Source of the DNA: Purpureocillium takamizusanense
Taxonomy: Eukaryota; Ascomycota; Sordariomycetes; Hypocreales; Ophiocordycipitaceae
DNA: 64,000 nt
Reading direction: 5' to 3'
Assembly: GCF_022605165.1 (NCBI RefSeq)
Contig: NC_063068.1
Location: 1,674,001-1,738,000 of the forward strand
Shown: one piece after another, positions 1-64,000 of the stretch
Position numbering within the stretch: the first letter of the stretch is position 1
How the letters are laid out: the number at the start of each line of letters is the position of its first letter
Program-made: the position numbers and the translations under genes
The notes under the pieces: model-generated
Databases searched by the model: none
What the model was told of the DNA's origin: nothing
What the model saw: the letters and a program-made list of their open reading frames with translations, nothing else

Positions 1-689
1 AGGACCACGAGCACAACAGCGGGACGAGAGCGACCAAAATGATGGCAGGCTGGCTGGTCGTGGCTGATATTGCGCTTCACGACTGTGAGCTACGGCTCTA
101 CCGTTGAGCGGTGCAACACCCGACATGCGGCAATACAGACGTCAAGATACAGCGCAACAAGCCGGTGACTGTCAGTCATCTGGCTCGGGAAGCCGCACGG
201 GTGCGTGCTCCCTCCTCTCTGCCAGAGGCTTTTCAGACGAGACCGTTCTGCTGGAGTCGCCTTGTATGGAGCCCGCGTCGCGCGCCGAGAGACGTTTCCA
301 CGCACGGTGAAGAAAGGAGAAGCCAGAAGTAGGGGGCGAAGACCCTGGCCTTGGGTTTTCGACAGGCCAAGTTCGGGCGAAGTCCTCGACGGGGGCGCGA
401 CCTGCTCGTGTCCTGCGGGGTGAACCTCGTGAGCCACTACGGCGCAGCCGAGGTTGGGCAGCTTCTTGCCTCCTTCCGCCCTGATGGTGACAAGAGATGG
501 AACTACGTACGCGAGGACGACAGTGTGTCGCTGTATCTGCGACGGGTGCTGCAGGGGCCAAGTTTGTACGAGTGTGTTTGCCACTGACGGCTGGCCAGCG
601 CGCTCTCCGGGCCTGACGGCCGCTCCGGTGCTCGACCAGAGCTTCGTCAATAAGTTTGTAGGGTGCTTCTTGAACAACGTCTTCAGGGG
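1..689. other. 5' flank of gluconokinase pseudogene, no recognisable gene
   Basis: Overlapping open frames exist on both strands; the longest run on the minus strand at 90-779 and 172-870. They overlap each other and the gluconokinase remnant, show no domain I recognise and have no plausible splice structure. The N-terminal coding part of the decayed kinase cannot be recognised here. Confidence 0.5.
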
Positions 690-1284
690 TTCCCAAAAGG
701 CAGCACCGGCACAGACCGCTGTCGTCGTTGCCGGGCCATGCGGCACAGAAAAGACGGTAGCAGGCAGCGAGATAGCCACATGGCTTGGCGTCTCTTGTCT
801 TGCGAGCGACTACCTTCACAGTAAGGCCTCCGTGAACAAAAGGCGCGGTGATGAAGCCCCGTCGGACCAAGATCGCGATGCGTGGCTCGCACGCATCGGC
901 GCACGGTCAGAAGAGACTATCACCGGCCTGGGGCTGCCGGTCAGTGGTGGTAAGCTGCTCAGCCGTGAAGCAGTCGCACCGCAGCCTACTGCGCGAGAGG
1001 CTGCGCAATTACGGCATCAGGACGATTTTCGTCCCCCTGCAGGCTGGTAAAGATGCATTTGATCCAGCGGGTAGAGAGTCGAAAGGGATATTATATGGGC
1101 GGCGCTCTGGTTGAAGGGCAGCTTCTGGTGTAGGAAGGGGCCGCGACTGAAGAGACAGATGAGGTGCCAGTGGATGCCGAAGCTGATGCGCAGTCCGTCG
1201 TGGGGGGAAGTGAAATGGCTTTTAGAAAGGGTCATGAGGATGAATTAGGACCGAGGGGGGGTTGCGCAAGTGAAACGCGTCGAT
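690..1284 (+). pseudogene. Decayed gluconokinase (GntK/idnK family)
   Basis: Gluconokinase phosphorylates D-gluconate to 6-phosphogluconate, feeding the pentose phosphate pathway. Conceptual translation recovers the family in order but in three frames. A P-loop-like GPCGTEKT lies near 733. A degraded substrate region (DYLHSKASV) follows near 800. Then comes VVSCSAVKQ near 940-965, a frame shifted by +1. LIQRVESRKGYYMGG near 1059-1105 is shifted by +1 again. The final frame has an in-frame TAG at 1131-1133, followed by the typical acidic tail VPVDAEADAQSVV. The second P-loop glycine of GxxxxGK[ST] is replaced by Glu, so ATP binding would be lost even without the frame breaks. No start or N-terminus is recognisable. 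Two frameshifts, a stop and a dead P-loop make a pseudogene very likely. A sequencing error could explain a single frameshift, but not all of these lesions. The end is approximate. Confidence 0.85.
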
Positions 1285-2099
1285 GATGCACGGAGATGAC
1301 GATGCCGGAGAGTGGTCGTCCAGTCCTTTTAGGTAGTCCAGGGCTGTCACTTGCTCGCTAGAAAGTAGACAACAATAGAATTGGACACTGTATGAGCCTC
1401 CACTGACTTACATAGATGCAAATGCCGGCCACTCTATTCTGAGCAACGCCGGTTCCTCTCATCACCGTGGCTTCTCTCTCTCTCTCACGTCGTCGTGTCA
1501 GGTCTAGACGCAGGGTTGGCGTTCAACTTGCAACCGCCCGACTGCCCTTTTTTTCTGTCATCGGAAGTGCGGCACCCAAACCACTGGTTTGACGACCCCG
1601 CAGGTGACATGCCCAAGGCAATTGAGCCGTCGTCTCAAAAGTCGTGCGGGCCGCTGCATCGTGAGACGGTGAGCGTGTGACGAGCGGAGAAGCGGGAAGC
1701 GCGGGGCCTCTTTGACGTCTCGAGTCGCATGAACCAGGGGTCTGCCCCCCTTGGTCAAGACTCAAACCTGCCTCTCAATCCCAGCGTCTGCCCCGGATAT
1801 GCCATCGTGAGATCTCTTCTCGACCTCTTTTCTCCCTTTTTGTCTTTTCTTTTCCCTGTTTCGATCCTGGCTGTGGTTGACCGTGTGGGCAGTCCATCTT
1901 TTTTTTCTCTCTCATTTTGCAATTAATCATCTCGCAGGCGAGGAATTGCTGGGCAATTGAAACAAGATTCGAATTCGATCCGATCCCCCTTCCACTCGCC
2001 CAACGCTCACTCCCTAGACACGACTTACACGCATATTCGGCCAAAAGCACCCGCTGCAACAGACGCCGCAGGAGAACCCGGAGCGGTAAATCGGGCACA
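1285..2099. promoter_or_regulatory. Intergenic region and promoter/5' leader of the small membrane protein
   Basis: No gene seen. It contains a CT-repeat stretch near 1471-1490 and a strongly pyrimidine-rich tract at about 1810-1920. Such tracts are typical just upstream of fungal transcription start sites and fit a leader for the gene starting at 2100. Confidence 0.4.
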
Positions 2100-2366
2100 A
2101 TGGGCAACAATCTTTCATCGACCTTTGTTCCCGACACCTCCAAGGTCGTCCTCAACGTGCCGGACCGCAACGCCGACATTCTTCTCGGCATCATCTGGCT
2201 GCTCGTTCTCTATGTCTGCGCCATGATCTTCAGCACCTGCGCGCTCGTTGACCGCTGGAAGGGCCCGGCCGATAAGATACGAGTCGGAGCGGGTTCGGTC
2301 ATGGGGGCCGCGCTACTGTCGACAGCGTGGCCGGTCGTCACAGTGTATCTACTTTTTGCGAAGTGA
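2100..2366 (+). CDS. Small two-pass membrane protein with N-myristoylation-like start
   Basis: This is an 88-residue single-exon protein of unknown function. I chose the ATG at 2100 because the protein then begins MGNNLSS, which fits the N-myristoylation pattern (Gly2, Ser6); the open frame extends further upstream, but that part looks like leader sequence. Two hydrophobic segments, at about residues 28-51 and 64-86, are separated by a short basic loop (DRWKGPADKIR). The C-terminus ends right after the second segment (LLFAK). It runs convergent to the CofD-like gene, with 184 bp between the stop codons. A coding origin is supported by the hydrophobic pattern, good codon use and a pyrimidine-rich leader, not by a recognised family. 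It may be a conserved fungal orphan of inner membranes. Confidence 0.7.
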   Translation: MGNNLSSTFVPDTSKVVLNVPDRNADILLGIIWLLVLYVCAMIFSTCALVDRWKGPADKIRVGAGSVMGAALLSTAWPVVTVYLLFAK

Positions 2367-2550
2367 ATAATGGGATGCCAGAGAAGGGGGCTGCTTGTTG
2401 GGATATGCGGGGGGCATTCGCGCGTCGGGGTCCCTGGCGGGCACAAACAGGTCGCAACCAGGCGTCTAGCGAGCGTTGACAGACGTTGCATCGACTCTTG
2501 TTCCTGTTCTGGCACATTGTTCACGTGCGTCACAGATGGCTGGCCCTATG

Positions 2551-4136
2551 TCATCCGACCAACGTGTTCCTCCTGCTCCTATCGGCTCGCATGTCTTTCC
2601 GTCCCACCAACGACTCAAGAGTCTGACCCAGCGCGTTTGCGTCGTATCGGCCGCCAGTGGGCCCGTACAGCCTTGTCGTCTCGATACCAATATTCCCCAG
2701 CCGCTGTTTGTCGACAGCAGGGGCCGCTGGCCCATCTATGTGAATTACATGGGTCACATAGGCCCCGTACTCGTCCTCTGTCGGCCGTGGCAAGCCTCTC
2801 GAGTCGGCGCACGCATTGGCGATTGCGGCCACAAAGTCCAGCCCGGTGAAAGGATTGCTCGAGGGCCCTGTCTCTCTATCCGTGCTCCCATTAATAATAA
2901 GAATCTTGTTGCGGATATACGGACTCGCAACAGCCTCGCCGACACCCTTGAGAACCAGATTAGGGATCAGCGATGTGAAGAGGGAGCCGATGCTGTATAT
3001 AATGGTGTTGGCGGAGTTGATGGCGTCGAGAACTCGCGGGTTAGCGGGAATGCGAATTTCCTGGCCGTATGGATTGATGTACCAAATCCTGTCGATACGA
3101 GTGGGCAGGTCTTCCTCGTCCACCTTGGAAAAGGCGATGGCCGGACGCCTCAGCGCAGGCAAGGAGCCAGGAAGGTTTGCATCTTCCACCTCGTCGTGCT
3201 CCTCCGCGTCATGACCTATAGATGGTGCCGGGGTGTGTGCCCCCGTGCTGAAGGCGCCATTGACGGGAACAGCCGCCGTCGGCGCGCTCGGATGCGAAAT
3301 GTCATTCTGCCCGGTGATGACAGTCCCATCCTGGAGTCCAGCGGCAATGTGGTGCGCAAAGTTGGTGTTGAGCGCCGGCAGGACGCTCACCCGCTCCGGC
3401 ACGGCGCAGATGGAGCTTAGGAGATAAATGGCGGCCTCGAAGCTGCCGGTGAACAGACGAGCACCCGTGAGGAATATGTTGCCGATGCTGGAGCGGGAAA
3501 AGTCGAAGCGGCTGGTGGGTCGCATACGCTTGATGACTTCGAGGTTGAAGCTGTTGAGGTAGGACCGAATGAGCTCGCGCTTTGGGGATGAGATGTCGCG
3601 CCACAGCGGGTGCGTGGTCTCGAGAATCTCGAACCATTCGGCCCGCGCATCTGCATGGACCCTGGGAAGGCGGTGGTTGAACAAGTGCTTGATGGCGACC
3701 GTCTCGGGGTCATTGTTGTCGGGGATGAGCCTCACCAGCCGGGATCTGACGTCGCCGATTCCTGTTGTTGAAGAGTCAACTTGCTGCTGCCCGACACAAG
3801 CCTCAAGAGCCCCAGCCGAGCAGACGCACCAGGCCCGCCAAAGACACGGATGATTTCGCTGGTGCTGCCGCCATTGTCGGAGATGGGTATCACGTAGCTG
3901 AGGGTGGCGCGGTTGGCCTCGCGGACGCGCTCAAAGACGTCAACCAGGCTGTTGGCCGCGCTGCCGCCGGAGAATACCACGATGCCGCCGCGGGCCTCCG
4001 GGTTCGGGCTAATGGCGCGACGCGGCGACGACGACGATGTTGCAGGATGAGGGCCGGACGCCACGTGCGCGGGGGCCGTGCTGGCGGCGGGCAGTTGCAG
4101 TGATGAACCCTGCTGCTGTGGCGGGGGGTGTGCCAT
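2551..4136 (-). CDS. CofD/YvcK-like (UPF0052) family protein
   Basis: This is a two-exon gene of 505 residues. Exons are 4136-3830 and 3761-2551; the 68-nt intron (3762-3829) has donor GTGCGT and acceptor CAG and rejoins the motif GGPGIGD exactly. The family shares a Rossmann-like fold with 2-phospho-L-lactate transferase (CofD) and bacterial YvcK. Visible motifs are GGIVVFSGGSAANSL at about residues 50-64 and DNGGSTSEI at 87-95, the region that binds the phosphorylated ligand in CofD/YvcK. NIFLTGARLF lies further on, in exon 2. The centre carries a low-complexity insert (about 230-270), and the N-terminal 45 residues are Pro/Ser/Ala-rich. Fungi are not known to make cofactor F420 by the bacterial route, so a YvcK-like sugar-nucleotide-sensing or other role is more likely. 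Its biochemical function is unknown. Confidence 0.9.
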
Positions 4137-5461
4137 TTATGCGTGGCGCGAACGTGACAGCAAGAAGAGGATGCGATCGAGCGATTGCTCTGGATAGCAG
4201 ACCGGATGATGCGTCTGCCAAGTCGCCGTATCGAGAGAAGGTGAGGCCGTCTTGAGTGCTTGAGTGGTTGCAGTGTCGATGGAAAGGACAGTGGTTGTGG
4301 ACACGGTTCATGTTCCATTGCACTGGACACACACGCCTGAGTGACCTGCCCTGAGCTCTGGTCACCGTGTCCATCCAGTACACCCGCTGGGGCTGCCGTT
4401 GACGGGCATGAATTAGTGCACCCTGATCTCGCTAACAGGATGCCCGAGGACGCTGAACACAACTTGATTTCGAGGCACCAAGACACCAAGAAATGAACAG
4501 CTGCATACAATCTTTGTGCACCTGAGTGAGTACACGTGATTATTTCATGATGCGTCGGAATCGCAGATCATCACCATGAGTACAGCGCAGGGGCAGGCTG
4601 ATTGATAGACGGCCCCGCTGAGATGCCGCAGCCTCGCCCACAAGCAACCTGGAAGTCATGTCCATCATGTTCAGCGCCATGTGTGCCTCCAGAGCCTCAA
4701 TCTCCCTTCGAGTTTACCCCCTGCTGACCTAGCCGCCTGCATGCATCCAGTCAGCCGTGTTGTAACTTATGCGCTGTCTACTTTTAGGGGACCAACACAA
4801 AAGCCGTCGTCAAAGTCTACGGGGTCCCACCCCGGCACCCGACAATCCGGTCCAGATGCCCGGCTCCGTCCGTGTGCCTCTTGTTGGGTTAGGGGTAACT
4901 ACTATTTTGACCATGTGGGCGTGCGTACACCGCTTGTGTATCCATCCTCCCCATCTCTCCAAAACGGTCTAGCCCCCTGGCTCAGTAATAAGGATGCTTT
5001 AGGTAACTACGATACGCCACATCGCTGTAAATACTATGGGGATGGCTCGTTTGGCTCTTGGGGGCTTAGCAGCCCGGACGCAGACCGAACATCAATATCG
5101 ATTCGACGGCGGGTCCGAAACCGGGACGCGGCGGCTGCGGAAAGCTTGTGTGGCTTGCAAGATGAGAAACTACAGCATCATGATATAGATGCGACCCACC
5201 TCGCTACGTCAGCATCCCGAGGTCCCCCTCGCAAGTGCCGCGCGCACAGTGAGAGTGGTTGGTTACAAATCGAGCTTGATTTATAAAGAGGAAAGCGCGG
5301 AAGCTGTTATTTCGCTTGGGGGACAATGGCCGTGGAGAGGGGTCTGTCCGTATTTGACCTCATCTTTCCCTCCCATGAAAGAACTCCATCTCCCGTCCCC
5401 CCCTAACACGTTACACAACACTGCCGCAGAGCACATATACAGATACATACCTTATACAACC
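4137..5461. other. Divergent intergenic region
   Basis: It separates the divergently transcribed CofD-like gene and the MDR oxidoreductase. An open frame at 4681-5286 (+) has no recognisable domain and looks like chance. A TATA box for the oxidoreductase is annotated separately. Nothing else is evident. Confidence 0.5.
5282..5287 (+). promoter_or_regulatory. TATA box of the MDR oxidoreductase gene
   Basis: TATAAA in the context GATTTATAAAGAGG lies 180 bp before the ATG at 5462. The leader after it is C-rich (CCCGTCCCCCCC near 5393-5402), as is common in fungal promoters. Confidence 0.5.
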
Positions 5462-6711
5462 ATGGCGCAAAACGTTCCCAAGTCCATCAAGCAGTGGACC
5501 GTCAGCTCTATGGACGGCAAGGACGGCTTCAATGCCCTCAAGCTGTCTGAGGAGCCGCTCCCTGAGCTGGGCGACAGCCAGGTTCTGGTGAAGCGTAAGT
5601 CAATCTGCCAGGGTCAATAAAGTCGTCGCAGGCGTCTCATCAGCGCTAACTCCATCGGCCGGCAGTTCACGCTGCGTCGCTCAACGTAAGTCGTCAGACG
5701 TCGCGCTGTACTATAATAAGCCACGCCCCCTAACCGCACACAGTACCGCGACTTGAGCATCCCCTTGGGCAAATAGTAAGCTCAGGGCCAGTCCGAAAAC
5801 ATTGAATGCGGAGCTGACGTCGGCATGCCAGTCCATTCGCAACCGTGCCGAATGTGGTCCCGGGCTCCGATGGCGCCGGCACCGTCGTCTCCGTCGGCAA
5901 GCAGGTCACCCGTTTCAAGCCCGGCGACAAGGTCGTGACCCTGTTCAACCAGGCGCACCTCGGCGGGCCCCTCGACGCCGCCGCCGCCGCCTCCGGACTT
6001 GGAGGAGCCATCCACGGCACGCTGCGGACCTTCGGCGCCTTCAGCGAGCAGGGCCTCGTGCATATGCCGTCCAACATCTCCTTCGAGGAGGCGTCCACGC
6101 TTCCCTGCGCGGCCCTCACGGCATGGAACGCCCTCTACGGGCACTCCGACAACCGAGTCACGGCTGGGCAGTGGGTGCTCACGCAGGGCACCGGCGGCGT
6201 GTCCATCTTTGCTCTGCAGTTCGCCAAGGCAGCCGGGGCGCGCGTCATCGCCACGACGGGCTCCGACAACAAGGTCGAGACGCTGCGCAAGCTTGGGGCG
6301 GACCACATCATCAACTACAAGACGAACCCCGAGTGGGGTGCCGAGGCCAAGAAGATCACGGGCGGTCACGGCGTCGACCACGTCGTCGAGGTTGCTGGCC
6401 CCAAGTCCATGGCCCAGAGCCTCAACGCCATCAAGATCGCGGGCGTCATTACCATCATCGGCTTCGTCGGTGGCTTCACCAAGGACCAGCCCAGCTTCAG
6501 CGACTGCCTAAGGCACCTGTGCACGGTGCGCGGCATCCTCGTCGGTGCGAGGACCCAGATGGAGGACATGTGCCGCGCCATCGAGGGGAACCCGGACAAG
6601 TTGCGCCCCGTGGTGGACAAGAAGACGTTTAAGCTGGAGAACCTGAAAGAGGCCTATGAGTACCAGTGGAGTGGGCAGCACTTTGGCAAGGTGGTTGTCG
6701 AGATTGCATAG
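5462..6711 (+). CDS. Zinc-free-type MDR oxidoreductase (quinone oxidoreductase/alcohol dehydrogenase-like)
   Basis: Four exons (5462-5594, 5666-5685, 5744-5775, 5832-6711) give 354 residues. Exons 2 and 3 are only 20 and 32 bp, but each junction is canonical and together they restore the conserved stretch KLHAASLNYRDLSIPLGKYPF. The protein belongs to the medium-chain dehydrogenase/reductase superfamily. It has an N-terminal GroES-like domain with PGSDGAGTVVSVG (about 69-81) and a Rossmann domain with TQGTGGVSIFA starting at about residue 179, the NAD(P)-binding turn. The catalytic and structural zinc cysteine sets of classical alcohol dehydrogenases are missing, which places it with zeta-crystallin/quinone reductase-like enzymes. 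By recollection it resembles the S. pombe zinc-type ADH-like C1773.06c group. NADPH-dependent reduction of a quinone or enone is inferred; the substrate is unknown. It is probably cytosolic, as no targeting signal is seen. Confidence 0.93.
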
Positions 6712-7184
6712 AGCAGGCAGACTAAAAAGGCCGACGCCGTGCCGCCATCGCGGGATTGGCAGTTTATCCAACGTTACATGCAAGTATCTCATTCGTCCTC
6801 CTCTTTGTGCATCGTGGTTCCTGCGTGTCAACACCCCGGTGGCATACCTGCGATTTTGGTTCGCCAGGCTGTATGCATGGCGCTTTTGGCTGGGCGGTTG
6901 GACAATTATTACTCTCTGGGAAGGGGGGCCAGGCCCCAGGCACACTCAAGACTTGTCGTATACCGTATTGACTCTCGGCGAAACGAAACTCTCTCTATTG
7001 GTCAATTGCAAGATATTAAGCTGGTTCTGAACGTCAACTCCCTCCTTCAGTAACCACCCCGGCGCACCACAGGCCCTCATCCAATCTCTCCATTAGGCAA
7101 AAAGGCGCGTTTAGCCGCACAAGCCACTTGCGGCAAAGGAGCCACCCATGCACGGGAAGCAACATTGAAAATGCGGGACAAGGC
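6712..7184. other. Intergenic region between convergent genes
   Basis: It holds the 3' flanks of the MDR oxidoreductase and the GPI protein. I see no convincing gene or repeat in it. Confidence 0.5.
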
Positions 7185-7799
7185 TCAGAAGAGGAAGGCG
7201 GCAATACCGGCAAGCAGACCGCCCATGGCCGACAGCCCGTGGGTGGCAGCACCGGCAGTGATGACGGCCGTGGTCGAGGTCGTGGGCGGCGCAGCGGTGC
7301 CGTTGCCACCAGTCGGGACGGGGACAGACGTGATGGTGCCGCCAGGGAGGCTGGCCGAGGGGGTGACGGTGTCCGTCAGGGTGGGCTGGGGCTCATCGGT
7401 GGCAGTACCCGTCTCCGTCTCCGAGGCAGTGTCCGTGGGGACGGTGTCGTCGGTGTTAGTCAGGGTCTGGGTGACGCTGTCGGTGAGCGTGTTGGTGCGG
7501 CTCAGGGTGAGGGTGTTGGTGGTGACGGTGGCGTCGCCGTTGCAGGTCTTGCCGACGGGGCAGCAGCCGTAGACCTTGTTGTCGCCCAGCTGGCAGACGG
7601 ACGTGGCGGGGCACCCGCCCTTCTGGTCCGGGCAGCAGGTGTAGGTGAGGGGGATGCAGGCGTTGCCGCACGGCTTCTCGCCCACGTCGCTGCAGGAGAG
7701 CTTTGTGTCCTGGCGGGCGAAGACGGCGCGCTCAAGGGGCGTGGCGGCCAGGGCGGGGACGACGGCCGCAACGAGACAGAGGGCGATGGTCGACTTCAT
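7185..7799 (-). CDS. GPI-anchored cysteine-rich cell-surface protein
   Basis: This is an intronless gene of 204 residues. The start at 7799 was chosen because it opens a signal peptide (MKSTIALCLVAAVVPALAA); the frame continues upstream without signal character. Layout: signal peptide 1-18; a short pro-region with a Kex2-like site near VFAR; a ten-cysteine module at about 35-87 with two CC pairs (TCCPD, YGCCP) and the pattern CGNACIP; a Thr/Ser-rich stalk at about 90-180, suited to O-mannosylation; and a hydrophobic C-terminus (GGLLAGIAAFLF) preceded by small residues, typical of GPI attachment. The Cys module is common in predicted fungal GPI proteins of the wall. A role in adhesion or wall organisation is inferred only. 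It is transcribed from a minus-strand TATA-bearing promoter. Confidence 0.9.
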   Translation of the reverse strand: MKSTIALCLVAAVVPALAATPLERAVFARQDTKLSCSDVGEKPCGNACIPLTYTCCPDQKGGCPATSVCQLGDNKVYGCCPVGKTCNGDATVTTNTLTLSRTNTLTDSVTQTLTNTDDTVPTDTASETETGTATDEPQPTLTDTVTPSASLPGGTITSVPVPTGGNGTAAPPTTSTTAVITAGAATHGLSAMGGLLAGIAAFLF

Positions 7800-8003
7800 C
7801 TTGTCTGATTTTGTTTCGTCGTCTTCTTCTGTTCTATTCCCTTTTAATTCGAACAAGTGTTGAGCGAGTGTGATGGGTAGAACGAATGGTGGTGGTGGTG
7901 TTTTTGTATAGTAGTACAAGCTTCAAGAACGACGAGCGTGTAAGTGAGGATAAACGGGGAGAAGAGGGGACGAGAAGGCCACGACAGCTCAGCTTCTCGC
8001 CTT

Positions 8004-8010
8004 CTTATAT
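8004..8010 (-). promoter_or_regulatory. TATA box of the GPI-protein gene
   Basis: On the minus strand the sequence reads GGATATAAGAAGG, about 205 bp before the start codon at 7799. Position and context suit a fungal TATA element. Confidence 0.45.
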
Positions 8011-8169
8011 CCTCGTTCTCAATCTCAAGGAACAGGTTTTCTTTCCTTGGCCCTGTTCAGCCACTCTGCACGCCAACGGCCAAGGCACACTCAGCTCCAT
8101 ACATGTAAGTGCCGATGGTGCCGCCCTATCCATCTCCTTTTCTCTGGACTCCCTACACACACACGTACG

Positions 8170-8192
8170 CACACACACACACACACACACAC
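8170..8192. repeat. (AC)n microsatellite
   Basis: About eleven AC units, flanked by degenerate CACACGTACG sequence on the left and ACGCAAACGC on the right. Confidence 0.95.
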
Positions 8193-9268
8193 GCAAACGC
8201 CAACTGCTTGTCTCCAACTTTCGCCAGTTGTTTAGTTCGACAACTCACCCACCATCATGCAATGGAATACGAGCCCTCCCATCGGGCGGCTAGGTGGCCG
8301 CGGGCTGTCAAGAATCACATACACACACTATATACTCAGGACGGCTACGAAGGTTCAAACCGGGGAACCAGCCCTGAGTGTGCCTGACGCCGTCTTGTCT
8401 GCCCAAGCAAATCCTCCCGCAAGACGAGAGACCGCCTAGAAAGTAAAAGTTCAGGGCGACACGCGGCCGCGAGACCCGGATTGGGTCGCGCTCGTGTGCG
8501 GCTGCCCGGGGCTGAGAGCGCCCTGACCCCAAATTGGTGGGCGACGGGCCGTTGTGGGCACGACGGGCCAAGCAGGCATGGCTTACCCGTGTCATCGTCG
8601 GGCCAATTGGGCAGCGCGGCTAGCGCCTCTCGTGGTGTTGCGCTGGACGTGGCTTCGTGAAAAAAAGCCACGCAAAGCCCGACGATTGAAGTCTTGCCGG
8701 AAAGGCGTGTTGTTAATTATGGGTGATATGTGGAGGCTGGGGGGGTTAGGCGGCTGCCAGGGCTGACGGCGACTGCCGGCACTTGCCGTTGTTCACCGAG
8801 GTGGAAATGTTTCGTGTGTATGTATGTATGTACTAGTTATATATGCGCCATGCGCATGGTTGCCGGGTTGGGGTGAGCCAAGGTGAGTGATTGCTTGTTT
8901 TGTCTCGACACGGCGGCTGAGAGTATTGGCTTGTTTTCTTCTGACGATGCGCCGCCATATACCGGTAAGGCAGGCAGGTCTCGCTTTCTCACGTCGTCTG
9001 TTTGAAAGTCAGGTCTAGAAGCCGAACTCTGTTGTCACCGCTAGGTAGACCATTGCAAATGCCGACTGTGCCAATGGGTGGGTGGTGGACAGCAGAGGTC
9101 TCGGCACAGAGCATATGAGCAACAAGGATGCCCAGAATTGCTCTTCATTTTTCAGGGGCAAAAGGCGTCGGTCCAAGCGCTGGTGGCTTCACGCATCTTG
9201 AAGGAGGCGAGCTTGGAGGGAGCCCTGGCCGATGAGCTGAAGGAGAGGAGCGGATTGCCACAACGCCA

Positions 9269-9294
9269 CCTCCCTTTCTGCGCAGAAAGGGAGG
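9269..9294. repeat. Perfect 26-bp palindrome (13+13)
   Basis: The arm CCTCCCTTTCTGC (9269-9281) is followed directly by its exact reverse complement (9282-9294), with no spacer. It lies far from any start codon. It could be a dimeric protein-binding site or a cruciform-forming sequence. Confidence 0.9.
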
Positions 9295-9891
9295 GCCAAA
9301 AAGTGTGCTCGCGAGGGCCAGCAGGAGAGTGCAGGACAACGCCACAAACACCGGCACTGAGTGGCGTGCGGTAGACACACACAGTAACTCGAGCATCCTT
9401 GTTGACCTACGGGGCACCATCTCCGATAGCGATCGCCAGCAAGGTTTGAACTGATCACCAACACGAAGCAAGAACCAGACCAATGAGGAACATTGTCGTC
9501 CCTCGGGCTTCGCAAAGAGTCCCCCCAATAACTAGCCCTTCGATAGTAAGACACACGGACCATGTGACGGCCAGATGCTGCGCGCAATGCACGTGTGCTA
9601 CGAGCCACCTTGTGTGACGCGGGAACGTCAGTCGTGGTGGTGCTCCGGTGTGGGAGCATGAATGCAGTTGTGTGTGAGAGCCAAATTAGTATATCGTATT
9701 AATGAAGGACTGATGCCTATCGATGTAACCAGACCACAAACTCCAATGCCTACCAGGCAACCGTGGTGCGTTCAGTGCTACCACATTACGTCGTGAGCCT
9801 CGTTGATTTCATGAGGGTACAAGGAATGATTCCGTCGCGATGATGTCTGCTCCGCGTGCGCCAAATACCCAACCCGAGCCATTGCGCCTAG

Positions 9892-10302
9892 TTATTCGCA
9901 CGAGATGGTCCATGCCTTGAAACCGGAATCGGAGTTGGTGCACTTGCCCACCTCGAGCGGGTGCTTTTCAGTTGTGCACTTGTCGTCGGTGAATGCAAAC
10001 ACTTTCATGAGGGTCAGCCAGTAGGTCACACATATAGCAGGTCGCTGACGGGATGGCTTACAGGAGCAGCCCTTGAGGATGTCGACGTTGGTGATGGAGT
10101 GTACATCATCGCCGTTCAGGCCCTTGCACTCGCCGGGCTTGACGTCGCCCTCGATGACGGTCCAGATGCCGAGATTCTTCTCCTTGCAGCCGGTGGCCCC
10201 GAACACGCGGAAATCGGCCTGGTGTGCCAATCGGGGGGTGATGACGGCCGCAGAGGCGCCCGTGGCGATGACGGCAACGGCAAGGACGTTGAGGGAGAGC
10301 AT
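9892..10302 (-). CDS. Small secreted cysteine-rich protein
   Basis: This is a 116-residue protein from two exons (10302-10062 and 10001-9892). The 60-nt intron (10002-10061) has donor GTAAGC and acceptor AAG, and is also open in frame, so an unspliced form would be 20 residues longer. The spliced form is preferred for the canonical donor, and because it removes an insert containing extra cysteines. The start at 10302 opens a signal peptide (MLSLNVLAVAVIATGASA). The mature part has six cysteines (GCKE, ECKG, GCSL, KCTT, KCTN, SCE), enough for three disulphides, and no membrane segment. It resembles the broad class of fungal secreted, effector-like proteins. No specific function or toxin family is recognised. 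A TATA box lies 131 bp upstream of the start. Confidence 0.85.
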   Translation of the reverse strand: MLSLNVLAVAVIATGASAAVITPRLAHQADFRVFGATGCKEKNLGIWTVIEGDVKPGECKGLNGDDVHSITNVDILKGCSCKPSRQRPAICVTYWLTLMKVFAFTDDKCTTEKHPLEVGKCTNSDSGFKAWTISCE

Positions 10303-11832
10303 ATTGAAGGGGTATTCGGTTTTGACGGTATGGAGGCGGTAAGTGTTTGCTTGGCGAGTTTGTTGAAAGAAGTAGTAGCTGGTGATGATGGCTGTCGTTG
10401 ATGATGGCCTTGACGGCGGCAAAGCCTTGCGTTTTATATCTTTCGGCGGTATGACAGAGAGCGGAGAGGCACAGCACGAGGCACGACGTGGCTCGAGATT
10501 CGGGCAGCAACGGACAAGAGGTTACCACTCTCACGAAGTTGTCGACGGAGAACTGGATACTGGACACGGACACGGGGCATGTGACGGACGGGTGGGGAAG
10601 ATGGGTATGGAAACCACAGGGAGGCACGGACGGCGCTGATGTGAGCGGGCAAGTCCCAGGCAGGCGGTGATGGGGGTGGGATGGAGCCGACGCGCAGTCG
10701 ACCCAGAGTCCGTGTCCGTGTTGCCGTGTGGTGCGACAAATACGATTTGGAAGGACGCACCGAGCGACCTTTCGTTGGACGCGCTTGCGACGCTGCGGGG
10801 GGTTCACAAGGATCCAGAGGATTGTCGTTGGCGGCTATAGTCGCGGGACGGATGTTGGGTTGCGATGACGATGACGTGCGTGAGAGAAAATGCGGAGTCC
10901 TTCGTATGCATGCAAGTGGGTTGTATCTGATTTCCCGTTTGGGGCGGCAGGCGAGACGCCGTCCGCGCCAGAAATCGGCGGCCACTCGTCGCAGCACCGC
11001 GTCTCGACTTGCACACGGTGAGACGGCCGCGAGTCCGGCGCCGCATGTACGACATGAGGCTGTGCAAAAGATGCGCGAGTACCATGGTGATAATACGTAC
11101 TTTGCAGGCACGAATTACTAGGCGGTACTAAGGTGAGTCGCCGTGAAGCAGGGCGTAGGTGTTGGCAAGGCCATACGTACTCCATAGGTAGGTGAGACGG
11201 ATGCCTGGAGATGCCCTCCACTGCCACCCCCGGCCCGACCAGCCAGGTGTGTTAATTTTGGCATCCGACGATTTTTAGTGGGAAACTTGGGCCCCTAGTA
11301 GTACGTGCTGGCGATTGCTGTCAAAGTAGCTCTGAGAAGCAACACTAAAAGGTTCAATTGACGTCATGGTATCTTACATGAGCTGGCCTATGCTCGATGA
11401 GCTCGGTCCATGTGAGTAAAATATAGTAATTGCATACATGAACGATGACTGACGGATAGTGCGTTAGTAGAGATGTGCTCGCGTCGGGTGCTTTGCCACC
11501 CCCGCAAAGCCAGCGCCGCAGCGGGCCCCAGGCGGTGGCATTGGTGTTGGAGGTCCAGCCCAGTGGAGTTGGAACCCCGATATAGAACCATCAGTGGACC
11601 GTCGCACCCATACGACCCACCCCAGCGCGTGAGGTGGCCGCCCCGTGTCGCGCCACTGACAACGCCCAGCACGCACACCGGACAAGGTTGTGGCGGGGAG
11701 CTTCCAATGCGGCGGCTCCATCCGACCTCACTTCTCTCACTCGCCCACCGGCCTTGGGAAGCTCAACCCGCTGGCCCTGGGAGCTCAATCCGTTGGCCCG
11801 CGTACACAAACACACACACACACGCCTCACCC
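10303..11832. other. Divergent intergenic region (SSP gene / prolyl hydroxylase)
   Basis: It holds the two divergent promoters. Open frames at 10434-11111 (-) and 10681-11121 (+) overlap each other and lack recognisable domains. TACGTA-type palindromes recur near 11097 and 11175, and a CA-repeat leader (11805-11822) precedes the hydroxylase start. Confidence 0.45.
10433..10439 (-). promoter_or_regulatory. TATA box of the small secreted protein gene
   Basis: On the minus strand the sequence reads GATATAAAAC, about 131 bp before the start codon at 10302. Confidence 0.5.
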
Positions 11833-12811
11833 ATGACCGCCTCGTCGCCGGCCACGATGCTCTCCTACGTCATTGGCCTCGTCGCCATCGTCCTCTTCCT
11901 CGGCAGCCCCATAAGCCAATTCTTCTTCCCGCAGCACAACCATTCCGAGCGGCCCGAATGGACCCCGAGACCGGCCCTCGACGAGACGCTGCTCGCCCTC
12001 GAAGCTCCCAACGACACCCGACTCGACTGCCCGTCCGACGCGTACTCGACCCGCATACTAAGCAGGGAGCCGCTCGTGCTGTACGTCGAGGGGTTTTTGA
12101 GCGCCGACGAGCGGCAGCATCTACTCAACATTAGGTACGCCCGCCCACCCTCGCCAGCTCTCTCTCCTCTTACGAGCAAGCAACCACCGATGGGAGGGCG
12201 CAAGGCTAATTCGTGCGACTCGCGCCAGTGAGCCGCTGTTCGAGCCGTCCACCATCACGCACAGGGACAAAGACACGAACCGCGACGTCTCTATCCGCGA
12301 CTCCGTCGTCGCCATGGTGCCACGCACGCCCCAGGTCCGGTGCATCGAGGCTCGCGCCCGCGCCCTCCAGGGGTGGCGCAAAGACGTCTACATCGAGCGG
12401 CTGCGCACGCAGCGTTACGGCCCCGGCGGCCACTACGCGCACCACTTCGACTGGGGCGCCAGCGTCCAGGGATGGGGCCGAGTGAGCAGCTTCATGGTGT
12501 GGGTCGACGCCTCGGACGGGCTTGAGGGCGGCGGTACCGAGTTCCCCCTGCTGCAGCCGCGTGGCGAGGCCGGCCCGCCCTGGTGCGGGCTCGTCGACTG
12601 CGGGAGCAACGGGACGCTGCCGCGCGCCGAGAGTGGTGAGGACCAGCGGCCGTACGGAACCGTGTTCAGGCCGCGCGCGGGCAACGCCGTGTACTGGGAG
12701 AACTTTCGCGCGGATGGCACAGGATATGACGAGACGTGGCACGCCGGGCTGCCCGTGACCAAGGGCGTCAAGGTCGGACTCAACATCTGGAGCTTTGGCA
12801 GGATTCTGTGA
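11833..12811 (+). CDS. Membrane-anchored prolyl 4-hydroxylase-like 2-oxoglutarate/Fe(II) dioxygenase
   Basis: Two exons (11833-12134 and 12229-12811) give 294 residues; the intron has donor GTACGC and acceptor CAG and joins NIS to EPLF. An N-terminal hydrophobic segment (about 9-28) acts as a signal anchor, placing the catalytic domain in the ER/Golgi lumen. The P4Hc domain keeps all the key residues. The iron ligands are H173 and D175 in HHFDWG and distal H272 in TWHAG. The 2-oxoglutarate-binding lysine is K282, exactly ten residues after the distal histidine. A YGPGGHY motif precedes the first ligand pair, as in the P4H alpha family. A lumenal Cys pair (CGLVDC) lies in a loop before the distal His. 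Hydroxylation of prolyl residues on secretory proteins is inferred; the substrate is not known. A second in-frame ATG at 11857 is an alternative start. Confidence 0.93.
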
Positions 12812-14813
12812 CGCAATGTCACCGTCGAACCTGTCGAGACCGAGTCTCGAGTCTTGTGGTCGTTTCGGCCGCGCGCGGCGGCTCACCGGATGAGGCGCAA
12901 GTCGTGCATGCAGCACGGCCGTACCACCTTGCATGGCCATCACATGAGCTGGCGTGCATTTGCCACATGAAAAACTTCTTTTCTCCCCCACCGGCGTGCC
13001 CGATACTGTGGCCACAGCCTGGACACCGATGCGAGGTGCCTCGCGTTCGGCTGGCCGAGAGAAAAGGACTCCCAAGGCCAGCCGTGGTGCGACGTGAGCA
13101 ATACGAAGAGCCTTGGACACAACAGCATAGCACGCACAATTCATGCCCGAGTGCAGATCCGTCACTAGGCGACGAAGCTGTCTCGAGGTCGCATGGCCGA
13201 AAAGGCGCCTCCCGGGTGTCGCAGTTGCGCGTGTGAGGCGATGCGAACGAGAAACAGCACAACGTGCCAAATTATCGGCCAGTGCATGCACGACGTGGTG
13301 TGTTCTACTGATTCCAAACAGTCGTGATGCTGATCTCGCCTACAAACAGGCCATGTCTCCTTGCTAGTGCGCGGGGGAGTAAGCGCCTTGGTGTGCAGGT
13401 CAGAGTCGCGTGCAGGAATATTGCATCCGGCCGGAAACCTACTAGAGGCGAACATGCGATATATCACGACTGCGATCGTCGGTGTGGGTGCATCTGACAG
13501 CGTCACCCAAGCACTCGAGCCCCTCCACAGCCACCACAAGAGCCCTCTCTATCTTCTTAAGCGGTCTGAAGCCACTGAGGCAAGCCCGAGGAGCAGGACA
13601 CAGGGTGCGGGCCACGTAGGACGGAGTCGGCCAGAGCGACGGCCCGTGATTTGTAACGATGCAGCAGCTATCCCGCGTCACAGGAGGGGTGGTGCCAAGT
13701 CAGCTAGGCGCTTGTTCCGCCGTTTGCTCCAACATAGCCCCGCGTCGCGTATGGGTGTCGGTATTGTCGGATCCATTTTTTAGGGCCGCGCGGGATCCGG
13801 TCCGGCGCGGAACCCCCGTGTAAGCCGGCCGGCCGGGGCTTTGCACCACCGTCGACGTTCGGCAGGCTGGTGGTTGTTGGTGTCCGGCAGCAGCGCCGTG
13901 TCCGCCGCGCCTGATCTGAACCATCTCAACCCCCCGGAAGCATGCTATCCGTCCGTTCACTTGCAGGCCTCATAACACGATCGTGTCGTGCTCGAGACAG
14001 GCCTGAACCGCCATGGCTTTGTCAAGTTGCAATGCTCGTCACGATCTCCCAACAGCCTCCTAACGCTTGCCCCAACCCTCTCCTAGTCTGCCCGCTACGC
14101 CCGCCCGACCGTCCGGCGCGCCATGGGCACGGCACGGCACGGCACCCGCCGAGGGTACCGCGGAGCTGTGTCCCGCCCGCCACCGTGACAGCAGGCGGTC
14201 ACCTTCACAATCACAATCGGGGAGAGCCAAGCCAGCCGTGCATTACCCCCCGGATCTTCGGCGCCGGGGTGGGTCCCCGACTCGGCACTTGCTAATGCCC
14301 CGATCCTCCGACCGGGTCAGCAACAGCCGCCGGCGCTCGGTTGCATGTGCCCCCCCCCCCCACACACGCCAGTCAAGCAATCAATCATGGCTGCTCCCCG
14401 CCGCCGCTGACTACCAAAGCGCATGTTTGCTCGTTCCTGGGGTCAAAAAAGCCAATCGACGCCGTGCCTCGGGAGACGGAAGGATTTGGGGGTGGGTTTG
14501 CGGACGCGGCGGCGACGGGCGGCACCCAACCAACCAACGGGCACCGTGGACCGCCAGCCAGGGGGTCTCTTTGTACGACATAGCTAGCTTAGTACGTATA
14601 CTACCCACCACCACGAACGAATACGTATAAGGCCGGCGGCTGACTGCGTTTGTTGTCTTTCAGACTAATACCACCTGGCCTGGCTGCCTGTCTGTCTGCT
14701 CGCCTCCTTCTTCCTTGATAAAAAACAAAAACGCCATCTTTCATTCACGCCGCCCTAGATCAGCTGCCCTGTCTTTTACCTCAACCCAGTCACTCCGTCC
14801 GCCGCCAGCTACC
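12812..14813. other. Gene-free interval
   Basis: Long open frames here, including the minus-strand one at 12206-13291, are antisense shadows or compositional. It contains tandem GGCAC units near 14128-14144, a poly-C run (14350-14361) and ACCA repeats near 14526-14538. The last 100 bp are the pyrimidine-rich leader of the MAPEG gene. Confidence 0.45.
14350..14361. repeat. Poly-C run
   Basis: Twelve consecutive Cs followed by a short CA repeat. Confidence 0.9.
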
Positions 14814-15666
14814 ATGGCCGCTTCCATCAACGCCCTCCTCACCATCGTCGGGCTCGACCCGGCAAAGAACTACTCGTACCTTACCGTTCGTCATTCGTCG
14901 TTCACCTCCCCCTTCCCTCCACATAACACCACTTCATGAACCGTACATGTCGCGCGGGGGGTCCTGGCTGGCGCAGGCACAGCGAGAGAGAGATAGAATG
15001 AGAGACAGAGAGGGAGCGGGAGAGAGAGAGAGAGGAAAACTGACGTGCGAATGCCCAACAGGTCCCCGTAGCGCTCTACGTGTGCCTCGTGCCGCACTAC
15101 CTGGCCGTCGTCGACGCCGGCGCCGACACCGTCTACGACAACGCCGCGCCGCGCTCCTTCCATGACAATGTCCGCCGCGACACCTCGATAGACAAGCTCG
15201 TACGTCGTCATCATCATCATCATCACCATCCTCCTACACCGTAACCCCTCATTCTTCATCTCCACCCGTCTCTCTCTGTCTCTCTCCCTATCCTCTCTTC
15301 TCTCCACAGCGTTCCAGAGGAACAACCTTTTTGCTCCGCTAACCAGACGCGGGGGGGGGGCGCAACAACAAACAACAGCGCAAGGCCCGCATCCTCCGCC
15401 TCGAGGGCGCCTCCATCAACGGCTTCGAGACGCTCGGCTTCTTCGCCGCCGGCGTCCTCGCCGCCAACCACGCCGGGCTCGAGACCGAGGCGCTCAACGC
15501 CCTCAGCGTCGGCTACGTCCTCGCCCGCGTCGCCTTCGTCGCCGCCTACGCCGGCATCCGCAACCGCCGCCTCTCGTGGGCGCGCACCCTCGTGTGGAAC
15601 CTCGCGTCCCTCGCCAGCGTCGCCCTGTGGGTCAAGGCCGGGCTCAAGGTTGCGGGCGGCAAGTGA
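14814..15666 (+). CDS. MAPEG-family membrane protein
   Basis: Three exons (14814-14885, 15062-15199, 15379-15666) give 165 residues, with all junctions in phase 0. The MAPEG family comprises small four-helix integral membrane proteins related to microsomal glutathione transferase and eicosanoid enzymes. The family hallmark is visible at the start of exon 3 as RKARILRLEGASINGFETLGFF, comparable to the RxxxAHxNxxE signature. Hydrophobic helices lie at about residues 25-40, 83-97, 108-122 and 135-155. Both introns are long for this window (176 and 179 nt): the first contains a purine-rich GAGAGA stretch and the second a poly-G run. The first donor, GTTCGT, is weaker than usual. Glutathione transferase or peroxidase activity is possible but cannot be assigned. 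Confidence 0.88.
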
Positions 15667-16310
15667 TCAGCAAGTAACGCGTGGTGGCCACGGACGGTGT
15701 GGGGTGAGGGAGCCCATATACTGAGTGAGGTACGAAGTTGGTAGTGGCGTGTAAATGTGCAATGTATGTATACTTGTTACCTTTAATTGAACGGCAAGGT
15801 GGGCTGCAAGTTTGATACACATCGCTCATTGCATGGTCTATGTGTGCATGGCCAACCGGAGACGTACCTTGGAGGTATATACAACATGCGACGATGTTAG
15901 ACGCATGCTACGCCAATCAATACCCTTCGCAACGACGCATCCGTCACCTTCGTATCTAGCCAAGACCATGTGGCCCGCATGGATCAACTTGCAATGATAG
16001 ATCAGACTCACATAATACTCTGTCAGGTATCGCGAGACAGGAATGACCCGCACAGACTCTTGGTTCAAAGTATTTTGGCCAGAGTTGACACCCAGCCGTG
16101 TTCTTGTTGCCCTCGATCGTACGTACGTAACCCCCACTCTCACCTACGAGCACCTCAAAGCTTTGACCGAGATAAGTGTGCTGTATTTCATACCTTCTAA
16201 AATAATTACGTGAAGCAAAGGGCTAATCTGCCATCGTCTCATAGGAACCAGTCCATCGTTTGTGCACAGCCACTCTCTCAGATCTACACGCCTGTGAGCG
16301 CTTCGTCGCA
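15667..16310. other. Intergenic region between convergent genes
   Basis: It holds the 3' flanks of the MAPEG and beta-glucosidase genes. It is AT-richer than its surroundings, with GTACGTACGT near 16120. No gene is seen. Confidence 0.5.
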
Positions 16311-19300
16311 CTAATCCAACCTCGCCTTCAGGGGCAGATTCCTCGAGCTGCTGCCGACAAACACTGTCTTGGGCTCCTTGGTGACGACCCAGTTCTGGCT
16401 ATCCACGTCCCAGTTGCTCAGATCCCTGCGCGTCAGCTCGGCGCGGAACTGTACCGACTGGCCGGGCGCGATGCGCTCGATGCGCTCAAAGCCACGGAGC
16501 ACCCGCACGGGCTCGCCCTTGCCACCCAAGCTCACGTACACCTGCGGCACCTCGTCCGACGTGCGGGACCCGGTGTTGGTGATGATGCAGTTGACTGTGT
16601 ACAGCACGTCCCACAGCTGGCGGTTACCGCCGGGCGCGCCCGAGGCGCCCTGTCGGGGCTGCGGCGACCCGTCGATGGCACCGGGCGGGAGAAACTCCTT
16701 GGCCGTCTTGCCGTAGTACGGGTCACCCGAGGCCGCCTTGCCCGAGGTGGTCGTGTTGAGCCACGGGTAGATCCACTGGTAAATATAGCGGATGCCCTTG
16801 GGGAAGGCGTAGTCCTTAAGGTCGGTGCTGAAGTTGCCGAACTCGGGGGCCTTGATGGTCTTGCCCGTCGTGGGCTGGTAGGGGCGGACGTTGTGCTTCT
16901 GCACGCTGAGCTGCGAGTACTTGAACTCGCCCCAGGAGAGGCCGAAGCCGAACTCGTAGATGGGAGCGCCCTTGTCGCCCTTCTTGGGCGCCACCTTGTC
17001 GAAGTGGCGGTGGTCGATGAAGACGCCCTCGGTGAAATCGTCTTGCGGCGCGTCGTCGCCGTTGTTGGGCTTGTACATGACGTCGGTGCCGTAGCTCTCG
17101 CGCGTCGGGCCCCAGGTGAAGGGAGATCGGCCGGGGCTCGTCTTCCCGTAGAGGATGTCCGTGAGAGAGTTGCCCGACTCTTGTCCGGGCATGCCGGCCC
17201 AGACAATGGCGGTGATGTTGGGGTTGTTGTACCAGTCCGTGACCAGGACGGGGCCAGCCGTGTGCAAGACGACGATTGTGTAGGGGTTGACGGACGAGAC
17301 GTTCTTGATGAGGTCGTCGCCGTTCTTCCACAGCGTCAGGTTCTTGCGGTCACCGGCGTTGCCATCCAGGTCGATGAAGCCCTCGCCGCCGCCGGCGTTG
17401 GCAAAGACAATGGCGGTGACGTTGGGCTGGGTAATGAGGGCCTTGGTCTCCGCCCAGGCGTAGTTGGTCAAGACGCTCTCGTACCGGGTACCATCCTTGA
17501 TGGCTTGGGCCTGCAGCGCATTGTCGGGAGTGATGAGGTAGGGGAACTCGGAGGTGCCGGAGCCCCAAATCATGGCCATGGTGCCGTCATCGCAGCCGCG
17601 GTTGGGGCAGCCGTTGGGGCCCTTGGGGTTGGGGCCGGCGTCCTCGCCGACGACGGCGACAAACTTGGGCTTGGTGAGTGGCAGCACGCCCGAGTTCTTG
17701 AGGATGACGGTGCCCTTGGCGGCCGACTCGCGGATGTGGTTGGCGTGGTTGGCGCGGACGTCGACCTGCTGGTTGATGAGGCCCCAGTTCTCCTGGGCGG
17801 CCTGGTCCTCCCACCCGTAGCTGTCGCGGGTCCACGAGTTGAAGTTGGTGGGCACCTGGTTCTCGAGGGTCCTGCCGACCTTGAAGTAGGCAGCCATGAT
17901 GCGCATCACCATGTCGTCGATGCGCCACTCGGGGACGGTACCGTTGATGACACCGAGGGTCAGGTTCCCACCCCAGTAGCTGTATCCCGTGTTGAAGGAG
18001 GTGTCGCCGGGCATGGTCATGTCGAGACCGGCGGCGGCGGTGGCGGCACCGGCGTGCTGGGCCTGCCAGTCGCTCATGACAAAGCCCTGGAAGCCCATCT
18101 CGCCCTTGAGGATGCCGTTGAGGAGCTTGGAGTTTTGGCAGCCGTACGAGTTGTTGATCTGGTTGTACGAGCACATGATGGAGCCCACACCAGCCTTGAC
18201 GGCGTCGGCAAAGGGCCACGCGTACAGCTCGTGCATGGTCTTGTCGTCGATGTTGGACGAGAGGGACTCGGAAATGTTGAACCCGCGGTCATGGGACTCG
18301 CCGGCCTGGCGGAAGTGCTCTGAGGGGGCATCAGCATCATGTACGTACGCACGCACATCGTACTCGACTCATGTTGTGACGGAAGGGGGTGGCTCACCCT
18401 GCTCGTTGGCGATGTAGTGCTTGGCGCAGGCAACAACACCAGCCTCCTGGATGCCCACCGACGTACTGGCCAAAGCCTGGCCCTGCAGATACGGGTCGGC
18501 ACCGAAGCCCTCGGCATTGCGGCCGCCTTCGGGGGCACGGCCAATGGGGCCGGCAACGGGACCGAGCAGCACATCGACGCCCTTGCCCTTGGCCTCCTCG
18601 CCCATGGCCTTGCCGCGGTCGCGCCACAGGTGCTTGCTCCAGGTGGCGCCCGACGTGACGGCCACCGGGAACGCACTGTTGTAATCTGAGAAGCGCAGGC
18701 CAAGCGGCCCATCCTGCATGCACAGAGCCTTGAGCCCCAGGCGGGGCACGGCACCGACGTTGCCGACACAAGGACCGCTCATCCATCTGGGCGCATCATG
18801 ACCGTCAGCAAGATGGCATATAGGTGATGAGTATTCAGCACCGGAGGAACTCACCCTGTGCCGGTAGTAATATTGACCTTCTCCAGCAGTGTCAGCTGGG
18901 AGACAAAGGCCTTGGCCTTGGCGTAGGCGTCCTCCCACCCGTGGGCCTGGGGGTCCATCCATGGCGAAGGGTAATGAGGCGGCGAGTAGGCGAGCTTGGC
19001 TCTAGCATCGAGGGCCTGCAGGGGAATCTGAATGTTAGCCGCGGCAATTCCCAGACAAGACGCAATCGTGCCCGCAAATGCGGCGACGATCAATTGCATG
19101 GCGGAGACGTGGTGTCGTCATGGCGAGCGAGTACGTAGCAGCGCGGAGGAGGTAGTAGCAGCTCGTGTCCGTCACGAGGTGTGTGGAAGAGCTGATGAAT
19201 ACGGCGGAGGCGCCGCGACGATCCTTCCTCCACCGATGACTGGCATGGAGAAGGCTCCCAGGTACCAGGCCGAGGACTGCCGCCACCAATGAGACAGTCG

Positions 19301-19661
19301 CGGCCCGAGATGCCGCCACCAAAGAAACCAAGGAGCAGTGGAGCCCACTGTATTTTGGCGGGCGCACGGTCCGGTTTTGCTGCCCGGGGGAGATTGACCG
19401 ATGCAACGGCGGGTGGGCAATAACACGCAAGGCGCGCTCGCCCATTGCTTTTTCTGGCCGGCAGCCACACTTGTGATTGCGATTTCCCGAGTTTTTTTGC
19501 TCGCGATCGCAAGTTTTCGCAACCATGGTAGGGGAGAAGAAGAAGGGAGGCAGGCAAAGCTTGACGTCAGACAAAAAACGCACCTTGTGGTCCTCGCCAA
19601 TGGTCGAGGCATCGGCCACGGCAGCCAGCAGCGCCGCCGCAACAAGAGACAACGGCTTCAT
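16311..19661 (-). CDS. cel3b: Secreted GH3 beta-glucosidase, Cel3B type
   Basis: Four exons (19661-19584, 19015-18855, 18786-18398, 18319-16311) encode 878 residues. The enzyme releases glucose from the non-reducing end of cello- and other beta-glucooligosaccharides. Exon 1 is a signal peptide ([19 protein letters not shown]). The GH3 N-terminal TIM barrel contains [13 protein letters not shown], with Asp at about residue 293 as the nucleophile. The alpha/beta sandwich follows ([14 protein letters not shown]). A C-terminal fibronectin type III-like domain has VLRGFERI and ends [12 protein letters not shown]. Many NxS/T sites are present. By recollection the sequence is closest to Trichoderma Cel3B, including the signal peptide, which favours the distal first exon. 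The first intron is 568 nt. An ATG at 19099 inside it opens a second in-frame signal peptide ([15 protein letters not shown]) that would give an 880-residue form. It is probably carbon-regulated, but no site is assigned. Confidence 0.95.
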
Positions 19662-19750
19662 GTTGTCGGGTTTTTGTCTCTAACGCCGCTTCGAGCGTGT
19701 CGCGCCGGTATTGGTCCTGTCCTGGCGCCTAGTCCCGAGAGCGAGGGCCG

Positions 19751-19806
19751 TGACGAGACGAGACGAGACGAGACGACGTCGGGCGTGTCGTGTCGTGTCG
19801 TGTCGT
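19751..19806. repeat. Short pentanucleotide tandem repeats
   Basis: A run of GACGA/AGACG units is followed within 10 bp by TGTCG units. The two blocks are partly complementary (CGAGA versus TGTCG) and could fold back imperfectly. Confidence 0.7.
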
Positions 19807-22292
19807 TGTCCAACTCTGTCGCCGTTTGGGCGGGCGGAGATACTAGAGATGGAGAGGCCTCAAGGATAAAAGAAAAACAAGAATCCAAGCTGAGACGGCA
19901 GGACCTCTAAACAAAGACGACAAAGAAGGGGGGGGAGGACGAGAGGGAAGGAAGGGGAGGAGGAATGCGCTTGATATAATCTCCAGGGTCTCAGCGATGC
20001 TGGGCCGAAATTACGAGCATGACGGACCGAGTGTGCAGCAGTGACTTACACACCACCGCTCGCACTACACCCGACCCGAGCTCACCGCAGCACGGCGCAG
20101 CACAAGAGAGAGGGAGAGAGAGCACAACCTACAGTTAGTAACCTGACGTCGTCAACCCAAGGTACCGTGCGTGACGGGGACCCGACCCGACCTGACCTGA
20201 CCTGGCACGGCAGCAAATGCAATGGCGGAAAGCACAGCTACCACGGACGGCCACGCTTGCATCCTGCACTGCAAGGCGAGAGACGCCGTTGGTGGGATTC
20301 ACTTTCGCTCTCTGCCCCCCGTTCAAGCCGTCTCTTCACTGCCCTGGCATCCCCATTCGATCTCTCCCTCTTGTTCATCGTCCCTTGCGGGGGTCTGGCT
20401 TCCCCCGATCGGAGCAGCTCCCTCCCTGCCTCCCTGCTGATGGCGGCGCCTCGTCTTCTGCGCTTGGGGTAGATTAGTGCCGAGCACAAGGCCGGCGCCG
20501 GGCCCGCTAGGTACCTACGAAGTACGTGTATTACACTCCGTACCTTAGTAGGCTGGCGGCTCGACCGACAGGGGCGGCAGACGCAGGCGCCTCTTTTTCT
20601 TCCGGCTCTTCAGAGCCTGGTCGCACGAACCTGCAGGCCGTAGCTTGCAGCTAAAGTTTAGCTTCCACATTCCAGGCTCTGTACTCTTCGCGCAACTGGT
20701 AACCACCGTGTGCTAAGGTGGCTCATGAAGTTTAGTACTTTGGTCCTGTATTGTGTACCTACTAACCCACGGCACCTCACTGACTCTCGGTCAGCGGACA
20801 GCGGACTGCTGGAGCGGACAACGCCCGGGTACAGCGCACACATCAGGTGGGCAGGGGTTCGTTGAGGCCCCACGATTCCACTGCCCAGAGCCCGCCAAGG
20901 TGTCCACCCGTTCCCCGCACGTTCAACCTACTTTCCACCCCTACCAGCCCACCATCAAGCGAAAGGCAAGGAAAAAGACAGATGAACCACGGCGCCGCCA
21001 AGGACCCGAAGCCACCCAGGGGCAGGGGGGGAAAGGCTTGGATGCCTGGGCAGCTCACTGCCAACATGCTTTCGGCGCGCTCCAACAACGTTTCCCCTCC
21101 GCCCCGGGAACAGGCCAGGCCAGGCCAGGCCCCGCGCAACGCACGCGGGAAGTCTATCCCGGCGGCAGTCCGGGGGTGGCGTCGCTCATGGATGGAAGGC
21201 GACGTCCCATTCACTCAATTATCCCGATCCTCAGAACAGGTTCATCCCTGCTTCGGAGCAGCCAGGGCTCTGCTACAGACGGCCCGCCCAATCGACAACC
21301 AGCCACAGCCACGATGGAAACAAAAAAGAGGCGCCCACTCTCGACGTCAACAAAAACATCACCAATAATGGGGAAAGGAGGGGGGGCGGCGCAGACGATG
21401 GCGATCGTCACGCTGACACCCGGTTGACCCACGGGCGGGCGGGAAAATCACAGGAGAAATGCGTCCAAGGTCTTGTTAGCACTGCACGTTGGAAAAACTG
21501 CCTGCAAAACCAAGAGCCCCATTTAATGGAGCGTCACATCGGCCGCGCCGGTTGGCTTGACCCACGGGTCTTGGGGGGCCCAGAAGAAGAACGTTCGGTT
21601 GCCCGCCTCGTCCTCTGCGGGGAACGCATCCAAAGTGCGTGCGTGCATGGCGGGAACGAATGCATGCCTTGCTTGCTCTGGGCCTGCCGGGCATGGGCCA
21701 TGCTTGGCTCGACGGAAAAGGGCCGATGACCATACAGTATGATGTACTTTTTCCCGCCGGCCAGCTCGTCGTCCATGACCGTTGTCAACATCTGTGCTGG
21801 CTGGGCCCGACCGACCACGCGGGTCGAAGGCCGTCGACCGGTCCAGCCAGCGATATGTCGACAGACAACCTTGCCGGGGGAGGGGAGACGGGCAAGCCAT
21901 GAAGACGACAAGTCGTGCAGTCTACGTACGTACATACTTCATACTCTTCCGGCTAGTAGAACAGCCACCCTCTGCATGATGCCATGCCTTGCCCACTGTC
22001 ATATATCATGCAGTAACGGGCTGCGCAGCGGCGGAGCGAGGGGGAGGATGCCGACTCTGTGCATCCAGCCCAACATGAAATACTACGTGGGACCAATATG
22101 CAAATTGATTCATAGACATGCTATTGCCTATTCTGCAGCGCGTATCGAGCATGTATGTACGACGAGGGCTTGGCTTGGCTTGGCTGTTTGTGCGCACCAC
22201 ATCGACGCTCACCATCACAACGCTTGATACCTAACTACCTTAGTACTCACTCGTACGTACGACGTACAAAGTACGTTAGAATACAGGGCAAG

Positions 22293-22308
22293 CCCCCCCC
22301 CCCCCCCC
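22293..22308. repeat. Poly-C run (16)
   Basis: Sixteen consecutive Cs followed by GG. Confidence 0.9.
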
Positions 22309-23741
22309 GGATCAACAAGTTTCTGATAGAGTTTTTGTGTTTTTTTCTGAATAGGCTATTCCCACGTGAGACGAACGACTCCAAGCCCGTCAGCAGAAGC
22401 GTGCGTGGTCGGTCCTGCTTCTCCAATTTTCATCAACCCCTGCCGCCGCCGCCTGTTGCATGCCTGGCTGGCCAGTTGGCTGGCACTTGTACGAACGAAC
22501 GAGCTGCCGGTGGCTGCGTTGGTCCGTCAATGTATGTGCTTCCTCGCTGCTGCTACATGTGTGCGGCCCGTTCGTCAATGTCAGTGCGCGTTACGAGGAT
22601 CGATATATGCTCACTCAGTCCTGTTCTTTGTTGCGTCCTACACTATACGTATATTGTACGGTACAATACGAGTAGTTACTAGTTGAAGTCGTGGCGGGAG
22701 AGTACAAAGTATACGGTGCCATTTGCCGTGTGAGTCGCTCCTGCGGTTCCATAGCCATCTCTCTCGTCTCCTCTTTCGAGTTTACGCCTCGGCTGACTTA
22801 CACGTACGTCCGCTCAAACTCCCCCGACAGAAACCTGGAACACCAAATCGCCAGATCCCCCCCGCCATCCTCCATCCACATCCAGCCATTCATCCTGCTT
22901 CCCCCGCACGTCCCACCCACACCTCCACCCCCCGAACCCCGGCCGCCGCCTTCCCCCTCCATCTCTCCCACTATGCCACTCGCTCGATCAAGTAAGCCTC
23001 CGCAAAGCCTCCGCAAAGCCCCCCACGTCACCCCCAGAATCAGCAGCCGGGGGAGGCGCTCTTGTGACCCCCTTCATCAACCGGGTTCTCTGCCCCTATT
23101 TAGCGTGCCCTCTTTTCGGGCCGTTTATCGACATCGTCGGGGAGTGTCGCTCAGTCCTTGTCTGTCCCGCTGCCGATGAATGACATGCGTCTTCTTCATG
23201 CATGCCTGGAAAATCACCTCGTCACGCCAAGTATCTACTGCGTCGCATGGCATCGCCGCCCCCTGTGGCTCACTCGGCTGTCCCCGCGCTTCCTCCGTCC
23301 GGGGTCTCGTCCCGTCGAGCCGACTCTTCGGCCTGGTACTCGGCATAATTTCTCCTCTGGCCACCCGTCTCCGTTATGCGCCGTCTGCCTCCATCACGTT
23401 CCCGTCCGGCTTCTACGCCGGTGTGTGAGAACCCGTCGACGGCCAGCCATCAAAACGAGCATGACGTGATGGAATGCCTGCTGGCAGGGCTGAGTGAAAA
23501 ACACAAGTAACGGCCCAACTGCGGCCATTATACCTACTAATCGCTCTACTCCGCATCGCGCGAACAGCATGTCGCCTACGTATTACACGGGTTTGATACA
23601 CAATACCCAATGCCCCTCACAACCGCCAGGTCCAGAACCAAGAACCTCATCAACCTGGCCAGCACCGGCTCCACGAGGTCAGCACCGCACCAGGCGCCGG
23701 CTCGTGGCGACTGCCGCCGTCTCCGGCTCGGCCGTACTCGA

Positions 23742-25304
23742 CTAATAGATGCCTGGCACGATGCGCCACCGCACTTCCTTCTTGTACTTCTCCCAGTCAG
23801 CGCCGTACTTGCGGTGGCACTTTTCGTCGTCGCGCCGGTCGCGGTGGATGAGCAGCACGGCAAAGTAGACAATGTAAAAGTACGTGAAGAGCATGCCCCA
23901 GCCCTTGGCCGAGCCCGGCGTCACCTCGCGGCCGTCCCGCATCACGTACGCGCCCTCGGCCCCGGTGCCTGCCGTGAGGATCTGGTATCCCGCGAGACCC
24001 GTGGGCAGGCTGTACGGCCATGACTGGATCCAGTCGCCCAAGTAGTTGATGTGACGCGCGACACCCCACCACCCCGTAGTCAGCAGCTTGCTTCCTGTCT
24101 TAGTCTGGATGTACTTGAGATGCGCCACCGCCGGATCGTTGGGGTTCGTCCGGAACGTGTTCTTCTGGCTGTTGGCTGAGCGGAAGATGTAGAAGCCGAG
24201 GCCGATCAGCGACAACGTCGCCACCAAGCCCAGCGGCCCAAGCGAGCGTGGATGGACAGAGAGATACCGCGTCTGCATCGAGTAGACAAATGGCACCCAG
24301 ACCAGGTCACCAAAGGCCAGCATCATGCCGAATCCATCCGTGGTAATGTCCATGGTCGTCAGAATAGCAGGCTCGTTCCACCAGGAGTCGAAGATATATA
24401 GGGCCTGCACCACGGTGATGCACACGATGCTGTCCGTGACGGACCCGAAATTGCGGTACTGACGCGCACACCACGCGCAATTGAGGATGATCCAGCCCAT
24501 CATGCCTGGACGTAGCTCGCACCACTCCTTGATGTCTACTTCGCCAATCAAGGGGATGGTGACGCGGGGGTTGAGCTCGCGCCCAATGAACCAGTCGTAC
24601 AAGAGGTTGCCCGAGTGCCCACCGGCCGCAAGCTCCCGATTTTGCTTGTTCCCGGCTTTGACACTGAAGCTGCGAACGTACACAAATGTGGAAATGGCAT
24701 AGGAAATGCCGATGTTGGCCGTCAATATTTGAACATAATGTTGGTCGATAAAAGTCCACACGGGGAATTCGGCCCCTTTGGCGAAAGTGCCAGCGGCTAG
24801 AGCAGCTAGAGTAAATGTGTTCGAGTACAGAGCTGCGCAACGGTTAGCCATGTCGCGACAAAGTGCGAGGCATACGCACTGTTGAAACGATATTTGAGAC
24901 GGCCTCCCGACGCGAGGACTGTGCCGTCCACCTCGGCTGCGGGCAGCACGCGATACAGAATCAGGTTGGCAAGGTAGTACGCCAGGACAGCAGCGGTGGC
25001 CTCCCAACTGGCGAGGCCAAAGATGCCCTCCTTCGGCCACCCAACCTCGACTTTGAGACGGTCGAGCGATAGCGTCTTGGGACTCAGGAGGGACGGCGCG
25101 GGGCAGCCTGAAAGGTCATTGCACGCAAAGGTGAAGACGTAGACGAGAATGGGCAGACCGAACGAGATGCCAAAGGCGCCCGGACTATGAATGATGGTTA
25201 GCAATCGCGTTCGTTGCAGCTTGATGGACGCGCTGTGCTCACGGGCCGAAGAATTCGTAGCCGTGCTGCGCAGGGGCGGCGGCCGCAGCCTTTGACTTGG
25301 CCAT
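23742..25304 (-). CDS. ERG24: Delta(14)-sterol reductase
   Basis: Three exons (25304-25243, 25184-24880, 24832-23742) encode 485 residues; the introns are 58 and 47 nt. The enzyme reduces the C14-C15 double bond left by lanosterol 14-demethylation, using NADPH, in the ER membrane during ergosterol synthesis. The protein is strongly hydrophobic, with eight or more membrane segments. It carries both ERG4/ERG24 signatures: LLYDWFIGRELNPR at about 199-212, and the C-terminal HRKYGADWEKYKKEVRWRIVPGIY region. The GWWGVARHINYLGDW motif of the cofactor-binding end is intact. The start MAKSKAAAAAPAQHGYEFFG leads into PPGAFGI, as in fungal Erg24. It shares a 723-bp upstream region with the divergent Mrl1-like gene. 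Confidence 0.96.
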
Positions 25305-26027
25305 GTTTGTTGACAACGGCGGGCTGCGCGTTATAATCGTCTGCTGCGCTCAACGGGGAACCTGTATCCAGCCAGCAACGTTATATGCGAGAATGTGGCT
25401 CGTCCTCGGTCGGCGGGACTGTTTGCGCCGTCGAGTCCAAACGGGGGGGTGAATGAGGCTTCGTACGACACGGAGAGCTCAGGATCCGGACGGTCTCATC
25501 GTCATGGACCTGTCCAAAAGCGGCCAAGTGCTCCCGTTGGCAGGCTAGGCAGAGTCCGACGGCGCGGACAAACATATTCGCCGGCTCTTGAAGGGGTGGT
25601 CCCTGGATCTGTCCGCGCCAAGCCGGCCCTGCCCCTGGTGGGAATGCCAAGGCCGCGTCCCGTGACCTCAATCTTCAACAGCCAGATGGCCGGAACCACT
25701 GGGGCTGACAACGGCTTGGTGCAGCGTCGTCACAGGCCACGACAGCACAGCTCGGCAGTCTCACCCTGAGGGAGCTCCTGCATCATCACCACCACCATTC
25801 TCGCGACAACATACCCACCGTCTTCTTGGCAGGACAAGACTTGACCACGGTACAATATCCGCGCACCACGGTCCGAGCTTTGCATTTCACGGAAACGACC
25901 AAGTCGGAGAGCTGGCCCCCATTCACCACCTCCGGCGCCTCGGCGCATCCTGCTAGCTCTCACGCCAGAGACGCTCGCCTCTGAGCCTGCCCCTACCGCA
26001 TCCATCAGTTGCGCGACCGACGACACG
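25305..26027. promoter_or_regulatory. Bidirectional promoter region of ERG24 and the MRH receptor
   Basis: 723 bp separate the two divergent start codons. No gene lies inside. A CATCATCACCACCACC stretch (25781-25796) is the only simple-sequence feature. No sterol regulatory element is convincingly visible. Confidence 0.5.
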
Positions 26028-27136
26028 ATGCGATACTACAAGCTCATACCTTTCATAGCCGCTGCGGCCGGCGCCGCGGAGGAGCCGTCAACAACCACAC
26101 ACGCTCCGGCTTGCACCGCCACGTCATCGTCCGGCAGCGGCGCATTCTTCGACCTGCGGCCAGATATGGCGGTACACCCGGACAAGGGCAAACCACACAA
26201 GGGCGCCGTCACCAAGGACTACCACGCCAAGGGCTACGACTATGGAAAGAACTTTACGCTCAACATCTGCGGCCCCGTCGTGGACCCGGTAACAGATGTG
26301 ATCGGCCTCAAGAAGGAACAGTGGGCCAACGTGAGCGCCTATTATATGTCTCACGGCAACGTCTACTCGATAGGGTCAGTGCTATAATACTTGTTAGTGC
26401 ATGTCATGATATGCTGACTATGTATCTCAGCTCCTCATCGATGGAGCTCACAAGCCGGGGGAGCAAGCTCTTCTTGCAGTACACCGGGGGCTCACCTTGC
26501 AGCGCAAAATCCAAAAAGGCCGGCCGGGCCGCGGCCAAAAGCAGAGGCGGGAGTTCCAAAACCCAACCTCACGAAATCGAAACGGTGGACAAGAGTGACG
26601 AAAAGGCGCCAGTGCAGCAAAAGTCGGCCACCATCTCCTTTCACTGCGATCTGAACCCAGGCAACGCGCAGGCAGCGATCTCCTTTGTGAATACCCCCGA
26701 CGATTGCGCGTACTTTTTCGAAGCTCGGTCGGTTCACGCTTGTGGCCATGCCGAACCACATAAGCCAGGCAGCGTTGGCCCCGGCAGTGTTTTCGGCATC
26801 ATCCTCCTCGTCGCGGTGCTTGTGTATGCATTGGGGGGCGTTTTCTACAATCGCACAGTCACACATGCCCGCGGGTGGCGCCAACTCCCCAACTACAGCC
26901 TCTGGGCGGGCATTTGGAACTTTATCACCGTGAGTCCATAGCACGAGCAACTCTTGACGGCCGCAGAATGCTGACGTGTGTAGGACATGTTTATTATTTT
27001 GTGTTCCTCGTGCACGCGGTGTCTGCCTGGCCGAAGAGGTTACAGCGCCTTGAACTCAAACGCGCACAGCCGCAACAGGAACTCCGACGCCGAGAACAGG
27101 CTTATTGACCAACTCGACGAGGAATGGGACGACTAG
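26028..27136 (+). CDS. MRL1: Mrl1/CD-MPR-like MRH-domain sorting receptor
   Basis: Three exons (26028-26374, 26431-26929, 26984-27136) give 332 residues. It is a type I membrane protein: signal peptide (MRYYKLIPFIAAAAGAA), a lumenal mannose-6-phosphate receptor homology domain, one membrane segment at about 235-256 (GIILLVAVLVYALGGVFY), then a cytosolic tail. MRH hallmarks are paired cysteines (LNICGP, FHCDL, DDCAYFFEARSVHAC) and the FFEARS region equivalent to the ligand-contacting E/Y strand. After the membrane it has HARGWRQLPNYSLWAGIWNF, a conserved juxtamembrane stretch of fungal Mrl1/Atg27-type proteins. The tail ends in an acidic cluster (DEEWDD). A Lys/Ser-rich insertion (about 140-170) interrupts the MRH domain. 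Transport of vacuolar hydrolases from the Golgi is inferred from the family. Atg27-like function is an alternative. Confidence 0.88.
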
Positions 27137-28261
27137 CGTGGAGATGACCCTTTTTTCTTTCGTGTACTTACCAGGCGAATATTGTTTTATGTAGGTAGCA
27201 TATCCATGGCGTTGCGGGACGGGAAAGGCGAAGCTGCTGCTTCAAACGAAGAACGATTTAACTTTGCATCTGATGTTGATGTAGACAGACACTTGTCACT
27301 ATGTCACGGGCCGGCCGGGCCGTTTACCCTTTACGACTGCGCTGGACTACGGATCCTCAAGGGGGCTTGTGGTCCCGGATTCGATGATTTGCATTTGAAT
27401 GTTGTTTGCCAACAGTGACAACGGCCCGTACCCATGTCATCCCGCTTCGCGCTTTCTTCTCGGGCTGCAACAAGGGGCACATTGATTGTGTCGGATCATC
27501 GACAAGCATCGTCTTTTCATTGTCTTGGCCTGCGCCCTCTAAGTCTGGTTCATGATCTGTGCGACTCATGCAGACCTTTTGCTTCAGAGACACAGTAAAT
27601 TGCACGTTAGGTAAATGTCTTCTAGAAGGATGCTACCCAACCAATACCCCGTGGCACATCCGAACCCCATGAACAGCCATTTCAAACTGGCATGAGGGTT
27701 GCATCCAGGGCAGCCCGATCAGGCAGGCTGCCGTGACCGAACCAGCAAGGGTAATTCGCCCACTTGCAGGCCCAACGCTGGGACAACAGGGGAAGAAGAC
27801 GACGATGTGGATGGCGTCAGCGTCATAGCATTTGGCGTTTGCTCTCAGCAGGGATCCAACTACGTAGCAGAGTCTCCCCGTCCAGCCCCTTTTTTTCCCT
27901 TCCAAATCGCAAAGTTCTGGAGAACCATGACAGCCAGCGACTCACCGGATCGGCACCCCAACGGGACGTCAAACAGGCAGGCATTCCGGGGGTGCGCCGC
28001 CGGCGGCGGCCCACGCGGTATGCGAGACCGTCTCGATGCGGAAACGTTGTTTGCTCTCGTTTATCGGAGGTTCATGCACGGCGGGTCGCGGGAGGGCGTG
28101 CCGCGCGCCGGGCCGTTGGGAGAGAGCCAGACGATCGGAAATAGCAGAGGAGACAACAACTTTTGACCATGTGGATGCATAATCGTCGCTGCTGGTGTAC
28201 TCCGTGACGAGAGCTATTCATGTACGTATGTAGTCCCCCCATCCGCTCTTCACGCGGGAGT

Positions 28262-28288
28262 GGGGGGAGGGGAGGGGAGGGGAGGGGA
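28262..28288. repeat. (GGGGA)n tandem repeat
   Basis: Successive GGGGA units. The G-runs could form a quadruplex. Confidence 0.8.
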
Positions 28289-30101
28289 GTCGAGTCGAGC
28301 GCTGACAGCTAACGGTATGCATGTATGTGCCCGCCGTTGTGCAAGATACGCATTGCAGACCAGACGTAACACGAAACGGCCGGCCGGGCCCTGCAAGATC
28401 ACTCCGTCGGGCGTCTTTTTGGGCCGTTGGGCCGCCACGCCCGTTCTGCAAACAAGGGCCGTCGCCGCCGCCGCCACAGGACTCGGTCAAGAGAGTCATA
28501 TGATGGGCAGTAAGTTAGTACCCTACTAGGTATGTAGTACTGTATCTGAGAGCGTGCGCGTGGGTGCGGCCCGGCGGCGGCGGCGGCGGCTGTGGCAGAG
28601 AGAGACAAAAAGGGGGCGACGGCGCTGTCTCAGATGCGGGCTGTTGTCGAACAACGGCGGAGTCTGCAGCGCCCGCCTCGTGGCACCAGGAAGGGGCAAC
28701 ATCGCACACGACACTAAGACGTATGTATGTATGTATGTATTGCATTTTGCCTCTCAACTTTGCTTTGCCATTACGTTGCGCTTGCCGGGGCGACATGTGC
28801 TGGGCTGGGCTGCAGAGGCCGGCGCCTACGCAAGCCCCCCCTCCCTCGTAGTTGGTACCTGACGTCTTCTTCAGGGACGCAACATGAAATCAAAGGCGCA
28901 CTTAGTTGGTCGGGATGCATCGGGACATGCGGCGCTCGATCATGGGGACAAGGTGTCTGTTGATGAAATTAGTGCACGTGCATGTGTGGATGGGTCCCTT
29001 TCCTTTCGAATATTTCAAATAGAAACTACCTAGATGCCCGTGTCACGCGGCTCGGCGATAGGAAGGAAAGAGGGACATTGATGGGCCGCCGCCGCCATCA
29101 GCATGCGGTCGGTCGGTCCAGTCCTGGTGAGGAGGCCTCATTCTTCATCTCTTGCGGCGAGGCTAAACATGAAGGGGCCAAAGCTGCAAGAATGAGTAAT
29201 GAATATCCCTACTGGCAGCACAGGTCTGCGCAGGGCCGTGCGCGTCGGCCGAAAAGCTGCACTCAAAATGGGGAGCTTTGCGCGCAAGCCAGCACGCTTC
29301 GTCCGATATATATGCATATATATAAGGAAAGACCTGCTCAGCTGGCGAACAAGCACTATGCCGGTTTCAGATGATCGACGCTTGCCTGCCGAGAGCAGGT
29401 CAACAAGTCACATACATACGGGAATATCCATCTTGCATCGGGGGGCCATGGTAGATTCTAGTTCCTGCAGGCAGGATCGGTATATGCGCGCGATATGTGA
29501 CGGGATGGGGTGCGGTAGTAGAAGGGGGCGTGCGGCGTTTCAGGGTCCAAACTCAAAAATCCTAGGCCCGTCGGCGCTTCCAATTTGTCCGAGGAATGTT
29601 ATTGCGCCTCCGTGCTCCATATCATCATGTCATGTCATGTTGTTGTTGCAGCGCAGAGACACAATAACAAATCTCGAATGGCGTGCCCGTCTTGGGAAAA
29701 ACGGCTGGGCTGCCTGTGGGGCCCGTAAACCATAGTCATCGTCAACGATCCGAACGGGGGACAGGGAAGGGCTTGGATCAGGCGTCATGGCGCCGGGAGC
29801 TAACGCAAATCATCGACGTCGCGTCGAATCGGTCATGCCATGTCCTGAATCCTTGAAAATTGGGGAGGGTTGCAACATGGCTGAATCGGGGAGGGGGTCA
29901 AGCGTCTTGGATGCCAGATCTTTCAATGAGAGGGCGAGTGAGAGGAGAGCAGGGGAGGAAGGAGGCAAGGAAGGTTCTACGTTGGTCTCCACATCCCGGA
30001 CCCTCTTGTTCTCTCAACCCATCGGTTGAATTTCTTTCCTTCTTCGCGCGGCAGCCTAACCCAACCCAGTCCAGTCTCCCCCTCGTCCCGCTCCTCCTCC
30101 T

Positions 30102-30128
30102 CCACCACCACCACCACCACCACCACCT
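30102..30128. repeat. (CCA)n microsatellite
   Basis: Nine CCA units preceded by CTC units. Confidence 0.9.
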
Positions 30129-30862
30129 TCTCCTCTTCCTCTTCCTACGCTTCCTCCTCCCTCTTACATTGGTGCTGCTCCACGCACGTGCGGTCCGGCC
30201 GCCCCTTGGCTGGCTTGGCTTGGCTTTCACACCGGACCGAGAGAAGCCAGCCAGCCAGCCAGCCCCCGTCCATGTCCCCCCCTGCACGGCGACCCTTCAG
30301 GACGGTAACTACGAACGGCATGCAGGCCCTGGAGATTGCCATGTTACTCCATTGGAACCTTGCAACCGCGGATCTGGGATCCCGGTTGCGCGGTGCCGGA
30401 TCTCGAGCCCGGCACTCATGGGCTGGTGCTGCTGCGGCACCCGGCTCTCGCGTTGCCGGCGGCTAGGGTTGCCGGCTGGGGGGAGGGGGACTGGCGACAT
30501 CATCTTGGACCACACCAGACCCCCAGGCCAGCCTCAAGCCTCTTTGGGACCTCTGGCGGGGAGGAGGCGTATCTGAGACTTGTTTTCGTTGGCTGTGGAC
30601 ATGCGTATTTGAAAGCGAAGGGGGGGTTTCGAAGGAGCATGCACGTACGTCGTGGCCTCCGTGCTGTGCAACCAGGACCATATTCGTACATACATAGACT
30701 ACGGAGAGGGATGTTGTTGCTCGAGTCATCAAATCCTCACTCCTGTTTTTCTTTTTTGATATTCCTGTTCCCAAGACGACAACATAGACTCTGCCTTTGT
30801 GCACGCAAACAAGCCTCAACTTGTTGCTTTGAATAGCATAGCAAGCCCTGGCGTTTTTTTAT

Positions 30863-30898
30863 TCTCTCTCTCTCTCTCTCTATCTCTATCTCTATCTC
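30863..30898. repeat. (TC)n / (TATCTC)n repeat
   Basis: About nine TC units running into TATCTC units. Confidence 0.9.
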
Positions 30899-32266
30899 AC
30901 TCTCATCGGACTGCGGGCACGGCATTGGACGAATGCCTTTTTTGACACCTGATCGACCGGATATTCGTCGAGTTTCATGTTGAAAGACCTCGAACCCCAG
31001 CGGATAGGATCCAACGCTTTTTTTTTTTACTAGACGGCTTTTGAATATTCAATCCTCAGCATACATACTGGACCCGTTTTCGATTTAAATCAAATACCTT
31101 CAAGCCTTGAACAGCCGCACCGGGATCGACCCAGGTCCACTCCTCGCGGGATCCTGCCTCTGACCTGCATGATTCTTTGCATTCACTCTCTGAGTTTTCC
31201 CGGGCAACTGCCTGCGCTTTTCTTACCAACACACCAAGGGAGAGAAAAAAATCCAAGGGCACACGGTGAGTTACTGATTCACTGGCTCCTCTCCACCGCT
31301 CTGAGCTGAGAATCAGGGTACCGGCAGCCTGCATCGCCCACAACAACGATCAGCCAGCACGGCGCGTCCGCATCCCGTCCCTCCAGTCTCTCCTCTTCCC
31401 GGTCAACGGCTATTCCCCCTCCAGTAACGACAGCATCGGCTCGTCCCAGAGGGTCTGTCTATACAAGCCAGTGAGCCGTTCTGCAACAGCGGTGAAGCAC
31501 ACACCAAGAGGCTGTTGACTGAAGTACCGAGCAAACCCACCACCAGCCCCCCACGCCCAGCGACACGAGAACCGGGCGTCCTCCTCCTGGGGCTTTCATC
31601 TCTTGTCTTGCTGTCCAGTGCCTGTGCTCGGTGAACAGCCACAGCCGGCCGGCGTCTGGGTGCCCTCCCCCTCATCCCGCCTCTCTGGGAGCCCTCATAC
31701 CACGGCCGGCGGCGGCTGGGGTGAACAGCCAGCACGGCAGAGGGCAGCAGCAGCTCCTCCATAGCTGTAGACGGCCCGCGTCGCGCCCACCATCCATCCC
31801 ATCCGTCCCATGCTTTCGTACGGACCGAGCAGCCAGGCGTTCTGCCCTGGGCCACCACATCCGCCAGGGCGCTGCAGCGAGCCTACACCGCCCCCGTCGT
31901 CCTTGCCGTTGCCGCTGCCACTGCTGCCGCTGGGCACGTTATGTCTCCTCTACGCCAACGGTTCCGTTCAAGTGAGTTTTTCTCCCCTCCTTGGTTCTCA
32001 GCAACATTTTCTCGCTTTCCGTCAACCTCCCTTCTTCCCGCTCTTCGTTGTGTTCTAGCAGGAGGTCTTTTGTGTTCTCTATTTTCCTTTTCTTCCCAAT
32101 AATCTTTTCTATTTTTTGCACTGGGCCTTGTGGTGCTTTTTTTTCGATTTCCATCGTCTTCGTCGTCTTGGCCGTCAGCACGGTTTTTCTCTCTAAGAAC
32201 GAACGGTGAAATCTGTTGTTGAGCACGCCCGGGCATCAAGTCTTCTTTCGTGCGAGAAACGTCACC

Positions 32267-34360
32267 ATGGATGACATGGACACTGATTCGTCATGGATTC
32301 AGTCCATCTCGGATTATGAGGTGTGTGTTCCTTGGGGAGAGACGCACACAAAAGGGCCATTCTTGCCCATTTGATGCCTCTTGATCCTTCAGATTTTGGA
32401 AGCATCGTTCGTCCGAGTCACGAGACGATTTGGGGAGACGAGACGACTACCAGCCACGAAGGAAGCGTTCAAATACTGATCTCTCTAACTTTATCTTATA
32501 CAGGACGAAACCGTCTTCTTCAATACACAGTCTGGCGCGGAGACGCCCCGGCTGCTCGTCAAAGGCAGCGGCGGCCATGATGATATTTCTCCTTCGGCGG
32601 CGAGCGACAACCCATGGCACAACGGAAATGTAACGTCCGGAGCAGCAGCGGCGCCCTCGCTCCCTACCTTTGCGCAGTCCATAATGCCCGGATCACCAGG
32701 CCTGCCTGTCGGACTTATCATGGACGACTCGTGGGAGAACCTCGACATGTCTTGCGTGGGAAACTTTCAAGCAGCCAACTTTGTCGGCTCCAGCAGCATC
32801 CACCAGGGCGGCCAGGCGGCTTCGTCGGGGCTCTACTCCCACGGACTCTCAGTCACGGCAGCAGCAGCAAACGCGCCGGTGACGCCCATGGACGGTCTGT
32901 CAACTCCTCCGTCCGAATGGGTCAACAACAACTCTGCGGGCGGTGTTCACGGCTCTTCGCTCTATCCGTCTCATGAAGCCTTTTCGGCTCTCCTCCCGAA
33001 TGGAACCCACGGACACCAGCGACATCTGCAGCATCATCATCAGCAGCCCATCTTCGAAACCCAGACTAAGAGTTGGATTTCGAGTGCCCTGGACAGCTAC
33101 GTCTTCCCGCAAACCATATTCCCACAGCCCACCGTATCAGACATGATGCCCGTCTCGGCCGCGGCAGCCACCGCCGCCAACGACGCTGCTGCCGCCATGT
33201 CGGCCGCGCTGGAGACTCCATCGCCTTCACCACACAAGCTGCACCCGTCCTCGACCGGCAGCGGCGGCTCGGTTGCTGACAATGTATCCGACGCCTTGGA
33301 GGCTCCGTTTGCATCTCCGGGAAGTATTTCTTCTTCTTCTTCCTCCTCCGCGGCAGCGGCAGGTTCAGTGTCCTCTTCGGACTCCAACTACAACGAGACG
33401 CCCGCGGCCGGGAGAGCACGAGGCAGAGACCTCGCGCGAGGCAACGAGGCCCCCTTCCTGCGCCGCTCGTCGCGCACACGCCTCCCAGCGGGCATTCTTC
33501 AAGGTACAGCTCAGCAAGATCTCGGACCTTCTTCTGATATGCTCGCCCTCGAAGGACCCTCAAGCAACGACGCGTTCCTTCCGTCGGCAACCACTACCAC
33601 TACGACCCCTCGGCGTCGCAGGACCTCTGTGCGGTTTCACCAAGCGCAGCAACAGAACCAGCATCATCATAATCAGCAGAATCAGCAGAATCAGCAGCAG
33701 CTGGCTTCGCCTCTCGACGCAGCAGCCATCTACCCATGGCCGCCCGGCGAGAAGCCCCCCGGAGCGCCCTACCAGTACGTCAACCAGATGGACCCCGAGA
33801 GCCTCGAGTTCTTCGAGCGCACCCTCCTCGAGGACCGCGACGAGTCCCTCCGCGCAAAGGTCCCCTTCAAGCTCATCCAGCACAAGCTCCGCCACGTCTT
33901 CTGCGGCGCCCAGGAGACGCTGCGCGGGCACCACCGCCGGCTGGTCAAGGATCCCTCGCAACGCGTGCGCAAGCCCGTGTGGCACGACATTGACGTACGT
34001 TTATACTGAGCTCCCACGCCGGAGAACAGCATGCCCCCTCTCCCCTCCCCTCCCCCCTTTTCAACTGACCAAGAGGGGCGTTTTCAGCCTCCTTGCTGCC
34101 AGCCCCCCCCCCCCGGGCCAGGGTAGCGAGAAGAAGATTACCCAGGAAAAAAAATCAAAATGCTGACTCGTTTTGGCTGCTACCTACAGGTCGAGCTGCT
34201 CCGCCGGGCCGTCGCCTCGCCGCGGTGCAAGTTCCCCAACGGCAAGGTGAGCTGGCGCGCGGTCAGCCAGTACATCTCGGACCGCGGCGGCACGTACGAC
34301 TTTGGCATCACGACGTGCAGCCGCAAGTGGAACGAGCTCACTGAGGCAGGCGAGCAGTAG
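32267..34360 (+). CDS. Putative DNA-binding regulator with C-terminal Myb/SANT-like domain
   Basis: Three exons (32267-32320, 32504-33994, 34190-34360) encode 571 residues, with phase-0 junctions; the introns are 183 and 195 nt. The start sits in a strong context (GTCACCATGG). The first 390 residues are low complexity and probably disordered, rich in Ser, Ala, Gln and His, with acidic stretches near the start (MDDMDTDSSW) that could activate transcription. A basic PRRRRTSVRF patch is a likely nuclear signal. Residues from about 405 onward are ordered. The region KPVWHDID joined to exon 3 (SWRAVSQYI, SRKWNEL) carries three tryptophans 25-26 residues apart, reminiscent of an extended Myb/SANT or trihelix fold. 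I do not recognise an exact family. A nuclear regulatory role is inferred from composition and the long upstream region. Confidence 0.85.
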
Positions 34361-34722
34361 TGGATTCGTGTCGAGATGCACATCTGGATGTAAGGGCGCC
34401 CGAGGTTGGGGGCTGGGAACGGGGTGGCAATGGCAGAGAGAGAGAAAGACAAAGAGAGCGAGAGAGAGCGCTCGCTCTTAGTAGCAAAGCACAGGAACAG
34501 CTACCTTCCTTCAACTTGTCGAGAGGGTAGCTATTTGTACTATAGCCAGACACGGGTCGTCGCCGACGACAATAACCCCGGATCTGTAGATGGAAATGGC
34601 CACTGCCATATAAGCGTTCTGTTGCGATCAACGTCGTGCACCTCGCGGGGAGCTCTCGCCTCCTTCAGTATACAATGCTCTGTTACACGCCGTCGCCGCC
34701 ATGTTCTTCTTATTCTTCTTCT
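34361..34722. other. Intergenic region between convergent genes
   Basis: 3' flanks of the regulator and the Ap4A phosphorylase. It contains a purine-rich GAGAGAGA/AAAGACAAAGAGAG stretch (34435-34470). No gene seen. Confidence 0.5.
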
Positions 34723-35780
34723 TCACAGCATCGCTCCAGCCGCCTCTCCCCCCCGCCGCGGGACCCCAATCCTCTCCAGAACACTCGCCAGCTGTCCCGG
34801 ATCCTCCCTCAGCGCGTCCCACTCCGCCTGCGTCTTCACCAGCGCCGTGCCCGCCAGCACCGTCCCGTTGAGCGCCAGCCTCCCCACGGGCTTCTCCTCC
34901 CCTCCCTTTCTCACGGCGTCGCCCTCTGCCAGCCGCGGGCAGATGACGAGCCGGCTCCGCGTCATGGCCATGTTGTAGCTGATCCTCGCCCGTCCAGTGG
35001 CGGCGGCGGGCGCCTGACGGCCCTCGTCTCCCTCCTCACCCGCGTCACCGTCGTTGTTGTGTGCGGCCACCGCGCGGCATGCCCGCCGGTAGAGGCGGAG
35101 GTAGGCGGCGAACAGGTCCGTCGCGGACATACCCAGGTGGATATCTTCGGAGAATGTCGCAAACGGCACTCCCGTCAGGAGGTCCGCGTCGTCAGCCAAC
35201 ACGCTCCACGTGCTACCGCTACCATCAGCACGACGCATATCCACGGCCCCCTCCTCCGCCTTCTCCCGGCCCTCCACCAGCAGCCCGTCCCTCATGCGCC
35301 GCACAGGCAGCAGCTGGAGGTGCCTATGCGGCTGACTGGCGCCAGAGTGCTCGCCGCAATTGAAGAAGACAAACAGCTGCTCGCCGTCGCCATCGCAGTC
35401 GTCATACGCGCGGACGCACGCCAGCGCGGCCTCGAGGTCCCCCTCGGCGAGCACGTCCGTCTGGTGCTCAAACGCGCGCGTCGCGAGGATAAAGTGCTCC
35501 GGCACGACGGCGAACTTGTTGAGCACCAGGTAGTGCGCGGGGCCCACGTCGGCGACGAACAGCGCCCGCGGGGGGTCGGCGAAGGGGTCTGGCGGCTGGT
35601 GGCGTGACGGCGAGGAGGAGGAGGAGCCCGTGGAAGGGGACGGTGCTTTGTTGGCGGGCTTGTTGGCGAGGGCGGGCGAGAAGCGCAGCTGGAACTGCAA
35701 GTTTTTGCCTCCTGCGTCAGCCAGAGATAAGAAGGGCACTCAATCATGACGGACGTGAGTGAGTGAGAACGAAAGGAGCC

Positions 35781-35814
<34 letters not shown>

Positions 35815-35974
35815 GGGAGGCAACGGAACAACGTACAGGAACGATACCGACGGGCAGGACAGTAACCTGCGTGGGAAAGTAGTGCAGGTCGCCATCCCCG
35901 CGGGCCCGAGCAAAGGCCGCCCGGACGAGCTCCGGCAGGTTGGCCGGCGGCGCCCTGATGATGCCGCGCGGCAT
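34723..35974 (-). CDS. APA2: Diadenosine tetraphosphate phosphorylase (ATP adenylyltransferase)
   Basis: Two exons (35974-35848 and 35711-34723) give 371 residues. The enzyme splits Ap4A with phosphate into ATP and ADP and controls dinucleoside polyphosphate levels. The HIT-like motif lies in GASQPHRHLQLLPV; H171, H173 and Q175 form the HxHxQ active site. The N-terminal LPELVRAAFARARGDGDLHYFPTQV and RFSPALANKP regions match the ATP_transf family, and the C-terminal half carries the SYNMAMT segment of the same family. A Ser/Pro-rich insert sits at about 60-80. The donor GTATCG at 35847 was preferred over an earlier GTTACT because it preserves both the frame and TVLPVG. The 136-nt intron contains a (GAC)11 microsatellite. 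Confidence 0.92.
35781..35813. repeat. (ACG)11 microsatellite inside an intron
   Basis: Eleven ACG units on the plus strand, wholly inside the Ap4A phosphorylase intron (35712-35847). Confidence 0.95.
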
Positions 35975-36505
35975 TGGGGGACAGACAGCCCAGGGGCAGG
36001 CAGGGCGAGCCGAGCCGACTTGTATGGAAGAAGTGAACGGGGTGGGCGGATGCGTGCGGGCGAGGGTGGATAGTGTGAGGTTTTGTTGATGGGCGGGCGG
36101 GCGGACGAGATCTCACATGAGATGATGGATGGGGCTGGATTGGTGTGGTGTGGTTGGTGTAGTTGTTGTGTTCCTGAATTGACTGGCTCCCCTGCGCCGA
36201 GTTGAGCATACGAAGTACGCCAGAGCCCAACTAACCCCACCAACGTGCTGGCCGCCAGGTGCGTTGCGCTCCAGGGCGGCTTCTTCCTCTTCAACTACCT
36301 AGGTAGCTCATGAATAGAGTGCGAATATTGACATCCTGACAAGGAACAATACTATTATTATCCATTTATCCTGAGCCCAAAGCAGGCATGCAAGTCGTGT
36401 AACCGCCATACTCTCTCACCCCAACGCCAGCTGTCTATCCGAATACACGCCACCCTCAAGGTTCTACCTACGCCTTCTCGCCCCCTGACGAATCTGTCCC
36501 TCGAC
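35975..36505. other. Intergenic region
   Basis: It holds the promoter of the Ap4A phosphorylase (minus strand) and the 3' flank of the FIT gene. GGTGTGGTGTGGTTGGTG repeats lie near 36140-36160. No gene seen. Confidence 0.5.
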
Positions 36506-37659
36506 TCAAATCCCCGGCATGCCGACAATGGATCGCACCGCCGGCACAAATCTCGGCACGTAGTACACGGCGTACGCCCCGATGAGCGCCGTCAACAGAC
36601 CCGTCAACTAGTCACGTCTCCAACGTCAGCATCGTGCCCACCACGCAAGCTTCGCCGCACAAGATCCCAAAAAAAATCAACGCTCACCTTTTCAAACCAC
36701 GTGTGAAAGTAAATCGCCGTCATCAGCAGCATCCAGAGGTTCAGCCCCGCCACTGCCGCGGCCGTCTTGCCCCCCGCGCCGAGCTGCTGCATCAGCGTCT
36801 GGTCGTCCTCCTCCTCGCCGCCGCCACGGCCGCCGCCGGGCGCCTCCTCGGCCTCGACGCCCGCGCTCTTGAGTGCCCCGTCGCCCATCACCACGCACCG
36901 CTCCTCGCGCGCGCGTCCACTCCACCTCAGGACCGGCCAGCCCACCTCCTGTAGTAGAAATACCGTCCCCAGCACGAGCAGGAACACGTGGCCCGAGATG
37001 TCGTGCCCGCCGCGCCACCGGCCGCCCGCCGCCTTACACGCCACGGCCGTGATGACCTCGCCGGCGCGCGCCGTCCCCGCCTCCACCTGGCGCTCCACCA
37101 TCTCGCACTGCCCGCCCGTCCACCGGAACCCGCGGTCAATGAGCGGCGCGCCGAAGCACCACTGCGTGACGAGGAACCACCACCCCGTGACGAGCGCCCA
37201 CCGCGCCCCCGCCCGCATCCTCCGCACCGTGAGCTCCATCGCCGTCGGTCCACCGCTCGGGTGCGTCAGCAGGAAAAACACAAAGGCAAACGTCGTCCAC
37301 CCCCAGCCGCGCTTCACGAACACCACGTTGACCACATTGGACTTGCGCGCAAAGTAGCTCGGCGCCGCGCCCGGGTCCTGCGCGTGGGCCTGCAACACCG
37401 GGTCGTACGCCGCGGCGCGCGTCTCGGGCGACAGCACGGCGAAGACGGTGCCAAATACCAGTATAAGCGGGAAGACTGCGAGGACCACCCGCTCGAGCGG
37501 CGTGGGCAGCCAGGCCGGCGTGCGTGTCATCCTCTTCGTCGTCGTTGTGGTCGTCGCCCCGGTCGGCGGTCGCGAGTTTCGAGCCGGAGACGGCTTCCGT
37601 GGAGGCAGGCCGTCTCCTCCCATCTCTGCGGCGGCAGCGCTGCGGCGTGTTGTGACCAT
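36506..37659 (-). CDS. SCS3: FIT/Scs3-family ER lipid protein (acyl-CoA diphosphatase-like)
   Basis: Two exons (37659-36688 and 36607-36506) give 357 residues. The 80-nt intron has donor GTGAGC and acceptor TAG and joins FEK to LTGLL in phase 0. FIT (fat-storage-inducing transmembrane) proteins are multi-pass ER proteins that cleave fatty acyl-CoA and are needed for normal lipid droplet budding and phospholipid homeostasis. The two catalytic histidines are in place: H224 in GHDISGHVF and H319 in TAIYFHTWFEK. Hydrophobic segments lie at about 57-77, 121-131, 155-170, 222-236, 300-317 and in the second exon. A Gly/Glu-rich loop at about 260-290 is an insertion. The N-terminal 50 residues are basic and disordered. 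The short last exon provides the final helix and the C-terminus PGI. Confidence 0.9.
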
Positions 37660-38507
37660 TGGCGAAGGGAGAGACGGATGGGGAGAGAATAGACGCGGTT
37701 ACGACATGAGTTGAGGCGACCAAGACGTTACGTGTCGAATTGAGCCGTGCTTGCAGTTGTTGGAAAAAGGGAACGCAGACGGGCGAGCCCGGTGGGGACC
37801 ACCTTTACATTTCAAGCTCGCAGTCAGTGACGTAGGCCGTTCGTAGCTGTAGCTGTAGAATTGTGGGCACAACCTAAGGGAAAGCAGGAGCTGTGCGCCA
37901 CCGCCAGCCACAGCACCTCGGCACAACGTACGTAGTACGTACCCTCATGTTGGCTTCAGGCACCACCATCCCAACGCGCCGTCTCCATCTGGAACCTTCG
38001 CTCAACGGCGTCGACTTCAGACTCACATCCTAACTACATCTCGCCCATACATGGTAAATTGAGCTGGGTTTTTAGCCGGCACGCTAACATAGCCAGGCAC
38101 CAAAGTTCACATGGCTGGCGAAGCAGCCACAGCCAAGTACCCCGCACCGTTCCTCCATGTTTGTCGCATGCACGCACTTGCAGAGCCAAACACAGCATGC
38201 CATGTGTGAGATGTCTTCACTCCCTCAGTTACTGAGCGTCTATTTACGTGTTAGCTCTTATGTGCGTGTCACAGTCTGCCGTAAATCGTCTTTCATCATC
38301 CGTTCCAAGCATGTCTGAGCTAATCTCAAAGACACGCGTCCCCAGCCCTCCCCGCCGCCGTGCACCCCCTAAAATCGCGTTTCGCGTATCTATGCCCATC
38401 CACCGCCTTCATGTTGCCTAAAGTACTTCTGGAAAGTTTGAGCCTTCGGTCCATCGCTTCCTATGGCACAGTTAGCCCCTCATTTCAACAGCTGCGCATC
38501 ATGGTGC
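37660..38507. other. Intergenic region (FIT promoter / 3' side of the CCCH gene)
   Basis: No gene is seen. A CGTACGTAGTACGTACC inverted motif lies at 37927-37943. The segment 38040-38460 is AT-richer and may include the 3' UTR of the minus-strand CCCH gene. Confidence 0.45.
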
Positions 38508-40300
38508 TTACACTGGCTTCATCTCCTCCCTAGACAGGTGGAGGTCCCCATACTTGGCATGCTTGGAGAAGCGACAGTCCCTTCCCCGATTGCAATACGG
38601 GTCTTGCGGGCAGTGGTGGCTGAGGACGCAGTCAAAGTTCATACACTTGGGTCCATGGTGACAAGGGCTGGTGCGCGCCTTGTAGCGATGGACGCTTAGT
38701 TCCTCAGCCGTCAGCCTCGTCTCATGCTCTCTGGCGCAACTAGTCGAGCCGCAGTGTCCCATCAGGTAATGGGCGTTACAGAATGCACCCATTTTCGCCT
38801 CCTGGAGCTTCTTCCGGTACGTGTCTTGGGCCAGTGATCCGGATGGCAATTTGACGGGTGGGTCAATGCGAATATTCTCCCTATTGAGATCAATGGTCCT
38901 GAGCGGTCGGGCCTTAGTGCTTCTGACGGCCAGGTTCTGGTGTCCATTGGCCCCACCAGCCGATGCATAGCTTCCTTTGTGCTTAATAGAAACACCACCG
39001 TTCCCTGAGCTAACAATAGTCGCCTCGGGAAGATGCTTTACCGATGGCGGCGGTGTCGGCGTCGTACTCGGTGTCAGGGCATTCGTCAGAACCGCGTCGA
39101 AGACGGGAGCAGGAGGGCTGGCGGCTTTTCTCTGAGGAGGCGGCGGCTGCTGCTGCTGCGGCTGCAACATACTAGGCTTGGTCTCGTTATTTAGTGGTGT
39201 ATCGCGAAAAACATTGTCGAAACGAATAATGGGCAGGCCCAGGTTCCTAATGTTTTGTTCCGCCGGCGTCGTCTCTACGAGAACGATGCGGTTGTCCCTA
39301 TCGCCGATATACGGACGCAGGGCGTGGGTATAGCCTCCATCGTGACAAGCAACGAAGAAGATCTTTTTGCAGCGGATATCCTTGTGATAGTAGTTAAGCA
39401 TGCCTGCAGAACGTTGGATCAGCACGTCGCGCCCACGAGACCGGACAGGTTACACAACAGAGGGTTGGGGGAGTTGGGGAGTGCGTACGCCTCAATTTGG
39501 AGTCGGCGTTTTCCTTGCCGTGGCCGACATTGACGAAATCGAACTCGGCGCGGCTATTGGTAAGGTTCTCGGCAAAATTATACATGTCTTCGTCTTGATT
39601 GATGACGCCCGATATGCGCAGGGCCCTAGCAAGGCCTTTGACGTTGGCAAAGATGCGAACAAAGATGTGCACATCGTCGCCGAGGGGTGTGTCGTTGCGG
39701 AGGTAATCGACAATCTGCTGCTTGAGCAGCTGGGCAGCCTCAACGGAGCCGTGGGCAGGGTCTCTCAGCAGGCTATCTCGGAACTTGGCGCCGTCGCCGT
39801 CGACGAGAACGGCAACATAGGCATCGTTATTCTGCGCGGGCAAGAACTGGTGGTGAGCACGCAGGCACACTATACACACAAAGTGCACCGGCGGCGGCAG
39901 ATATATGCGGTTTTCATACGCACCATAAGACGTTTGTACTCTTCGTTGCGAGCCATGCAGTCGGCGGCCTGTTGCTGGTACATGATGCGGGACGAGCTCT
40001 GGGCGTCGAGATCCAGCCTCAGGCGACGGATCTCTTCATCGTTGCTGGCGACTCTCTGCAGCAGCATCTGTACACACACAAAAACACACACACCAAACGC
40101 GGGTCAGTGCTGGTTCCTGGGTCTTGTTGTTGGTCGTGGGCATACGCAGGTACGTGTGCCACGTGCCTCGCGTGCGACGTACGTACCTGAACGAAGCGAT
40201 TCCTCTCCATGTCCTGCTCTGCCCATTTCTGATAGCAGGCGGCGAGCTCGCCGACCTGGGCCGAATTGACGGCGTGCTGCGCTTTCGTAGTTTCGTCCAT
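38508..40300 (-). CDS. NYN-like nuclease-fold protein with CCCH zinc fingers
   Basis: Four exons (40300-40187, 40067-39924, 39831-39489, 39403-38508) encode 498 residues. Residues 1-86 form a likely coiled coil (ERNRFVQ through RRLRLDLDAQ). Residues about 87-240 look like a NYN/PIN-type domain. It opens with AVLVDGDGAKF (D97, D99), has KENADSKLRR in the middle (D196), and ends with KIFFVACHDGGYTHAL (D222); these acidic positions match metal ligands of that fold. A disordered Pro/Gln/Ser linker follows. CCCH-type fingers come at about 409-427 (C-x8-C-x4-C-x3-H) and 448-482 (C-x5-C-x4-C-x3-H plus a following Cys cluster). The arrangement, NYN-like domain then CCCH, recalls Regnase-type RNases. 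RNA binding is likely and RNA cleavage possible. The NYN assignment is my own pattern match. Confidence 0.88.
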
Positions 40301-41836
40301 GCTGTATGTGCGAATGGGTGGACGAAGGGGGGGAATGAAGGAGAGGGAAGCCCGCCAGCAAGCGGCGACAAGAACTGAAAAAGAAGCAGTAGCTTTTTAG
40401 CAGTGGTAGCATCAGGAGCACCAGCAGCAGCGGGCAAGCAAGCAGAAGCTGGGCCGTGCGGGAGAGGCGTTATTAGGGCGGGGAGGACAAAGGTTGGAGA
40501 AGGAAGGGACAGGGACTGACTGGTGGGCCCCCAATTCAGCAGCAGGGCTGGGCTGGGCTGGGCTGGCAGAAAGAATTGCCCGCCCAGTAGTGCTCGAGTG
40601 TGGTGGTGCTTGAGCACCATTGACAGGGGCCAGACGACGGCACCCTGTGTATGCTTCACCACCCGGGTTACCACCCGACTGCCGCGTTCCATGTATGTAT
40701 TGTAGGGGTCGTGATGATTGCGGTTGGCCGAAAAACAAAAAGTACTGCTACTACAAAGCAATAAACTCCCTTAAACGAGTCGTGCCGACGTCACGTCGGT
40801 CGGCAGTGGCTGCCGCGCCCGCCGGGAAGGGAGATCTGCAAGGTGCCGAAACTCACGCGCCCCCGACTGCTACCTTGACCTCCACTCTCTGCAGCAAAGC
40901 TGTTTTCTTTCCTGCAAGCCAGCGTTGTTGTTTTTTCCGTGCCTGTCAGGAATTGGACTCCTGCCCACCCACCAACAATTTCAGATCCACGGCGACGAGT
41001 CTGCGGCGGCTTGAGGATCGCGACATGGATCGAGTCCCACTGCCCGCCCACTCTCAGCCAGCGTCCGTGCTGCGTAAGACTTGTTACCTACTCCCTTCCA
41101 GATGGTACTTCGCGGCATGGTGTCCGTCATTAGCGGGGCGTGCCGGTCCATGCATTGCTTTCTTGCCTGCTGTACTGCATGCATCTACCCAAGGTACAAC
41201 TAATAACCTGCGTGGTATCTGGTCAACCTGACGCGCGGGTTGTTTCCTATGCCATACTATTTACCTAGTACTTACGTAGTGGTGGGCCGTGGGCCGAACT
41301 GAGTCCCGCCCCTCCCTGTCAATATTAGCCGAAGTTTTCAAAAGGGTTGCCCATTTCCACAGGCATCGCTCAAAGAGGAAACCTCGAGTGGAGGGAGCTC
41401 TTTCCATCCTGCCAGCACCTCGCATGAATGGACCACGCGACTGCCTCCGAAAAAGAAAATTACTTTTTTTCTCCTTTCCTTTTCTTTTTTTCTTTGTGTT
41501 CTTTCTTCACGCCCTGACTACGAACGTGATGGGCCTCGTTTTGCTTTTTCCTCCCCACTCATTTCCTCTGCTCCTTCTCGTCGGGAAATGAAGCGTCACG
41601 GTTCCTGACCCAGACAGACAGGCCCAAGGGCAGCAAGCCAGGGTCATCCGTGTTCCCGTCATCAGGCCGCCGCCGCGGCGGAACCGCCCAGTGGTTCGTT
41701 ATGCCGGGGCGTTCATCAAGCACGCACGTCAGCCAACCCGCACGCACGGGCAATCAAAAAGACAGCAGCAAGCTCAAGCACAGGCCACACGACCCCAGCC
41801 AACCACGAGGCGCCGGGAGTAGTACGTAGTGTTAAC
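40301..41836. other. Gene-free interval upstream of the ncRNA elements
   Basis: It contains the CCCH gene promoter, a GGGCTGGGCTGGGCTGGC repeat (40549-40566), a pyrimidine tract (41455-41510) and no convincing gene. The open frame at 41289-41591 is mostly low-complexity Phe/Leu from T-runs. Confidence 0.45.
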
Positions 41837-41843
41837 TTATAGA
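41837..41843 (+). promoter_or_regulatory. TATA-like element of ncRNA element 1
   Basis: TTATAGA; its TATA part starts 29 nt before the first base of the 72-nt element. Elements 2 (TCATAGAG near 42304) and 3 (TTATAATGG near 42911) have similar AT-rich motifs at 29 and 30 nt. Confidence 0.45.
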
Positions 41844-41866
41844 CCAACATAGTGCGCCAGTCCTTC

Positions 41867-41938
41867 AGCGAAGTAGCGACGAACACTTGAGACTTTCGCC
41901 TGATACGATTTAATCCCATGCTCGTTAGAGCCTTCGCT
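41867..41938 (+). ncRNA. tRNA-sized Pol III-like element 1 (72 nt), unknown family
   Basis: The first seven bases AGCGAAG pair perfectly with the last seven CTTCGCT. TA follows at positions 8-9 and GC at 10-11, as in a tRNA. A short 3' hairpin GCTC-GTTA-GAGC abuts the closing strand, and five Ts (41938-41942) follow, a Pol III terminator. There is no T-arm, no CCA and no canonical tRNA cloverleaf. The TAGC at position 8 resembles the start of an A box. A perfect B box lies 24 nt past the element. Two further elements with the same ends follow downstream. Function unknown; no coding potential. Confidence 0.55.
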
Positions 41939-41966
41939 TTTTGCCCCTTCTTTTTGAAAGCTCCTG

Positions 41967-41977
41967 GGTTCGAGTCC
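41967..41977 (+). promoter_or_regulatory. External B box of element 1
   Basis: It matches the Pol III B-box consensus GGTTCGANTCC at all positions (GGTTCGAGTCC) and sits in a T-arm-like hairpin (CTGGG/CCCGG). It lies downstream of the T-run, as the external B box does in yeast U6 genes. Confidence 0.5.
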
Positions 41978-42334
41978 CGGCGATGTAAAGGTAGGTTACT
42001 TGCACAATGTACGAAGTAGACGTTGCGCTCTCCGTCTCCAGCTGACCTGCTCGTCCCTCTTCCTCTTCCTCTTTTCTTCTTCTTTTCTTTGTCGCTTTGT
42101 TCTCTTCAATATCGTTTTCCATTTTTTTTTTCCCATGACCACCCCGCGCGTGATCATCATCGTTGCGCCCGTGTGTCCATCGCCCGTCCCACGTCCGTAG
42201 ATGCACTGCGCCCACGCCCGACGACTGACTCACCCCGAGCAAGCGCTGCCTCTCAGCTCCGCCCCCGCCCCCCGCACTGCGCTCCAACTACCACCTTGGT
42301 ACCTTCATAGAGCAAAATAGCCAGCCGTCTTACC
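41978..42334. other. Spacer between ncRNA elements 1 and 2
   Basis: A pyrimidine-rich spacer with a T-run (42122-42131). The short open frame at 42000-42200 (+) is low-complexity Phe/Leu and is not supported. Confidence 0.45.
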
Positions 42335-42405
42335 AGCGAAGTAGCGGAACCGCGCATAGCGTGGAACCAAACAAAGAGGACATTTGCGCTCTATGAGCCT
42401 TCGCT
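42335..42405 (+). ncRNA. tRNA-sized Pol III-like element 2 (71 nt), unknown family
   Basis: It has the same ends as element 1: AGCGAAG at the start, CTTCGCT at the end, TA at positions 8-9, GC at 10-11, and five Ts at 42405-42409. The interior differs almost completely. It can form a 6-bp hairpin CCGCGC-ATA-GCGTGG and a 3' hairpin GCTC-TAT-GAGC. That 3' hairpin matches element 1 in its stem but not in its loop, as expected of a conserved structure. A perfect B box follows 33 nt downstream of the T-run. Confidence 0.55.
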
Positions 42406-42442
42406 TTTTGGTGTTTTTTTGGTGTGTGGTGACGATGGCTGG

Positions 42443-42453
42443 GGTTCGATTCC
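42443..42453 (+). promoter_or_regulatory. External B box of element 2
   Basis: It matches GGTTCGANTCC at all positions (GGTTCGATTCC) inside the hairpin CTGGG/CCCAG. It lies about 100 nt from the A-box-like TAGC of element 2, close to the spacing in elements 1 and 3 (93 and 95 nt). Confidence 0.5.
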
Positions 42454-42940
42454 CAGTTGACGACCAGGTTGCAGAGACCAAACCCAGGTGTAACTAAGCC
42501 GGGAGATAGACCACTTTACTCCCAAGATATAAGACGTCGCCTGATAGCATGCGCGGTGTTTTTTTTTTCTTCTTCTTGAATTTCTCACATTATTTTCCCC
42601 TCGCGCCTATGTGCTTTTCCTCTGCCAGAACGGAGATTCCTTGCGTTGACAGGGTCGATCCGCCACCGTCACTATCAAGGGTCCTGGCCGTTCCACGTAC
42701 TACCTTCGCGTGAACTCGTGCCGAGCGCCTGCCCCCGCTTTCCCACCTTGCAAGTCATCGTAGACAATGGTGCAAAGTACTGCTTATTACCAGCAGATTG
42801 ACTCATCGCGGCCAGCCAAAGAACGTGGCTACCAAGCCACACCCTTCGACTGCAACAGCTAACCCATCGACGGATAGCCCCCCCCCCCCCCCCCCTTTTA
42901 GAAACCACCTTTATAATGGAAAACTAAAGCTTACTGCTCT
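42454..42940. other. Spacer between ncRNA elements 2 and 3
   Basis: No gene seen. It contains a T-run (42560-42568) and a long poly-C run (42878-42895) just upstream of the TATA-like motif of element 3. Confidence 0.45.
42878..42895. repeat. Poly-C run (18)
   Basis: Eighteen consecutive Cs between AG and TTTTA, 46 bp upstream of ncRNA element 3. Confidence 0.9.
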
Positions 42941-42941
42941 C

Positions 42942-43027
42942 AGCGAAGTAGCTGTAACACAATTCCTTCGGGCTGCACCAAGTTTGCTAGTTCCCCCAAG
43001 TCGCAAGACTGTTTGGGGGCCTTCGCT
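42942..43027 (+). ncRNA. tRNA-sized Pol III-like element 3 (86 nt), unknown family
   Basis: AGCGAAG starts the element, CTTCGCT ends it, TA and GC follow the first strand as in elements 1 and 2, and five Ts occur at 43027-43031. The interior is longer, with a strong hairpin CCCCCAA...TTTGGGGG capped by GTC-GCAA-GAC next to the closing strand, where elements 1 and 2 have their short hairpins. A CC-TTCG-GG tetraloop motif lies near 42965. The downstream B-box match is weaker (CCTTCGAACCA at 43044-43054). Confidence 0.5.
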
Positions 43028-43054
43028 TTTTGGCAAGGCCATGCCTTCGAACCA

Positions 43055-43558
43055 GGCTGGCACTCAATTCTTTTTTTTTTGCCCCGACTGCTCAATGTTG
43101 CACGTCGTTTTCGCAGAGTCTCACACGTCCGCGCGTCGGCCGCCCGATGGTGAGTGTACCAGCTCTATGATATCTTTACTTTATTGCACCCACCACTCTA
43201 GCATTCCATCCATCGCCAACACCCGAGCTGCTCTTTTGCCACGGAATCACGCTCATTGCACTGCAAGTAAGAACAGGGCAGCTCCCCAAGTATTAAAAGT
43301 CTGCAACCGAAACATTTTCTTGGTCTCTCAATATGTACATTGTATCTACGGCCTTCAGCCGACCGATGGGACTGTGACCAACATGGTCGTCATCTTGAGC
43401 ACAGTCGTCACGGAGCCACAGAATGAAACCGGGCTCGTGGACGCTGGCGCCAGCTGTGCGGTGAAAGTTGACAAAGGACTATGTGCAAACGAAACGCTGC
43501 TGGCGGTACCAGCTCCGCCAGCCCCATTCCCGTCGTCCCCCCGCCCGAGATCACCGCT
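43055..43558. other. 3' flank of the GH55 gene
   Basis: It contains a T-run (43071-43080) and otherwise unremarkable sequence. The plus-strand open frame at 42798-43754 is antisense to the glucanase and partly low complexity, and is rejected. Confidence 0.45.
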
Positions 43559-45916
43559 CTACGACGCCTCAAAGACGGCAACGCAAGCGCCAAAGGTACT
43601 CCTGTTTTCTTCGTCCTTGGCTGCGACTGCACCGTCGAGCGTGATCATGGCAACACTAGCCTTAGTCGTGATGCCGAACAGCTCCACGGCCGACCTGTCA
43701 ATCGCCACCATGTTCTCCTGGCAGTTGTTGGCGGGAACACACGTCTGGTCGTAGTTGTCAAAGAAGCTGTAAAGGCCTCCGCCGTAGACAAAGATGTCCT
43801 TGGAGTCCTGGATGCGCAAGCCCCAGGTGCGAGCACACGTCTTGGACGTGCACTTGGAAAAGTCGGGGTCCGAGTACTTGGCATTCACCTTGAACGGCAC
43901 GTTGGCATCGGGGTTGCCCTGGAAGTAGGCCGTCTCCGTCTGGATAAGCGCCATGTATACGTTCTGCGCCTTGTTCAACTGGTAGTTGGACAGCACGCTG
44001 TGCTCAGACGAGGTTCCCCAGAGCCATGCGCCCTTGGTGCTCTCGATCAAGATGCCGCGGCCGTTGTAAATGTTGATCTGATTGTGGTCGGACAGGTCAA
44101 GCTCGTGGTCAGAGACCCAAGCCCAAACATTCTCGAGGTAGGGGCTGGCGGAGGATGTGATGTGCAGCAGCATGAAGGCACCAATGCACTCGGGTTTGGC
44201 CTGAGTCTGCTCTTTGGGGGTCTTGCTGCATTTGTTGGACTGCAGCTGAGTGCCCGCAGAGCCACCCACGCGGAAGTGCACGTCCCAAAGTCCGGCGGCG
44301 CCCTTGGACTGACCGGCAACGTTGAATTCCATGAGAATGGCACCGGGCTGAGGGCCTAGCGTCTCGAACATGAGGTCCTGCATCTCGACGGTGCCCACAT
44401 CGCCAGGCTGGCCGACCTGGAACACAGGCCTGGGATTGTCTTGGTCTTTGAAAGCCTTGTCACCGCCAGCCATGATGAGCGCCCAAATCTCGCCAACCAC
44501 TCTGACGTTCTTGGGAACCTTGACGGTGTCGGTAACGACGTAGGCGCCATGGGGAAAGTAGACAATCTCATCCGGACTGACGCTGTCGAAGATTGCCTGC
44601 AAAGCGGCAGTGTCGTCAGACTTGCCGTCGCCTTTAGCTCCCTTGTCCTTGACCGAGATGAACTTGGAAGCCGGCACGTCGCCGTACTGGGGCTTGCTCT
44701 TGGTGAAAATTCTGCCACTGTCGTCGGTAAGAGCTGCAGGCTTGGCTACCGGCTGGCGTTCGGCCTGTACAGCCTCGCCTTTGGTGCCCTTGTACGCGCG
44801 ACCCTGGACCCAGGAAGCGACGAGCTGGTTGCCTTCCAGGCGTGTCTCGCCGGTGCCGCCATTCTTGACAGCAACGGGGACGTTGGACGTCATGTCGACA
44901 TTGTCGAGGATGAGGGTGCCATTGGTACCCGTCTGGTCTTTGTCATAGACAGTGATGATGCCGACGGGAGTGTTGGCAATGGTGCTGTCCAGGAGGAGTA
45001 CAGAGCCAACGGTCTGAGCGCCGTTGTCGCTTTGGGACATGTCGATGCCGACACCGCAGTCCTTGATGGAGATTCCATGGAAGGTCCAGGCCCAGTTCCA
45101 CTGCAGTTGCACAGCCTTGTTGCACTTGTTGAACCGGAGGTTGCGAGTGGTGAACTGCTGGTTGCCGAAGAAGGCTCCCAGCGCACCACCGTTGAAGGTG
45201 AGGTCCGTCATGAAGCCACCAGAGCCGTTCTCCATGAAGATACCCTGCTGCTTGTTGTCTTGGCTGGTGTCCTCGATCATGTTGAACTCGATGTTCTGCA
45301 GGGACGTAGCTTGTGCCACCTGCCAGTGAATGCCCGTACCGGTGGTCTTGGGCTGGCCGGTGAGGTCGATCTTGAAGTTCCGAACCTGGCGGAAGAAGTT
45401 GTTCTGGTTTGTGAACCAGTTACCTCCAGTGCTATTGTAAGGGTTTGAGTCAATGACAGCGATGCCTTGAAAGTTGGCGGCGGCCTTCAGAACTGGAACT
45501 GAGTTGAAGTCACCAATGAGCTGCGTGTAATAGTAGGCGACGATGGGTTTGGAGACGAGATAAGTGCCAGGCGGAAAGTAGACGATGGCGGGGGTGACGG
45601 TGCTGGAGTCGCAGCCCTGTCCGCAGCGAGTTCCGTCGGTGATGGCGCTGTTGATGGCTGCGGTGTCGTCGGTGCTTCCATCTCCCTTGGCGCCGTAGTC
45701 CTTGACGCTGCGGAAGACCTTGTAGTCGCCCTGGCCGCCAAAAGCAACGGCACCCTGACGCTTGACGCCGGACATCCACCAGCCGGCGGCATCGGCATCG
45801 ACATCGGGGACATCCTTCTGGACGCTCGTCTTGGGCATGCACTTGCCGTCGGCGGGGAGGCAGAAGAGCTGAAGCGCCAGCACAGAGGCTGTAAGCAGGG
45901 TCGACAGCCCCATCAT
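43559..45916 (-). CDS. Secreted GH55 exo-beta-1,3-glucanase
   Basis: This is an intronless gene of 785 residues. The enzyme removes glucose from the non-reducing ends of beta-1,3-glucans in fungal cell walls. The N-terminus is a signal peptide (MMGLSTLLTASVLALQLF); two adjacent ATGs (45916, 45913) are equivalent. Two parallel beta-helix modules of the pectate-lyase-3 type each open with the family repeat: VKDYGAKGDGSTDDTAAI at about 70-87 and VKDKGAKGDGKSDDTAAL at about 425-442. Glu638 in WGTSSEHSVLSNYQ corresponds to the catalytic acid described for GH55 enzymes. Length and architecture are typical of Trichoderma BGN13.1-like enzymes. Together with the GH3 beta-glucosidase it could degrade glucan to glucose, either in self-wall turnover or in attack on other fungi. 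Confidence 0.95.
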   Translation of the reverse strand: MMGLSTLLTASVLALQLFCLPADGKCMPKTSVQKDVPDVDADAAGWWMSGVKRQGAVAFGGQGDYKVFRSVKDYGAKGDGSTDDTAAINSAITDGTRCGQGCDSSTVTPAIVYFPPGTYLVSKPIVAYYYTQLIGDFNSVPVLKAAANFQGIAVIDSNPYNSTGGNWFTNQNNFFRQVRNFKIDLTGQPKTTGTGIHWQVAQATSLQNIEFNMIEDTSQDNKQQGIFMENGSGGFMTDLTFNGGALGAFFGNQQFTTRNLRFNKCNKAVQLQWNWAWTFHGISIKDCGVGIDMSQSDNGAQTVGSVLLLDSTIANTPVGIITVYDKDQTGTNGTLILDNVDMTSNVPVAVKNGGTGETRLEGNQLVASWVQGRAYKGTKGEAVQAERQPVAKPAALTDDSGRIFTKSKPQYGDVPASKFISVKDKGAKGDGKSDDTAALQAIFDSVSPDEIVYFPHGAYVVTDTVKVPKNVRVVGEIWALIMAGGDKAFKDQDNPRPVFQVGQPGDVGTVEMQDLMFETLGPQPGAILMEFNVAGQSKGAAGLWDVHFRVGGSAGTQLQSNKCSKTPKEQTQAKPECIGAFMLLHITSSASPYLENVWAWVSDHELDLSDHNQINIYNGRGILIESTKGAWLWGTSSEHSVLSNYQLNKAQNVYMALIQTETAYFQGNPDANVPFKVNAKYSDPDFSKCTSKTCARTWGLRIQDSKDIFVYGGGLYSFFDNYDQTCVPANNCQENMVAIDRSAVELFGITTKASVAMITLDGAVAAKDEENRSTFGACVAVFEAS

Positions 45917-48900
45917 GACGAGGAAGCACGTGTTTCGCGGAGCAGTCTTTGTTGGATGACGGTGTTGCCCAGTGGCGAGCTTGGATTGGACGGTATGTTA
46001 GCTGTGTACAAGACGCGCTTGAGACTGAAAGACAGATCAAGCCGGCTCGAATGAAAGAAGAATGACGAGAGAGGTAGTCTGAGAAGAGCGATGGGGGTGG
46101 GTGAACGGGTCGAGTAAGTGGGAGAGCTGGGCTATTTAAGGGTTGAACAATTGGGCAGTGAACAACAATTGGGTGGTGAATATGCCTGTCAATGGGATCT
46201 GGTCCAGACGATGAGACGAACAATAGGGGCAAGGCGCAAGTCAGCTCGTTCAGGGCACATCGGGGCAAGTCCCGGCCGCGCGAGCCTCTCAGCATAGTGT
46301 AGGTGCGACTTCGCCAACTGCCTTGCAGATCTTGGATTGGGGGGGTGAGGGGGATGGGGATGGTCGGCTGTGGTGTATGCGGGTTGGGGTAACATGTCAT
46401 GAGGCACGCGGGCAAGCAGCATCACGCTCCACGGGGTAGCGTTGCAGTCACTCACCCTCAAGAAAGCCGCGATGTCGCCGAGATAGTAAATAGGGCCCTG
46501 AGGGTTCCCTGCTACCTTTATTTCGCGGAAACGCGGCGCGCAACCGTCGGCGTCGGCGTAGGCGAAATGTGGCGGCGGTGGTGATTTAGATGGCCGCGAC
46601 GGTAGCGTTTGGGTGCGGTGTGACACGCAACAAAGGAGCGGCTTGCGCTTGCAGTGGGCGCCGTCGATGTAGAAGGGAACAGCACGTCAGAGAGTGCGAG
46701 AGATGAAAGAATGGGACGAAGAAGAAGAAGCTCGTTTAAGCGAGCAAGAAGCTGGGCAGCAGCGTAGCAAGGATGAAGAAGCCCGAGCAAGGTAGGTAGG
46801 TAAGGTAGGGACAAGATGGACAATAACAACAACACGCAAGCCGCGGGATGGGCGAGACGAAGAAGTGCAAGACGTGCTCGCACGTACTTGTAAGGCAAAG
46901 CACTAGCAGGCAGAAACAGAGAGTGAGTGAGGGGAACGGGGTGAAAGAAGGCGCGACCGAGGGCAGGAATGAAGGGCAACTTTGCGGGAAGGCGCAATTA
47001 TACTCGGTCCCCTCATCCATCTGCCCGCCCGCCTGCTTTTCTTTGCCTGCTTCGCTGGTACTAGGTAACTGACCAAGGTAAAGTAGTCAAGGTAGGTTAG
47101 GTTGGGCAGGCCGCTCGAGCCCTCCCACCACCGACTGACTCTTTCCCGCTGCCACCCTCGGCCATGTTCTCCCACCTGCTGCGGAGCAGTGTCGAGAAGC
47201 GGGTTTCATGCACCGAGCCAAGCAATAGCAAGCACGCAGCGCGAGCAGAAGCAGCAGCAGCAGCAGCAGAGGGGGCGTTCTCGTCTTGGGTATGCGCGTC
47301 CAAACCTTGGCCCAGCGATCCAGGTAGGTTACGATCTCCGGCTCGCATCCACACCCGCCCTCGCCTCGGGCACACACGCGCGCGCGCAACACACGATACG
47401 TATTATTATGGCGGGGGGAGGAGGACGTGTAAAGCACATGTACGGGGTGATTAGTGCGTAGGTACGTACCCCTTTGGTCGTCAGTGGCATTGCCCAAGCG
47501 CCGCTGCCACTGCCACTGCCACTGCCACTGCCATTCCCGTTCCGCAGCTGGTGCTCCAGCTGTTGCTGCTGCTGCTGATGCGGCTGGCCCCAAGGGCACG
47601 GGCGCCGGGACATTGAGCCGCCAAGCGACGGTGGGGCCGCGCCCTTGGACAGGAACGCATCCACTTGATTGGCTCGCGACGTCTCTGGCGAGCCTGTTTC
47701 AGACATGACGGCCGTCGAGGCCACGAGCGGCTTCCAATGCGTGCGTGCGTGCGTGCGTGGATGGGTGTCGATGCCCCAGTCCAGCAATCCTGGCCCTGCT
47801 GGCTGGCTGGCTGACTGGCTAACCCGGCCCTCGACTCCTTTTTTCGTGGCTGCCCGTCGAGCCGGGGCCTTGACTTCTTTGCTTGGCGTCAGTGCTCGGT
47901 GGCGCCACCCGCGCTGTGCTTTTTTGCGCACGTCGATAGACAGGGTGCCCGTACTTGACCTCGTATGATTCCCCAGCAAGTCGGGGCAGTCTAACCCATG
48001 TGCGTGCGAGCTGAGCGACAAGTGTCGACGCGATCGAGGCAAGGCTGCAATAGTCGCCAGTTGCTTTGGTTCTTTCTCTCCGGGTACGTAGTCGCGCGCG
48101 CGGATGTTTCCCCTTTGCGGCCGTCGAGGAGGGGTCCCCCAAAGATCCGGAGCTGCGCCGGTGCCAAGTTCCAGGGGCTGGTGCCGATGCTGGTGTGGTG
48201 GTGCTGAATGGCAGCCGCGACTCCCCGTTCGGTGCCGCGACGGTTCGATTCGTTGGAGGCCGACGTGGTGGTGGCCGTGGGCGGCGCTGTACCCGGCGAT
48301 CAGAGGATACTCCAAAACCGTCGTCGTCGTCGACTCGACCAGACCAGCGCCGGCGTCACGGATGAGTGAGCGACGAACGGGGGGTTTGTTGCGGTTGGGT
48401 AGGGAGGAGGGGGGTCCAGAAACGATGTTGTTTCTGGACAGTGAGCCGGGCCTGCGGCTGCAGTGCCCAACCCCAGGGGGAACCAGGCCAAGCTTGACTT
48501 GGTAGCTACCGCCCGCACCCTACCTATCTAGCGTCGTTTCACAGCCGGCGGCAATGCAGTGCCGGGCTGGTCGACGGCCGTTTTGTTTTCCTTGCTCTCG
48601 GCGCTATTCATTATATTACAGTACCCCTCGACAAAGCAGCAGCACAGCAAGCACCCTGCCTGCCTGCGGGAGTCGCGCCCGCGAGGGTTTCATTCGCACG
48701 AATGGCGGGACACCCAGTGCCTAGTGCCGTTGCGGCCTACCATTCTACCTATGTCGAGCCCCCAGACTTTTCCAGGTTGTTTTTAAGAGCAGGACGAGCG
48801 AGCGCTTCCAAGTTGCAGGGGTCCGCCAAGATGTGCTGCTACTAACTAATAAATGGTGCCAGTGGTGCCAGTCAGTGCTCGGTGGCGGGTTTGATAGGTA

Positions 48901-51900
48901 CTACCTACCTTATTTAGTGGGTGGGCTTTTTCGCTGCTGGCACCACGGATGGTGAGACTCTGGATCTATGCAAAGCCCAGCACATTCCAAGCATTTCCCA
49001 ATAACGCGCTCACGCTTCACTTTCTAGATGATCCAAGTAACCAACAAGATTGTGCCGACGAGACACTGACATCATCGGCGTGTCAGCAAGCGCCAAGGCT
49101 CCCCTCCCCACGATGCTCCTCCCTCCCACTTCCCGGCCCTCGTAAGCCCTCAGGTTCGGTACGCCTTTTTGGAACCCAAGCCCCGTGACCATGGATGATC
49201 CCCTCATGCTTAGCGGTGTATTTTAGGTACGTAGGATGCGTAGTACATATATATGCACATCACCTCATCGTAGATTACCGACGTTGAGCCCGCAGGACCC
49301 AGGCCAAGATCCCAGGTATACGTACAGTATCCGTGAGCCCATGCTCATGGGGGATATTTTTGGTTGGAAATTCCACTCGTGCATGGAAATTTCCACGGCT
49401 ACAGCTACAGGGACGCGAGTCGATAATCGTATGCACGAATACGTAGTACATACACTACGTCTAGTAGTACTTACAGTATCACCTCGGTCGTCTCCGTCCC
49501 AAGTGTCGCGCGTCACACGGCACGTCGATTGTCATTGCGATCGTCGCTGATGAGGAACCACTGTGCTGCAGCGAAACAGCATCCTCTCCTCTTAGTAGTT
49601 ACTCATCATGGGGAGCATGAGAGAGCCCCTCCATCCCGTTTCGTGTCCCATTCCAGCCGCAGATCATCTGCATCGAGCACCGCAAGAACGCGCATCCCAT
49701 CTTGCCGATTCGGTTCGGGCCCGTGGACGGGGGGGTGACCAACAAGGGAGAGGGAAAAGGGTTGCGAGGCGAGGGTAGGGTAGGGGCGCCGGCCACCGGC
49801 TGCTGCTCCCCTCACGTTTAGCTGCCGTGGATACACACGTCTCACCGTCGTTGTGCCGGCCACCCAACACGCAGCAGATCCAGCTTGAGTAGTGTGTTGC
49901 GCGCACGCTTTTACATCTTGTGGCACGTCCACGTGCTTTTCATGGTGCAAATATCTCCCAGCATCTCACTATACTTTACCATCTGGGTACAAACGTGCTT
50001 CTTCCTACGGGTAGTCTCCCTCCGACCCAAGGCATCGCATCGGTTCGACTCGCACGAGACGATGACAGTGAGTCTGCCCCAGCCGGTCAGAGCGTCGTCC
50101 CCCCAAAACTCTGAAGCAGCATCGCCACATCAGACGTCGGTCGGTCGGTTCTGGACGCGCGCACAAGGCACATGGCCGGTCGATCGGTCGGTCGGTCCGG
50201 CCGAGTCGTGCCACCGGCACCCGGCCTTGAGAACCGCATTTGCCATACAGTAGTACAGTACCGTTTCCGTTGCTTCGAAGGGTTCGTTTGTTTTCTCTGA
50301 CATTTTCTCGCCCGGCCATGAATCGTGTTTGACGCTTGTTGGGTGCAACCGGCATCCGAAGCTTGTCGCGTCTGACTGAGCAGGTGGTGCATAACCCTCT
50401 TTCTGTTCAAGGCCAAGAACACACCCTCCCCCCTCTCCCTCCCTTCCATCTGCATCCTACTATCAGTGGCCCCGAAGAACTGCCAGTGACTTCCTACTCC
50501 GTATGCCCTTGTGGTGGTACCTTGCATTGCTACTGCCAGTGCTAGGTAGGTATTGACTGCTGCCACCCTGCGTGCCCCGCAGTGGAAGCTGCTCGATGGT
50601 GCGGGGAAGAGTCCATATCGAGTCGATAGACGTCCGCCCTGCGAGGCACTTGCATGCGTGCACATGCACATGCACATGCGCATGAGCCTGTGACGTCCTC
50701 CATGATGGGGGGAGGGAGGAGAGCCTCAGGCTCTTCTTTCTTCTTGTCCAAGACGACCCCACGATATCGCACAGCACGACATCATCTCGCAAAAAGCTTC
50801 GGCTCCACGCTGCATCCACTTTCACTATCTGCTCCGTACGTTACTGCGGTCACCATCATTCCGGCTGCGGGCGAAGCTCCAGGCAATGTCCACGCAAAGA
50901 CGACGACGATCGGGGGAAAGAAGCTTCCATCGTCCCATCTTTCCTTCCCACCGCCAGCCACCTTCGAACCTCTCTGCTGCTCCACAGAAAACCCACGCAC
51001 CCAGCAGCGGGCCGTCCGTCAGGCAGTTAGTTGCTGGGGACCGACGCGGCCTCGTCTCGGCCAAACCCGTGCGCCTCACTCCCCTCCCCCCCCCCATACA
51101 TCCATCCTCCCCTTCTTGACGGCCTGCGCGATCGGCACTGGCGACAAGGTCAGGTCAGGTCCGTCACGGCGGCGCCAAGCATCACCACACCTGCAGGGCC
51201 CGTCACCTGAGCCCCCCCCCCCCCCCCATCCCCTCACCGACGAGACCGCCCTCTTTCTCATGTTGATGAGGCGCAAACCTTGGCCCCAGCGTCCCGCGAG
51301 ACGGGCGGCCATCCCGTCTGTCCTGCCCCGTGAAGCTATGCCAAGCTGCCGGCTCCTCGTGCTCCCCCCTCCCCCCCCCCCGGGGGCGTGTCACTCCTGT
51401 GCGTACAAAGTACATACAACCATGCATGAAAGTTGCTTGCCTTGCGCCGCCCGCCCTCCTCGCGTCCGGGTCGGGTCCCTTGCCCCCCGCCTTCTCAACA
51501 CATGGGACAAGTCGTCGCCAGTAGTAATGAACGGAAAGGCAGCTCCTCGGCCAAATGCGAGCTATCCGGCCAGCTTTCGGGCGGCTTTTGCATGGGCTCT
51601 CTCTCTCGTCTTGTAGGCCATGCGTCGACGCTCCGTATATGCTCGGCTCCACACGAAGCAGTCCATACGTGGTCGAGGTGTTCATGCCGTAGATCGGGAC
51701 GCTGAAAGAAGCGCCTCCCATCATCGGCAACGTTACCGCCAACACGGGCACGCAAGCCATCCCACGTAAGGAGGAACCATTCGCAGCTCCGTCGCCAGCA
51801 GCCATCCTGTGCTCCAAGTTGTTGTTTTCTCATGCCGGACCAGCCCGCATAGCTACGTATCCGAACCAGCTCCGGCCCTTTACGGGGACGGACGCAAAGG

Positions 51901-52773
51901 CGACGGAGTCAAGAAACACCCCCCCCTTGTTGAGAGCCACTCACTCACTGCCCTCGCCGACCGGCTTCCGGTAAACAAAGTGCACGGTGGGTGGCGGCTT
52001 TCGGCACTCAGAAACAAAAAACCTACGTCAGTCGGTCTCTTCCGTGGGCACGGCTCTCATACGGGCCTCTGATGCCCTCGTATCGTGGCATCCTTGTGGG
52101 GCGGTGAAGTCCCAGACCAGGCTGGTAATAGAGGACCGCATATACGTGCGCATGCAGGGGGTTGTGCTTGTGCCTGTGGTGGTATGTGCTGGAACCAAAG
52201 GCGAATCCCAAGCAGGCATCATGCAAAGACAACCGGCATCCATCAGCAGCGCGGCGCCGGAACAGGAACGCGCCCGAATAATCCCAGCGTAGCGTGGCAT
52301 CATCGCATCCAGGTGCAGATGGTGGTCCATTGTCTCCGTACCGGAGCGGAGAACTTCGCACGATGCCTAAGAACCACACTGTGCAGAGCTGCCTGTACAA
52401 GTCGTTTACCATTCATTCCCTTACAGGGGTCTGCTCTACATACGCCGGCCAAAAGATGCCCCAGTTTGAAACCAATGCCAGAACCCGTGTCCGCTACCCA
52501 TATCTATGCCAAGCTCCAGAAGAAAAGAATAAACATAATGAGAAGCAGAAAACCATGTCCGATTACATGCTCATGGCTGATGACGTCGCCGAAACCAAGT
52601 CAGACCCTTGCAGTTGCAAGTCCAACCTCCTGCACCAGGTGCCAACAACGCTGATGCTCTCCCCGCCAGCCCTAGCAGCATGGATGCAAAGCCAGGCAGG
52701 CATAGAAGGGCCGATGGCGTCGCGAGTATCACAGGCTCGCTTGCGTCGACGACGATCGTTAAAGCTCGTCTCG
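45917..52773. other. Largest gene-free interval (6.9 kb)
   Basis: The left end is the GH55 promoter, with a TTAAATAG element on the minus strand near 46133-46140, about 220 bp before the start. The rest has simple repeats: AGC units 47249-47268, TGCCAC units 47505-47530, GCGT units near 47740-47757, GCACAT units near 50660-50680 and poly-C at 51212-51227. Open frames are compositional. A possible short exon (47470-47706, minus) is discussed among rejected items. TACGTA palindromes recur near 47463, 49213 and 49440. Confidence 0.4.
51212..51227. repeat. Poly-C run (16)
   Basis: Sixteen consecutive Cs followed by ATCCCC. Confidence 0.9.
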
Positions 52774-54978
52774 TCAGATGAAACCCTTGGGGCCCATGGG
52801 CAGCCCAAAAGGGCCACTTTCCGGCCCGCCGCCCTCGAGCATCTCGATATTCTCCACGTCCGCTCCGAAGTCCATGATCAAGATCTTGGGGTCCTGCCCA
52901 GTACTGACTATGCGCCTATAGTCGCTCTTGGCGCTGAGGACCCAGCTGGCATGCCAGCGGGGAAAGTCGAGCTGCTGACGCCCCGTGGCCATGTCCCAGA
53001 CTTTGATGTCGGTGTCGTAGCTGCCGCTAATAAGCCGCCCGCTCACACTATCAATGTGCAGGCTCCGGACCAGATTATCGTGGGCGCGCATCTCCTTGAT
53101 GCACTCGCCAGTGTTGGCGTCCCAGATGCAAATGGTTTTGTCGTTACCCGCCGACGCCACGTACCGCCCGTCCTCGGAGTACTGCGAGCAAGCCAATCCC
53201 TTGGTGTGGCCGTCAAACTCCCGGATGTTCTTCCCCGTGTCAATGTTCCACAACTTGACCGTGGTGTCGCCAGAGCAGGACACGATGGTGTTGCCACGCA
53301 TCTGCACCGCATTGACGGGCCCCGTATGTCCACGTAGTTGGCGCAGTAGGGCTCCTGTCGCCCGGTCCCAGACGCAGATGCTAATGTCCTTGCTGCAGGT
53401 GACAATGTGCTTCTTATCGAATGCGAGATCGAGCACGGCCGCAGTGTGGTGGCGCAACCGGCGGATGGGTCGGTAGCCGTTGTTGATGTCGTACACGATG
53501 CATGTCGAATCCGACGACCCCGTCACAAGTATCTCGTCATCGTACTGTAAACAGAGGATGGAGGCCATGTGGTGCTCCGGCCACGAAACAAGCTGCGGTC
53601 GCGACTCTGCCACTCGAACATTCTCCGCGCCCATGGCGTAGTGGAACGGGATTCCTTCGAAGTCTTCCAGCAGCATGCCGCCATTAATGGCAGCCGGGGG
53701 TCCGATCACCAGCTTGCACTTGAGCGTGTGCATGTCCCAAACTCGTATCGTCTGATCACGGGATCCGGAGATTATCTTGTGCCTGGCGAATGTCAGTTTT
53801 GAGGGGAAGGGAAAATACTTTTGGGTATTGGGTACTCACTCGTCAAATTGCAAGCAATAGATGCTGTCCGAGTGCCCGTTGAGATAGGTTGGTCGGGCTC
53901 TGCCACTCCTCCATCGCAGGTTGAGTTCTTGTCGAGCCTGATAGATTTTCCTCCAGTCGTTCGATGGCAGTGCCAGAGGAATACCCAGGCCAGTTCCGGG
54001 CTGAACCGGTCCGCTGGTTGCGAATGTCGTCGTCATTTCGCGCAGGCAAGACTCTCTCCAAACGTGCTGGTTTTCGATGATCCTTTGCCAGTCACGGCAG
54101 ACGCGGCAGGCTCTCGTCAGGGCTGTAGCGTCCAAGAAAGACAGCGTGTGGATAGCAAGCTCGGCAGGCAGCATCGAAATGAAATTGAGTCTGCTGATGC
54201 GCGTGTCCTGCTGCGCCACGGCTGCATCGGCGTCATCCACCTCGATAGAGGGGACATTGACGGCAATTCCAATGCCGCTCTCTCGATCGTTGCCGTCTTC
54301 GCTCGACGGGGCACGTAGCCACTTAGTCTGAGAACCCTGTCTAGCGAAGAACTCGTTCTGCATGGCAGCGGAGGCCTTCGCCGCGGCGCCAGTGTGAGTG
54401 GGAATGACTGGAGGCTCGTTGCCCATCGCAGGAATCGGGAAGCTGGGTGACGTCGACGGATGCGCGTAGGATGGAGTCTCGTGAGGCAAGTCGAAGCCAC
54501 TTGTAGGTCTCGCATGGCGAAAGCTTGCGGCCTGTCGCAGCCGATTCCACGCATGTGCAGTGGCTGGTCTGATATGTGCGTGCCGCTGATCGTGAGCGGC
54601 ATCCTCGTGTGCGTGGGATGGCCGACGGTGCACAATGCCCTTGAGTGACAATGAGGCCCTGCGCAATATGCCCTTGAAAGTCCCGGATTCGCCATTGCTA
54701 TGTCCTTGAGGCGACCCATGGGGCGCTTCATGGCCCTCTGGACTGTCGTCGATGGCCATGTCGTTCAACTGTTCGTCTAGATTCCCGTGTGCGAAGAGTG
54801 ACGTCCGGGGTCGGTGCTTCACAAAAGACAGACTGAAGCTGCGAAACTGCCTGTTGCGAGGACTGCGCGCTGCCGACGCCCGGCGGTTTCGTTGCGTCGC
54901 AAAAGGTTGTTCCAGGTCGACAACCAACGTAGCTTCACGGGTCGCCGCCCATTCATTGACGGGATAGGACCTCGCCAT
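52774..54978 (-). CDS. F-box/WD40-repeat protein (SCF substrate receptor)
   Basis: Two exons (54978-53840 and 53782-52774) give 715 residues. The 57-nt intron joins QFDE to HKIISGS. F-box/WD40 proteins recruit phosphorylated substrates to Skp1-cullin-F-box ubiquitin ligases. The N-terminal 265 residues are Ser/His/Pro-rich and disordered. The F-box lies at about 266-310 (MLPAELAIHTLSFLDATALTRACRVCRDWQ). Seven WD repeats follow from about 362 to 685, with clear units such as GSRDQTIRVWD, GSSDSTCIVYD, CSKDISICVWD, CSGDTTVKLWN, AGNDKTICIWD and GSYDTDIKVWD. I chose the ATG at 54978 (MARSYPVNE); the frame continues to 55134 with Cys-rich sequence that looks like leader and gives a 767-residue alternative. 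Targets are unknown. Confidence 0.93.
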
Positions 54979-57816
54979 CCCGGTTTGTCGCAGCAGAAGT
55001 CGGGAGGACAGAGAAAACGTTTGGGGGGAGGGGGATTCGGCCAGATACGAGGGTCCTGCAAGACGGTCAGTGCTCTGTTTCGAACAGCGGAGTTCAGGAG
55101 CCGCGACCATCTTCCCACAGCAACAAATTCGCACGAGCCAGATGGCCAGGTGCGCTAGAAATACATACCTTGTCCAAAAATCACAGGATTCGCCGTGTGA
55201 ACAAGGAGCCAGTCGCTTGGCAAGGGCGGCTCACGTGGATGCAAGGGAGGCGCACAGGCAACTCCGCTCGACCAAGAGCAAGTTGAAGCAATCAGACAGG
55301 CGTCGTCTCACTTCAGACCAGCTGGGAGACCCTGCAGCGAGCGAGTGAAAGTGAAAGAGACTGCCGCCGTAAATTATGGACGTTCTTGTATCGCGAAGCG
55401 GCCAAGCGCAGCGAGAAGAAATAACTCGTGAGCCAGCAAGGATCGTAATGGGGTGTAGAGAAACGAGCGTCGGTTTTTCCAGTCGCCCTAGACTCCTCCC
55501 GTCTAGTGAATGACCAGGCGCCGTCAACGGGGGAGTCGTTTATCAGATGTTCACGTCGACCGGAGGTGTTGAGCCGGGGTCCGTATGCGAGGGGGGAGGA
55601 ATGCGGAACGGCCAGACGGTACGAGACACGGCGTGGACGATGTTGTGGCGCAACAGCACGCAGTCACGCATCCATACAGTTATGCACTTCGATTTCGAAA
55701 TCTGGCTCGCCTCGAGTGGATGTGATGCAGTCCTTGGATTGATGGGCTCGGTCGATGATTGTGAGGAGAGGAAGAGGGTCGATTTGCCGAGGCAAGCCGG
55801 GTTGAGGAATCGATTATCGTATAACGGCGGCGACCGAGAGACAAGCACGGCGGGGAGGACGCAATTTCAAAGTTATTTTTGAATGAAGGGCAGGCGATGG
55901 ACCGGTGGATGAAGGGGGATGACGGGCGGCGAGGCGGGAGGCTGTAGGCCATGAAGTCTGGAAAGAGGCGGGTTATTACCTTATGACGGCAGGGGCGATG
56001 TTTAGAGTTGTTTCGACACGGTAGGGTCGGTACGTACCCCCCAACAAGGTTGGCGGCGGGCTTGAAATTTTAGGGGCTCCAGCGGACCCATTCAGGGTGC
56101 AAGAGATGGCAGGCAGTCACCTACGGAGTCAGTCCCCAGACAACGGAACGCCCGCCCCGTGGGTCGGACGGTAGGCTATGATGGGAATTGGCTGATGCCA
56201 CGGTGGTGCCGCGACTTGCGAACCTATTCCAGCCGTCGATCAGACGGCGCGACGATGCGCCAGGCCAAGCAAGGACCGCGTGCCGTCTGAACACGCCGCC
56301 CGGAGCACCGCACCCCGGCAGAGGATCGACTGCTGCAGTGCCGTAAGCTGGGGTAGGGAGGGGCCGTCGTCCAGACTGCGAAATCCCTGATGAGCAGCGA
56401 GGCATCAGCCATGTCACGCTCGCTGCTGCACGAGCCAACTCATGACTGCCCTCATCGTCAGGCGATGACCAGCCTCGTGCCTGGCATCCCCCCTCCAACC
56501 ACAACCCCAACCCCTTTTCCCAGGTCCTTCTCGTAAGGCACCAGCTTTGTTCTCGATTCTGGCTGGTCCTTACTTTCCCTGTGCAGAGTCCTTGCAGCGT
56601 CCATCCCCTGGTACGCATGGCTTCATTGGGCAAGGCTTCCGACAGCACGCCGCAGGGGCTGCCTCCTTTTGCCGACGCGATCGATCTGACGAGGCTTTCC
56701 TGAGCTGCACTTGGGCCGAAGGACGTACCTGACCTGGGCCCAAAAAAGAAAGCGTCGGGCAGGGCGAAGGGAAAAAAACTCTGCCGAGCGCTCGCCATAG
56801 CGCATGGCGGGCCGGGGGGAGAGTGGTCGGCTCGGTGGGAAGCTGTTAGGCCTGGCCGCCGTTGGCAAGCGACGCCACTAACAGCGATGTGGCTGGGCAG
56901 AGTTTTGCACTGCCGCGTCTCATGTCCGCCGGCTGTCAACGCCGCCCGGCGGTAGGGAAGTTCTGGGGGGCGCGGGGACCCCGAGCCGAGGGTGCCCACT
57001 ACTAGGTACTAACTTACGGCAGCCCCCGGCTCGGTCGCCCACTCCGTCGAAGCTTCCCCGGGCAAATGCTGCTGCGGGATGAGTTCTAGCGTCCCGATCT
57101 CTTCCATGGATGCTGCATCTGCACGCACAACTTTGGCGATAGCACCCGGCGTCAAGAGGTCCGGTTTTTCGTTCTACTACTGTACTAATGCAGCCTGGCA
57201 ACCTTCGCCGGTGGTGGGCTGCTGGTCGTGGTTGGGATCGGTGACTGCCGCAACTAGTTATTTCATCCTTCGTACGACTACGCACGGAGTCTCTGCTATC
57301 TACCAATTGGACTTCATCCGGCCCCTCATTACTGCTCTCCATGCATCGCATGACGCCGCATCGAGTCAGAATTCGGTCAATGAAGTTTTAGTATCGATTT
57401 GCTGATGCGGCTTTTGTGCATCATTCGAATCGATGGCTGTGGTGGTGGATGCTGCGAGATGGCAGCTCTAGGGATACGCCGCGCTTGAAATGTGCGCACG
57501 AGACAGCATTGTGAGCTCGTCGTGTCCTATCTGTGCCCTGCAGACATGGCCGTTTCTGCAAGGCATGAATCAATGAAATAGGTAAAATACGGGCCACAGG
57601 GGTTTACGTGTTGTTTTACCAAGTGTTTGAATCAAAGACTGGGGAGATACGTATACGTAGTCTAGGGTAGTCATTAATCATACGCGCTTCGCGTCAGGGC
57701 ATGAGTCGTGTTGAAAATTTCCCCGCCGCAGATTGCTTCCCAAATCGACTGCTCGGCGTACTCTCCGAATCGCAGCATCACTTCGGTACGACTGATTCCC
57801 CTTCAAACGACCCGCA
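54979..57816. other. Gene-free interval between divergent genes
   Basis: It holds the F-box gene promoter and the DUF7704 gene promoter. The minus-strand open frame at 56121-56999 and the plus-strand frames at 55547-55882 and 57079-57405 show no recognisable domain. CAG|GACCC near 55050 could mark a 5' UTR intron of the F-box gene. Confidence 0.45.
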
Positions 57817-58290
57817 ATGGCCTCACAACGCGTCGCTCTTCGTCTGCCGGTCGCGTATCGCGCCTTCTTCCTGCTCGTCGAGCCGCTGTCCGCCCTCGCG
57901 GGCGCCTTCTACAACCACGTCCGCCAGCGACGGTACCTCGAGTTGCTCGATGCGGCATCAGCCCCGGCGCAGGTGCCCTTGAGCACGTCGGTGGCCATGT
58001 CACAACTGGCCAACATGTACCTATTCTTCGCCCTCAACGAGGCACTCGTGCTTCGATCGACATGGGACTTGCGCGTGTGGCGGACGGTGTTGCTGGTGCT
58101 GCTCATCGCCGACCTCGGCCACCTCTACTCCATGAAAGAGCTCGGCCCCGCGATATACTACAACGTCGCGGGTTGGAACGTGGGAGACTGGGGGAACGTG
58201 CCGTGGGTGTACGCGGGCGCGGCGCTGAGAATCTGCTTCCTTGCGGGCGTCGGGCTTGACGGGTCGAAGCGGGCGCGTAAGCAGCAGTGA
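57817..58290 (+). CDS. DUF7704 small integral membrane protein
   Basis: This is an intronless gene of 157 residues. I recognise it as the fungal DUF7704 family. It begins MASQRVALRLPVAYRAFFLLVEPLSALAGAFY, has the conserved QLANMYLFFALNEALVLR and LIADLGHLYSMKELG stretches, and a final hydrophobic segment (VYAGAALRICFLAGVG). Four membrane helices are predicted at about 12-30, 62-82, 88-106 and 130-150, and the C-terminus is basic (SKRARKQQ). Family members are commonly small and single-exon, and their function is unknown. It lies 633 bp upstream of, and on the same strand as, the alcohol dehydrogenase. Confidence 0.88.
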   Translation: MASQRVALRLPVAYRAFFLLVEPLSALAGAFYNHVRQRRYLELLDAASAPAQVPLSTSVAMSQLANMYLFFALNEALVLRSTWDLRVWRTVLLVLLIADLGHLYSMKELGPAIYYNVAGWNVGDWGNVPWVYAGAALRICFLAGVGLDGSKRARKQQ

Positions 58291-58923
58291 GCGCGCGGAG
58301 CGTGGGGAGGAGATGCGCGCCTTGCAGCACACGTTGGCGCGCCATCGCCCGAGAAGCAAGCAGATCCAAGGCCTGGTCCGCTGCGACGGGGTCTGTGACG
58401 CCGACGTGGTGCGAGGCCGGATGGCAGCTGCGGTGGTCTTTGTACTCTAGACGAATGCACTCCCCTCGTCGTCACGATGCATCCTCGGCCGACCGGCCCG
58501 AAGTCATGGCGAAAGCCCGAGGCGACCCCGCCGACGCGGACATGGCGGCCCGACTCCGCGGCACTATCTGTTTGGTGGAATTATCCTACGTCACGGCAGC
58601 GAATCAATTTCGCCCACAACGCCCACCTTGGCTGGTGGCTGTCTGGTTCCCCCACGCGCGTTGTGGGCTGACGCCTGGTTTCTGAGGGACTGACTGGCTT
58701 CGGGGGGACGCTCACCGGGCGGCTGTCAACCTCTGCCAGCTTCCCCGACATGCGGGCGGAATGACGATGGGTGTTGCGCGCGCGGCCGCGGGGCAGGAGC
58801 CCGTACTTGTCCCTCACGCTCCTTGTCCTCTCCGCGCTCGCATTTCCTCTCCTCCTTTATTATCGAACGCCTCCCGCCAACTGACCTTGTGCTCTCCAAA
58901 CACCCTGCTCCTCCAGAATCACA
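58291..58923. promoter_or_regulatory. Intergenic region and promoter of the zinc alcohol dehydrogenase
   Basis: It contains the 3' flank of the DUF7704 gene and, near 58820-58900, a pyrimidine-rich leader leading to the CACAATGGC start. No separate gene is seen. Confidence 0.45.
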
Positions 58924-60075
58924 ATGGCGTACCCTGAAAAGTTCACCGGCTTCCAGTCGCCCTCGGCGGACAAGTGGCTCGAGTTCGACAAGAACTCATG
59001 GACCCCGCGCCCCTTTGGCGACCACGACGTCGACATCAAGATTGAGTGCTGCGGCGTCTGCGCCAGCGACAAGCATACCATCAGCGGCGACTGGGGCGGC
59101 TGCCCTTACCCCTTGGCCGTCGGGCACGAGGTGGTCGGAAAGGTGCGCAAGGTCGGCTCCAAGGTGACGCTGGCCAAGGTCGGCCAGCGCGTGGGCGTCG
59201 GTGCCCAGGTTTGGTCCTGCGGCGACTGCCGACGATGCAAGTCGGACAACGAGACATATTGCACCCAGCAGATCGACGCCTATGGCGCGCCGTATCTCGA
59301 CACGGGGTACACCACGCAGGGCGGCTACTCGTCGCACACGCGCACCCACGAGTTCTGGTGAGTCTGCGCGCGCGCCGCCCCCTACTCCCTCCGTGATAAC
59401 GATCAATGGCTCTGACACACGGATAGGGTGTACCCGATCCCCGAGAAGCTCCCAAGCGCCGAGGCGGCGCCCATGCTGTGCGCAGGTATTACCGTGTACA
59501 GCCCGCTGAAGCGCTTCGGCGCCGGGCCCGGCAAGAAGGTCGGCGTCGTTGGCATCGGCGGCCTCGGGCACTACGGTATCATCTTTGCCAAGGCGCTCGG
59601 GGCCGAGGTGTGGGCAATCTCACGTTCGCGGGCCAAGGAGGCGGATGCCAAGAAGATGGGCGCCAGTGGGCTCATTGCGACGGGCGAGAAGGGCTGGGAC
59701 GAGGAACACAAGGGGACCTTTGACCTCATCATCAACACGGCCAACTCCTTCGACGGGTTCGAGCTCGAAAAGTACCTGAGCCTGCTCGACGTGCACGGGC
59801 GTTGGAACTCGGTGGGCCTGCCGGGCGGCGACGGCATCTCCATTAAGAACCAGGACTTCATCTCGAACGGGTGCTTCATCGGCACGACTCATCTGGGCAG
59901 CCGACGCGAGATGCTGGAGATGCTGCAACTGGCGGCGGACAAGGGTCTCCAGGGGTGGGTCGAGGAGATTCCCATCTCGCGCGAGGGCCTGCAGAAGGCC
60001 ATGGAGAAACTCGAGAAGAGCAGCGTCAGGTATCGCTCCTGCATGGTCGGCTATGATGAGGCCTTTGGCGCGTAG
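58924..60075 (+). CDS. Zinc-dependent NADP alcohol dehydrogenase, cinnamyl-alcohol/ADH6 type
   Basis: Two exons (58924-59357 and 59427-60075) give 360 residues. The 69-nt intron has donor GTGAGT and acceptor TAG and splits the Trp codon in HEFWVYP. It interconverts aldehydes and alcohols, typically aromatic or branched aldehydes with NADPH. Catalytic zinc ligands are C46, H68 with E69 (GHEVVG), and C163 (MLCAG). Structural zinc ligands are C99, C102, C105 and C113 in a C-x2-C-x2-C-x7-C pattern. The nucleotide-binding turn is GIGGLG at 187-192. SRSRAKE after the second strand suits NADP rather than NAD, as in yeast Adh6. No targeting signal is seen, so it is probably cytosolic; the physiological substrate is unknown. 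Confidence 0.95.
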
Positions 60076-60903
60076 GACAGGGCAGCCGCGACGATGGCTC
60101 GATTGCAGTGACGTTGGCGTGAGGCGTTGACGAGGACGGGCGTGAGATGGGCATATATATACGTCGTACAGTATACAGTATATAAAGCCGCTTATTAGCA
60201 TGAGGACCCTGATGGGGGAATGCAAACTTGGCTGTGCAGGACAATGACCAGACCCACGACACAGCAGCTCAGGCGAGCCAATCGATGGCGGAAGCCGCAG
60301 TCGCGAGGTTGCAATGGTGCCCAGCGAGGCGGCGCGCTCACATGTCGGCTGTAAGTGAGCTCGCCCATCCCCACGCGGGGACACGCCACAGTCAATGGTC
60401 GTGAACGGTGTTATACTTCGTAGTTATATAATACTTCGTACTTTATAGGTGGTATGTACTACGTTGAACGGGAGCGCCTCCGATAACCGGTGCCAACGGC
60501 AGGCCAGTCAGTCACTTGCCCGTGATGCACCCATCTCTTGTGCCTGCCGGGCAGCTCGATCTGAATTTCGTAGTAAGAACTGCTACGGAGGAGGAAGTGC
60601 TGCTGCGCACGTGGGAGGGAGACCCCGCTGACGAAAAAACAAGGGGGGCGGCAACGGGCGCTATCCCCCGTTTGTCTCGCCGGAGCCGGGGCGGCGTGCG
60701 CTCTTGGGTTTGAGGCGGGTTTGCCCTGGGCGGCATGCGCGCGCCAGCGCCAGCCCACGAGGCAATGAACCCTCCCCTGCTCCCCCCCCCGCCTGAGAGC
60801 GAGCGTAGAGCGCGGGTGACTCACGCGGACGAGATGGGGAACGTCTAGATTTCGTCTGCGCAGGGCTTCCCTCGGCGAGACGAATCGGGCAAAAACCGGG
60901 CAT

Positions 60904-60922
60904 CGTCGTCGTCGTCGTCGTC
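60904..60922. repeat. (GTC)n microsatellite
   Basis: Six CGT/GTC units. Confidence 0.9.
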
Positions 60923-61461
60923 CGCGCAGCAGAGGTCGGTCAACTGGTGGTGGTGGCCGTCAGGATAGGGCTGCTAACAGCCCGTGATGGGATGCTCTGG
61001 AGGTTGCATTTGAGACCAGTTGTTTGCGAGGCCGCCGCACGGCCCACGAGGCACCGTACGATCTGGGTGGAGTGCATCTACTCATCATCTGCTGGTGCAT
61101 GATGATGACCGCACCTTGAGTTTTTGGCGGTTGGCCGAAGATTGCACTGCACTGTACAGAAAAATCACCCATTGACATGGAACCTGGAGAGATGATGCAG
61201 TGCAAACTGTCAATGGCTAGAAAAGCTCACGCAAACAAGGCGTCCTGAGCACGTCAGTCGCCCAATTGGTAATGACAAGTGACGAGCAAGCGTCCTTTGC
61301 AAGCTCGCGGATTGGAAATGCATACCAAGTACGTACGCTGGTCGTAAATTCGAGGCCCCTAAACGCAAGCCACCCACCCACTTCACTTGGCAAAATATGG
61401 ATGCATCTCGCGCGCCTCCAGCTTCCAAGCCTAAAACTGCTCTGGTCGGCCCGCTCTGACA

Positions 61462-61487
61462 CCGCCGCCGCCGCCGCCGCCGCCGCC
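61462..61487. repeat. (CCG)n microsatellite
   Basis: Eight to nine CCG units. Confidence 0.9.
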
Positions 61488-61784
61488 AATTTACTTCGTA
61501 CCTCGTACGTGCTAGTAGTAACCGAATTGTTAAGCATCGTAACAAGTGGCCCGTTTGCTGCAGACAAAGCCGTCGCACCAGCAACATCAGCAGCGACGTC
61601 TTTCTCCTGTCAAACACCCATCCCACCCCCCCTGCGCATTCGCCGCCCTGCTTCTCCTCCTGCTGCTGCTGCTGGCTGTTGTAGCCCCTGCTTGCTAATC
61701 GGCTGTTGGGCGGACTACTTACTCACACACCTTGGACGGGGGGGGGGGGCTTTCGAGTTGACATCTGCTGGCCGCGCCTGGCCT

Positions 61785-61811
61785 GGACTGACTGACTGAC
61801 TGACTGACTGA
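61785..61811. repeat. (GACT)n microsatellite
   Basis: Nearly seven GACT units. Confidence 0.95.
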
Positions 61812-61912
61812 CCCGCCCCGCCCCGGTTCTTCACCTCGCCGGTGCTCGGCGGCCGTGCGCGCGGCGTGCTGACGTGACTTGCCTGGCCGGCAAGAGGGCG
61901 CCTGGAGCAAAC

Positions 61913-61916
<4 letters not shown>

Positions 61917-61943
<27 letters not shown>
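61917..61943. repeat. (CTG)9 microsatellite
   Basis: Nine CTG units. Confidence 0.95.
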
Positions 61944-61944
<1 letters not shown>

Positions 61945-62429
61945 GCGCGGTAGTGTGTGGGCTTCCTTTTCGCTTTTGTCAGACGGAGCGGAGGCTGGAG
62001 ATGGGGGATCGTGGGCGTCGAGGGGGAGCCACTTGCCCGTTGAGTATTAAGACTTGGGGATGCCCGCGCTCATGGTCGAGTTGAGAGGTTGAGAGAGAAA
62101 AGAGACACTTTCATCACGAGCATCAAAGATACCCATCACCACCATCTATCTGCCCCATCATCATCGCGTTCATCATCCTCATCAACTCCATCGTCACACA
62201 CCCTATTGTCCTTGTCGTTGTTCCTATTGACATCGTCATCTACGACCTCAGCATCACCTATCAACACCGTTGTCGTCGTCACTATACGAAGCGCGCCAAT
62301 AAATCTGTGCTCCAGCCTCACAGTTTACTACAGCGTCACCCACAGCGCCCTTGACGTAAGTGCATTGATAGAGCCTCACACAGTACATTAAATCTGACAA
62401 CGCCAATAGCTCCTGGTTGCCTAGTCGCC

Positions 62430-63548
62430 ATGCCTCTATCACTCTCCTTACGCTACCGGCGCCTCCCCGCCAAGTCGGAAATCACCTCGGTCGGCGTCTC
62501 TCCCTCTTCCACATCCGCCTTCGCCATCTACATCGCGCCACAGACCAACCAGTCCTGGATCGACTTCTTTGACCTAGACACTCAGCGCGGCTACACCAAG
62601 GCCACCGGGGCGCACGCCGTCTTCGGCCCACCCGCCTCTTCGCCTATCTCACCTTGCTCCTCATCCTTATCATCACGCATCCCCGGCGGCAGCGGCGGGG
62701 GCCTTGCCAGCACCATCACCAGCAGCATCGCCCGCATCAGCGAGAAGAGCATCGCCAACAGTACCAGCGCGAGCCTTGCCGGTAGCGCGCACCGCGTCGC
62801 CACCCTGCGCGACTGGACCGTCCAGCTCGGCCCCAACATCGAGTACCACCACAGCAGCACCGTCCTCGTCCGCGACTTCGCCACCGGCAAGACCGCCATC
62901 GAGCTGCGGGACGCCGCCCGCGGGCCCGTGGTCTGGAGCCACGACGGGCTCGCCATCGCCGCCGGGGATGCCTCCGCGCGCGGCCGTGTGGGTGTCTGGG
63001 ACGTCCGCACGGGAGCCCGCATCGGCCGCGTGGTCAGCCACATCGACGACGTCACGCACGCCGCCTTCACGCCCGAGATGACGCTCGTGACGCTCTCGCG
63101 GGATGGCACCGCGCGCGTCAGCGACCCGACCACCGGCCGCACGCTCAGCCGCCTCGAGATCGAGGGCACCACCGCCGCCGCCGCCAACCCGCGTCTGCTG
63201 GCCGTGTCGCGGGACGGACGCTCCATCGTCTCGCTCTGGGGCACGACGGTGCACGTGTGGATTCCCGGCGCGAGCCACCTGACGTCCTACGACCTGCGAA
63301 CGGTGCGCCAGACCGAATCATGGCCGCTTTGCGTCTCCCCTGACGGACGGTGGATGGCCAGCCGCACCGAGGACGGCCTCGAGGTGCTCGACGTGGCGTC
63401 GGGGGCCGTCGCCTGGGAGCGCAGAGAGGAGGCCGCGTGCATGGACAACATGGTCACGGCGGCGGCCTTTTCGGGAGACGGCAGCGTGCTCGTCCTGGGC
63501 AGGATGAGCGGCGCCGTCGAGGTGTGGGATGTGGTGGAGAAGAACTGA
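62430..63548 (+). CDS. WD40-like beta-propeller protein
   Basis: This is an intronless gene of 372 residues. Degenerate WD-type blades are visible: GPVVWSHDGLAIAAGD...VGVWDVRTG (about 167-193), VTHAAFTPEMTLVTLSRDGTARVSDPTTG (about 204-232), LLAVSRDGRSIVSLWGTTVHVWIPG, LCVSPDGRWMASRTEDGLEVLDVASG, and a final blade ending VEVWDVVEKN. The N-terminal 115 residues contain a Ser/Gly-rich insertion (SSPISPCSSSLSSRIPGGSGGG) within what may be the first blade. The start MPLSLSLRYRRLPAKSEIT is the first ATG of the frame. No F-box, helicase or other partner domain is present, so it is probably a protein-interaction scaffold. I do not recognise a specific orthologue. Confidence 0.88.
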   Translation: MPLSLSLRYRRLPAKSEITSVGVSPSSTSAFAIYIAPQTNQSWIDFFDLDTQRGYTKATGAHAVFGPPASSPISPCSSSLSSRIPGGSGGGLASTITSSIARISEKSIANSTSASLAGSAHRVATLRDWTVQLGPNIEYHHSSTVLVRDFATGKTAIELRDAARGPVVWSHDGLAIAAGDASARGRVGVWDVRTGARIGRVVSHIDDVTHAAFTPEMTLVTLSRDGTARVSDPTTGRTLSRLEIEGTTAAAANPRLLAVSRDGRSIVSLWGTTVHVWIPGASHLTSYDLRTVRQTESWPLCVSPDGRWMASRTEDGLEVLDVASGAVAWERREEAACMDNMVTAAAFSGDGSVLVLGRMSGAVEVWDVVEKN

Positions 63549-64000
63549 GTTGCGGCATGACGAGAAACATGAACTGACGAACACTACAAAAATGGGCCTG
63601 GAATGGAGGAAGCGAAATCGAGGCGGTTTGCGTTTGGATATTTGACTGGTTCAACAAGTATGCTCTCAGTCGGGGTGTCGCTTCAACAGTCTGAGTACGT
63701 GCGTGGCGTTGGCAAATTTTGCGAATCCGGATTGGATGTTTGGAATATGAGATCTGATGAGCGGATTTACGGTATACTAGGGCTCAACGCTGATTTGGCG
63801 GTAATGTGTACATAACCTGGGGTTGGCTGTTCAACAAGTGGTCGCCCGACTTTCGAGATGGTGGTTGTAAACATATCGGAACTGTACATAATTATGTCTA
63901 AGAACACTACGCTTTCGATGGCATCAATGGCCCAACAGTGTCATAAGCCGTGAATAAGGAAAAAAAAAAAAACCAAAAGTCCGCGCCAGAATTCCCACCA
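63549..64000. other. 3' flank of the beta-propeller gene and window end
   Basis: AT-richer sequence with a poly-A run (63959-63972). The short open frame at 63603-63815 (+) has no recognisable domain. No gene is claimed. Confidence 0.4.

Follow-up and report, generated by a model that had tools for sequence, protein, structure and literature searches.

Three short elements arranged in tandem on the plus strand of the Purpureocillium takamizusanense genome are probably RNA polymerase III (Pol III) genes that encode one family of small RNAs. They lie in a 64,000-nt stretch of contig NC_063068.1 (positions 1,674,001 to 1,738,000), which is called the window here and to which all coordinates refer. 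The repeated ends, the closing stem, the promoter and terminator signals, and the confinement to a single locus are present in the sequence itself. The family looks undescribed, and its members appear to be built like the Y and vault RNAs of animals. To our knowledge, few Pol III RNAs beyond tRNA, 5S, U6, RNase P/MRP, and SRP RNAs are known in filamentous fungi, and no such family in Purpureocillium or other fungi was found in the titles and opening parts of abstracts of the open-licence literature. The locus gives exact start and stop coordinates for the candidate transcripts, and its parts are as follows.

41838..41841, plus strand: TATA-like box of element 1, TATA at −29 from A41867
41867..41938, plus strand: RNA body of element 1, 72 nt, from the end pattern and predicted fold
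41867..41873, 41874..41875, and 41876..41877, plus strand: 5′ stem strand, UA bulge, and GC of element 1
41930..41931 and 41932..41938, plus strand: 3′ GC and 3′ stem strand of element 1
41874..41884, plus strand: A-box-like TAGCGACGAAC of element 1, 5 of the 7 specified positions of TRGYNNARNNG by hand count
41938..41942, plus strand: T5 terminator of element 1, with a second T5 at 41951–41955
41967..41978, plus strand: external B box GGTTCGAGTCCC of element 1, inside a full T-arm-like hairpin
42306..42309, plus strand: TATA-like box of element 2, CATA at −29
42335..42405, plus strand: RNA body of element 2, 71 nt, from the end pattern and predicted fold
42335..42341, 42342..42343, and 42399..42405, plus strand: 5′ stem strand, UA bulge, and 3′ stem strand of element 2
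42342..42352, plus strand: A box TAGCGGAACCG of element 2, a perfect TRGYNNARNNG
42405..42409, plus strand: T5 terminator of element 2, with a T7 back-up at 42414–42420
42443..42454, plus strand: external B box GGTTCGATTCCC of element 2, T-arm-like
42912..42915, plus strand: TATA box of element 3, TATA at −30 in TTTATAAT
42942..43027, plus strand: RNA body of element 3, 86 nt, from the end pattern and predicted fold
42942..42948, 42949..42950, and 43021..43027, plus strand: 5′ stem strand, UA bulge, and 3′ stem strand of element 3
42949..42959, plus strand: A-box-like TAGCTGTAACA of element 3, 5 of 7 specified positions by hand count
43027..43031, plus strand: T5 terminator of element 3, with a T10 run at 43071–43080
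43044..43054, plus strand: degenerate B-box-like CCTTCGAACCA of element 3, core TTCGA, 6 of 10 specified positions by hand count and thus below 8 of 10

A preliminary description of this DNA had placed three plus-strand elements of 72, 71, and 86 nt at 41867, 42335, and 42942. These positions are borne out, and all three elements share the 5′ end CAGCGAAGTAGC and the 3′ end GCCTTCGCTTTTTG. The two ends form a perfect 7-bp stem, which is found at the spacings of the elements in 24 of 191,670 position pairs in the window. The five Ts that had been described behind this stem are not separate from it; one T is shared, so that either 7 bp and four free U or 6 bp and five U are obtained.

The genome (35,574,015 bases in 14 contigs, of which the contig with the window holds 6,109,532) was searched on both strands with the paired ends, AGCGAAGTAGC-N40-70-CCTTCGCTTTTT. 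Three matches were obtained, all at this locus, and the reversed control gave none. The 14-nt 3′ end occurs exactly three times in the genome. The 12-nt 5′ end occurs exactly six times, three of them at the locus, and the other three exact sites, one on the minus strand, lack a paired 3′ end in the both-strand pattern search. When one mismatch was allowed, the 5′ end was found at 133 genome sites and the 3′ end at 19, of which 16 are outside the elements (reversed controls, 8). None of these 16 sites has the full 7-nt stem partner within the upstream 110 nt, the best reaching 4 to 6 of 7 positions, and the best downstream B-box score among them is 8 of 10, at one site. A looser pattern, GAAGTAGC-N45-75-GCCTTC, gave 11 genome sites, which are the three elements and eight others; the eight are background because the reversed controls give 25. 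A DNA search of 41820–43090 against the same genome returned only the self-match, although the short ends by themselves are invisible to such a search. The exact pattern has no match in a set of viral contigs or in one of prokaryote contigs, sets from which records very close to this genome may be missing. Protein searches with one spurious ORF across element 3 and another across element 1 found no relative, mis-annotated or otherwise.

The interiors are as unrelated as had been claimed, since their local alignments are at the level of shuffled sequences (p 0.95, 0.79, and 0.97). Identical ends around such interiors imply selection on the ends, and perfect ends around saturated interiors would be hard to explain by neutral decay of one repeat. 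The view that the elements form one family whose ends are constant and whose interiors are free, and are not a dispersed repeat, is upheld by the three paired-pattern copies and the lone self-match. The flanks are alike for one pair in particular. Over 100 nt upstream, the likeness of elements 1 and 2 is reached by none of 500 shuffles; elements 1 and 3 are not alike (0.87), and elements 2 and 3 barely so (0.09). Downstream likeness is confined to elements 1 and 2 (0.034) and is due to the B box.

No Rfam model covers the elements at the gathering score in the window. With the threshold relaxed to E up to 10 over 41780–43120, a single chance match was obtained, to ssnA, at 13.1 bits versus a cut-off of 37.3. 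A scan of the window with ARAGORN yields no tRNA, and the earlier exclusion of ordinary tRNAs is confirmed. A covariance model built from the three elements (R1) finds these three alone in the window.

Most of the case for genes is carried by two features that the preliminary description missed, a tRNA-type motif upstream and B boxes downstream. The 60 nt in front of 30 tRNA genes, with the elements left out, were used to derive a 20-nt motif, cCCttCATAaccCCAAATAG, by EM; these 30 are drawn from at least 60 tRNA matches in the genome. The best places of the motif are at −36, −34, and −34 of elements 1, 2, and 3. The scores are reached by about 100, 1, and 48 of 3120 random 60-nt stretches (3.2%, 0.03%, and 1.5%), and the single stretch that equals element 2, the top scorer of the three, is possibly element 2 itself. 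The motif is thus strong for element 2 and modest for elements 1 and 3. It is also a loose one: among the 30 tRNA genes, the best position varies between −22 and −60, and many of these genes score low, several of them below the elements. With the start taken as the first base of the 5′ end, which is inferred, TATA, CATA, and TATA stand inside the motif, at −29, −29, and −30. A run of 18 C occupies 42878–42895, just upstream of the TATA box of element 3.

Each element has TAGC at +8 to +11, as in the A box of tRNA genes. The TA at positions 8–9, taken earlier as a tRNA-like feature, is indeed present, and the best reading of it is an A-box start. The A-box consensus is TRGYNNARNNG; it is complete in element 2 only, and elements 1 and 3 agree at 5 of 7 positions. 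Perfect A-box matches are common by chance, with 63 in the window versus 53.8 expected.

The window contains two sites of the B-box pattern GGTTCGANTCC, both of them here, while 0.18 are expected for the whole window. They are perfect B boxes, one 24 nt after the T5 of element 1 and the other 33 nt after that of element 2. No other place in the genome shows CTTTTT-N5-35-GGTTCGANTCC (three overlapping matches at the two elements; reversed controls, 2). The looser TTTTT-N-GTTCGANTCC adds three other genome places (reversed controls, 2 and 9, that is, 11), and none of the three has the element ends in the paired-pattern search of the genome. The B box of element 3 is doubtful because CCTTCGAACCA matches just 6 of 10 positions. 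The A-to-B spacing is 93, 101, and 95 nt for bodies of 72, 71, and 86 nt. It stays nearly constant despite the body length, since terminator and B box are 24, 33, and 12 nt apart. For three genes, this spacing is suggestive and is no proof. The positions around the B box form 5 of 5, 4 of 5, and 1 of 5 T-arm-like pairs in elements 1, 2, and 3; five such pairs are formed at 0.9% of random positions and four at 6%. The earlier statement that the elements lack a T-arm holds for the RNA, but directly behind elements 1 and 2 the DNA has a B box that resembles a T-arm.

A T5 run stands behind all three elements, and a second T run follows each. Within 60 nt of the 30 tRNA genes, the first run of at least five T is T5 in 9, T6 in 9, T7 in 7, and longer in 4, and it is absent in 1. 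T5 is a plausible terminator because it is the first T run after 9 of the 30 tRNA genes. Four tRNA genes of one kind (GCCCGGTTAGCTCAATCGG...) carry (T/A)TTCCTATA directly behind them; in three of the four, the first T5 is 34–37 nt away, and in the fourth there is none within 60 nt. The ends of the elements fit a start about 29 nt after the TATA-like box and a stop in the T5 run. Such primary-transcript ends would suffice, and the processing that the preliminary description had suggested for these RNAs is not needed.

Two other genes of the same genome served as yardsticks. In the U6 gene, whose start is assumed by analogy, a TATA box stands about 30 nt upstream, and the best motif place is −34, at a score reached by 6% of random stretches. 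Fungal U6 introns are known to contain B boxes, and this gene has an apparent intron between GAAACGATG and ACAGAGA that carries the B box AGTTCGAATCC. Therefore, a displaced B box has precedent in this genome. The RNase MRP gene was also found. It has one 8/10 B-box match inside and no B box of at least 8/10 in the downstream 400 nt; as a promoter yardstick, it is neutral.

B boxes can be sites at which TFIIIC binds DNA without Pol III, and elements of this ETC-like kind would act as insulators, with the stem being incidental. The clear B boxes and the intergenic stretch between two minus-strand genes agree with such insulators. However, this explanation is very unlikely here, since it does not account for end stems that are perfect and identical, for T5 runs, for TATA-like boxes whose distance is fixed, or for an A-to-B spacing that is nearly constant.

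The tRNA-like boxes also bear on the possibility that the elements are tRNA-derived SINE copies or tRNA pseudogenes with a decayed middle. The A box starts at tRNA position 8, and the B boxes of elements 1 and 2 are T-arm-like with 5/5 and 4/5 pairs. The box of element 1 agrees with the T arm of one tRNA gene in this genome at 17 of 18 bases. However, 6 of 60 shuffles of element 1 do equally well against some tRNA gene, so that descent from a tRNA gene is only hinted at; for elements 2 and 3, the top alignment to a tRNA is in each case reached by 1 of 60 shuffles. We nevertheless regard decayed copies as quite improbable. There are three copies at a single locus, none of the 16 one-mismatch 3′-end sites has the full stem partner, the terminator lies between the A and B boxes, and the interiors retain no identity around perfect ends. 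No dispersed full-length copies, as expected of a SINE or MITE, are present in the genome. The elements may have arisen from tRNA genes, though not as a current repeat.

In the predicted folds, the closing stem AGCGAAG/CUUCGCU is formed in all three RNAs with outer pair probabilities of 0.74–1.0; in element 1, the pairs have 0.94–0.99 and the terminal A-U pair 0.75. The stem is invariant in all three, so that there is no covariation. In each predicted fold, the UA bulge sits in the 5′ strand and the U tail is unpaired. A possible inner GC/GC above the bulge has a low probability (0.27, 0.63, and 0.13 in elements 1, 2, and 3). The interiors fold differently: element 1 has weak pairing only, element 2 has a 6-bp hairpin, and element 3 is predicted to form the hairpin CCCCA-AGUC(GCAA)GACU-UGGGG with a 3-nt bulge. 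A hairpin directly before the closing strand had been described for each element. For elements 1 and 2, the complementary GCTC/GAGC is present in the sequence and absent from the predicted MFE structure; for element 3, the hairpin is found in the predicted MFE structure in a slightly different register. Compared with shuffled sequences, the folding of the whole RNAs is modest (z −1.63, −2.10, and −0.66). Element 1 contains one Sm-site-like string.

These folds are relevant to another product of Pol III in fungi. The elements might be precursors of microRNA-like small RNAs, as is milR-1 of Neurospora, for which PMC3547838 gives a precedent with the same polymerase, a TATA-like element, and a T run; the ends of the elements are hairpin-like as well. 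This is unlikely, because the predicted folds lack a long hairpin for a 20–22-nt duplex, with an outer stem of 7 bp and partly open interiors, and because the constant part is the end and not an arm. Moreover, milR-1 is reported to have neither an A nor a B box.

Constant ends with free interiors could also be those of guide RNAs of the snoRNA type, in which a constant end accompanies a variable antisense segment, and the preliminary description had suggested guide or cargo segments. Three intergenic H-box structures are reported for Ascomycota or Pezizomycotina (PMC8216456). The boxes of such RNAs are not found in the elements, however: a C box is present in 0 of 3 and CUGA in 1 of 3, and H-box-like strings occur with no ACA near the 3′ end. 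Neither the C and D boxes nor the H box with a terminal ACA is present, and relaxing the Rfam threshold to E 10 over 41780–43120 gave one match, which is due to chance. The suggested guide or cargo segments find no support in these boxes, and we consider guide RNAs hardly probable at all.

The elements lie between minus-strand ORFs at 38508–39888, which encode a DUF7923 domain and tandem CCCH zinc fingers, and a minus-strand GH55 glucanase gene (43559–45916), whose product has 90% identity to a Purpureocillium lilacinum protein and 85% to one of P. lavendulum. The DUF7923/CCCH product is a plausible RNA-binding protein. Its adjacency to the RNA genes is perhaps due to chance, and its role as a partner of the RNAs is only a neighbourhood guess. 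Elsewhere in the window, a minus-strand ORF at 2551–3735 has a PF01933 match (E 1.7e-27) to CofD of the 2-phospho-L-lactate transferase family, whose better-known members are archaeal and bacterial, and a single minus-strand ORF at 36604–37659 encodes a FIT (fat storage-inducing transmembrane) protein (PF10261, E 1.5e-78).

From these features we propose how the genes may work. TFIIIB would sit on the TATA-like box at about −30, and TFIIIC would span the A-box start at +8 and a B box that, as in yeast SNR6, follows the terminator and lies outside the gene. Pol III would start at the A of AGCGAAG and stop in T5. The resulting RNAs of about 75–90 nt would close their ends via AGCGAAG/CUUCGCU, with the UA bulge and perhaps GC/GC, and would keep the U tail. 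We infer that the invariant bulged stem and the U tail may form a common handle for La and one further partner. The interior would be freed from promoter constraint because the B box sits outside the RNA; it could thus evolve freely, each RNA having its own loops, as in Y RNAs, sbRNAs, and vault RNAs. The displacement of the B box would show a route by which the middle of a transcript becomes free while its ends stay fixed. Whether the RNAs act in a Y- or vault-like manner is more doubtful than their assignment as genes, and we put such a mode of action forward tentatively.

Among known Pol III genes, SNR6, which encodes the U6 RNA of Saccharomyces cerevisiae, is similar to the elements in its T-run terminator, and to elements 1 and 2 in the clear B box that follows it. 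SNR6 also has an upstream TATA box and an A box near its start. Its B box is located about 120 nt beyond the terminator (PMC1796607). In contrast, the B box of elements 1 and 2 is only 24–33 nt past the terminator, the RNA of the elements is not U6 as judged by Rfam, and there are three paralogous genes. The U6 gene of P. takamizusanense differs from this layout in that its B box is in an intron. The elements resemble the tRNA genes of the same genome in the upstream motif, the A-box start at position 8, the T-arm-type B box, and the T5–T7 runs. Unlike those genes, however, their RNA has no anticodon arm or T arm, their B box follows the terminator, and they are not called by ARAGORN; they form no cloverleaf, and the T-arm-like sequence comes after the terminator.

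Neurospora milR-1 is transcribed by Pol III with a TATA-like element and a T run just downstream (PMC3547838), and its host is likewise a filamentous ascomycete. It yields microRNA-like RNAs, whereas the predicted folds of the elements contain no long hairpin that would give a 20–25-nt duplex. A conserved-structure screen of five fungi reported 17 RNAs, and none matching the description of the elements was found in the accessible part of that report (PMC8216456). A re-analysis of fungal hairpin RNAs likewise contains nothing on this locus in its accessible part (PMC9757828).

In build, the elements resemble two families of animal RNAs. Y RNAs are Pol III transcripts, encoded by clustered genes in humans, that have paired ends and keep the U tail; their lower stem has a 7-bp helix and bulges, and their loop sequence is highly variable (PMC4726728). 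The elements are like Y RNAs and the stem-bulge RNAs of nematodes in their predicted terminal stem of about 7 bp with a bulge, their U tail, and their variable interior. However, in Y RNAs the upper stem is also conserved and both strands are bulged, and the elements have neither, with a single UA bulge. A six-frame search of the genome for the Ro60/TROVE domain (PF05731) gave no match, though an intron-split gene could escape it; the control search with PF05731 gave a match in 1 of 14 genomes. With no Ro60 domain found in the genome and no Rfam match, we reject the identity of the elements as Y RNAs. Vault RNAs are Pol III transcripts of about 80–140 nt with conserved ends and a variable middle, and their clustered genes have A and B boxes. 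The elements share the clustered genes, the conserved ends, and the variable middle; they have no Rfam match, and their B box is outside the RNA. It is conceivable, though we hold it with some reserve, that they are a fungal counterpart of the Y and vault RNAs: clustered Pol III RNAs whose bulged terminal stem and U tail are read by one shared protein other than Ro60, whose interiors are free to specialise, and whose promoter is a compact one of the SNR6 type. If this is true, one protein bound via the shared stem would be an independent solution to the role that Y and vault RNAs play in animals.
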